A stretch of DNA of 33,498 nucleotides from an uncultured Eubacteriales bacterium (GTDB lineage: Bacteria > Bacillota > Clostridia > Peptostreptococcales > Anaerovoracaceae), in the NCBI GenBank assembly GCA_900315125.1, contig OMXT01000094.1, positions 1-33,498 on the forward strand, in the 5' to 3' direction. The notes under the pieces are model-generated. The model was given only the letters and a program-made list of their open reading frames with translations, ran no database searches and had not been told where the DNA came from. The translations under genes were made by a program, and so were the position numbers. Below are positions 1 to 33,498 of the stretch, in pieces; position 1 is the first letter of the stretch; the number at the start of each line of letters is the position of its first letter.

Positions 1-103
1 ATCACAAGAAGGTGGCCTCTATTTTATTCTCTCGGATTATCCTCTTCTCCCTAAAACCTCCACATCTATTTTACACTAACCTTCATACCCCTTCTGCTCA
101 TTC

Positions 104-137
104 AGTGCTATAATAAAGGCATTATTACAAGGAGGAT
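104..137 (+). promoter_or_regulatory. Extended -10 promoter and RBS of the M29 aminopeptidase gene
   Basis: A perfect TATAAT at 109-114 is preceded by TGC (106-108), which makes an extended -10 element. No good -35 hexamer stands 17 bases upstream. AAGGAGG lies at 129-135, about ten bases before the ATG at 146. Called from sequence pattern only. Confidence 0.5.
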
Positions 138-145
138 TTTCATTT

Positions 146-1255
146 ATGGAACAGCGCATAGAAAAACTGGCGAAGCTTCTGGTCAACTATTCCTGCCGGC
201 TCCAGCCGAAGGAAAAGATACTGATCGAATATACAGGGACTGAATGTGAGCCACTGATCCGCCAGATTGTAAAGGAAGTTTACATTGCCGGCGGCTATCC
301 TTATGTCAACGGGGCAAACCGCCGCATATCCCGGGAGATCCTGCTGGGAGCAAGTGATGAGCAGCTGAAATTCCGGGCGGAATACGAGATGGCTCAGATG
401 AAGGGCATGGACGCTTATATCGCCGTAAGAGAAGACGGCAACGTGTCGGAATACGCCGATGTGCCTGCGGCGAACCTGAGCCTCTATGAGCGGATCATGA
501 GTCCGGTGCTGGATGAGCGTGTGGATCATACCAAGTGGGTGATCCTCCGCTATCCCAACGGTTCCATGGCTCAGCTGGCTCAGATGAGCCAGGAGGCCTT
601 CGAGGATTTCTTCTTCGATGTGTGCACACTGGATTACGGGAAGATGGCACGGGCCATGGATCCCCTGGTTGACCTTATGAATCATACAGACAAAGTGCAC
701 ATCCTGGGACCGGATACGGATCTGACATTTTCCATTGCCGGCATCCCCGCAGTGAAATGCGCCGGCGAGTGCAACATCCCCGACGGCGAGGTCTATACCG
801 CTCCGGTGCGTGAGTCCATGAACGGACACATTCATTACAATACCCGATCCCTTGAGGCGGGATTCGTATTCAGCGACATCCGTTTTGATATAGAGAACGG
901 AAAAATTGTAAAAGCCGCAGCCAATGACGACGAACGGATCAACCACATCCTGGACACCGACGAGGGAGCACGGTACTTCGGCGAATTCTCCTTCGGCCTG
1001 AACCCTTATGTACAGGAGCCTATGCTGGACACCCTGTTCGATGAGAAGATCAACGGCAGTTTCCATCTGACCCCGGGCATGTGCTACGAGGATGCTCCCA
1101 ACGGGAACAAATCCGCGGTCCACTGGGACCTCGTCATGATCCAGCGGCCGGAGCACGGCGGCGGAGAGATCTGGTTCGACGATAAACTCGTCCGCAAGGA
1201 CGGCCGGTTCGTCCTGTCCGAGCTGGAAGGACTGAATCCGGAAAATCTGAAATAG
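146..1255 (+). CDS. M29-family metallo-aminopeptidase
   Basis: The 369-residue protein resembles clostridial M29 (AmpS/PepT-type thermophilic) aminopeptidases, cytoplasmic enzymes that remove N-terminal residues from peptides using a two-metal centre. The family architecture is visible: an N-terminal Rossmann-like half (IEYTGTECEPLIRQI, DAYIAVREDGN), then the metal-binding half with CNIPDGEVYTAP (metal Glu), GEFSFGLNP, and GSFHLTPG followed by Tyr and AVHWDLVM, which carry the His, Tyr, His and Asp ligands expected of M29. The length is slightly short of the usual 370-410. The ATG at 146 has a strong RBS and no better alternative. The gene stands alone, ends at a strong hairpin terminator, and faces a convergent flavoprotein gene. 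Family assignment is confident; peptide preference is unknown. Confidence 0.9.
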   Translation: MEQRIEKLAKLLVNYSCRLQPKEKILIEYTGTECEPLIRQIVKEVYIAGGYPYVNGANRRISREILLGASDEQLKFRAEYEMAQMKGMDAYIAVREDGNVSEYADVPAANLSLYERIMSPVLDERVDHTKWVILRYPNGSMAQLAQMSQEAFEDFFFDVCTLDYGKMARAMDPLVDLMNHTDKVHILGPDTDLTFSIAGIPAVKCAGECNIPDGEVYTAPVRESMNGHIHYNTRSLEAGFVFSDIRFDIENGKIVKAAANDDERINHILDTDEGARYFGEFSFGLNPYVQEPMLDTLFDEKINGSFHLTPGMCYEDAPNGNKSAVHWDLVMIQRPEHGGGEIWFDDKLVRKDGRFVLSELEGLNPENLK

Positions 1256-1264
1256 CTTTATATC

Positions 1265-1307
1265 ACAAAGGCCTGACCGGCTGTATTCCGCCCGGTCAGG
1301 CCTTTGT
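1265..1307. terminator. Bidirectional intrinsic terminator between convergent genes
   Basis: A perfect 16-bp stem (1265-1280 with 1292-1307, arms starting ACAAAGGCCTGACCGG) encloses an 11-base loop. The outer part of the stem is A-rich on one arm and T-rich on the other, so it can serve both the aminopeptidase gene and the flavoprotein gene. Confidence 0.85.
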
Positions 1308-1318
1308 TCTCTAAATAA

Positions 1319-1888
1319 TTATGCAAGCAGCCATTCTGCCATCTCGTCAGCAGCAGCCAGATCCTCCGGCTTATTCATGATGCTGCCCGGCTCATTGGCG
1401 TCGCCGGCACAGTGTGCCTTGTAATCCGTGAAGCCTGCTGCCGCGAATCCCTTCAGGTTCTCCTCAACCATCTGTGCATAGGCATCTGCTGGTCCGAATC
1501 CGCAGAAGAAGTATCCTGCGATCTTCTTATCTTTGCGTCCTGCCATGGAAAGATCCGGCTGTGTAAAGTCCATGAAGGAATATGTTCTGTCCAGGAATGC
1601 CTTGATCTGTGCCGGGAACTGGCTGTAGTAAACCGGTGAGATCAGCAGCACTGCGTCACAGGAATCGATAAGGGGGATCAGCTCTGTGAACGCGTCCTTC
1701 TGTACACAGTTCGGTGTGTGTGACTTCTTACAGAAATTGCAGGCAAGACATGGGTTCACCTTCTGCTCCGCAATGTTGAGTACCGTTACTTCTGCCTTTC
1801 CCTGCAGCTGGTCCACCAGTTTCTTCTCCAATGCGTAAGAATTACCGTTTCTTCTCAGGCTTCCGTTTACGATCAGTACTTTCTTCAT
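1319..1888 (-). CDS. Flavodoxin-fold iron-sulfur flavoprotein (NADPH-dependent FMN reductase family)
   Basis: The 189-residue protein starts with the flavodoxin-like strand and phosphate loop KVLIVNGSLRRNGNSYAL. It then has a compact cysteine motif CLACNFCKKSHTPNC (CX2CX2CX7C), as in the iron-sulfur flavoprotein (Isf) family, followed by SPVYYSQFPAQIKAFLDR, the typical FMN-contacting segment. It is probably a cytoplasmic FMN and [4Fe-4S] electron carrier or reductase; its physiological partner is unknown. The start at 1888 is chosen because GGGAGG (1895-1900) is six bases upstream; an upstream in-frame ATG at 1918 lacks an RBS. It is monocistronic, with a strong promoter and a dyad at the expected start point. 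Family confident, substrate unknown. Confidence 0.85.
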   Translation of the reverse strand: MKKVLIVNGSLRRNGNSYALEKKLVDQLQGKAEVTVLNIAEQKVNPCLACNFCKKSHTPNCVQKDAFTELIPLIDSCDAVLLISPVYYSQFPAQIKAFLDRTYSFMDFTQPDLSMAGRKDKKIAGYFFCGFGPADAYAQMVEENLKGFAAAGFTDYKAHCAGDANEPGSIMNKPEDLAAADEMAEWLLA

Positions 1889-1972
1889 AATCATCCTCCC
1901 TGGAACCTCATATTCCATTCACTTCATTTACTGCATCAGCATCAGCTTTAATAAACTGTCTTCGGCTTTAGT

Positions 1973-2024
1973 TGTAATATTATTTATTACATGTTTATGA
2001 TACCACATATGCTCCGTTTGTCAA
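1973..2024 (-). promoter_or_regulatory. Promoter with overlapping operator-like dyad for the iron-sulfur flavoprotein gene
   Basis: On the minus strand there is TTGACA (2024-2019), a 16-base spacer, and an extended -10 TGG-TATCAT (2002-1997). Directly downstream, around the expected start point, is a perfect 7-bp inverted repeat TGTAATA-N5-TATTACA (1973-1991). A dyad at +1 is a typical repressor site. The regulator is not encoded next to it. Confidence 0.65.
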
Positions 2025-2080
2025 TAGATATTTCATAAGATTTTCAGAAATTTGTGCTGCTGCGGGCCATATATTACCTA

Positions 2081-2109
2081 TTGACTCAGTATGTTTATAG
2101 GGTTATACT
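2081..2109 (+). promoter_or_regulatory. Promoter of the cysteine synthase fusion operon
   Basis: TTGACT (2081-2086), a 17-base spacer and TATACT (2104-2109) give a near-consensus vegetative promoter about 70 bases upstream of the ATG at 2178. It points away from the divergent flavoprotein promoter. Confidence 0.7.
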
Positions 2110-2177
2110 GTTAGTTAATCCGAACAAGCAATAAATCACAGAATAGAAATCAGCAGAAAGGCAGTTGATACGCAGCT

Positions 2178-3668
2178 ATGAGAGTCGCAGATAATATGAT
2201 AGAACTGGTGGGTCGGACGCCTATGGTCCGGCTGAGCCGGAAAACCAACCCCTATGACGCAGAAATTTTCCTGAAGCTGGAATACTACAACTCCATGTCC
2301 TCGATCAAGGACCGTGTAGGCATCGCCATGCTGGAGGATGCGGAGCGGCGGGGCGTGATCAAGCCGGGGGCCACGATCATCGAGCCCACCAGCGGTAATA
2401 CGGGCATCGGCCTTGCCTTTGCCTGCGCGATCAAGGGATATCACCTGATCCTGACCATGCCGGAGACCATGAGTATAGAGCGGCGCATGATCCTCAGTGC
2501 CCTGGGCGCTGAGATCGTCCTGACAGAAGCTTATTCCAACATGGTGGGCTCCGTTAAGAAAGCGAAGGAGCTGAATCGGGAGATCCCCGGTTCCTGGATT
2601 CCGGATCAGTTTTCCAACCCGGCAAACGCTCAGGCCCATCGGGATACGACCGGTCCGGAGATCTGGGAGGACACGGATGGAACGGTGGATATCTTCGTGG
2701 CGGGCGTAGGGACCGGGGGCACCCTGACAGGCGTCGGCGAGGTCCTGAAAAAGAAAAAGCCCGAGGTAAAGGTCGTCGCCGTGGAGCCCTTCAAATCCGC
2801 AGTCCTTTCCGGGGGCAAAGCCTATCCTCACCGGATCCAGGGCATCGGCGCCGGGTTCATTCCCGACGTAATGAATATGGGCATCGTGGATGACATCCTT
2901 ACGGTGATCGACGAGGACGCCAGCAAATATGCTCACCTGCTGGCAGAAAACGACGGGATCCTCTGCGGCATTTCCGGCGCGGCCAATGTCTGGGCTGCGG
3001 TAGAACTGGCGAAACGCCCGGAAAATAAAGGAAAGACCATCGTCACCGTCCTTCCGGACAGCGGCGAACGCTACCTTTCCACCTGGCTGTACGAGGATTT
3101 TGCCAAGAACGCGGATAAGAACGAGAGCCGTCTGAACAACGAGATCCTGAACACACTGGACGAGAACCTTCCGAAATCCGTGGCTCTTTCCGTCAGATAT
3201 TTTCAAAACGGTCTTTACTGCAGCGAGGCGATCCTCCGGGCTTTCAATGAGGTCTATGAACTGGGATTTCCGGAAGATCAGTATAAGGTCTCTACCCCCT
3301 TCGGATCCGGCCTGGGTGAATCCGGATGCTCCTGCGGCGCCGTTACCGGCGGCGTCATGGTCCTTGGGCTTGTCTGCGGCAGGACCCATAACTATGAATC
3401 GGAGCGTGTCTCCTTCACGGCAGTGAACGAGCTTCACGACCGGTTCCGCAAGGCCCACAAAGCCCTGTGCTGCCGGATCCTGACGAAGGATGTGGAGTGG
3501 AATTCCGCCGAGCACAAGCTTCGCTGCGAGAAACTGGTGCAGGATGCGGCGGAGATCACGGAGGATATCATCCAGCGGGAGCTGAAGGAATACCTTCCGG
3601 CCAGCGGCGGCAAACAGCTGGAGGAGAAGAAGAAGTACATCAACAATCCGAAGAAGATCCGGATCTGA
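2178..3668 (+). CDS. Cysteine synthase fused to a C-terminal C_GCAxxG_C_C redox domain
   Basis: The chain has 496 residues. Residues 1 to about 310 form a complete O-acetylserine sulfhydrylase-type fold: PLP lysine K44 in SSIKDRVG, the substrate loop TSGNTG (71-76), the phosphate loop GVGTGGT (176-182) and the C-terminal SGERY. After a charged linker, residues 335-470 are a C_GCAxxG_C_C family domain (PF09719 type) with C348, the CGAVTGG motif at C386, C400, C431/C432 and C450. Stand-alone CysK is about 310 residues, so the extra 185 residues are a true fusion. The family role is cysteine formation from an activated serine and sulfide; I infer that the redox domain delivers sulfur or reducing power. 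The RBS is weak (GAAAGG), but the N-terminus matches CysK. A second, unfused cysK lies at 14.0-14.9 kb. Confidence 0.88.
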   Translation: MRVADNMIELVGRTPMVRLSRKTNPYDAEIFLKLEYYNSMSSIKDRVGIAMLEDAERRGVIKPGATIIEPTSGNTGIGLAFACAIKGYHLILTMPETMSIERRMILSALGAEIVLTEAYSNMVGSVKKAKELNREIPGSWIPDQFSNPANAQAHRDTTGPEIWEDTDGTVDIFVAGVGTGGTLTGVGEVLKKKKPEVKVVAVEPFKSAVLSGGKAYPHRIQGIGAGFIPDVMNMGIVDDILTVIDEDASKYAHLLAENDGILCGISGAANVWAAVELAKRPENKGKTIVTVLPDSGERYLSTWLYEDFAKNADKNESRLNNEILNTLDENLPKSVALSVRYFQNGLYCSEAILRAFNEVYELGFPEDQYKVSTPFGSGLGESGCSCGAVTGGVMVLGLVCGRTHNYESERVSFTAVNELHDRFRKAHKALCCRILTKDVEWNSAEHKLRCEKLVQDAAEITEDIIQRELKEYLPASGGKQLEEKKKYINNPKKIRI

Positions 3669-3688
3669 TGCATACAGGAAGACTGATC

Positions 3689-4729
3689 ATGAGCGATCTC
3701 GAAAAACTGAAAGAATACACAGAGCGACAGTTCTTCCGGGATGCCCTGGGTGTCCCGGAAGGGGCTCAGGTCGAACTGAAAGACCTGGCTCAGGGGGAAT
3801 ATCACAGGAATTTCCTGATTTCTTTTCCCACTAAGTACGGAAACGGCAGCGCAGCGCCTGTCCCTGACAGGAAACTTGTGCTCCGGGTGAATTACGGCAG
3901 TCAGATGCATCTTCTCCATCAGATCGAGTACGAATATCAGGCTCTGAAGGCGCTGGAACCTTCCGGAAGAACGCCCCGTCCGGTCTTTGTTGACGGAAGC
4001 AGAAAATACTTTCCCCAGGGAATCCTGGTGATGGGATTTCTGCCGGGCAGACCGCTGGATTACGACCGGGACATGGCGGAGGCGGCAAAGGCGCTCGCGG
4101 ACATACACAGCACCCCGGTTCCTGACCCTTCTTTTCTTGTGACCGGCGAGTCGCCGATCCACGACATTCTGGACGAATGCCGTGATATGTTCGCCGTGTA
4201 TGAGGCTTCCGAATTATGTGATCCCCGAACGGCAGCCCGCATCCGGCCCATGATGGTACTTGCCCGCCGAAAAGCCGACAGCCTGACGGACCGGAGCTGG
4301 CAGCGCGTACTCATCAATACGGAGCTCAATAATCATAATTTTATCGTGGACGAGTCCGGAGACGTATCCGTGATCGACTGGGAGAAGCCGCTCTGGGGCG
4401 ACCCTGCCCAGGATCTGGGACACATGCTGGCGCCTACGACGACATACTGGAAGACCGATAAGATTCTGACTTTTGAAGAGGCGGCGCAGTTTGCAGACCA
4501 GTATGCGGAAGCCGCCGGCAGCAGGATCCGTCTCGGGCGATTCCTGGAGAGGCTTCGGACGTTCCTCCAGGTCACATGCATGCGGGGCGTCACCTGGTGC
4601 TCCATGGCATGGGTGGAATACAACCGGCCGGGCCGCGAACTGCGGAATGAATATACGTATAAGAAGCTGAAATCATATCTTTCACCGGATTTTCTCGATG
4701 CCCTGGAAGATTACATGCGCAGCGAATAA
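3689..4729 (+). CDS. APH-fold small-molecule phosphotransferase, variant catalytic loop
   Basis: The 346-residue protein resembles aminoglycoside phosphotransferase/choline kinase-like enzymes. The C-terminal lobe shows the expected order: a catalytic loop at NTELNNHN (210-217), then VSVIDWEKPLWGD with the metal Asp D230, then QDLGHML. The usual HxDxxxxN loop is altered: His is replaced by N210 and the catalytic Asp by E212, while N217 is kept. ATG 3689 is preferred because AGGAAG lies eight bases upstream; an ATG at 3668 overlaps the previous stop (TGATG) and is an alternative. The gene sits in an operon behind the cysteine synthase fusion. The substrate is unknown; by fold and context candidates include thiamine, methylthioribose or an amino alcohol. 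Antibiotic resistance is not implied. Confidence 0.75.
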   Translation: MSDLEKLKEYTERQFFRDALGVPEGAQVELKDLAQGEYHRNFLISFPTKYGNGSAAPVPDRKLVLRVNYGSQMHLLHQIEYEYQALKALEPSGRTPRPVFVDGSRKYFPQGILVMGFLPGRPLDYDRDMAEAAKALADIHSTPVPDPSFLVTGESPIHDILDECRDMFAVYEASELCDPRTAARIRPMMVLARRKADSLTDRSWQRVLINTELNNHNFIVDESGDVSVIDWEKPLWGDPAQDLGHMLAPTTTYWKTDKILTFEEAAQFADQYAEAAGSRIRLGRFLERLRTFLQVTCMRGVTWCSMAWVEYNRPGRELRNEYTYKKLKSYLSPDFLDALEDYMRSE

Positions 4730-4793
4730 ACTGCACATAAAAAGACAGCAAGTTATTATTCAATATATATATAGAGAAAGTGAGGCTTACATT

Positions 4794-5249
4794 ATGGCAG
4801 ACATTCAGGTAAAGAAAGAGCTGGAACAGCTGGCGGCGGATTCCTTCGCAGACGGACTCCACTGCTCCCAGGTAACATTCGGTTATGCTGCGAAGAAGCT
4901 GGGGTTTGATGAAGAAACCGCCCGCAAGATTGGCGCGGCCTTCGGAGGCGGCATGTTCAACGGCGAGCGCTGCGGCGCGCTGGCCGGCGCAATGATGGGG
5001 CTTTCCCTGGCCTACGGCCATTATTCTAAGGAAACCAAGTCTAATGAAGCGAAACTGACGGAGAAGCGGGTGGAACTGGAGAAGAAGTTCAAGGATGCCT
5101 TCGGCTCCTACTACTGCGCGGATATCATCGGCGCCAATATCGGAACGGAAGAAGGCCGCAAGCGGTTTGTGGAAGAGAATCTGGCAAAAGACTGCCCTGC
5201 CCTGACCGGCTACGTATGTCAGCTTCTGGACGAACTTCTGGACGACTGA
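4794..5249 (+). CDS. C_GCAxxG_C_C family redox protein
   Basis: The 151-residue protein is a stand-alone member of the family fused to cysteine synthase at 2178. It has C24 (LHCSQ), the signature RCGALAGA with C60, then C108 (YYCAD), C134 and C142. It is probably a cytoplasmic helical redox or metal-binding protein; no enzyme activity is established for the family that I can state. The start at 4794 is preceded by GTGAGG at a suitable distance; an in-frame ATG upstream at 4698 lies inside the previous gene. Its stop overlaps the next gene's ATG (TGATG), which implies translational coupling. The repeated order redox protein then phosphotransferase suggests the two act on one pathway. Confidence 0.82.
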   Translation: MADIQVKKELEQLAADSFADGLHCSQVTFGYAAKKLGFDEETARKIGAAFGGGMFNGERCGALAGAMMGLSLAYGHYSKETKSNEAKLTEKRVELEKKFKDAFGSYYCADIIGANIGTEEGRKRFVEENLAKDCPALTGYVCQLLDELLDD

Positions 5250-6085
5250 TGCGGACAGCCATGGCAGCCCTCAGCAGTCGGACGAATCTAATAACAAAGA
5301 CCGGACCTGCCGATGCTCCCGTCATCCGCAAGACATACCGCGAGCAGCTCATATCGTATGACGAACGCTGGCCTCTGTCCCGCCGGTATGCGGAAGAATC
5401 CGCATACCGGCTTTTGGCTGCGGTCATCCGGGAGCATTTCCCGGACACCCTGGCTGTTCCCCAAATTCTAGACTTTCCCGCAGCTTCAGGCGCATCCGCC
5501 GATGAAGCAGTACTCCTCCTGGAATATATCGACGCGCCTTCCCTTCTGGAACTGCTGACCGACCCGGGCGCATCACCGGACAGCCTGCCCTCCCGCAAGA
5601 TCCTGCAGGATCTCTTCTCAATGCTCTTTATGATACAGCGGATTCCATATGAATCCCTTTCCCTTGAATTCCAGCGTCTCCTGACCGATCAGCAGCCTAT
5701 CGCCGAATGCATGTACCGGAACAAATGCAGCGGCCAGCCGCCAGTGCTGACCCATGCTCCCTGGTATCTCTGCCTCGGCGACGTCAGTCTGAATAATCTG
5801 CTGTATGACGGCAGACGCATCTGGCTCCTGGATCACGAATGCGTTCACATGGGTTACTTTGGCTACGATGCCGGCCAGCTCCTGGGAATGACGAAGAGCC
5901 TCTGTGAAACCGCATCCAGTTCTGACCCAGCCTGCTGCCTTCAGCAGTTCCTGAGCATGATGATCCAGGCTTCCGCAAATGTATTCAGCGAGAGCGGACC
6001 CCGGAACGCTCTCCGCACCTGGACCGAGCGTTTCCGAGCATACTACGCCGGTCTTGACGGTTCTCCCCTTGTGTGCTACGATTGA
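5249..6085 (+). CDS. APH-fold phosphotransferase, second copy
   Basis: The 278-residue protein is distantly similar to the phosphotransferase at 3689. The kinase-like core is recognisable: LLEYIDAPSLLELL (hinge), CLGDVSLNNLL with catalytic D178 and N183, and IWLLDHE with metal D195, then YDAGQLLG. The His of HxD is Leu/Gly here, but unlike the 3689 protein the catalytic Asp is present. The ATG at 5249 overlaps the preceding stop (TGATG); ATG at 5261 is an alternative. No RBS is seen in front of it, so coupling to the upstream gene is likely. The gene is followed by an intrinsic terminator that ends the operon before thiC. The substrate is unknown. Confidence 0.72.
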   Translation: MRTAMAALSSRTNLITKTGPADAPVIRKTYREQLISYDERWPLSRRYAEESAYRLLAAVIREHFPDTLAVPQILDFPAASGASADEAVLLLEYIDAPSLLELLTDPGASPDSLPSRKILQDLFSMLFMIQRIPYESLSLEFQRLLTDQQPIAECMYRNKCSGQPPVLTHAPWYLCLGDVSLNNLLYDGRRIWLLDHECVHMGYFGYDAGQLLGMTKSLCETASSSDPACCLQQFLSMMIQASANVFSESGPRNALRTWTERFRAYYAGLDGSPLVCYD

Positions 6086-6089
6086 TTCA

Positions 6090-6116
6090 ACGGATCCTCC
6101 GGGATCCGTCTTTTTT
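6090..6116 (+). terminator. Intrinsic terminator ending the redox/phosphotransferase operon
   Basis: An 8-bp stem ACGGATCC (6090-6097) pairs with GGATCCGT (6102-6109) around a TCCG loop and is followed by C and six T residues (6111-6116). It separates the phosphotransferase gene from thiC. Confidence 0.85.
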
Positions 6117-6178
6117 ACTGCATGCGGCCTGTCGGGAGCACCACTTCAGGCATTACTCAGAAAGGAGCGTAAGGTACT

Positions 6179-7507
6179 TTGGAAAACAACAGCAATACAA
6201 GAAATTACCATACCCAGATGGAAGCAGCGCGGATGGGCATCATCACCCCGGAGATGGAAACCGTCGCGAAGAAGGAGAACCAGCCCGCCGAGGACATCCG
6301 CGCGCGGGTAGCGAAGGGCACCGTCTGCATCCCGGCGAACCGCCTCCATACCTGCCTCGATCCAAACGGCATCGGCTCATCCCTTAAGACGAAGATCAAT
6401 GTCAACCTTGGGATCAGCCGGGACTGCAAGGATTATGACATAGAAATGCAGAAAGTGATGAGCGCCGTCAATCTTGGGGCTGAGGCGATCATGGATCTTT
6501 CCAGCCACGGAAACACGGAGCCCTTCCGGGTCAAACTCACCCACGAGTGCCCTGCCATGATCGGCACCGTTCCCGTCTACGATTCCGTCATCCACTATCA
6601 GAGAGACCTGAACACGCTGACGGCGAAGGACTTCATCGATGTGATCCGCCTCCATGCGGAAAACGGCGTGGATTTCGTCACACTGCACTGCGGTCTGAAC
6701 CGCAAGACCATAGAAGAGATCCGGAACGGAAAGAGAAAAATGAACATCGTATCCAGAGGCGGTTCCCTGGTATTCGCCTGGATGTCCATGACCGGAGAAG
6801 AGAACCCGTTCTATGAATATTACGATGACATCCTCGATATCTGCAGAGAATACGATGTGACCATTTCTCTCGGCGACGCCTGCCGTCCGGGCTGCCTGGC
6901 AGACGCCACAGATTCCAGCCAGATCGGCGAACTGCTGCGCCTGGGTGAACTTACTGAGCGTGCATGGGAGAAAGACGTTCAGGTCATGGTCGAGGGGCCG
7001 GGCCACGTCCCCATGGACCAGATCGCTGCCAACATGAAGATCGAGCAGACCATCTGCCACGGCGCGCCCTTCTATGTGCTGGGGCCCCTGGTCACAGACA
7101 TCGCTCCCGGATATGACCACATCACCGCGGCCATCGGCGGAGCCATCGCTGCAATGAGCGGCGCCGCGTTCCTCTGCTATGTTACTCCGGCGGAACACCT
7201 TGCCCTTCCCAATGTAGATGACGTGCGCACCGGCATCATCGCTTCCAAGATCGCTGCCCACGCGGCGGATATCGCCAAGGGCCTGCCCGGCGCAAGGGAC
7301 ATCGACGACCGCATGGCCGACGCCCGCCGCAAACTGGACTGGGACGAACAGTGGAAGTACTGCCTCGATCCCGGGACCGCCAAGGCGATCCGCGATTCCC
7401 GCGCTCCCGAGGACGATCACGGTGATACGTGCTCCATGTGCGGCAAGTTCTGCGCGGTGCGTTCCATTAACAAAGCCCTGGCTGGCGAGATGATCGATAT
7501 TCTGTAG
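6179..7507 (+). CDS. thiC: Phosphomethylpyrimidine synthase ThiC (short anaerobic type)
   Basis: The 442-residue protein is a radical-SAM-like ThiC, which converts aminoimidazole ribotide to hydroxymethylpyrimidine phosphate for thiamine synthesis. Seen are GTVCIPAN near the N-terminus, GAEAIMDLSSHGN, VDFVTLHCG, LGDACRPG, VMVEGPGHVPMDQI, YDHITAAIGG and a C-terminal iron-sulfur motif C418-X2-C421-X3-C425. That spacing is one residue shorter than the CX2CX4C of long ThiC proteins. The start is a TTG at 6179, with AAAGGAG at 6161-6167; no ATG fits the N-terminus. No TPP-riboswitch-like leader is visible between the upstream terminator and the start. The ThiC paralogues BzaA/B/F, which make 5-hydroxybenzimidazole, cannot be excluded, but no cobamide genes are adjacent. 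Confidence 0.9.
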   Translation: MENNSNTRNYHTQMEAARMGIITPEMETVAKKENQPAEDIRARVAKGTVCIPANRLHTCLDPNGIGSSLKTKINVNLGISRDCKDYDIEMQKVMSAVNLGAEAIMDLSSHGNTEPFRVKLTHECPAMIGTVPVYDSVIHYQRDLNTLTAKDFIDVIRLHAENGVDFVTLHCGLNRKTIEEIRNGKRKMNIVSRGGSLVFAWMSMTGEENPFYEYYDDILDICREYDVTISLGDACRPGCLADATDSSQIGELLRLGELTERAWEKDVQVMVEGPGHVPMDQIAANMKIEQTICHGAPFYVLGPLVTDIAPGYDHITAAIGGAIAAMSGAAFLCYVTPAEHLALPNVDDVRTGIIASKIAAHAADIAKGLPGARDIDDRMADARRKLDWDEQWKYCLDPGTAKAIRDSRAPEDDHGDTCSMCGKFCAVRSINKALAGEMIDIL

Positions 7508-7526
7508 AGGAACTTCCATTCAGACA

Positions 7527-7583
7527 TAAAAAGAGGACGATCCCAAAAGTGATTTAATGACTGCTGAGACCGTCCTTCTTTTA
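7527..7583. terminator. Bidirectional terminator between thiC and the convergent dehydrogenase gene
   Basis: A 16-position imperfect stem (7527-7542 with 7568-7583, core GAGGACG/CGTCCTT) has two mismatches and one G-U pair. A run of A precedes it and a T-rich run follows, so it can end both thiC and the minus-strand gene that stops at 7593. Confidence 0.7.
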
Positions 7584-7592
7584 TTGTTTTCA

Positions 7593-8573
7593 TCAGCATA
7601 CTTCGTAGGGATTCGGCTCGCCCCTGTCGAACAGGACGCAGCCGCGGACCGCATTCTCGTCGATCTCCCGTACGGCTTCATCCGTATAGAACGCCGTATG
7701 ATGAGTGAGATATACGTTAGGGAAACTGCGCAGAAGCGCCAGTTCCCGGTTCGCCATGGGCTGCCGGACGAAGCTGTTATAATACAGGCCGTATTCGTTC
7801 TCTACCACATCCAGCGCCGCTGCTCCCACCTTTCCTGCCTCCAGGCCGGATACAAGGGCTTCCGTATCGATCAGCGTTCCCCTGGCACAATTCACCAGTA
7901 TCACCCCGTCTTTCATCTGCCGGATCGCCTGTTCATCAATGATGTGGTACGTATTTTCCCTTGCCGGGCAATGAAGGGTGATGATATCTGATTCCCGCAG
8001 CAGGGTCTCCATATTCACATAACGGGCATATTGCTTCGCCTCATCATATTCGTGGGGACTGCATGCCAGAAGCCGGCATCCGAACCCACTGAGATGCTTC
8101 AGCACGGTCCTTCCGATCTGGCCGGTCCCTATCACGCCGACGGTGGCGGAGGATATGTCTTTTCCCCGCTTGCCAGGCAGAGTAAAGTCCTGCATCCGGT
8201 AAGCGTCCATGATCTGACCTGCTCTGCGGCACGCCATAAGAATCATCATGATCGAATAGTTAGCCACGCTGTCCGGAGAATAAGGGGAGGTACTTATCCT
8301 TATTCCCAGTTCCCTGGCCTTATCCAGATCGAAATGATCATATCCCACGCTCCGCGTCGTGATATAGCGTATGCCCATATCATAGAATCTCTGCAGCATC
8401 CGGGCATTCATGTCTGTAACGTATATGCTCGCGCCCTGATATCCCCGCAGCATTTCTGCATTTTCAAGAGAAGGGTAACCCTCATAGGTACCTATTTCCA
8501 CACCGTATCTTTCGGCAGATTCCTCAAAGTAAGCCCGTTCGTCTTCCTTGAAGTTATATATAAATATTCTGAT
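7593..8573 (-). CDS. D-2-hydroxyacid dehydrogenase (D-lactate dehydrogenase type), non-canonical start
   Basis: The protein belongs to the D-isomer-specific 2-hydroxyacid dehydrogenases of the LdhA/VanH/HicDH type, which reduce 2-keto acids with NADH. It has TRSVGYDHFDLDKA, the Rossmann loop VGVIGTGQIG, CARGTLID with the catalytic Arg, and the catalytic His in LTHHTAFYTDEA. Translation from the first canonical start (GTG at 8501) would lack the first beta strand. The reading frame continues upstream with IRIFIYNFKEDERAYF, an excellent family N-terminus, back to an ATC codon at 8573-8571. AAGAAGGGG stands six bases upstream of it. From 8573 the product is 326 residues, the normal length. Initiation at ATC, a mutated start, or a sequence error are all possible. 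It is 21 bases downstream of the Hbd-like gene. Confidence 0.82.
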   Translation of the reverse strand: MRIFIYNFKEDERAYFEESAERYGVEIGTYEGYPSLENAEMLRGYQGASIYVTDMNARMLQRFYDMGIRYITTRSVGYDHFDLDKARELGIRISTSPYSPDSVANYSIMMILMACRRAGQIMDAYRMQDFTLPGKRGKDISSATVGVIGTGQIGRTVLKHLSGFGCRLLACSPHEYDEAKQYARYVNMETLLRESDIITLHCPARENTYHIIDEQAIRQMKDGVILVNCARGTLIDTEALVSGLEAGKVGAAALDVVENEYGLYYNSFVRQPMANRELALLRSFPNVYLTHHTAFYTDEAVREIDENAVRGCVLFDRGEPNPYEVC

Positions 8574-8594
8574 GGCTGTCCCCTTCTTTCCTGA

Positions 8595-9455
8595 TTATTT
8601 ATTATAGTCGTAGAATCCCTTCTTCGTCTTGCGGCCGTATTCGCCCTTAGCGTAATGCTCTGTCAGGCAGGCTGCCGGAAGATCCGCTTTATCTCCAGAA
8701 TTGCGGAACTTCTCCATGTAAACCGTATATTCCAGGTCGATTCCCGTCATGTCAAGCAATTCCAGCGGCCCCATGGGATGTCCCAAACCGCCCTTCACTG
8801 CACGGTCGATATCCTCCGGCGTCGCCACGCCCGCGTCAACAAGGTAGCAGGCCTCTCTTGTCAGAGCGCTGAATATGCGGTTTACAACAAAGCCATAGAT
8901 TTCCTTCTTTACAAGTACCGGATCCTTTTTGATCGTCTTGGCGAATTCATATACGGTGTCCACCGTCTCCTGAGAAGTATGGGGCCCCTTAACGACTTCA
9001 ACGACCTTCATGACCAGTGCCGGATTGAAGAAATGCAGGTTCAGCACATTTTCCGGATGTTTGACCGCATCGCAGAAGCGGGAGCTTACGATATATGAGC
9101 TGTTGCTGGCGTAGATGCAGTGCTCCGGCGTATACTGATCTGCCTGGGACAGAGCCACCTTCTTCACTTCTACCTTATCACTTACCGCCTCAACAACGAT
9201 GTCCGCATTTTCCGCTGCAGCCTTGAGATCCGTGGTAAATATCAGTCTGCCCTGGGCTGCTTTGGCGTCTTCTTCTGTCATTTTACCCTTGGCAACGCGT
9301 TTTGCAAACCATCCGTCGGAAAACTCTCTGGCAGCGTTTACCGCTGCTTCGATCATATCATAGCAGTAAACTTCATATCCGCAAATTGCTGACTGCATGG
9401 CAATCTGTCTTCCCATCTGACCTGCACCAATGGCTGCAACCTTTTTAATCTCCAT
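8595..9455 (-). CDS. 3-hydroxyacyl-CoA dehydrogenase, Hbd-like
   Basis: The 286-residue protein matches the 3-hydroxybutyryl-CoA dehydrogenase family, which oxidises or reduces 3-hydroxyacyl-CoA with NAD(P)H in butyrate-type fermentation. It has the N-terminal Rossmann motif AAIGAGQMGRQIA and the catalytic-domain segments HFFNPALVMKVVEVV and GFVVNRIFSAL, then GGLGHPMGPLELLD. The length is normal for Hbd. The ATG at 9455 is supported by AGAGGAGAG just upstream. The usual butyrate neighbours (crotonase, thiolase, Bcd/Etf) are absent; instead it is followed by a 2-hydroxyacid dehydrogenase. It may therefore act in a side pathway rather than be the main fermentation Hbd. Confidence 0.85.
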   Translation of the reverse strand: MEIKKVAAIGAGQMGRQIAMQSAICGYEVYCYDMIEAAVNAAREFSDGWFAKRVAKGKMTEEDAKAAQGRLIFTTDLKAAAENADIVVEAVSDKVEVKKVALSQADQYTPEHCIYASNSSYIVSSRFCDAVKHPENVLNLHFFNPALVMKVVEVVKGPHTSQETVDTVYEFAKTIKKDPVLVKKEIYGFVVNRIFSALTREACYLVDAGVATPEDIDRAVKGGLGHPMGPLELLDMTGIDLEYTVYMEKFRNSGDKADLPAACLTEHYAKGEYGRKTKKGFYDYNK

Positions 9456-9755
9456 GATACTCTCCTCTCTTCTAAAGAAAATCCATCCGGATCTGCCGCC
9501 TTCCCGCACCCAAATGCCTGCAGCAGGGACCAGACGGATTCATCGTTTACAGAATTGTTTCTAAAGAAATAAGACGCAAAGGAAGTGCCATCATGGAAAA
9601 AATAAACAGAAAAAAGAATTTCTTTTTTTCTCTGGCTGAATTTCAACGTTTTCACAAAATATTCGCAAAGAAAAATCCCGCCTGCCGGCGGGAAAACGTT
9701 AATAATTCATTCAATACAAAATGCTTTTTTGCATTTCTTACTTTTTATCATATGC
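9456..9755. other. Intergenic region upstream of the Hbd-like gene
   Basis: This 300-base stretch holds the terminator at 9671-9693 and is otherwise AT-rich. An open frame on the plus strand (9593-9937) has no RBS, crosses the terminator and a real gene on the other strand, and has biased composition, so I do not call it. I see no convincing promoter for the dehydrogenase operon. Confidence 0.5.
9671..9693 (-). terminator. Intrinsic terminator, minus strand
   Basis: The stem CCCGCC (9677-9682) pairs with GGCGGG (9687-9692) around a TGCC loop, extended by an A-T pair. Read on the minus strand it is followed by a T-run (complement of 9671-9675). It would end transcription coming from the AAA/nuclease gene and the flavodoxin remnant. 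Confidence 0.7.
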
Positions 9756-9857
9756 TTAATTGCATAATACTGCCTGACCTGGCTTTGCTTCCTCAGCGAT
9801 GGCCTCCGCCACTTTCTTCGTGTTTCCGCTTCTCGAATAATATCTTACTGCTTTCAC
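9756..9857 (-). pseudogene. Truncated flavodoxin (N-terminal fragment)
   Basis: A GTG-started frame of 33 codons, with AGGAGG (9863-9868) five bases upstream, begins MKAVRYYSRSGNTKKVAEAI. That is the first strand, the FMN phosphate-binding loop (S-R-S-G-N-T) and helix 1 of a flavodoxin. The frame then stops at TAA (9756-9758) where a flavodoxin would continue for over 100 residues, and I see no continuation in the other frames. The RBS overlaps the stop of the AAA/nuclease gene. It is best read as a decayed or deleted flavodoxin gene. Confidence 0.6.
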
Positions 9858-9866
9858 CCCATCCTC

Positions 9867-11453
9867 CTATAATTTCTCTGTTTTCCAATTGTCCAGCGTG
9901 CGTTTCCCGGAAGAAAAATTCGCTCCGATTAACATGATCTGTCTGCTGCCCGACCGCCACGGTTCTGCATACCCCTTATCATGGATCTGCTGCAGCGCAG
10001 CCTCAGGCGACTCATCTTGTTTAAACTCAAAGATATAAACATAGCTGCCGCAGACAGCTCTGAAATCGCACCGTCCCCTGGAAGAATGCTCTTCTGCAGC
10101 AATATACTGACCAAGCACGGCAAACAGGACGTAGATAAGATTGCGCCACTGCTGTTCATTCTGCGGCGGCTGACCTTCGTGATAAGGTATGCTGGAAAGC
10201 AGCGCCCGGATCATCTGGAGGAATGCATTGGTCTCCCCATTTTCCAGATATCGGATCATTTTACTTGCGCTGAACTCGGTATCCGGTGCTTCGGTACCAT
10301 TGTTTATTTTCGGTATCAGGAACTGCAGGAATCCGTATTTTACCTCATCATTAGGAAACGTCAGCGTGTACTCCCGAAACCTCTGGTCATAACCGGATAT
10401 CGTAAGATATCCGCTCTGATAGAATAAAGGAATCAGATCCGAATCATCAGCGCGAAAATTCTTCAGCCGGCTCTCCGAAGCAGCTACTCCCGTGGTAAGA
10501 TCCTGTACCGGTCCGCCCCACTGATTCAGTATCCTGACCAGGAATGTGGGTGTGCCGCTTTCAAACCAGTAACTGCCGAAAGAACGGTCTGCAAAGGCGC
10601 TGAGAATGCTGAACGGATTATATACTCCCATAGAATTCCTGCTGAAATGATAGCCGTCATACATCCGGCACAGAGTATTCTTCGCCTCTTCCGTCGACAT
10701 GTTCTGTGCCTCTGCCAGGTTCTGAATTTCCTCCGAGAAATTATCTTCCAGTTCCGCTTCTGTGATCCCACAAATACCGGAGAATTCCGGCAGAAGGGAA
10801 ATGTCCCGCAGCTGGTTCAGGTCTGAAAAAACAGATACTTTGCTGAATTTGGTGACACCGGTAAAGAATACAAATTTTAAATATTCGTCCTGATCCTTAA
10901 GCACACTGAAGAAACCTCTGTACAGGCTGCGGTTCTCCTGCTCCTGATGAGAGTTCACCGTCATAGGATCAAGCAGCGGCTTATCGTATTCGTCAACAAG
11001 AACAACGACCTGCTTTCCCGTCTTCTGATACAGTTCCCGGAGATCCCTGCGAAACCGTGCCGAAATATCTGTTTCCCCCGGTGAATCGATTCCATATCGT
11101 ATTTCCGTCTGGCGCAGCACTTCTTCCAGCGAAAAGCGCAGCCCTTCCGCTTCCTCATACATCCCGCCGGAAAGGGAAAATCGGATCACGGGATATTCTG
11201 TCCAGCGCAGCTCCTCCGGCCTCGTCTCTTCCATTTCTTCCATCCGAAGTTCGCGAAAAAGCTCTTTTTCGCCTTTAAAGTATGCCTCTAGCGTCGACAC
11301 CAGAAGACTTTTCCCAAAACGCCTGGGGCGGCTGAGAAAATATGCCTTGCCCTGGGATACGAGGTTCCAAATGTATTCTGTTTTATCTACATAAACGTAT
11401 CCATTCCTCCGCAGATCTGCGAAGGACTGGATACCGACAGGAAGCCTGCGCAT
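9867..11453 (-). CDS. AAA-ATPase-like / PD-(D/E)XK nuclease-like protein
   Basis: The 528-residue protein matches the family of an N-terminal AAA-ATPase-like domain (PF09820 type) with a C-terminal PD-(D/E)XK-like domain (PF08011 type), which is multi-copy in many gut Clostridia and Bacteroidetes. Seen are LPVGIQSFADLRRNGYVYVDKT, Walker A RPRRFGKS (42-49), Walker B VVVLVDEYDKPL, and near the C-terminus RCDF...YIFEFKQD, with Asp and E-x-K in nuclease-like spacing. The function is not established; defence or mobile-element roles are often suggested. The ATG at 11453 has CAGGAGA upstream. Its stop overlaps the RBS of the flavodoxin remnant, consistent with insertion into or deletion of an older gene arrangement. 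Confidence 0.82.
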   Translation of the reverse strand: MRRLPVGIQSFADLRRNGYVYVDKTEYIWNLVSQGKAYFLSRPRRFGKSLLVSTLEAYFKGEKELFRELRMEEMEETRPEELRWTEYPVIRFSLSGGMYEEAEGLRFSLEEVLRQTEIRYGIDSPGETDISARFRRDLRELYQKTGKQVVVLVDEYDKPLLDPMTVNSHQEQENRSLYRGFFSVLKDQDEYLKFVFFTGVTKFSKVSVFSDLNQLRDISLLPEFSGICGITEAELEDNFSEEIQNLAEAQNMSTEEAKNTLCRMYDGYHFSRNSMGVYNPFSILSAFADRSFGSYWFESGTPTFLVRILNQWGGPVQDLTTGVAASESRLKNFRADDSDLIPLFYQSGYLTISGYDQRFREYTLTFPNDEVKYGFLQFLIPKINNGTEAPDTEFSASKMIRYLENGETNAFLQMIRALLSSIPYHEGQPPQNEQQWRNLIYVLFAVLGQYIAAEEHSSRGRCDFRAVCGSYVYIFEFKQDESPEAALQQIHDKGYAEPWRSGSRQIMLIGANFSSGKRTLDNWKTEKL

Positions 11454-11495
11454 ATTATTTCTCCTGATTTTTGTTGGAAATTCTTTCTTACGCCC

Positions 11496-11524
11496 ATTAT
11501 ATACTTTGTACATAAAAAAAGAAA
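11496..11524 (-). promoter_or_regulatory. Possible promoter of the AAA/nuclease gene
   Basis: On the minus strand there is a perfect TATAAT (11501-11496), about 40 bases before the ATG and downstream of the preceding terminator. The -35 region is only a weak TTTCTT-like sequence. Confidence 0.4.
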
Positions 11525-11533
11525 TACAGAAAT

Positions 11534-11568
11534 CCCGCCGCCTGGAATAGATTCACCAGTGCAGCGGG
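11534..11568 (-). terminator. Terminator after the enolase-superfamily gene
   Basis: Read on the minus strand, CCCGC and CTGG segments pair with CCAG and GCGGG in an interrupted stem (11534-11568), followed by a T-rich stretch ending in seven T residues. It separates the dehydratase gene from the AAA/nuclease gene. Confidence 0.6.
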
Positions 11569-11583
11569 AAAACTGAAATTCTC

Positions 11584-12783
11584 TTATTTTACCGTAACAA
11601 CTTCGCTGTTCTTTATTGCCTCTTCTGTCAGCTCCTGGCCGATGCCCGGGCGCTCCGGCACTTCGAAGTACCCGTCCTTCGCCTGATAATCCCATTTGCA
11701 GAGATCGATGTTATCCTGGATGAGGGCGCTGGCGTGGAGTTCATGGATCACGAAGTTGGGGATCACTGCCTCCAGCTGCAGTGCAGCCGCCGCAGAGACT
11801 GGACCGCCGCAGCAGTGGACCTGTACGCCGATATCATAGACATGGGCCATATCACAGATCTTCTTTCCTTCTGTCAGGCCGCCGGTGTTGCAGAGATCCG
11901 GCTGAATGATATGGATGGAATGATCCTCAAAGAAAGGACGGTATCCCCATCTTGTATAGACCCGCTCGCCAGTGGCGATCGGGAAGTCCAGCTTGTCTCT
12001 AATTTCCCGGAAAAGCTTGGTGTTCAGAGGCTGGGTAGGCTCCTCGTAATAATAAACGCCAAGGGGCGCCAGTTCTTTTCCCAGCTGGATGCATGTAGTG
12101 GCATCCGTCAGCGCATGCAGCTCGATAATAATATCCAGATCCGGTCCCGCTTCCCGCATTGCCTTAACGCGGTTGACTGCCAGGTCCAGCTGTTCCTTCG
12201 GCAGGATACCCCGGCTGCTGACGCCCATCCAGTTTCCGTATTTATCAAAGCCCACCGGGTCGACCTTTATGGCTGTAAAACCGTCCGCCATTGCCTTCCG
12301 GGCCGCTTCCGCATATTCCTCCGGATCCTTCAGGGAGTGGCTGACCTTGCCCCAGTCGAACTGCAGCTGGCTGGCGTAAGCCCGCAGCCTGGTATTGGTC
12401 TTGCCGCCCATCAGCTTATATACCGGCGCGTTCAGCGCTTTCCCCTTGATATCCCAAAGGGCGATATCGATCCCGCTGATACCCGCCATGATCACGCCGC
12501 CGTTGCCCATGCCCCAGAACGTGTGGCGGTGCAGATGATCCCAGATCTGCTCGTTATTCATGGGATCCATGCCGATGATGCATTTGGCGAAGTCAATGCC
12601 TATGCCGAACCCGGCGCTCTGGGCGTTGCCGTATGCTACGCCGATCTCCCCGTAGCCGCTGATCCCCTCGTCTGTGTTGATCCGCACGAATACCGGATGC
12701 CAGGGTACATTGCCTACGGCGACCTCTGCCGCTTTGGACGGATTCTTGAATGCCTTAATAATGTCAACGCTTGTGATCTTCAT
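11584..12783 (-). CDS. Enolase-superfamily sugar-acid dehydratase (mandelate racemase/ManD-like)
   Basis: The 399-residue protein has the N-terminal capping domain followed by a TIM barrel of the mandelate racemase/muconate-lactonising group. The metal ligands are E221 (in IIELH), E247 (YYEEPTQP) and E273 (ATGERVY). IKVD lies at 172-175, and H223 and H323 (QVHCCGGP) are candidate acid/base residues. The E-x-H at 221-223 and the length resemble the mannonate/gluconate dehydratase (RspA/ManD) group, but other acid-sugar dehydratases have similar motifs. The ATG at 12783 has AAGGAGA at a good distance. No transporter or sugar-acid regulator is adjacent, so the substrate cannot be inferred from context. 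It is transcribed alone and ends in a hairpin. Confidence 0.82.
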   Translation of the reverse strand: MKITSVDIIKAFKNPSKAAEVAVGNVPWHPVFVRINTDEGISGYGEIGVAYGNAQSAGFGIGIDFAKCIIGMDPMNNEQIWDHLHRHTFWGMGNGGVIMAGISGIDIALWDIKGKALNAPVYKLMGGKTNTRLRAYASQLQFDWGKVSHSLKDPEEYAEAARKAMADGFTAIKVDPVGFDKYGNWMGVSSRGILPKEQLDLAVNRVKAMREAGPDLDIIIELHALTDATTCIQLGKELAPLGVYYYEEPTQPLNTKLFREIRDKLDFPIATGERVYTRWGYRPFFEDHSIHIIQPDLCNTGGLTEGKKICDMAHVYDIGVQVHCCGGPVSAAAALQLEAVIPNFVIHELHASALIQDNIDLCKWDYQAKDGYFEVPERPGIGQELTEEAIKNSEVVTVK

Positions 12784-12893
12784 TTTCTTCTCCTTATTTA
12801 TCTCTAATATAAAAGCGTTTAATTATTTAGAAAATTCTATCACAGCGTGCATCTACTTTCAAGAGCACTTCTTTAACCAGGCAGCTATTTCCT

Positions 12894-13442
12894 TCACAGC
12901 CATTCAACATTTCCGGTTTCTATATCATATACCGCACCGACGGTCTTCATCTCCGACAGCTCCGGATGCTCCCGAAAAGCCGTCTGTATCAGCGTTACAT
13001 TTCTCCGGACGTTCATTGCGCTTGCCTTCCGGTCGTCCCTTTCATTTCCGATGGCTTTCCGGATCTCATCGGTTATGCTGGCAATATATCCTTCCGTCTC
13101 CCCGCTGATTGCCGCTCCCACAGCGCCGCAGCGGGTATGACCCAGCACGACGGTCAGAGGGCAGTGCAGATGAGCCGCTGCGTATTCCACGCTGCCCAGC
13201 TGATGATTATCCATTACATTTCCCGCTACCCTTATCACAAAGAGTTCTCCGATCCCCGCCGAAAATATGGCCTCTGGTATCACACGGGAATCGGAGCACG
13301 CGATAATAATGGCATAAGGTTCCTGCCCTTCCGCCGCGGTACTTTTTCGAATCTGCCGTGAGATATCACCAGGATTTACACCCGATGTGATATAGCGTTC
13401 GTTGCCTTCCTTTAATTTTCTCAAACTTTCTTCCGCGTTCAT
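12894..13442 (-). CDS. Beta-class carbonic anhydrase
   Basis: The 182-residue protein interconverts CO2 and bicarbonate in the cytoplasm. The zinc ligands and catalytic dyad of the beta class are present: C49, D51 and R53 in CSDSR, and H102 and C105 in GHTRCGAVGAA, with the intervening VIRVAGNVMD. The length is typical of small clostridial beta-CAs. The ATG at 13442 follows a clear AGGAGG. It is the last gene of a cysK, shikimate-kinase-like, carbonic anhydrase run with gaps of 23 to 47 bases, so it is probably co-transcribed. I see no metabolic reason for the grouping. Confidence 0.92.
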   Translation of the reverse strand: MNAEESLRKLKEGNERYITSGVNPGDISRQIRKSTAAEGQEPYAIIIACSDSRVIPEAIFSAGIGELFVIRVAGNVMDNHQLGSVEYAAAHLHCPLTVVLGHTRCGAVGAAISGETEGYIASITDEIRKAIGNERDDRKASAMNVRRNVTLIQTAFREHPELSEMKTVGAVYDIETGNVEWL

Positions 13443-13465
13443 TGATGCTGCCTCCTGGTCTCCAA

Positions 13466-13972
13466 TTATTCTGCTTTTCTCAGTTCTTCCTTCGTCCTCC
13501 GCAGCGTCTCCTCTATGCCGAGCCCCGCTTCGTCCACGATGACATCCGCATATTTCTCGTACAGCAGGGAACGCTCCCGGAAAATATCCCCCAGGGTCTG
13601 CCCTTCTTTCAGGACCACGCCCCGGTCGTGGAGATCGCTGAGCCGCTTCTGAAGGCGGCTGTAGGGCAGCCGGAGATACACCACTGTGCTGATCTCCCTG
13701 AGGTGAGCCATGGCTTTGTCCCCGTAAACAACGCTTCCGCCGGTAGCTATGACGGACCGTTCTGCCTGGATCGAAGCGTTCACTTCTTCCTCTATCCGGA
13801 GAAAACCATTGATGCCTGATGTCTCAATGATCTCATGGAGCAGCATGTGCTCCCGGTTCTGGATCAGCAGGTCGGAATCAATGAATGAATAGCCCAGCTC
13901 CTTTGCCAGGATGACGCCCATGGTGCTCTTACCGACGCCGGGCATGCCGATCAGCGTAACATTTGTTTTCAT
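13466..13972 (-). CDS. Shikimate kinase-like P-loop kinase
   Basis: The 168-residue protein resembles shikimate kinase (AroK), which phosphorylates shikimate with ATP in aromatic amino acid synthesis. It shows Walker A GMPGVGKST (9-17), the D32-S-D34 pair, R59 in FLRIEEE, the glycine pair of ATGGSVVYG (78-79) and a lid segment HDRGVVL in place of the usual R-P-L. The changed lid and the absence of other aro genes leave room for a different small-molecule substrate. The ATG at 13972 follows AAGGGAAAA. It lies between cysK and carbonic anhydrase in the same orientation. Family assignment is good; substrate moderate. Confidence 0.75.
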   Translation of the reverse strand: MKTNVTLIGMPGVGKSTMGVILAKELGYSFIDSDLLIQNREHMLLHEIIETSGINGFLRIEEEVNASIQAERSVIATGGSVVYGDKAMAHLREISTVVYLRLPYSRLQKRLSDLHDRGVVLKEGQTLGDIFRERSLLYEKYADVIVDEAGLGIEETLRRTKEELRKAE

Positions 13973-14019
13973 AGGATTTTCCCTTTCCCGCCTCTCCGCA
14001 AAATCCCTTTTTGATTCTG

Positions 14020-14931
14020 TCAGTCCTCCTGGACCAGGGGCGTACTGAAATAACGCTCCATCCGATCCGGCAGAACGGTAACGATTGTCTTGTCCTTCCC
14101 GTATTTCTCCGCCATCTTCATGGCTGCGTAAATATTCGCTCCCGAGGATATACCTACAAGGAGTCCCTGGACCGCAGCAAGAGAGCGTGCGGTTATGATC
14201 GCATCCTCATTGGTCACCTCTATAATATCGGTGATGCATTCCGGTTTCAGGACCCGGGGAATAAAGCCGTCGCCGATGCCCTGGATCTCATGGTGCCCCG
14301 GCACCTGGCCCAGCAGCGCAGAGACCCCCGCCGGCTCTGCCGCGCAGATCCTGCAGTCCGGGTTCTTTTCCAGGAAATAGTCCGCCAGCCCCTGCAGCGT
14401 CCCGCCGCTGCCCACGCCGGAAACAACGATGTCTACTTTCTGTCCAAGCTGCCGGTCGATTTCCGCGGCCGTGCTCTGGTAATGGGTCTCAGGGTTCGCG
14501 GGATTTTCAAACTGCTGTGGAATAAAGTACTTGTCGGACGATGATGCGATTCGGTTCGCCTCCTCCACAGAACCGGCGATGCTCAGCTCTGCGGGCGTCA
14601 GGACAAGCTCCGCTCCCAGGAACCGGATAATGCTCTTGCGTTCCTCGCTCATATTCTCCGGCATAACGATGATCACGTGATAACCCCTGCGCACGCCCAC
14701 GAAGGCCAGACCGATACCTGTATTCCCGCTGGTAGGCTCTATGATCGTCATACCCTTTTTCAGCCTGCCCTCTTTCTCTGCCGCCTCGATCATATGCAGA
14801 GCGATCCGATCCTTGATGCTGCCCCCGGGATTCAGAAATTCCGCCTTTGCGAAGACCCTTGCCCCCAGGGAATCCTCCAGGGAGATCAAAGGCGTATTTC
14901 CTATTACATCGATCACATTTGTCACGTACAT
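14020..14931 (-). CDS. cysK: Cysteine synthase (O-acetylserine sulfhydrylase)
   Basis: The 303-residue PLP enzyme forms cysteine from O-acetylserine and sulfide in the cytoplasm. It has NVIDVIGNTPLISLE, the PLP lysine in GGSIKDRIAL, PTSGNTGIGLAF, the phosphate loop GVGSGGTLQG and the C-terminal PDRMERYFST. It is normal length, unlike the fused copy at 2178, to which it is clearly homologous. The ATG at 14931 has an AAAGAGAG upstream. No serine acetyltransferase (cysE) is adjacent. A good promoter (-10 at 15014-15019) drives it divergently from the nitrogenase-like operon. It could instead use O-phosphoserine or another activated serine; the sequence does not settle this. Confidence 0.9.
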   Translation of the reverse strand: MYVTNVIDVIGNTPLISLEDSLGARVFAKAEFLNPGGSIKDRIALHMIEAAEKEGRLKKGMTIIEPTSGNTGIGLAFVGVRRGYHVIIVMPENMSEERKSIIRFLGAELVLTPAELSIAGSVEEANRIASSSDKYFIPQQFENPANPETHYQSTAAEIDRQLGQKVDIVVSGVGSGGTLQGLADYFLEKNPDCRICAAEPAGVSALLGQVPGHHEIQGIGDGFIPRVLKPECITDIIEVTNEDAIITARSLAAVQGLLVGISSGANIYAAMKMAEKYGKDKTIVTVLPDRMERYFSTPLVQED

Positions 14932-15013
14932 AAACTATCTCTCTTTCTATGAAAATTCATGCTGAGCATGTTGATTTGTTTTATTATCCAGTCCCGCAGG
15001 ACCCGCAAAGAGA

Positions 15014-15043
15014 ATTATACATGCTTTTGAATACCAATGTAAA
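15014..15043 (-). promoter_or_regulatory. Promoter of the cysK operon
   Basis: On the minus strand TTTACA (15043-15038), an 18-base spacer and TATAAT (15019-15014) stand about 80 bases upstream of the cysK start. Only 30 bases, AT-rich, separate its -35 from that of the divergent nitrogenase-like operon, so the two could share regulation. Confidence 0.65.
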
Positions 15044-15073
15044 CACCGCATTTCATTATATTTCAATATCTGT

Positions 15074-15102
15074 TTGCCCGAAAGCCTTCCCGGCACTATA
15101 AT
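15074..15102 (+). promoter_or_regulatory. Promoter of the nitrogenase-like operon
   Basis: TTGCCC (15074-15079), a 17-base spacer and a perfect TATAAT (15097-15102) stand about 87 bases before the ATG at 15189. A GGGAGG RBS follows at 15177-15182. Confidence 0.65.
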
Positions 15103-15188
15103 TGTATTGTATGTATATCCATTCACGGGGAACAAAGGCATGTTCTTCCGTAATCAACGCATAAACCGGCGCAGACGGGAGGCTGCCG

Positions 15189-17450
15189 ATGAACGATAAA
15201 AACAAGCTGGAAATCGCCGTCTACGGGAAAGGCGGCATTGGAAAATCAACGATCAGCGCCAATCTCTCGGCGGCGCTGCAGCTTTCCGGCCGCCGCGTGC
15301 TGCAAATCGGCTGTGATCCCAAGCACGATTCTACCCGCTACCTCATGCACGGAGAGCGGATCCCCACGGTGCTGGAGCTGATGAGGACAGGCGACTCCGC
15401 AGGGGGAGCTGCATCGGCGCCAGGACAGGCGGGAGACGGACAGGACTTTCTCTGCGTCAGCAGTCTGGGAGTCGGCTGCGTGGAAGCTGGCGGACCCCGG
15501 CCCGGCGTGGGATGCGCGGGCAGAGGCATTATCTCTGCCTTTGAGTATCTGAAGAAAAATCACGCGAAGGATCCCTATGACATAGTCGTTTACGATGTTC
15601 TGGGCGATGTGGTCTGCGGCGGATTCGCCGTGCCCGTCCGGCGGGAATATGCGGACGCCGTCTTCGTTGTCACCAGCGGGGAATACATGGCTTTGTACGT
15701 GGCCAATAACATCCTGCGGGGCATACGCAATTACGACGGCGAGACGGGAGCACGGGTCGCCGGCATTATATATAACGAACGGAAAGTGGCGAACGAGGAC
15801 GAGCGGGTCCGCCGCTTCGCCCGCGCCGTGGGACTGCCCATCGCAGCGAAGATACCGAGAAGTACAGCCTTCGCCATTGCAGAGGAGCAGAACCGGACCG
15901 TCATGGAAATGCCGGCGGAGGGATCAGCCGCTGCTGAGACGGAGCTGATCCAGTCGCTGTTCCGGGAGCTGGCCGGGAGCGTCAATGACGGTCTGTCACT
16001 CTATCCTGCCTGTCCTCTTTCCGACGAGGCACTGGAACAGGCGGTACTGGGCGGCGGTCCGACTGCTGTTCTATCCGCGCCTGCATCCTTGAGCATGGAG
16101 ACGGGTGCTCCCAATCACAGCGCTGCACCGGAGCATGCTCCCGATGACACCCGTGAATCACTGCCTTCCTGTCCTCCCCTCTATGGCTGCGCATTCAATG
16201 GAGCCGCCACTGCAGCGGTGCGGCTGACAGACGCGGTGGTCATCGCCCACTCTCCCCGGGCCTGCGCATTTTACACATGGCAGAACATCAGCTCGCCGGG
16301 CAGAAAGAATCTCTTCAACCGGGGCGTCCTCATGCCTTCCGCCATCAGTCCGAACTTTATCTCTACAGAAATGGGACAGGACGATGTAGTCTTCGGTGGC
16401 ATGGACCGTCTCCGGCAGGCTGTGCGTAATGCACAGGCAGAAAGACCCGGAGCGGTCATTGTCATCAGTTCCTGCGTCAGCGGCATTATCGGCGATGATA
16501 TTCACGGCCTGGAAGAGATGTCCACGCCGGAAACCCCTGTGATCGTCATTGCGACCGACGGAGATATCGCCGGGGACTACATGGAAGGACAGCGGATGCT
16601 GATGCACACTCTGGCCTCTAAATTTTTCAGACGCGGCGGCAAACCCCAGCCCGGCGCGAAACTCGTCAATATCATCGGTGAGACCGGAATGTCCAATAAC
16701 AGCGAGCAAAACTTCCGGGTCATGGAAGGACTCCTGGCGAAGCTTGGGATCCGTGTGGGATGCCGTTTCCTCGGCGATGCGACTATCCATGAAATGCAGC
16801 ATTTTACTGACGCGCCCCTGAATCTGCTGGCCGATGACCTGCCCTCCGGTCATGAACTGGCAGGATGGCTGAAAGAACAATACGGCATTACCGTTCTGGA
16901 CCAAGCCTTTCCTGTCGGCTTTTCTGATACCGAGTCATGGCTCACTGAGGTCGCGAACTTCTTTCACTGCAGTGAACTTGTGGAACCCCTCGCAGAAGCG
17001 GAACGGCTGCGGTTCCAAAGAGAAATCGAGGCGCTCCGGCCCCGGCTCTCAGGGAAGAAAATTCTCTTTACCGTCATCAACATCCACATGGACTGGCTGT
17101 TCCAGGCGGCGAAAGCTGCGGGCATTCACATCGCCTGGGTCGGTGTGCTGAATTATCTTCACCAGGATATTCTTGTCACGGATGACCCAGAGATCCAGAG
17201 CGTGACCGAAGAAAGTCTCTCCCGCGACACCGTTATTCAGAAAATCCGGGAAACATCACCGGATCTGGTGGTAACCGATTATACATTCGCAGAGGAACCG
17301 GACTGCCTCATCGATACACTGCCCATGACGCCTACGGTGGGTTTCCACTCGGGAGTACGCATTCTTGAGCGGTGGGCGGACCTGTTCGAAGCGCCGGAGG
17401 AAGGAGGCTGGAAGAATGACAAGAGAATGTTCGAAAAATATTATGCCTGA
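15189..17450 (+). CDS. Nitrogenase-like fusion protein: NifH-type iron protein joined to a NifD-like subunit
   Basis: The 753-residue chain carries two proteins that are normally separate. Residues 1 to about 265 are a complete NifH/BchL-type ATPase: Walker [10 protein letters not shown] (13-21), [10 protein letters not shown] (41-50), [13 protein letters not shown] with cluster Cys C109, and [12 protein letters not shown] with cluster Cys C143. A linker rich in Ala, Pro and Ser (about 285-325) follows. Residues 325-753 are NifD/NifE-like: C328 (SCPPLYGC), C359 (SPRACAFY) and C429 ([11 protein letters not shown]) occupy the three P-cluster-type positions, and [13 protein letters not shown] carries C525. 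In the family the iron protein passes ATP-driven electrons to the D/K partner. No FeMo-cofactor genes are nearby, so N2 fixation is unlikely; the substrate is unknown. It overlaps the NifK-like gene by 35 bases. Confidence 0.9.
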
Positions 17451-18798
17451 CAGCATCACCGGTATGGTCTTTGCCCTCGAAGGCGTGCGAAATGCCGTTG
17501 TGCTTTTGAACGGACCCATGGGCTGCAAATTCTACCACAGCACCACGTCCCAGTTTCTTTCCATCCGTCCGGTCCTCTTTATGAACGACGAAAAGAGCGG
17601 GCAGCGAGTCCCCGTGGACTACAACTACCTGAACGATTATTTCTTCCGTCAGCCCCGGGTCCCTTCCACCTATCTGGACGGGTACGATTATGTGTATGGA
17701 ACGGCGGATAAAGTACGGCAGGCTCTGCAGTTTATCCGCAGCAATCTCCACGTGGAACTTGCGGGGGTGATCAATTCCCCCGGCGCCTCTCTCATCGGTG
17801 ATAATCTGAAAGAAATTATAGCCGAGGAACTGCCGGATCTGCCGGTCGTCATGATAGAATCCCCGGGATTTTCAGAAGACTTCTCATCTGGATATAGCCG
17901 GGCAGCCCTGGAACTGCTGAAACAGCCGGGATTTCTGACACGGAGTGAACCGGCGGATCCCCGGGTCACAGAAAACGCAAACGGACCTGCCGTCAATCTC
18001 CTGGGGCTCTCCCTCTGGCACCGCTATGCAGAAGGAGACCGGGAAGAGCTCAAACGGATCCTTGCCGAGGCCGGAATCCATGTGAACTGCTGTCTCTGTT
18101 CTGACTGCACTGTGTCTGAGATCCGGCGCATCACGGATGCGCAGCTGAACGTGGTCATCTATCCGGAAGCAGGACTTGCCCAGGCAGAATACCTGAAGGA
18201 AACGTTCGGTATGGACTTTGTTGTCCTCCCCGAGATCCCCGTGGGCTTCGATGCAGCAGAACAGCTGATGAGAGCAATCGTCGATGCGCTGAATGACGCG
18301 TATGGCACTGCCGCGAACAGGCTCGCCGCGTTCCGGGAAGACGCGGAAAAGGCCCGGGCCCTCGCCTGGTACCGAATCAACGACATCAACCTCATGTACG
18401 GCCTGCCCCGGGGCGTCCGATTCGCCGTGACCGGCGACGGTTCCATCTGCCTGGCCTACAGCCGTTTTTTCATGGAATACCTGGGCATGATTCCTGATGC
18501 TATAGAGGTGAACGGCATATCAACGCCTGAGGCAGACCGGGCGCTGCAGGCCCTTGTAAGGCGATTCCACGCAGAGGGTTCTCTTAAGAAACGGGCAGTG
18601 GACTCCCAGGCTGAGCTGGTATTCTCCGACGCCAACACTATCGCGGAGCTGATGCTGAAAAACCGCAGTTTCTGCGGCATAGAGATCAGCCTGCCCGGCA
18701 TGGGCTATACGGACATTATTCCAAAAACTCATCTCGGTGTGAAGGGCGCCCTGTTCCTGATCGAACAGGTACTGAACGGACTGATGTCGAGACTGTAA
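17416..18798 (+). CDS. NifK-like nitrogenase component 1 subunit
   Basis: The 460-residue protein begins with P-cluster-type cysteines C5 and C37 (the latter in [13 protein letters not shown]), as in NifK-like subunits of nitrogenase-like reductases. The third position, where NifK has Cys, is replaced in [13 protein letters not shown] second unusual feature is a dense motif C225-C226-x-C228-x2-C231 aligned to the GDA-T region of the D-like partner. It probably pairs with the D-like half of the upstream fusion to form the catalytic component. ATG 17416 is chosen because AAGGAGG is eight bases upstream; the start lies inside the preceding gene, implying coupled translation. The stop codon is embedded in the terminator. 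The reaction is unknown. Confidence 0.85.
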
Positions 18799-18825
18799 GC
18801 ATATAAACCCGCAGTCTCGGCTTTT
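18788..18825 (+). terminator. Terminator of the nitrogenase-like operon
   Basis: CGAGACTG (18788-18795) pairs with CAGTCTCG (18812-18819) and is followed by GCTTTTT. The first arm overlaps the last codons and stop of the NifK-like gene. Confidence 0.75.
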
Positions 18826-18848
18826 TCGACACCGACCCTCGGTACTGG

Positions 18849-19256
18849 TCATGGCAGCTGCCTGAGAATGCCTCCATATCTTGCGGCAATAGCGCACTGC
18901 AGCCTTTGAAATTCAGGAATATACGCGTTTATGATTCGAATGACCAAAGCATCCGCGTCATCTCCGTTGTAGATATGTGCGGAACGATTCCTCTGGTCCA
19001 GCATTTCCAGCCAGACGTCCTGATTCAGAAAATCGTAATAAGCGTATGCGGTTTTTATCACAGTCCTCGGCGAACCTGTATCAGCGGCAGAGGCACCCTC
19101 ATACTGGAGAAGTTCCTTCAGCACCTTCCAGGCAAGTTCAAACTGAAGTGAAAACTTGTCAATGATACCGCTCTTGATGAAATCATTCGAAAGATCCTGT
19201 CTATCCGCCTGACTGAGGACCTTCAGCTGATGCTTGTAGTTATCCCATTTCTGCAT
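18849..19256 (-). CDS. HepT-like HEPN toxin (HI0074 nucleotidyltransferase-partner family)
   Basis: The 135-residue helical protein belongs to the HEPN family paired with minimal nucleotidyltransferases. The toxin motif RX4HXY is intact: R89, H94 and Y96 in RNRSAHIY. In the characterised HepT/MntA system HepT is an RNase silenced by MntA-catalysed AMPylation of that Tyr. The segment FSLQFELAWKVLKELLQYEG is typical of the HI0074 subgroup. Its start overlaps the end of the mntA-like gene by 17 bases, so the pair is translated together, antitoxin first. An intact catalytic motif suggests it is active; its RNA target is unknown. Confidence 0.88.
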   Translation of the reverse strand: MQKWDNYKHQLKVLSQADRQDLSNDFIKSGIIDKFSLQFELAWKVLKELLQYEGASAADTGSPRTVIKTAYAYYDFLNQDVWLEMLDQRNRSAHIYNGDDADALVIRIINAYIPEFQRLQCAIAARYGGILRQLP

Positions 19257-19533
19257 ATATTTCCACGCCCTCTCTCCGAATATTTTCCCTCAGTTCATCA
19301 GAAATATACGGCTGATCCATATCGACCAGGTCAAACTTCAGCAAAGTCCAGACTTCCTCTTCCACCGCACAGGAAAACTCGCCGAAGTCGCTGCATCCCC
19401 ATACAGCCAGGTCAATATCGCTCTTCGGCCGATTGGTGCCCCTTGCCCGGGATCCAAATAAAACGATCCGCCGGACATGATACTTCATTGCCAGACGCCT
19501 AAGATCCTGCTGCACTCTTGCGGGAAGCGCCAT
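19240..19533 (-). CDS. MntA-like minimal nucleotidyltransferase (antitoxin)
   Basis: The 97-residue protein has the minimal nucleotidyltransferase signature GSX10DXD (GSRARGTNRPKSDID), followed by the third acidic strand FDLVDMD. In the known HepT/MntA type, this protein AMPylates and neutralises the HEPN partner encoded immediately downstream. The start at 19533 is preferred because GGGAGA lies close upstream. An in-frame ATG at 19545 is also possible, but its GGGGAGG is only two bases away. Either start overlaps or abuts the stop of the pyridoxal kinase gene, so all three genes look co-transcribed. Confidence 0.87.
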   Translation of the reverse strand: MALPARVQQDLRRLAMKYHVRRIVLFGSRARGTNRPKSDIDLAVWGCSDFGEFSCAVEEEVWTLLKFDLVDMDQPYISDELRENIRREGVEIYAEMG

Positions 19534-19534
19534 T

Positions 19535-20374
19535 TTATCTCCCATTGCCTCCCCTTTCTATCAGATCCAGACAGCTTTCCAGGGGGATCCCCTTATACTT
19601 ATCCGCGTTATCTGCATTGCAGCGGATCATCTCGCTTACGGTATCCATTGCGGCTTTCGTCGATTCACAAAGCCCTGACCCGCCCAGGACCCGGCCCAGG
19701 AGCACTGCAGAAAATATATCTCCCGTTCCGGGGAAACGGATAGGGATCTCCTGAAAACCGATCTTAAAATACTGCTTTCCTTTGTGGTCATATCCCATGA
19801 CGCATTTTCCCTGTTCGCCGGCGACCTGGCAGCTCGTGATCACAACAGAATGCGCTCCCAGTTCCAGCAGCCGGTCGATCACATCCCGCAGTTCCTCCTC
19901 CGATGCTCCATCTGCCCGGTACTCTGCGCCAGACAGACAGACCGCTTCCGTGTAATTCGGGACACAGCAGTCGGAAACGGAGATCAGGTTCCTCATGTGG
20001 CTCACGGTGTCCTCTGTGACCCCATTATACAGCTGTCCTTCATCGCCCATGATGGGATCCGTGAAGATCAGAGTCCCGCTTTCCGCCTTTTTCTGGCAAA
20101 ACTCCGCAATGATGCGCGCCTGCTCCTCAGAAACGATGAATCCCGTAGAAACCGCGTCGAAGTCAAAGCCCAGTTCATCCCAGATCCCGATGGTCCTCTT
20201 CATATAGTCCGTTGTCTCCAGGATATCAAATTTACCGTAATCCAGCGTGTTGGAAACAACCGCCGTAGGAAGGTTGAACAGCTCATAGCCCATGTGGGAA
20301 AGCACGGGGATCATCGCTGAAAACGCTACCTTGCCGTATCCCGGCATATCATTGATCAGCAGTATTTTACTCAT
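19535..20374 (-). CDS. Pyridoxal/pyridoxine kinase (PdxK/PdxY type)
   Basis: The 279-residue ribokinase-fold enzyme phosphorylates pyridoxal-type vitamers with ATP to feed PLP synthesis. It has INDMPGYGKVA at the N-terminus, TDPIMGD (106-111), VPNYTEA (138-144) and the catalytic anion hole GTGD (216-219, base D219). The length is typical. The ATG at 20374 follows GGAGAG; in-frame codons further upstream lack an RBS. Both cysteine synthases in the window need PLP, but that is a loose link. The 3' end overlaps the toxin-antitoxin pair. Confidence 0.87.
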   Translation of the reverse strand: MSKILLINDMPGYGKVAFSAMIPVLSHMGYELFNLPTAVVSNTLDYGKFDILETTDYMKRTIGIWDELGFDFDAVSTGFIVSEEQARIIAEFCQKKAESGTLIFTDPIMGDEGQLYNGVTEDTVSHMRNLISVSDCCVPNYTEAVCLSGAEYRADGASEEELRDVIDRLLELGAHSVVITSCQVAGEQGKCVMGYDHKGKQYFKIGFQEIPIRFPGTGDIFSAVLLGRVLGGSGLCESTKAAMDTVSEMIRCNADNADKYKGIPLESCLDLIERGGNGR

Positions 20375-20595
20375 GATTCTCTCTCCAGTCTGTATATCAG
20401 TGCTGCATTGATTTGCAATTCGGTCAGTATCTATTATTTTATACAAATTACAAAGTCAAGTCCATTGAATACTGGAGAATCATCAAATAATATGTACATC
20501 GCCCGTCAGATCGTGCGCGGGCAGACATTCATTCACAGCCAGACGTGATCCGGTAGGCGCAGCCGGGTGAAATAGTCAACCTGCCTCACGCATTC

Positions 20596-20757
20596 TTACT
20601 TTTTCCGGAAAACTGCAATTGCCTTGGCGCTGTTCGTGATAGAGAATGTGACGAAAACTGCATTTTCCTTTTCACAGACTTCATTGATAAGTTCCTGCAG
20701 TTCTTCCGCCATTCTGTTTGTTGCCGGATGATAGCTGATCACTCTTGTAAAATACAT
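20596..20757 (-). CDS. Small conserved-looking protein, 53 residues, unknown function
   Basis: A short frame opens with ATG at 20757, preceded by a consensus AAGGAGG eight bases upstream, and closes at TAA (20596-20598). The product begins MYFTRVISYHPATNRMAEEL and ends in a charged FRKK, with alternating strand-like and helical segments and no signal peptide or membrane segment. I do not recognise the family. The strong RBS and codon pattern argue that it is real. It stands alone between pyridoxal kinase and the divergent CPBP protease gene. Confidence 0.6.
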   Translation of the reverse strand: MYFTRVISYHPATNRMAEELQELINEVCEKENAVFVTFSITNSAKAIAVFRKK

Positions 20758-20913
20758 ATGTAAATACCTCCTTTTTGTATCAGGGTATCACACAATTGTT
20801 AATCCTCTGCGCAGCTGCAGGCAAACATTTTGTAATTTCGTTTATTACTCGGAATCAGATTCTGTGTACTCTCGCCGCGTCATACCGGTCCGGCGATTTT
20901 ATTTATACTTTAG

Positions 20914-20942
20914 TTGTGCCCTGGCGCCGCTCATAATAAAAT
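20914..20942 (+). promoter_or_regulatory. Promoter of the CPBP protease gene
   Basis: TTGTGC (20914-20919), a 17-base spacer and TAAAAT (20937-20942) precede the GGAGGA RBS at 20963-20968. A moderate match to consensus. Confidence 0.45.
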
Positions 20943-20979
20943 TAAATTGTCACATAACACCTGGAGGAATCGTACAAAT

Positions 20980-21729
20980 ATGCTTAAGAAATTATATGAC
21001 CGCAACGAGGTAACCTTTGCCATATTCTGGATCGTTCTTTACTGTGTCCTGACCGTCCCTGTCCGGGGACAATACGGCGACGAAAGCCCGCTTGGAACCG
21101 TCATTCTGGCAGCCATTGCCGCCGGCCTTTTTCTGTTCATAAGAAAATATCACCTGGAAGAAAAATACGGTCTGACGTCCTGGCCCCGGCGCGGCAGAAC
21201 ATTCCTTTACTTTATTCCCCTGTGGATCTTTGCCACTGGGAACCTGTGGGGCGGATTTGATATGGCGTACAGCGGATACCACCAACTGTGCGCTGTCCTC
21301 TCCATGGCCATGATAGGCTACATTGAAGAGGTAATTTTCCGGGGATTTCTGTTCCGGGGCATGCTCCCCCGGGACGGCGTAAAAGTATCCGTCATCGTCT
21401 CCGCCGTCACTTTCGGCGCCGGCCATATCGTCAATCTCTTTGCGGGACAGACCAGCCCCGAGACTATTTTGCAGATCGTATTCGCCATTGCCGCCGGATT
21501 CCTCTTCACCATGGTCTTCTATAAAAGCGGCAGTCTCTTTCCGTGTATCATCGCTCACAGCCTGGTGGACGTTTTTTCCAAGATGGGAAAAGAAAATGAC
21601 GCCGCCCAGCACATTTACATTATCGTGACTATCATCATGTCCTGCCTGTACTGCATTTATCTTGCAAAGCTCAAGTCGGATGCATTCTCGACGGGCATCT
21701 TCTCCGGTAAAAATGGCAGTGTAATGTAA
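20980..21729 (+). CDS. CPBP-family intramembrane metalloprotease
   Basis: The 249-residue membrane protein has several hydrophobic segments and the CPBP (Abi/Rce1-like) motifs: IEEVIFRGFLFRG (EExxxR), FGAGHIVN (second-motif His) and IIAHSLVDVF (third-motif His and Asp). Family members cleave prenylated or bacteriocin-type substrates within the membrane; the target here is unknown. The ATG at 20980 has GGAGGA upstream. The last codons lie within a 38-bp dyad element that recurs at 23528, so the extreme C-terminus may have been remodelled by insertion of the adjacent cassette. Confidence 0.85.
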   Translation: MLKKLYDRNEVTFAIFWIVLYCVLTVPVRGQYGDESPLGTVILAAIAAGLFLFIRKYHLEEKYGLTSWPRRGRTFLYFIPLWIFATGNLWGGFDMAYSGYHQLCAVLSMAMIGYIEEVIFRGFLFRGMLPRDGVKVSVIVSAVTFGAGHIVNLFAGQTSPETILQIVFAIAAGFLFTMVFYKSGSLFPCIIAHSLVDVFSKMGKENDAAQHIYIIVTIIMSCLYCIYLAKLKSDAFSTGIFSGKNGSVM

Positions 21730-21741
21730 CTTTTACCGAAA
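21704..21741. repeat. Imperfect 38-bp dyad, copy A
   Basis: The arms CGGTAAAA (21705-21712) and TTTTACCG (21731-21738) are inverted. The full 38-base unit matches copy B at 23528-23565 at 31 positions, in the same orientation. It overlaps the final codons and stop of the CPBP gene and marks one edge of the acetyltransferase/ATPase cassette. Confidence 0.7.
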
Positions 21742-21768
21742 AATTGCAGCACGCCCTCTTGAACCTAT

Positions 21769-22203
21769 TTACAGCAGCATCTTGATATGGGGGATCCCAT
21801 CCAGCAGGAATTCTTCTGAAATCTGCCGGAATCCCTGTTTCTCATAGAGTGTCCTGGCATAGGATTGGGCTTCCAGATAAATATGATCCGCGTTGAAATA
21901 TTCCCGTGCCGCTTTGATCCCCTCCGCAAGGATCCTGCTGCCCATCCCGGAGCGCCGCTTGACCGAGATCACTCTGCCGATCGAGACATGCTCACTCTCT
22001 ATGCCCCTGTCCATGACCCGCAGATACGCCTGAATCTCCCCATTTTCCTCATGCCATACATGGACAGATTTCTGATCACAATCGTCGAGTTCCATGTAGG
22101 GACAGTTCTGCTCTACGACGAAGACCGAGACCCGCAGTTTCAGGATCTTGTACAGTTCGTCCAGAGATAATTCATTGAACGTTTTCATCTTTAGTTCTGC
22201 CAT
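21769..22203 (-). CDS. GNAT acetyltransferase, ElaA-like
   Basis: The 144-residue protein matches the ElaA subgroup of GNAT N-acetyltransferases: LYKILKLRVSVFVVEQNCPYMELDDCD at the start (quoted part by part: LYKILKLRVSVF, VVEQNCPY, ELDD), then the acetyl-CoA motif RRSGMGSRIL, and YEKQGF near the C-terminus. The acceptor is unknown. The ATG at 22203 has GTGAGG upstream. It is downstream of, and in the same direction as, the AAA/DUF4143 gene (60-base gap), and both lie between the two 38-bp dyads. Confidence 0.85.
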   Translation of the reverse strand: MAELKMKTFNELSLDELYKILKLRVSVFVVEQNCPYMELDDCDQKSVHVWHEENGEIQAYLRVMDRGIESEHVSIGRVISVKRRSGMGSRILAEGIKAAREYFNADHIYLEAQSYARTLYEKQGFRQISEEFLLDGIPHIKMLL

Positions 22204-22263
22204 AATTACTACCTCACTGATATTTCCACAGCCATTTTGGCCTGTTGATTTCTTCTGATGATC

Positions 22264-23514
22264 TTACACCAGGAATGCGGGAAAATACCATGCATTTTCA
22301 TTGATAGGACGCATCCTGTCACAGCAATCGATTACAATGCCTTCCTCAACAGGCATTTTATATTTTTTCAAAACAGAAAAATTCTTGTCCGCTTTTTCCG
22401 GAGCAATTCCCTTTTTTATATCAATTGGATATATCCTGTCTGTTTCTGCATAAATCAGATCGATTTCTTTCTGGTCGATATCCCGATAATAGAACAGATA
22501 TTGTCTGGGATCCACACCATGAGCGCGAAGGTTCTTTATAATTTCTGATGTGATATATGTCTCAAAGAACGCCCCGCCCATTGCACCCTTTTCAACCATC
22601 TCAGCCGTCGGCCATTTGCACAGATAAGCACAAAGCTCTGTATCCATGAAATACAGCTTAGGCGCCTTAATGATCCGTTTAGAAATGTTCGACATATAAG
22701 GCTGCAGGATATATATAAGCCCTGATGTTTCCAGTATCGACATCCACTGACGGCAGGTGCGCGCATCGATCCCCGCTGCGGACGCGATCCGGTCATATTT
22801 CACTTCCTGTCCAGTACGGAGCGCGAGAATAGATATGAAATTGCGAAACTGCATTTCACTGGAAGCCTTGATAAGCTGCCGCACATCCTTTTCAATATAC
22901 GTATCAATATATGAGCGGTAATACAGATCCCGTTCTGCCATACCTGTGACCACATCAGGCATCCCGCCATTAAACAGATCCTGAAAAATCCTCGCTCTCG
23001 TCCTGTATTTAACATTAGAATTCCGTTCGCGATCACGCAGAGACTGCAGATCCGGATGAAAGACCGGCGCATGCTCATGATATTTTTCTGATTGGCTCAG
23101 GCTGTCCATTTCCACGATACCGCAGCGCCCTGCCAGGGATTCCGATATCCCCTGCTGCAGTTCAAATCTGTTGGAACCGGTCAAAATATACATCAGCTTC
23201 AGCCTTTCGTCATTTTTCAGCCAGAGCGCCTTTTGTCTGTCTATCTCGATCTTTATCGCATCAAGCAGATTTGGGGCTTTCTGAATCTCATCAATAATCA
23301 CAGGCCACTTCCACGTTTCCAGAAACAGTCTGGGATTTTCCTGAGCAAGGCGCCGGTCCTCCGCATCGTCCAACGTAACTGAGCTCATCCTGCTTCCATA
23401 TAATTTCATTACAGTCGTCGACTTCCCAACCTGTCGCGGACCATAAACGACAACAGCAGGAAACGAATGTGCTGTCCTCTCTATAAGTGATTCTACCGCT
23501 CTTTCTATATACAT
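22264..23514 (-). CDS. AAA ATPase with DUF4143 domain
   Basis: The 416-residue protein has Walker A GPRQVGKS (25-32), Walker B VIIDEIQKAP and the sensor segment YILTGSNRFEL of AAA_14-type ATPases. A C-terminal DUF4143 domain (KLYFMDTELCAYL, GAFFETYITSEI, YYRDIDQKEIDLI) is predicted to adopt a nuclease-like or winged-helix fold. Function is unknown; such genes are numerous and patchily distributed in anaerobes, suggesting mobility. The ATG at 23514 follows GGAGG, and that RBS lies within dyad copy B, so autoregulation is plausible. It is a different family from the AAA/nuclease gene at 9867. Confidence 0.88.
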   Translation of the reverse strand: MYIERAVESLIERTAHSFPAVVVYGPRQVGKSTTVMKLYGSRMSSVTLDDAEDRRLAQENPRLFLETWKWPVIIDEIQKAPNLLDAIKIEIDRQKALWLKNDERLKLMYILTGSNRFELQQGISESLAGRCGIVEMDSLSQSEKYHEHAPVFHPDLQSLRDRERNSNVKYRTRARIFQDLFNGGMPDVVTGMAERDLYYRSYIDTYIEKDVRQLIKASSEMQFRNFISILALRTGQEVKYDRIASAAGIDARTCRQWMSILETSGLIYILQPYMSNISKRIIKAPKLYFMDTELCAYLCKWPTAEMVEKGAMGGAFFETYITSEIIKNLRAHGVDPRQYLFYYRDIDQKEIDLIYAETDRIYPIDIKKGIAPEKADKNFSVLKKYKMPVEEGIVIDCCDRMRPINENAWYFPAFLV

Positions 23515-23527
23515 GTCTTCTAAACCT

Positions 23528-23565
23528 CCGGTAAAAGTAACATTGCAATGTAATTTCTACCGAAA
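23528..23565. repeat. Imperfect 38-bp dyad, copy B, at the AAA/DUF4143 RBS
   Basis: The unit contains an inverted repeat of 15-base arms (12 of 15 matched; GGTAAAAGTAACATT with AATGTAATTTCTACC) around GC. It overlaps the RBS of the AAA/DUF4143 gene and is a direct repeat of copy A at 21704. It could be an operator, an RNA hairpin hiding the RBS, or an element end. Confidence 0.75.
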
Positions 23566-23705
23566 TTTTAGCAGAAATAATCGATCCTGGGAACATAACA
23601 GTAATATTTCTGCAAGTACCACAGGGTTTACAGCAGCGGCTATGATAGATTTTTTCGATCCAAAGTAGTATATTAGTACTATAAACAGGCTGACGGAGGC
23701 TGGCG

Positions 23706-24071
23706 ATGAGAAAACACGAACCCCTTTACAAGAGCTTCGGATACGCGTTCCAGGGCATCTGGCGCACGATCCGGGACGAACGGAACATCAAGATCCACCT
23801 GACAGCGACCGTGCTGGTCGTGATCTTCGGGCTCCTTCTCCATATATCGGAGACGGAGTGGTTCGTGTGCGCGGTCTTCATCGCTCTGGTCATCAGCCTG
23901 GAACTGGTAAATACAGCAGTAGAGGCAGCAGTGGACCTTGTGACAGAAGAACGCAGGCCCCTGGCCAAGAAAGCGAAAGACGCAGCTGCGGGCGCAGTCC
24001 TTGCGGCTGCCATATGCGCAGCCATCGTCGGATGCGTGATCTTTCTGCCTAAACTGGTTGTTTTACTCTAA
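23706..24071 (+). CDS. dgkA: Diacylglycerol/undecaprenol kinase, DgkA family
   Basis: The 121-residue integral membrane kinase has an amphipathic N-terminus (SFGYAFQGIWRTIRDERN) and three hydrophobic segments. The family active-site helix is ELVNTAVEAAVD, with E66, N69, E73 and D77, followed by AKKAKDAAAGAV. In Gram-positive bacteria this type mainly phosphorylates undecaprenol to recycle the cell-wall lipid carrier. The ATG at 23706 has GACGGAGG upstream. It heads a three-gene run with the phasin-like and UbiB-like genes, with gaps of 11 and 9 bases. Confidence 0.92.
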   Translation: MRKHEPLYKSFGYAFQGIWRTIRDERNIKIHLTATVLVVIFGLLLHISETEWFVCAVFIALVISLELVNTAVEAAVDLVTEERRPLAKKAKDAAAGAVLAAAICAAIVGCVIFLPKLVVLL

Positions 24072-24082
24072 GGAGGTTTACT

Positions 24083-24430
24083 ATGGACAACAAGAATTAC
24101 CTGTCAGAAACAGCACGCAAGATTTTCCTCGCAGGCGTCGGCGCCCTGGCTATGAGCGCGGAAAAGGCGGATGAACTGGTCAGCAGCATGGTGGAGAAAG
24201 GTGAGATCACCGTAGAACAGGGCAAGACTCTGAACCAGGAGCTGAAGCGCACGGTCAGGGAAAGCCGGGAGAAGAAGCCGGAGGCAGCGGGAACAAAGGC
24301 TGAACCGGCCGCAGAAAAACCGGAGAAGCGGGATATCAAGTCCATGCTGGACGGTCTTTCCGCTGAGGAACTGAACGAGCTGAAACAGATCCTTGCCGCT
24401 AAGGACGAAAACGCAGAAGACGCAGAGTAA
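24083..24430 (+). CDS. Phasin-like protein (PhaF/PhaI family)
   Basis: The 115-residue soluble protein has the family start ARKIFLAGVGALAMSAEKAD, a predicted amphipathic or coiled-coil region (MVEKGEITVEQGKTLNQELK), a low-complexity Ala/Pro/Glu/Lys linker (about 65-85) and a C-terminal helix. Polyhydroxyalkanoate-granule phasins share the N-terminal pattern, but no PHA synthase is present here. In Clostridia the gene frequently precedes a UbiB-type kinase gene, as it does here. RBS AAGGAGG is ideal. A granule role is doubtful; a membrane or lipid-associated partner of the UbiB protein is a reasonable inference. Confidence 0.75.
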   Translation: MDNKNYLSETARKIFLAGVGALAMSAEKADELVSSMVEKGEITVEQGKTLNQELKRTVRESREKKPEAAGTKAEPAAEKPEKRDIKSMLDGLSAEELNELKQILAAKDENAEDAE

Positions 24431-24439
24431 TACAGCAAT

Positions 24440-26104
24440 ATGCCCGAGATAAATGAGAAGAAAAATGACAGCAGCGCCCGGTTTCGGGAGATCCGTGCCA
24501 TCCTTCGCAAATATCATGTGACCCGGGGCATCACACCGGAAAAGCTCAGGCAGATCCTGGAGGATCTGGGACCCACCTATGTCAAGTTGGGGCAGATCAT
24601 GTCGCTGCATTCGGACATCCTGCCGAAGCGCTACTGCGACGAGCTGATGAAGCTGACCAGCGATGTGGATCCCATGCCCTTCTCTGACGTGCTGGATGTG
24701 CTGACCCACAGCTACCGCTGTGACCCCTACGAGATATTCAGGACGATCGAAGAGAATCCCCTTGGGTCTGCTTCCATCGCCCAGGTGCACCGCGCTTCGC
24801 TGAAAAGCGGTGAGGAAGTAGTCGTTAAGGTCCAGCGCAAAGGCATCTATGATACGATGGCCCGGGATATCGGCCTGCTCCATCGCCTGGTGAGCCATAT
24901 GCCTCCGGTGGGCGGCCTTGCAGATGTGGCGGATTTTGACATGGTCCTGGATGAAATGTGGTCCGTAGCCCAGGAGGAGATGGATTTCCTGAAGGAAGCA
25001 GCGAACATGCAGGAGTTCCGGAAACTGAACCGGGACATCCTCTACGTTTACGTGCCCGAACTCTTCCGTGAGTACACTACAGACCGGGTTTTGGTCATGG
25101 AATATGTGGATGGGATCGCCATTGATGATGCGGAGGCTCTCCTCGGACTTGGTTACGATCTGGACGAAATAGGTGCGAAATTCGTTGACAATTATATAAA
25201 GCAGATCATGGACGACGGCTTCTTCCATGCGGATCCCCACCCGGGGAACGTCAAGATCCGGGACGGAAAGATCGTCTGGCTTGACATGGGCATGATGGGA
25301 CGGCTCACCGAACGGCTGCGCCAGATCATGGGTCGGGGCGTGAAGGGCATCGCCCTGCACGATGTACGGATGGTCGAGGAGGCGGTCATAGAACTGGGTG
25401 ACTTTCAGGAACCTCCGAACCGCCGGAAACTCTACGAGGATCTCAGAAATTACCTCGATAAATACGGCAGCGAGAATATGGGGGACATCAGCATCAGCAC
25501 AGCGGTACTCGACATGTTCGACGTTATGAAAAACAACGGCATCGCCCTGCCCCACGGCGTGACCATGCTGGGAAGGAGCCTGGCACAGATGGAGGGAGTG
25601 TTTGCCAAGATCAGCCCGGATATCAGCATGTCTGCCATCGCGGAGCAGCGCGTAACCCAGCAGATGTTCCATGATATCGACTGGCGGGATGAACTGACAA
25701 CCGACGGGCGGCGGCTCTGGCGATCCATGTCGAAAAGCGTGGAGATCCCGGGCCTTGCAACGGACGCGCTGAAGGAGTACCTGTCCGGCGAGTCCAGAAT
25801 GAACCTGAGGCTGAACCTTTCTCAGCCAACCGTAGTGATCATCCGGGCTGCGGTGCGCAACCTGGTCATCGGCATGTGCATTGCCGCCCTCCTCGTGGGA
25901 TCAGCGATCCTCTGCACGACAGACATGTCGCCGAAGATCTTCGGGATACCTGCCTTGGGTTTTCTCGGTTTCTTCATCGCGACCATGGCAACAGCCTTTT
26001 TCACCCTGCGTTTTTTCTGGGAGACCTGGCTGCGGAAGCGGGTCCATCGCCGCCGCAAAGCGCGGAAGATGCGGAAGCGCCGGTCCGGATCGATTCCGCG
26101 ATAA
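24440..26104 (+). CDS. ABC1/AarF/UbiB-family atypical kinase
   Basis: The 554-residue protein has the family's KxGQ motif (K49-LGQ52), the alanine-rich ASIAQ loop (111-115), VVVKVQ with K130, HADPHPGN (263-270) and LDMGMMGR. Two C-terminal membrane segments (about 475-495 and 505-530) are followed by a very basic tail. In aerobes UbiB supports ubiquinone synthesis, which an anaerobic Clostridium is unlikely to make, so an isoprenoid-lipid-related role is inferred. The gene is nine bases after the phasin-like gene with a poor RBS, consistent with translational coupling. A weak inverted repeat (GGGA/TCCC) follows, but I do not call a terminator. Confidence 0.88.
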   Translation: MPEINEKKNDSSARFREIRAILRKYHVTRGITPEKLRQILEDLGPTYVKLGQIMSLHSDILPKRYCDELMKLTSDVDPMPFSDVLDVLTHSYRCDPYEIFRTIEENPLGSASIAQVHRASLKSGEEVVVKVQRKGIYDTMARDIGLLHRLVSHMPPVGGLADVADFDMVLDEMWSVAQEEMDFLKEAANMQEFRKLNRDILYVYVPELFREYTTDRVLVMEYVDGIAIDDAEALLGLGYDLDEIGAKFVDNYIKQIMDDGFFHADPHPGNVKIRDGKIVWLDMGMMGRLTERLRQIMGRGVKGIALHDVRMVEEAVIELGDFQEPPNRRKLYEDLRNYLDKYGSENMGDISISTAVLDMFDVMKNNGIALPHGVTMLGRSLAQMEGVFAKISPDISMSAIAEQRVTQQMFHDIDWRDELTTDGRRLWRSMSKSVEIPGLATDALKEYLSGESRMNLRLNLSQPTVVIIRAAVRNLVIGMCIAALLVGSAILCTTDMSPKIFGIPALGFLGFFIATMATAFFTLRFFWETWLRKRVHRRRKARKMRKRRSGSIPR

Positions 26105-26182
26105 TGCTGGTAAACACAGGGATTCATCCCGTTTCCTGATATACGGCAGACCTCTGCGATTATGCGTTTTCCCGCATATTCC

Positions 26183-26893
26183 TCAGCCCTCCACCTTATC
26201 CTGCCGCTTAAGATATGCTCTGGTATATCTGCATACAGCAAAGCACCGTCCGCAGATATCCTTCTCAAAGCCAAGGCTCTCTTTCGTAATGGCGAGCATT
26301 GCGCTCAGGCAGCTCTCTATGTCCGCGATCTCCGATCTTGATGTTCCTGCGTTCCAGAGCGTTCCTTTCAGCGCATGACCCGGACATGCATTGACGCAGA
26401 GCCTGCAGGCGCCGCACTTCGAGCTGCTGACCGGCTCGTCGGTAACAAGTGGAGCATCCGTGTAGATCGTGGACAGCCGAATTGCTGAGCCGTACTGTTC
26501 TGTAATCAGCAGACAGTTCTTCCCAATCCAGCCCAGACCTGCCCGGACAGCAGCGGTTTTATGAGGCAGGACAGATGTGACATGATCCCGCATCTTTACC
26601 CGGTCAGTCGTAAGGGCATATGCCTGAAAGCCCCTTTCTCTCAGGTAACGTTCTCCAGCCAGCACGATCTCATCCAGGCTGCGGTTCATCTCCGTGTACG
26701 TCTGGCAGTATTCCGGCGTCGGTCTTTCCTGCACCGGCTTTACGATTGCTGCAGGAATGGGTATCGCAATGGAGACAGCATAGCGGTATGGGCAGTTTTC
26801 CACGCCTTCCATATCCCCGACCCCCACCAGCGCCGCTCCCTGAGAAGGCAAAAAGTTCTTTACTGACTCCGTCAGTTTCTGGTCCTGAATCAT
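26183..26893 (-). CDS. QueG-related iron-sulfur protein
   Basis: The 236-residue protein resembles short proteins annotated as epoxyqueuosine reductase: a DUF1730-like N-terminal half (TTDRVKMRDH, AAVRAGLGWIGKN, LSTIYTDAPL) followed by a ferredoxin-type motif SSKCGACRLCVNACPGHAL and a second incomplete cluster CGRCFAVCR. It lacks the HEAT-like C-terminal region of full-length QueG (about 380 residues), so tRNA queuosine reduction is not assured. It may be a corrinoid-dependent or simple Fe-S redox protein. The ATG at 26893 is supported by GGAGGAAGG; an earlier in-frame start has no RBS. It is last in a cluster with ogt and the AlkA-like gene. Confidence 0.75.
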   Translation of the reverse strand: MIQDQKLTESVKNFLPSQGAALVGVGDMEGVENCPYRYAVSIAIPIPAAIVKPVQERPTPEYCQTYTEMNRSLDEIVLAGERYLRERGFQAYALTTDRVKMRDHVTSVLPHKTAAVRAGLGWIGKNCLLITEQYGSAIRLSTIYTDAPLVTDEPVSSSKCGACRLCVNACPGHALKGTLWNAGTSRSEIADIESCLSAMLAITKESLGFEKDICGRCFAVCRYTRAYLKRQDKVEG

Positions 26894-26955
26894 ATCTTTT
26901 GTCCTTCCTCCATAGTAATTATAGTTTGGACTCGCATGGAAACGGATACGGATCA

Positions 26956-27489
26956 TTATGGCGCAGTGCTGTGCTTCGGCCGGAAAAGACCGTCCATGTC
27001 TGCGCCCTCATGTTCAAGCAGCCATATTTTCTTATCGATCCCGCCTGCATAGCCGGTCAGACTTCCGTTCGTTCCTACGACCCTGTGGCAGGGAACTATG
27101 ACAGAAATTTCATTACGGCCTACAGCGCCTCCGACAGCCTGCGCTGACATACGCGAAAGTCCCCGCTTCTCGGCAATGATTTTAGCAATCCCTCCATATG
27201 TCATGGTCTGACCATAAGGGATCGAATAAAGTATTTCCCAGACCTCATTCTGAAAACCCGAACCTGTAAAATGCAGCGGCACTTTAAAATCCGGATCCTT
27301 GCCGGAAAAATAGACGTCCAGCCATTTTTTCGCGAGTTCAAAAACCGCAAGTTCTTTTTCCTCATGCTCACGGTCCAGATAGAGAGCGAAGTACTTCTGA
27401 CCGTCAAACCACAGTCCGGTCAAAGCCTCCCCATCGCTGGCCAATGTGATGCCGCCGATTGGCGATTCATAATGACTCGTATACTGCAT
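26956..27489 (-). CDS. ogt: Methylated-DNA--protein-cysteine methyltransferase
   Basis: The 177-residue protein directly repairs O6-methylguanine by transferring the methyl group to its own cysteine. The active-site motif IVPCHRVVG contains C134, preceded by the DNA-binding helix-turn-helix region (TYGGIAK, SAQAVGGAVGRN). Length is typical. The ATG at 27489 follows GGAGGAG. It sits 44 bases after the AlkA-like glycosylase gene, so the two alkylation-repair functions are probably co-expressed. Confidence 0.93.
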   Translation of the reverse strand: MQYTSHYESPIGGITLASDGEALTGLWFDGQKYFALYLDREHEEKELAVFELAKKWLDVYFSGKDPDFKVPLHFTGSGFQNEVWEILYSIPYGQTMTYGGIAKIIAEKRGLSRMSAQAVGGAVGRNEISVIVPCHRVVGTNGSLTGYAGGIDKKIWLLEHEGADMDGLFRPKHSTAP

Positions 27490-27533
27490 CTCAGCTCCTC
27501 CAGTATTCTTTCATACACCGTGTCCGGCATTTA

Positions 27534-28178
27534 TTACTTCCTCTTTTTCGGTGCATAGTCTTTCATCTCCGGAATGGCTCCGCCTGCAACAGCCCAGAAA
27601 TACAGACTTGCCACGCTGCAGTACGGCGACAGCCTTTTCCTGTACTTTTCAAACTTCTTCCTGTCCATCTCCCGGTGATGGTATACCATCCGCATACCTC
27701 GCAAGATGGCCAGATCTCCATAACTTAATATGTCTGGTCTCTGCAGGCAGAATAGAAGGATCATCTCAGCCGTCCATACCCCAATCCCTTTCAGCTCTGA
27801 CAAAGCCTTTATCGCCTCCTCATCAGACATATGCTCTACCGCAGCGATATCAAACTGCCCGCTTTTCACCTTCTCTGAAAAATCAAGGATATAATCCGCC
27901 TTCCTGTATGTTGTCCCATACGCCTGAATCTTATCTCTTCCTGCCTCGATCAGGCTCTCCGCAGTTATACTCCCGAGATCATCATTCATCCGCTCCCAAA
28001 GCGTCTGCTGGGCCTTCGTGGATATCTGCTGGCCGATGATATGGTGAATCACAGCAGAGAAAAGATCCGTATCCACAGGACGATCGATATGACCGATGCG
28101 ATCGATCACTGCAGCAAGCTTCTTGTCTTTACTCTTCAGATATTCTGTCTCTTCCGTCCCATAAACAAAATAATCCAT
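27534..28178 (-). CDS. DNA-3-methyladenine glycosylase II (AlkA-like, HhH-GPD)
   Basis: The 214-residue protein excises alkylated purines. It has the helix-hairpin-helix LKGIGVWTAEMIL (129-141) and the catalytic Asp D155 in SYGDLAILRG, preceded by AVIHHIIGQQIS, as in AlkA-type enzymes. It lacks the N-terminal domain of E. coli AlkA, as do many Firmicute forms. The start is the ATG at 28178 with AAAAGGAG immediately upstream; a TTG at 28193 would overlap the RBS. It is first of the alkylation-repair cluster. Confidence 0.9.
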   Translation of the reverse strand: MDYFVYGTEETEYLKSKDKKLAAVIDRIGHIDRPVDTDLFSAVIHHIIGQQISTKAQQTLWERMNDDLGSITAESLIEAGRDKIQAYGTTYRKADYILDFSEKVKSGQFDIAAVEHMSDEEAIKALSELKGIGVWTAEMILLFCLQRPDILSYGDLAILRGMRMVYHHREMDRKKFEKYRKRLSPYCSVASLYFWAVAGGAIPEMKDYAPKKRK

Positions 28179-28189
28179 GAATCTCCTTT

Positions 28190-28420
28190 TCAATACTTGT
28201 TCGCTTCCGCCGTAACTACTATAATTATATTGTCATGTTTTTGAAATAATATCGCTATATTACCATGATTATAATTATATTGCCAAAATGAATTTCCAGG
28301 CTGAATCGTTCGAACGAATTTTGAAAGGATAGTATACATGCCGTATCTGAGTTCAGTCAGCCTGAACAGTACCACCGGGTTTCCATGTTTGATCATGGAT
28401 TTAAACAGAGGGCGGAGCAT
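28190..28420 (-). CDS. Doubtful small ORF between the lipoprotein and AlkA-like genes
   Basis: A 76-codon frame begins with ATG at 28420, behind a weak AGAGG, and ends just before the AlkA-like gene. The product (MLRPLFKSMIKHGNPVVLF at the start) is protein-like but matches nothing I recognise, and its 3' part is very AT-rich. It may be a gene remnant or chance. Confidence 0.22.
   Translation of the reverse strand: MLRPLFKSMIKHGNPVVLFRLTELRYGMYTILSKFVRTIQPGNSFWQYNYNHGNIAILFQKHDNIIIVVTAEANKY
28306..28317. repeat. Perfect 12-bp palindrome TCGTTCGAACGA
   Basis: A fully symmetric 12-mer in the gap between the lipoprotein and AlkA-like genes. Two near-identical AT-rich copies of TATAATTATATTG followed by TCA or CCA lie nearby (about 28220 and 28270). 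Together these look like a regulatory region upstream of the repair cluster. Confidence 0.4.
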
Positions 28421-28454
28421 ACCGGAACCTCTTGTATCCTTTGTCGTTTTTCTT

Positions 28455-29024
28455 TCATTCCCGGGGACCGTCGTATTTCGTAAACGACATACTCTCCGCA
28501 AAGTCATACATCCGCCGGATTTCCTTTTCTGAAGGATCATCTTTATAGTAATCCAGACCGAATACATAATCCTCATGCTGTACATAGATGGCGGGCACGG
28601 GTATATCGGAATTATCATGATATTCCGGGACGATATATCCGGCTTCGCCGTCGATATCAATGGTCTTGGAGTTATCGGCATCTCCGATATAATCTTTCAA
28701 TGTTCCCTGCCTGCCGGAACCCGCCGGCTTGCCTTTGTACGCCAAAAGACTGACGCAAAATCCTTCCGACGCATCGTTGGCACCCTTTGGAACAATATCG
28801 ATTTTTAAATTTTTCCCATAAGGTTCATAACCGCTGGGAAACGCCTCATACCCTTCCGGGAGCTGGTATTCGATCAATTCCTGAATATCCTTTCCCGAAT
28901 ATGCTTTCACCTGTTTCTCCGCCTGATCTCCGCAGGAACAAAGGCAGAATGTGAAGCTGACAGCTGCCAGAATACAAAGACAGATTTTGCAATAAGAAGC
29001 TCCCTTACTTATATGTTTCCGCAT
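28455..29024 (-). CDS. Predicted lipoprotein, unknown function
   Basis: The 189-residue protein has a basic start, a hydrophobic stretch and a lipobox-like end (FCLCSCGD) typical of lipoprotein signal peptides, so it is probably anchored outside the membrane. The mature part is acidic and rich in Tyr, Gly and Asp, with segments such as IDGEAGYIVPEY and YVFGLDYYKDDPSEKEI. I do not recognise a family. The ATG at 29024 follows GGGAGGAG. It lies 66 bases downstream of the anti-sigma gene in the same direction and could be part of that operon, possibly an envelope-stress target. Confidence 0.72.
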   Translation of the reverse strand: MRKHISKGASYCKICLCILAAVSFTFCLCSCGDQAEKQVKAYSGKDIQELIEYQLPEGYEAFPSGYEPYGKNLKIDIVPKGANDASEGFCVSLLAYKGKPAGSGRQGTLKDYIGDADNSKTIDIDGEAGYIVPEYHDNSDIPVPAIYVQHEDYVFGLDYYKDDPSEKEIRRMYDFAESMSFTKYDGPRE

Positions 29025-29090
29025 GACAAATCTCCTCCCGTTTCATCAGTACTATCTGTCGCATAAGAAAACTGCAGGTTCCCGCTAAGC

Positions 29091-30374
29091 TCATTCCACA
29101 CTGATAGTATACACTGCATCATCGTTCAGGAGCTTTAATAATTTGGCTTTGTCAGCGCGGATGGCAATACCGTAGACCTTAAGACCATGCTTTTTAACAT
29201 AGTCTGCAGGCCCGTCCTCCCCGTCATCAGAAAGCAAGACCTCCTCGATGTTCATCATGCGGTCAAAGTTCTTCTGGTCTTTCATGTATTGGAGCAGACT
29301 CAGGAAGTGTTCCCTGGCATGCCTGGGATATTCGGCAGAATAGTTCTCCCCGGCAGAGGATGCCGAAGATCCGTCTTCCTTCTTGCTGTCCTCATAGCCC
29401 AGGAGGTAAGAATATCCGTCTACAGAAGACTGATCGTCGTAAGAAAGCAGGCTGCCCCTCATGCCCATGATCTGCTCCCCGTGACTTCCTAACCAGATTC
29501 CGCACCACCAGGGCCCGAGATTCCAGTTATCTGCCAGCCTGCAGGCATCCTCATAACTGATGATACGGTCCAGTGACAGATACGCTGTATATTCGCCCGC
29601 AGGCATGTTCTTAATATATGCTCGCGCCTCTTCCGGCCCGCCGACTGTAGAATTAGGGGAGATGCGCTCTTTCTTCACAGTGTCTTTTCCCGTCTTATCG
29701 TCAATGACGTTCACTTCACGAGTCTTGCCCATCTGTTCACTTAGAGCCTTTCCCGTGTCAAGCGTCTGTGAAGTCCATTCAAACACATTGTCCACTGGAG
29801 GATCCAGCACGGACGGATCATAGAAAGTAATTCTATTTCGGCTGATTTTCCCTCCTGCAGCTGCCGGTTTGCTGTAGATCGGATAGGCGGTCTGTGTCAG
29901 ATAGAAGTTGTAATTGCCATAGCCCTCGGCTTCCGCGTAAGCGGCATCCATATATCGCAATGGGAGAAAGAGTTCGCTGTAAACACGCATATCCAGCTCC
30001 AGCTGATTCATATCCACTCCGTCACCCCGGTCACCGTCGTATGCAGAAATAGTCGGATCGTAATATAAATGATCAACGATCCTCGGCAGGCCAAAGGCAG
30101 CGAAAAGCCCAAGGATAAGAAGAATGACAGCTACAGCAACTCCCATTTTAACAAAGGCTGTTCGGATGTTCTTTCGGATCAATCTTATGACGGGTTCGCT
30201 GTCTGGTACGTTTATTTCAGCCTCGTCACCGGTACTCATATTGCTCAGATCATCTTCTTCATAAAGATATTCACTGATCGCATCCTGCCTTTCAATTGCC
30301 GATGCCACTTCACTTCTGTCCGGTTCGCTCAGCTTTCCCTCTTTATATAAGCGGAGCAATTCACGATAAGTCAT
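29091..30374 (-). CDS. Membrane anti-sigma factor (Sigma_reg type)
   Basis: The 427-residue protein has a cytoplasmic N-terminus (1-75) with the pattern of sigma-regulator N domains (YRELLRLYKEGKL), one transmembrane segment (about 76-96, AVAVILLILGLF) and a large extracytoplasmic domain resembling the Sigma_reg_C family (SLDRIISYEDACRLADNW, PWWCGIWLG). Such proteins hold a co-transcribed ECF sigma factor inactive until an envelope signal arrives. The ATG at 30374 lies inside the sigma gene and overlaps its end by 14 bases, with AAAGGAGGG in front. The partner pairing is strongly implied by this overlap. Confidence 0.85.
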   Translation of the reverse strand: MTYRELLRLYKEGKLSEPDRSEVASAIERQDAISEYLYEEDDLSNMSTGDEAEINVPDSEPVIRLIRKNIRTAFVKMGVAVAVILLILGLFAAFGLPRIVDHLYYDPTISAYDGDRGDGVDMNQLELDMRVYSELFLPLRYMDAAYAEAEGYGNYNFYLTQTAYPIYSKPAAAGGKISRNRITFYDPSVLDPPVDNVFEWTSQTLDTGKALSEQMGKTREVNVIDDKTGKDTVKKERISPNSTVGGPEEARAYIKNMPAGEYTAYLSLDRIISYEDACRLADNWNLGPWWCGIWLGSHGEQIMGMRGSLLSYDDQSSVDGYSYLLGYEDSKKEDGSSASSAGENYSAEYPRHAREHFLSLLQYMKDQKNFDRMMNIEEVLLSDDGEDGPADYVKKHGLKVYGIAIRADKAKLLKLLNDDAVYTISVE

Positions 30375-30861
30375 AGCAGCCCTCCTTTTCCAGTATTTTC
30401 TTAAGTTCCCGCCTGCCGCGATGAGCGATCATGCGGACATTTTCTGCCGTGATACCAAGCACATGGGCGATCTCTTTCTGATTTAACCCCCCAAAGTACT
30501 GAAGGACCAGTACCTCCCGCTTCCGGTGTTCCAACTGGTTCAGTGCCATATACAGTGCATGGTCCCGCTCCTCATCCAACAATTGATCCAGCGGCGAATT
30601 AAGGTTGTACTCATGATCTAACATCCTGCCCTGCGCTTCTCTGTCACGTTTCTTCACGGCATTAAAGCACAGATTCCGTGCGACCGTATAAAGCCACGCG
30701 CGCATATTAGTATGTGCAGCGTTCAATGACAGGATTGCCTTTAAAAAAGTCTCCTGAAGAAGGTCCTCAGCCAATGGTGCATCATGGCACAGGCTGATCA
30801 GATATAACAGCAGTTCTCTGCTGTACATTCGATAAAGCTGTGTAAGCAGTTTCTCGTCCAT
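30361..30861 (-). CDS. ECF-type RNA polymerase sigma factor
   Basis: The 166-residue protein has region 2 (EDLLQETFLKAILSL, then MRAWLYTVARNLCFN, which binds the -10 element) and region 4 (VLQYFGGLNQKEIAHVLG followed by TAENVRMIAHRGRREL, the helix-turn-helix for the -35 element). The start is the ATG at 30861 with AAGGAGGGG upstream; earlier in-frame GTG and TTG codons lie within the RBS. Its 3' end overlaps the anti-sigma gene. I could not identify an autoregulatory ECF promoter with confidence. Confidence 0.92.
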   Translation of the reverse strand: MDEKLLTQLYRMYSRELLLYLISLCHDAPLAEDLLQETFLKAILSLNAAHTNMRAWLYTVARNLCFNAVKKRDREAQGRMLDHEYNLNSPLDQLLDEERDHALYMALNQLEHRKREVLVLQYFGGLNQKEIAHVLGITAENVRMIAHRGRRELKKILEKEGCYDLS

Positions 30862-31216
30862 CACTCCCCCCTCCTTCAAGTCTCTCTACTAATATAACAA
30901 ACAGACTGGAGAAATGTGACATGCAATTTGCAAAGTCCCATTGATAGAAAATTTCATTACACAGAAATTTATCACTCTGTCTCGGCGTTCTTTCAGCATG
31001 CATGTCAATTTGAGCGCCTCTGAGGCGTGAAATTTAATGCTCATATCGTTCCCGCTCTTCTTCCTCCCTGGTTCAGGGCATGAGAAAAGGCGGGGAGCGA
31101 TCCGAATTGATCAGCCCTCCGGCCATGTAGTTATTCCCTTACAAACTGGATATTCCGCAAGAAAAGACAGGGACTGTGCCCTGTAATCCTCTTATCCGAA
31201 AAAGTTCACCTGCTCT
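30862..31216. other. Intergenic region upstream of the ECF sigma gene
   Basis: About 350 bases with no gene I can support. It contains the terminator of the DUF3221-like lipoprotein gene at 31162-31184, a short hairpin GCGCCTC/GAGGCGT near 31013-31028 without a T-run, and an AT-rich stretch with TATATT just upstream of the sigma gene that may hold its promoter. Confidence 0.5.
31162..31184 (-). terminator. Terminator of the downstream lipoprotein gene
   Basis: On the minus strand ACAGGG (31184-31179) pairs with CCCTGT (31172-31167) and is followed by CTTTTCTT. It lies about 30 bases past the stop of the lipoprotein gene at 31217. Confidence 0.6.
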
Positions 31217-31906
31217 TTACGAGTCTTCCAGAACTTCCAGCCGATATGCCCCGACCCGGGCCGGCAATGCTTCCTCTATAGTTCCGGAAAACCAGATTCG
31301 CACATTATCTCCGACTTTGGGTTCAACAGGCACTTCTGCCGTATCCAGATCAACTATTAGTTCAGAATCCATGAAGTTCTGTGAAATGCCGTATGTGTCA
31401 GGCACATAGGTAACCTTTACCCTAGCCTCATTGGGATTCACTGCTTCTTCTACCTTTGCATCAAAATTTGCAACAACAGACGGCATTGTACTTCTGTCTG
31501 CATTTACATCCCGAAAAACGGAATGTCCTTCTGGCAGGAAAAGGATAATGCAGTCATCCGAATCGAGCTGATAGTCAACGTCTTTACAGAAATTGGACTC
31601 ATCATCCTGTGCGGGTACTTGAGTTTGAGATACTTGCGTTTTAATAGTCCCATCAGGAGTCCCACATTTTAGCATATGTGTCACATAGCCAGTACTTGAA
31701 TAAAGCTTTCCATCCACCATCACAAGAGGCGTGCGCTGGCAGTCGTCCCTCTGCCGATCCGCCGCCCCGGGTTCATCCGTACTGATTGATTGCCCTGAAA
31801 TTTGCTCATCCCGGCTATCATGGGAATCTGAGGCTCCATTTCCGCAAGCCGTCAGGAAGGAAATTGTCATAGCTGCAATCACAAGTGCAGATATCACTTT
31901 TTTCAT
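31217..31906 (-). CDS. Predicted lipoprotein, DUF3221-like C-terminal part
   Basis: The 229-residue protein has a classical lipoprotein signal (MKKVISALVIAAMTISF, lipobox LTAC), a Ser/Asp-rich spacer, and a C-terminal region with VGDNVRIWFSGTIEEALPAR, an OB-like strand pattern typical of DUF3221 proteins. Function is unknown. The ATG at 31906 follows GGAGAGG. It has its own terminator and sits upstream of the ECF sigma gene, so it is not in that operon but may be a sensor or target in the same envelope response. Confidence 0.72.
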   Translation of the reverse strand: MKKVISALVIAAMTISFLTACGNGASDSHDSRDEQISGQSISTDEPGAADRQRDDCQRTPLVMVDGKLYSSTGYVTHMLKCGTPDGTIKTQVSQTQVPAQDDESNFCKDVDYQLDSDDCIILFLPEGHSVFRDVNADRSTMPSVVANFDAKVEEAVNPNEARVKVTYVPDTYGISQNFMDSELIVDLDTAEVPVEPKVGDNVRIWFSGTIEEALPARVGAYRLEVLEDS

Positions 31907-31958
31907 CTTAATTCCTCTCCGATTTCTCTTCAAATTCAGCCATTATTGGTCCTCCAAT

Positions 31959-32155
31959 CTATTTGGCGATCTTATGCTTGTTCATTTTTTCGTCAAAGAT
32001 GTCCGTGATGATCTTCCGTATCCATCCGGCACTAATGCCAGGATCTTGTCCGCGGCAGCCTGATCGGAAACAACTGCTGTAGAAAGCCCCTGATTGATCT
32101 GTTTTGCTCGTTCTCCGTGAAATCTGTTAATTCCATTCTGATATTCTCTTCTCAC
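31959..32155 (-). pseudogene. Frameshifted small gene, unknown family
   Basis: A GTG-started frame (32155 to 31982) encodes a protein-like segment including ERAKQINQGLSTAVVSDQ and ADKILALVPDGYG, then runs off into an unlikely Ser/Arg-rich tail. Shifting one frame at the PDGYG point restores a sensible ending, KIITDIFDEKMNKHKIAK, that stops at 31959. This pattern suggests a single-base frameshift in an older gene. No strong RBS. I do not recognise the product. Confidence 0.38.
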
Positions 32156-32161
32156 CAGTCT

Positions 32162-32325
32162 CTATCTATCCGCGCCGAATGGATCACTGTCAGGATCACT
32201 GTTCCAGATATATTCCATCTTCGCCGCAATTCCTCTCTGTTTTTTTTAGCCGTAATACTTCTTCCATAAATGTTTCCATACTCTGCAGATTCTGATTTGC
32301 CGCATCATGCCAGGCGACATTAAGT
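32162..32325 (-). pseudogene. Small gene broken at an A8 homopolymer
   Basis: A frame reading LLNVAWHDAANQN, then METFMEEVLRLKK (ATG at 32279) meets a run of eight A residues (complement of T8 near 32240-32247). In the present frame it stops at 32196. With seven A residues it would continue as KQRGIAAKMEYIW and end at 32162. Either a decayed gene, a slippage-controlled one or a sequencing error. Family not recognised. Confidence 0.35.
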
Positions 32326-32441
32326 AACGTAAATCAGAAAGTATAAGCAATTATTAATAGTATATTACCCCTCGCACTGAAACAAGCACAATGACGGACC
32401 CGAAAGTCCGTCTGCATACGATCATCGATCATCCTATTCTT

Positions 32442-32651
32442 TTATTCCCAGACAAGTTTCAGCTTCTTCCCCTGAGATGCACAGTCCGACAGGAAAATAT
32501 TGATCAGCGTCTGATAAGGAATACCTGTTTCTTCTGCCTCATTCTTGAAGTACTCGATCGTATCCTCATCGATGTTGATCGTTATCTGTTTTTTCAAATG
32601 CTTCGCATACGGGTTCTTCTTAGCACCCGAAAAATCGTATTCCGTTCTCAT
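32442..32651 (-). CDS. brnA: BrnA-like antitoxin (orphan)
   Basis: The 69-residue protein matches BrnA antitoxins: MRTEYDFSGAKKNPYAKHLK at the N-terminus, then a ribbon-helix-helix-like part (QITINIDEDTIEYFKNEAEE, followed by TGIPYQTLINIFL). BrnA normally binds and neutralises the BrnT ribonuclease and represses the operon. The ATG at 32651 follows GAGGAGGA. The brnT gene that should lie immediately upstream is present only as a broken N-terminal fragment, so this is an orphan antitoxin. It may still repress its own or other brn promoters. Confidence 0.85.
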   Translation of the reverse strand: MRTEYDFSGAKKNPYAKHLKKQITINIDEDTIEYFKNEAEETGIPYQTLINIFLSDCASQGKKLKLVWE

Positions 32652-32736
32652 TCTGGCTCCTCCTCAAAAGAAACATTATGCTTCTTCTTATTGATTCGAT
32701 CTTATTCTCATCCCATTCAAATGAAATCTTATCTAT
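32648..32736 (-). pseudogene. Remnant of brnT toxin gene
   Basis: Upstream of brnA on the same strand, one frame reads DKISFEWDENKIES and the next reads NKKKHNVSFEEEPE before TGA. Joined by a one-base shift they reproduce the BrnT N-terminal signature (FEWDxxK, NxxKHxVSFEE). The expected start codon is ATA (32736-32734) instead of ATG, and the remaining two-thirds of the toxin are missing. Its codons for Glu-Glu-Glu now serve as the RBS of brnA. Confidence 0.65.
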
Positions 32737-33020
32737 ACTTATATTATAATTATATCGTAATTGCCTTCAAGAAAAAATCATTTCAGCGAACGAATTCAAC
32801 TTGCCGAGATAACGTTTCTCGATCCGCATGATCGCAACCAACTCAATTTCTTCGCGCTTAGTGCTCTTTCTCACGCTCATTTCTCAGATATATGGTCGTT
32901 CTCTTTACGTTCAAGACGCACAGGAAACGTACCGCGTAGAAATTCCGGAAAACTGCTTTATTTTTTATCCCGGGTGGTATATACTATACAACAAAGCCCT
33001 GACCGGGCCGCGTACAACAC
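32737..33020. other. AT-rich decayed region before tmRNA
   Basis: No gene can be supported. A 37-codon minus-strand frame (32880 to 32767, beginning MSVRKSTKREEIELV) has coding-like composition but no clear RBS and may be a remnant. The tmRNA promoter lies at the right end. Confidence 0.4.
32957..32985 (+). promoter_or_regulatory. Probable tmRNA promoter
   Basis: TATACT (32980-32985) with TTTATT 17 bases upstream (32957-32962) stands about 35 bases before the mature 5' end, leaving room for a short leader removed by RNase P. Confidence 0.45.
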
Positions 33021-33389
33021 GGGGGTGTAAAGGTTTCGACGGGGGTATAGAAGCAGCATAAGCGAGCCGTAGTCGCCAAGTCTACGTTAAAAGTGGCCGT
33101 TTAAATATAAACGCTAAAAAGAATAATAATTTCGCACCTATGGCACTGGCTGCATAAGCAGTCTGCCGTGCGTATCAGCTCCGGTTTACCTGTAGGCCGG
33201 TGATCTGGTATCGATCATACAGGAAAACTCTGCAGCCTTTCCCGGAGCTGCAGGGGACCAACGGGATAGCAGATCCGCAAGCCTGCTGATGGGCGTCCGG
33301 ACGAGCGAAACGTAAATCACCAGCTGCGCTCGGAGAAGTTGCCGTGGAAATGCTTTCGGACAGGAGTTCGACTCTCCTCATCTCCACCA
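33021..33389 (+). ncRNA. ssrA: Transfer-messenger RNA (tmRNA)
   Basis: The 5' end GGGGGTGTAAAGGTTTCGAC and the 3' end with T-arm GGAGTTCGACTC and CATCTCCACCA form the tRNA-like domain; seven acceptor pairs form between 33021-33027 and 33379-33385, with two G-U pairs, and CCA is encoded (33387-33389). The internal reading frame gives the tag AKKNNNFAPMALAA, ending in TAA, with the ALAA proteolysis signal. tmRNA rescues ribosomes stalled on broken messages and tags the products for degradation. The length of 369 bases is normal. smpB is not in the window. Confidence 0.95.
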
Positions 33390-33439
33390 TTTTTGGGGGT
33401 TCAGAGGCAAGACTCTGGACCTTTTACATTGCAACGAAT

Positions 33440-33471
33440 TCCGCTGATTTCAATGGCCAGCGGATTTTTTT
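33440..33471 (+). terminator. tmRNA terminator
   Basis: TCCGCTG (33440-33446) pairs with CAGCGGA (33458-33464) and is followed by seven T residues (33465-33471). Confidence 0.85.
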
Positions 33472-33498
33472 GTGCCTTTTTTCAGACGCATACAAACC

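Follow-up and report, generated by a model that had tools for sequence, protein, structure and literature searches.

Two adjoining genes in the 33,498-nucleotide stretch of DNA analysed here (the window), HD (a NifH-type ATPase joined to a NifD/E-type half) and K (a NifK/N-type subunit), may represent a nitrogenase-like family that gives ATP-driven, very low-potential electrons to a corrinoid, a proposal to which we assign about an even chance. A corrinoid is probably the substrate of the enzymes of one subclade of this family (subclade B); for the protein of the window, which is of the subclade A type, sequence conservation favours the same substrate with less assurance, and the chance that cobalt is the site of reduction is even or slightly below. 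What is new is the corrinoid context of the HD and K pair; the fusion itself was already in print in 2012.

The fusion gene (15189..17450, + strand) is a single open reading frame of 753 aa with no internal stop, and its assignment draws on Pfam and orthologues. Residues 8–284 (15210..16040, +) match Pfam Fer4_NifH (E = 8.9e-86), and residues 334–732 (16188..17384, +) match Oxidored_nitro (E = 7.9e-65), the latter domain being also indicated by its cysteines and by an AlphaFold model with a pLDDT of 88. The Walker A motif GKGGIGKS and the H cluster cysteines C109 (15513-15515, +) and C143 (15615-15617, +) are invariant across six aligned sequences; the first-pass annotation of a complete NifH-type ATPase and a NifD-like half in one 753-residue chain is thereby borne out. 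That annotation also named three D cysteines, of which C359 (16263-16265, +) and C429 (16473-16475, +) are conserved and C328 is not, the first conserved one being C334 (16188-16190, +); C334, C359, and C429, assigned to a bridging cluster, are Cys in 71/71 fusions. H and D are joined by a linker (residues 285 to about 330; 16041..16178, +) that varies in length and is poorly conserved in the six-sequence alignment. The H profile ends 42–122 residues before the first D cysteine (median 54, n = 65 fusions), so that the fused H domains may dock as an ordinary H dimer does, and the different docking geometry proposed in the first-pass annotation is a hypothesis.

Downstream, the K gene (17416..18798, +; 460 aa; Pfam Oxidored_nitro, E = 1.5e-45) has its best start at ATG 17416, with GGAGG just upstream, and overlaps the end of the fusion by 35 bases (17416..17450, +), as had been noted from the sequence. 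Most loci keep the overlap, 47 of 60 having 35, 32, or 38 bases when K starts are picked by our own rule, and translational coupling of HD and K is likely.

The cysteine complement of the pair sets it apart from Mo-nitrogenase. K has one cluster cysteine (66/66; C37 in the window, 17524-17526, +, a conserved column), and its other two P-cluster columns are Asp (65/66) and Pro (66/66). The six P-cluster cysteines of Mo-nitrogenase (three on D, three on K) are thus an incomplete set, 3 + 1, and a full P-cluster, as the earlier description of the cysteines might imply, does not stand. The cysteine that binds FeMo-co (NifD C275 equivalent) is Cys in 0/71 fusions; the column equivalent to NifD H442 was not located, the motif sought being absent from the NifD reference used. 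Because K keeps only one of three P-cluster cysteines, a [4Fe–4S] relay is expected, as in the tetrapyrrole reductases, with no FeMo-co-type cofactor. The sole NifB-profile match in the whole genome of the window, which is rated 98% complete, scores 28 bits against a cut-off of 344; nifB is probably absent, and the remark that it is missing nearby holds genome-wide.

In phylogenies, the H, D, and K parts of the fusion family each branch as a clade distinct from the Nif, Mar-like, Bch, and Cfb rows, the Mar rows being the Mar-like loci L051/L052, which are named by their neighbours and are not characterised enzymes. The D and K parts form separate 100/100 clades, with a weak sister group for D (70/95) and no firm placement for K; the H clade has modest support (82/69), with BchX weakly beside it. 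The D and K clades are separate from BchN/B and BchY/Z, although the Bch rows come from one organism only and have long branches, as do the hyp-linked and DK-pair rows. The fusion lies outside the characterised families tested, so its reaction is uncharacterised; this agrees with the earlier suggestion of an ATP-driven, nitrogenase-like reductase, and a grouping of H or D inside a characterised family was not recovered, with H only modestly supported.

Among known systems, DPOR and COR offer parallels in composition: an H-type ATPase with two Oxidored_nitro subunits, one of which bears the three cysteines of a 3 + 1 set of bridging ligands (judged from alignment columns), and no cofactor cysteine. 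The column of the K cluster cysteine is Cys in BchZ and Asp in BchB, and the best fold match of K is BchB of DPOR. The DPOR/COR active site has no large FeS cofactor (PMC12552129). Unlike the Fe protein of these enzymes, which is separate, that of the present family is fused, no chlorophyll gene is seen nearby, the clade is probably another, and scores are far below the curated values: BchL 193 of 345 and BchX 187 of 331 for H, BchN 54 of 420 for D, and BchB 91 of 490 and BchZ 32 of 529 for K. CfbCD is likewise nitrogenase-like and acts on a tetrapyrrole, and CfbC is the best NCBIfam match of the H part (284 bits, below the cut-off of 402); however, the CfbD model scores 35 of 268, CfbD is a single D-type subunit unlike D plus K, and the trees place CfbCD apart.

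Other matches point toward the nitrogenase side of the superfamily. The D sequence is closest to NifE/NifD, its best sequence and fold matches being NifE, NifD, and MarD; NifE/NifN share the 3 + 1 cysteine pattern; and the best PDB sequence match of K is the MarK chain 9d9u_C (134 bits), MarHDK being of the same superfamily. A nitrogenase, methylthio-alkane reductase, or NifEN-like cofactor scaffold is nevertheless highly improbable. The FeMo-co/L-cluster cysteine and two of the three K cluster cysteines are lacking, the clades are separate, and, unlike in Mo-nitrogenase/NifEN, H is fused and the genome of the window holds no NifB match above the cut-off. Mar is described as having six P-cluster cysteines and an [Fe8S9C] cofactor (PMC12552129), whereas the present family has four cysteines and no cofactor cysteine. 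We thus reject N2 fixation, Mar-type C–S cleavage, and a scaffold role on the combined grounds of cysteines, nifB, and trees.

The H–D fusion family is old. H and D lie in a single ORF in 71 of the 80 named relatives kept from 322 (65 plus 6), so that the fusion is no assembly artefact, and in the window itself H and D share one frame without a stop; in one fusion locus (L070) the contig ends inside D. The other nine relatives either start at a contig edge (L085, L105, L112, L128) or have split or broken frames (L059, L106, L125, L129, L131). Clustering of all locus genes shows K to be the sole gene family near most fusions. A plasmid search returned 215 records, all below 60% identity; among the 20 matches listed, at 29% identity or less, 18 carry a NifE annotation, one is labelled a bifunctional NifE-type protein, and the last is unannotated. 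A phage search for the fusion gave no match. The window also holds two PALP-family genes (Pfam PALP; cysteine-synthase-like by reading) at 2178-3668 and 14020-14931. A role in sulfur metabolism through these genes is not favoured, the nearer being on the opposite strand and genes of its cluster occurring near few fusions.

The first-pass annotation saw here a possibly undescribed reductase, but the architecture is already on record: Dos Santos et al. (2012; PMC3464626) noted, as "data not shown", fused nifH/nifE-like genes with nifN-like genes in Archaea, Firmicutes, and Deltaproteobacteria, and H–D-type fusions in archaea are mentioned in two further papers (PMC4153887; PMC11237513). The portions of the 2012 paper covered give no function, neighbourhood, or riboswitch for the fused form, and the remark on cobalamin reduction there concerns separate NflD/NflH beside a cobyrinate diamide synthase gene (PMC3464626). 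The fused genes reported then have the gene architecture of the present family, and we infer that the two are the same. The arrangement with separate NflD/NflH has since been assigned to F430 synthesis.

Corrinoid context is found in subclade B, where a cobalamin riboswitch or corrinoid genes (BtuFCD-like, CobU/T/S, CbiZ, CobN, adenosyltransferases) lie near the pair in 15/49 loci and are absent in 34/49. The signal surfaced only on reading operons singly, with neighbours for annotation chosen by us; S-layer/prenyltransferase-like (label TCsqualene), Dph6-like, Cys-rich small domain, and DUF3786 genes were kept out of the count. The fullest operon, in a Spirochaetaceae locus (L090), reads PduO-type adenosyltransferase, BtuF-like, FecCD, ABC ATPase, HD, K, CobU, AP_endonuc_2, and CobT; L095, and L092 in part, resemble it, with CobS downstream. 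Further arrangements are CobN–CbiZ–AP_endonuc_2–HD–K in a Chloroflexi locus (L101), CobA/BtuR–riboswitch–HD–K (L083, Ca. Formimonas warabiya), CobN–CobN–ChlI/D-type ATPase–HD–K (L073), and riboswitch–CbiQ-like–ABC ATPase–S-layer protein–DUF4430–HD–K (L185), the last with a riboswitch that narrowly clears its cut-off (34.6 against 31.5 bits) and a CbiQ-like call by phmmer only. The cobamide-remodelling enzyme CbiR belongs to the AP endonuclease 2 superfamily (PMC7733943); as for the AP_endonuc_2 neighbours being CbiR, the two proteins examined gave no NCBIfam match, and the L090 match is below the Pfam cut-off. The Methanosarcina loci gave no corrinoid match in the stretches covered. Outside the 49, a CobA/BtuR gene lies near the split H and D frames of L059.

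Riboswitches of the RF00174 family lie on the same strand within 6 kb upstream in 7/49 subclade B loci (L044, L062, L068, L083, L092, L182, L185), at 166 bases from the fusion in L062 and 269 in L083. Within 2 kb, 4/71 loci carry one against 0.15 expected (Poisson P = 1.8e-5; P = 0.001 and 0.007 with the density raised 3- and 5-fold), the expectation being a lower bound from at least 249 riboswitches in 109.6 Mb of 39 genomes (40 of the 80 named loci), since no more than 49 candidates were scored in each genome, and the 71 loci being partly related (L066 is a second copy of L046; L044/L045/L049, L090/L092/L095, and L132/L133 are not independent). Rfam confirmed the counted positions and was run on 25/72 loci, the rest being searched only with a model (R1) built from 12 riboswitches of these loci and so not independent there. 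The Rfam search found none in 10/14 loci, including L090 and L095, and none in L073. L182 was included after a partial riboswitch had appeared at its edge, and L185 without such a sign.

Subclade A, in contrast, shows no corrinoid signal within 6 kb in any of the 23 loci examined. The difference from subclade B (0/23 vs. 15/49; Fisher P = 0.0016) includes gene-based counts without background control, from queries drawn from the same subclade B loci and so favouring B; riboswitches alone give 11/49 vs. 0/23 (P = 0.013), and same-strand upstream riboswitches 7/49 vs. 0/23 (P = 0.09). The split is a threshold on D score against the window, except that L068 was assigned to B manually; duplicates (L066, L085, L047, L048) and loci that do not belong to the fusion family are left out of the count. 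Six fusions of high D score missed by the gene caller (L110, L115, L117-L119, L121) are not among the 23; a riboswitch search of these gave at best E = 0.077 (L118), which was not counted. The window itself has no cobalamin riboswitch and no adjoining corrinoid gene; elsewhere in its genome a BtuFCD-type transporter follows a riboswitch. Because subclade A is without corrinoid neighbours, the function of the window's protein rests on conserved residues. Where a column reaches 90% conservation or more within each subclade, the ratio of columns in which A and B agree to those in which they differ is 100:0 (H), 58:1 (D), and 60:1 (K). A switch of substrate in subclade A, perhaps to some other tetrapyrrole or to an unrelated small molecule, is unlikely: its empty neighbourhoods, a conserved switch from P to V at D residue 430 beside a cluster ligand, and a K insertion near residue 67 would fit such a change, but the near-identity of the conserved columns argues against it.

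For the corrinoid reductase that we favour, two H domains, paired through a shared [4Fe–4S] cluster, would receive electrons from ferredoxin or flavodoxin and, with ATP bound, dock on the D–K interface, from which electrons would pass through the bridging [4Fe–4S] cluster to a corrinoid held in the cavity that corresponds to the FeMo-co site of nitrogenase and the protochlorophyllide site of DPOR. The likeliest reaction would reduce Co(III)/Co(II) to the Co(I) state, the upper ligands being lost, and the step from Co(II) to Co(I) would precede adenosylation. The step would thus fall between import or cobalt insertion and adenosylation by CobA/PduO, the pathway position and role of CobR in aerobes. 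CobR is a protein unrelated to nitrogenase-like enzymes and is not known to use ATP. It depends on flavin and, in aerobes, carries out the reduction of Co(II) to Co(I) that precedes CobO (PMC7242693). That CobR-type reductases accomplish the reduction without nitrogenase-type machinery counts against the proposal.

Precedent also counts against reduction at cobalt, since DPOR, COR, and CfbCD reduce the macrocycle and not the metal. A corrin-ring reductase, which by analogy with these enzymes would reduce macrocycle double bonds to repair oxidised environmental corrinoids or make an undescribed reduced corrinoid, is an unlikely alternative, although somewhat less so than a substrate switch in subclade A; the COR-like 3 + 1 ligands with no cofactor cysteine, the K fold nearest BchB, and the CobN chelatases in two loci would suit it. 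However, a reduced corrin ring is not expected to serve the usual B12 enzymes, and the genes nearby serve salvage and adenosylation, for which Co(I) is needed rather than ring changes. Less probable than either is a reactivator of corrinoid enzymes that would reduce protein-bound Co(II) formed by oxidation in turnover, an analogue of the RACE-type activators, which are ATP-dependent. Several fusion hosts are known as acetogens, methylotrophs, or methanogens, as such a role would suggest, but the corrinoid neighbours are import, salvage, and remodelling genes, with no corrinoid methyltransferase or dehalogenase among the (partially) annotated neighbours. ATP-driven corrinoid activation has been set beside ATP-driven F430 activation (PMC12176620), which also speaks for this reading.

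The B12 riboswitches and salvage operons around the pair point to a corrinoid, a substrate reported for no member of the nitrogenase superfamily in the literature covered here, and they supply a function open to test for an architecture that in 2012 was recorded with none. If the corrinoid reductase reading is true, anaerobes would spend ATP, by nitrogenase-type chemistry, to bring B12-type cofactors to their reactive state, in parallel with ATP-driven F430 activation in methanogens, with consequences for the exchange of cobamides in gut, rumen, and termite communities. Should the corrin macrocycle be reduced, and not the cobalt only, which we regard as unlikely, the family would add a fourth tetrapyrrole branch beside chlorophyll, bacteriochlorophyll, and F430. 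The natural tether between H and D also lends itself to asking if every catalytic cycle requires the Fe protein to dissociate.

The fusion ORF (HD; 15189-17450, 753 codons) encodes a complete NifH-type domain (H; residues 8-284) followed by a nitrogenase component 1 domain (D; residues 334-732). The start codon of another component 1 gene (K), ATG 17416, lies within the HD ORF. As the first-pass annotation had described, the H part retains a complete NifH-type ATPase with Walker A and both cluster cysteines; of the three cysteines assigned to the D half, the first conserved one is C334, not C328. The joining of H and D in one chain proved to be conserved: a scan of named genomes returned 322 relatives, 80 of which were kept for analysis, and 71 of these (65, then six more) carry H and D in a single ORF, with 42-122 residues (median 54; n = 65 fusions) between the end of the H profile and the first D cysteine. 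The overlap of D and K likewise recurs: among the 60 loci measured, 47 show one of 35, 32, or 38 bases. By record title, hosts of the relatives include Clostridia, Coriobacteria, other Actinomycetes, Spirochaetes, Chloroflexi, and Methanosarcina. The fusion occurs in at least 7 of 197 genomes of the window's family (the window's own counted, and one split over two contigs) and is rare more widely: a sample of 398 genomes from the phylum contained 5 carriers, and further wider samples 3 among 225 and 1 among 394 (query genome counted in each). The H-D fusion is thus old and conserved.

All 25 fusions used in the H tree form one clade (support 82/69), which excludes the rows for NifH, CfbC, BchL, and the Mar-like proteins; BchX is a weakly placed neighbor. 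The 12 fusions used for each of the D and K trees also form single clades (100/100 in both), with NifD/NifE/Mar-like D weakly next in the former (70/95) and no placement among other subunits in the latter. No nitrogenase-type NCBIfam cut-off was reached, for the fusion among the best 25 of 37 families. In AlphaFold models (pLDDT 88 for D, 87 for K), the solved structures nearest to the predicted fold are NifD, MarD, and NifE for D, and BchB of protochlorophyllide reductase (DPOR) for K; against PDB chains, the D sequence profile matches NifE best (155 bits), and the K profile MarK (134 bits) and then BchB (105 bits). The three bridging-cluster columns of D are all Cys (71/71), and those of K hold one Cys (66/66), Asp (65/66), and Pro (66/66), a 3+1 cysteine pattern in alignment columns like that of BchY/BchZ and NifE/NifN. 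Across the superfamily, such a 3+1 set carries one bridging [4Fe-4S] cluster. None of the 71 fusions has Cys at the FeMo-co cysteine column; a cofactor-free cavity binds a large substrate directly, such as protochlorophyllide in DPOR. The motif sought for the other FeMo-co ligand, a histidine, does not occur in the NifD reference used, and no column was assigned to it. The lack of nifB, noted earlier for the surroundings of the pair, probably extends to the whole host genome, which at 2.3 Mb and an estimated completeness of 98% has no match over the cut-off.

By D score against the window, the fusions divide into subclade A (the window's own type) and subclade B. Rfam places cobalamin riboswitches ahead of the subclade B fusion or its operon at L062 (Peptococcaceae), L182, L068 (Sporobacter; riboswitch, TIM barrel, HD), L044 (riboswitch, Dph6-like gene, HD), L092 (Treponema; 3.7 kb upstream, with CobS in line with the pair), L083 (Ca. 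Formimonas warabiya; CobA/BtuR just upstream, plus CbiQ and a DUF4430 protein), and L185 (score barely above cut-off; DUF4430 protein), and divergent riboswitches lie at 131 and 133 bases in L063 and L075. Also in line with the pair are a PduO-type adenosyltransferase, BtuF-like protein, FecCD, ABC ATPase, CobU, and CobT (L090), CobN and CbiZ (L101), two CobN and a ChlI/D-type ATPase (L073), and a DUF4430 protein (L097); Rfam finds no riboswitch in the stretches flanking the fusion at L090, L095, and L073. AP_endonuc_2 TIM barrels among the neighbors recall CbiR, a likeness at the level of the superfamily, to which CbiR is assigned (PMC7733943).

The 39 family-carrying genomes that supplied 40 of the 80 named loci hold 249 riboswitches in 109.6 Mb, a density that is a lower bound because at most 49 candidates were scored per genome. 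From this density, 0.15 loci with a same-strand riboswitch within 2 kb would be expected over 71 fusions, vs. 4 found (P = 1.8e-5; 0.001 at three times and 0.007 at five times the density). Within 6 kb, a corrinoid signal accompanies 15 of 49 subclade B loci (L044, L062, L063, L068, L073, L075, L082, L083, L090, L092, L095, L097, L101, L182, and L185) vs. 0 of 23 in subclade A (Fisher P = 0.0016), a comparison that favors B because the gene queries derive from B loci; for riboswitches alone the counts are 11/49 and 0/23 (P = 0.013). The sole neighbor query matching in both subclades is DUF3786, encoded next to the fusion at L135 (5824-6429) and L100 (7080-7733), one locus in B and one in A.

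Other neighbors include a Dph6-like ATP pyrophosphatase immediately upstream of the fusion (L044 8606-9265, where it lies between riboswitch and fusion; L049 7964-8623; L097 5400-6068). Just 3' of the L044 operon, in a bacterial genome, a 727-aa protein (13176-15359) combines a ubiquitin domain (Pfam, 99 bits) with S-layer domains, a find that may reflect either contamination or genuine acquisition. At L070, a gene overlapping the fusion start by 4 bases (2129-5365) encodes a possible electron donor of 1077 aa, whose domains are of the 2Fe-2S, pyridine-nucleotide oxidoreductase, and [FeFe]-hydrogenase types.

The interpretation that accommodates the most observations is that HD and K form a predicted ATP-driven corrinoid reductase, which would use ATP to reduce corrinoid cobalt to Co(I) ahead of adenosylation. 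Cobalt reduction fits because the subclade B pair adjoins CobN, import genes, and adenosyltransferases, where that step is needed: CobO-type adenosyltransferases act on Co(I), which CobR provides in aerobes, after CobN (PMC7242693). F430 activation offers a parallel for ATP-driven reduction of a tetrapyrrole metal (PMC12176620). Reduction of the corrin ring by HD and K is the main rival, since the macrocycle is the target in each of DPOR, chlorophyllide a reductase, and CfbCD. Fused nifH/nifE-like genes with nifN-like partners, presumably the same architecture, were mentioned by Dos Santos et al. (2012; PMC3464626) for Archaea, Firmicutes, and Deltaproteobacteria, as data not shown and with no function assigned. 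Where those authors speak of cobalamin reduction, they refer to NflD and NflH as separate proteins, encoded next to a gene for cobyrinate diamide synthase. A fused nifH/nifE is listed in PMC4153887, and an archaeal NifH-NifD/E fusion appears in PMC11237513; we found nothing in the open-access literature searched, which holds few subscription papers or preprints, that connects a nitrogenase-like enzyme of the fused type with corrinoid salvage or with cobalamin riboswitches.

Two more nitrogenase-like loci are present in the host genome. One is an HDK set on contig C69 (L042 4361-13594), preceded in line by a radical SAM gene and followed by genes for HypF, HypD, and a HypE-like AIRS protein; the other is a D-K pair on C70 (L043 1717-4327), a contig on which no H gene was found. 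Because the genome has no match to a NiFe-hydrogenase large subunit, these Hyp proteins may serve the C69 enzyme; NifHEN-like genes beside hydrogenase maturation genes were noted by Dos Santos et al. (2012; PMC3464626). Within the window, one chain (2178-3668) joins a PALP-family (cysteine-synthase-like) enzyme to a C_GCAxxG_C_C domain, putatively redox-active, and just downstream of the pair, on the opposite strand (18849-19545), lie genes for a nucleotidyltransferase-substrate-binding protein and a small nucleotidyltransferase, of a kind that occurs in toxin-antitoxin pairs. No riboswitch lies in the window; elsewhere in its genome a cobalamin riboswitch (L187) precedes genes for a protein of 871 aa and a transporter of the BtuFCD type. 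Where a column is at least 90% conserved in each of the two subclades, both have the same residue in 100/100 cases for H, 58/59 for D, and 60/61 for K, an agreement in sequence that argues against a changed function in subclade A.
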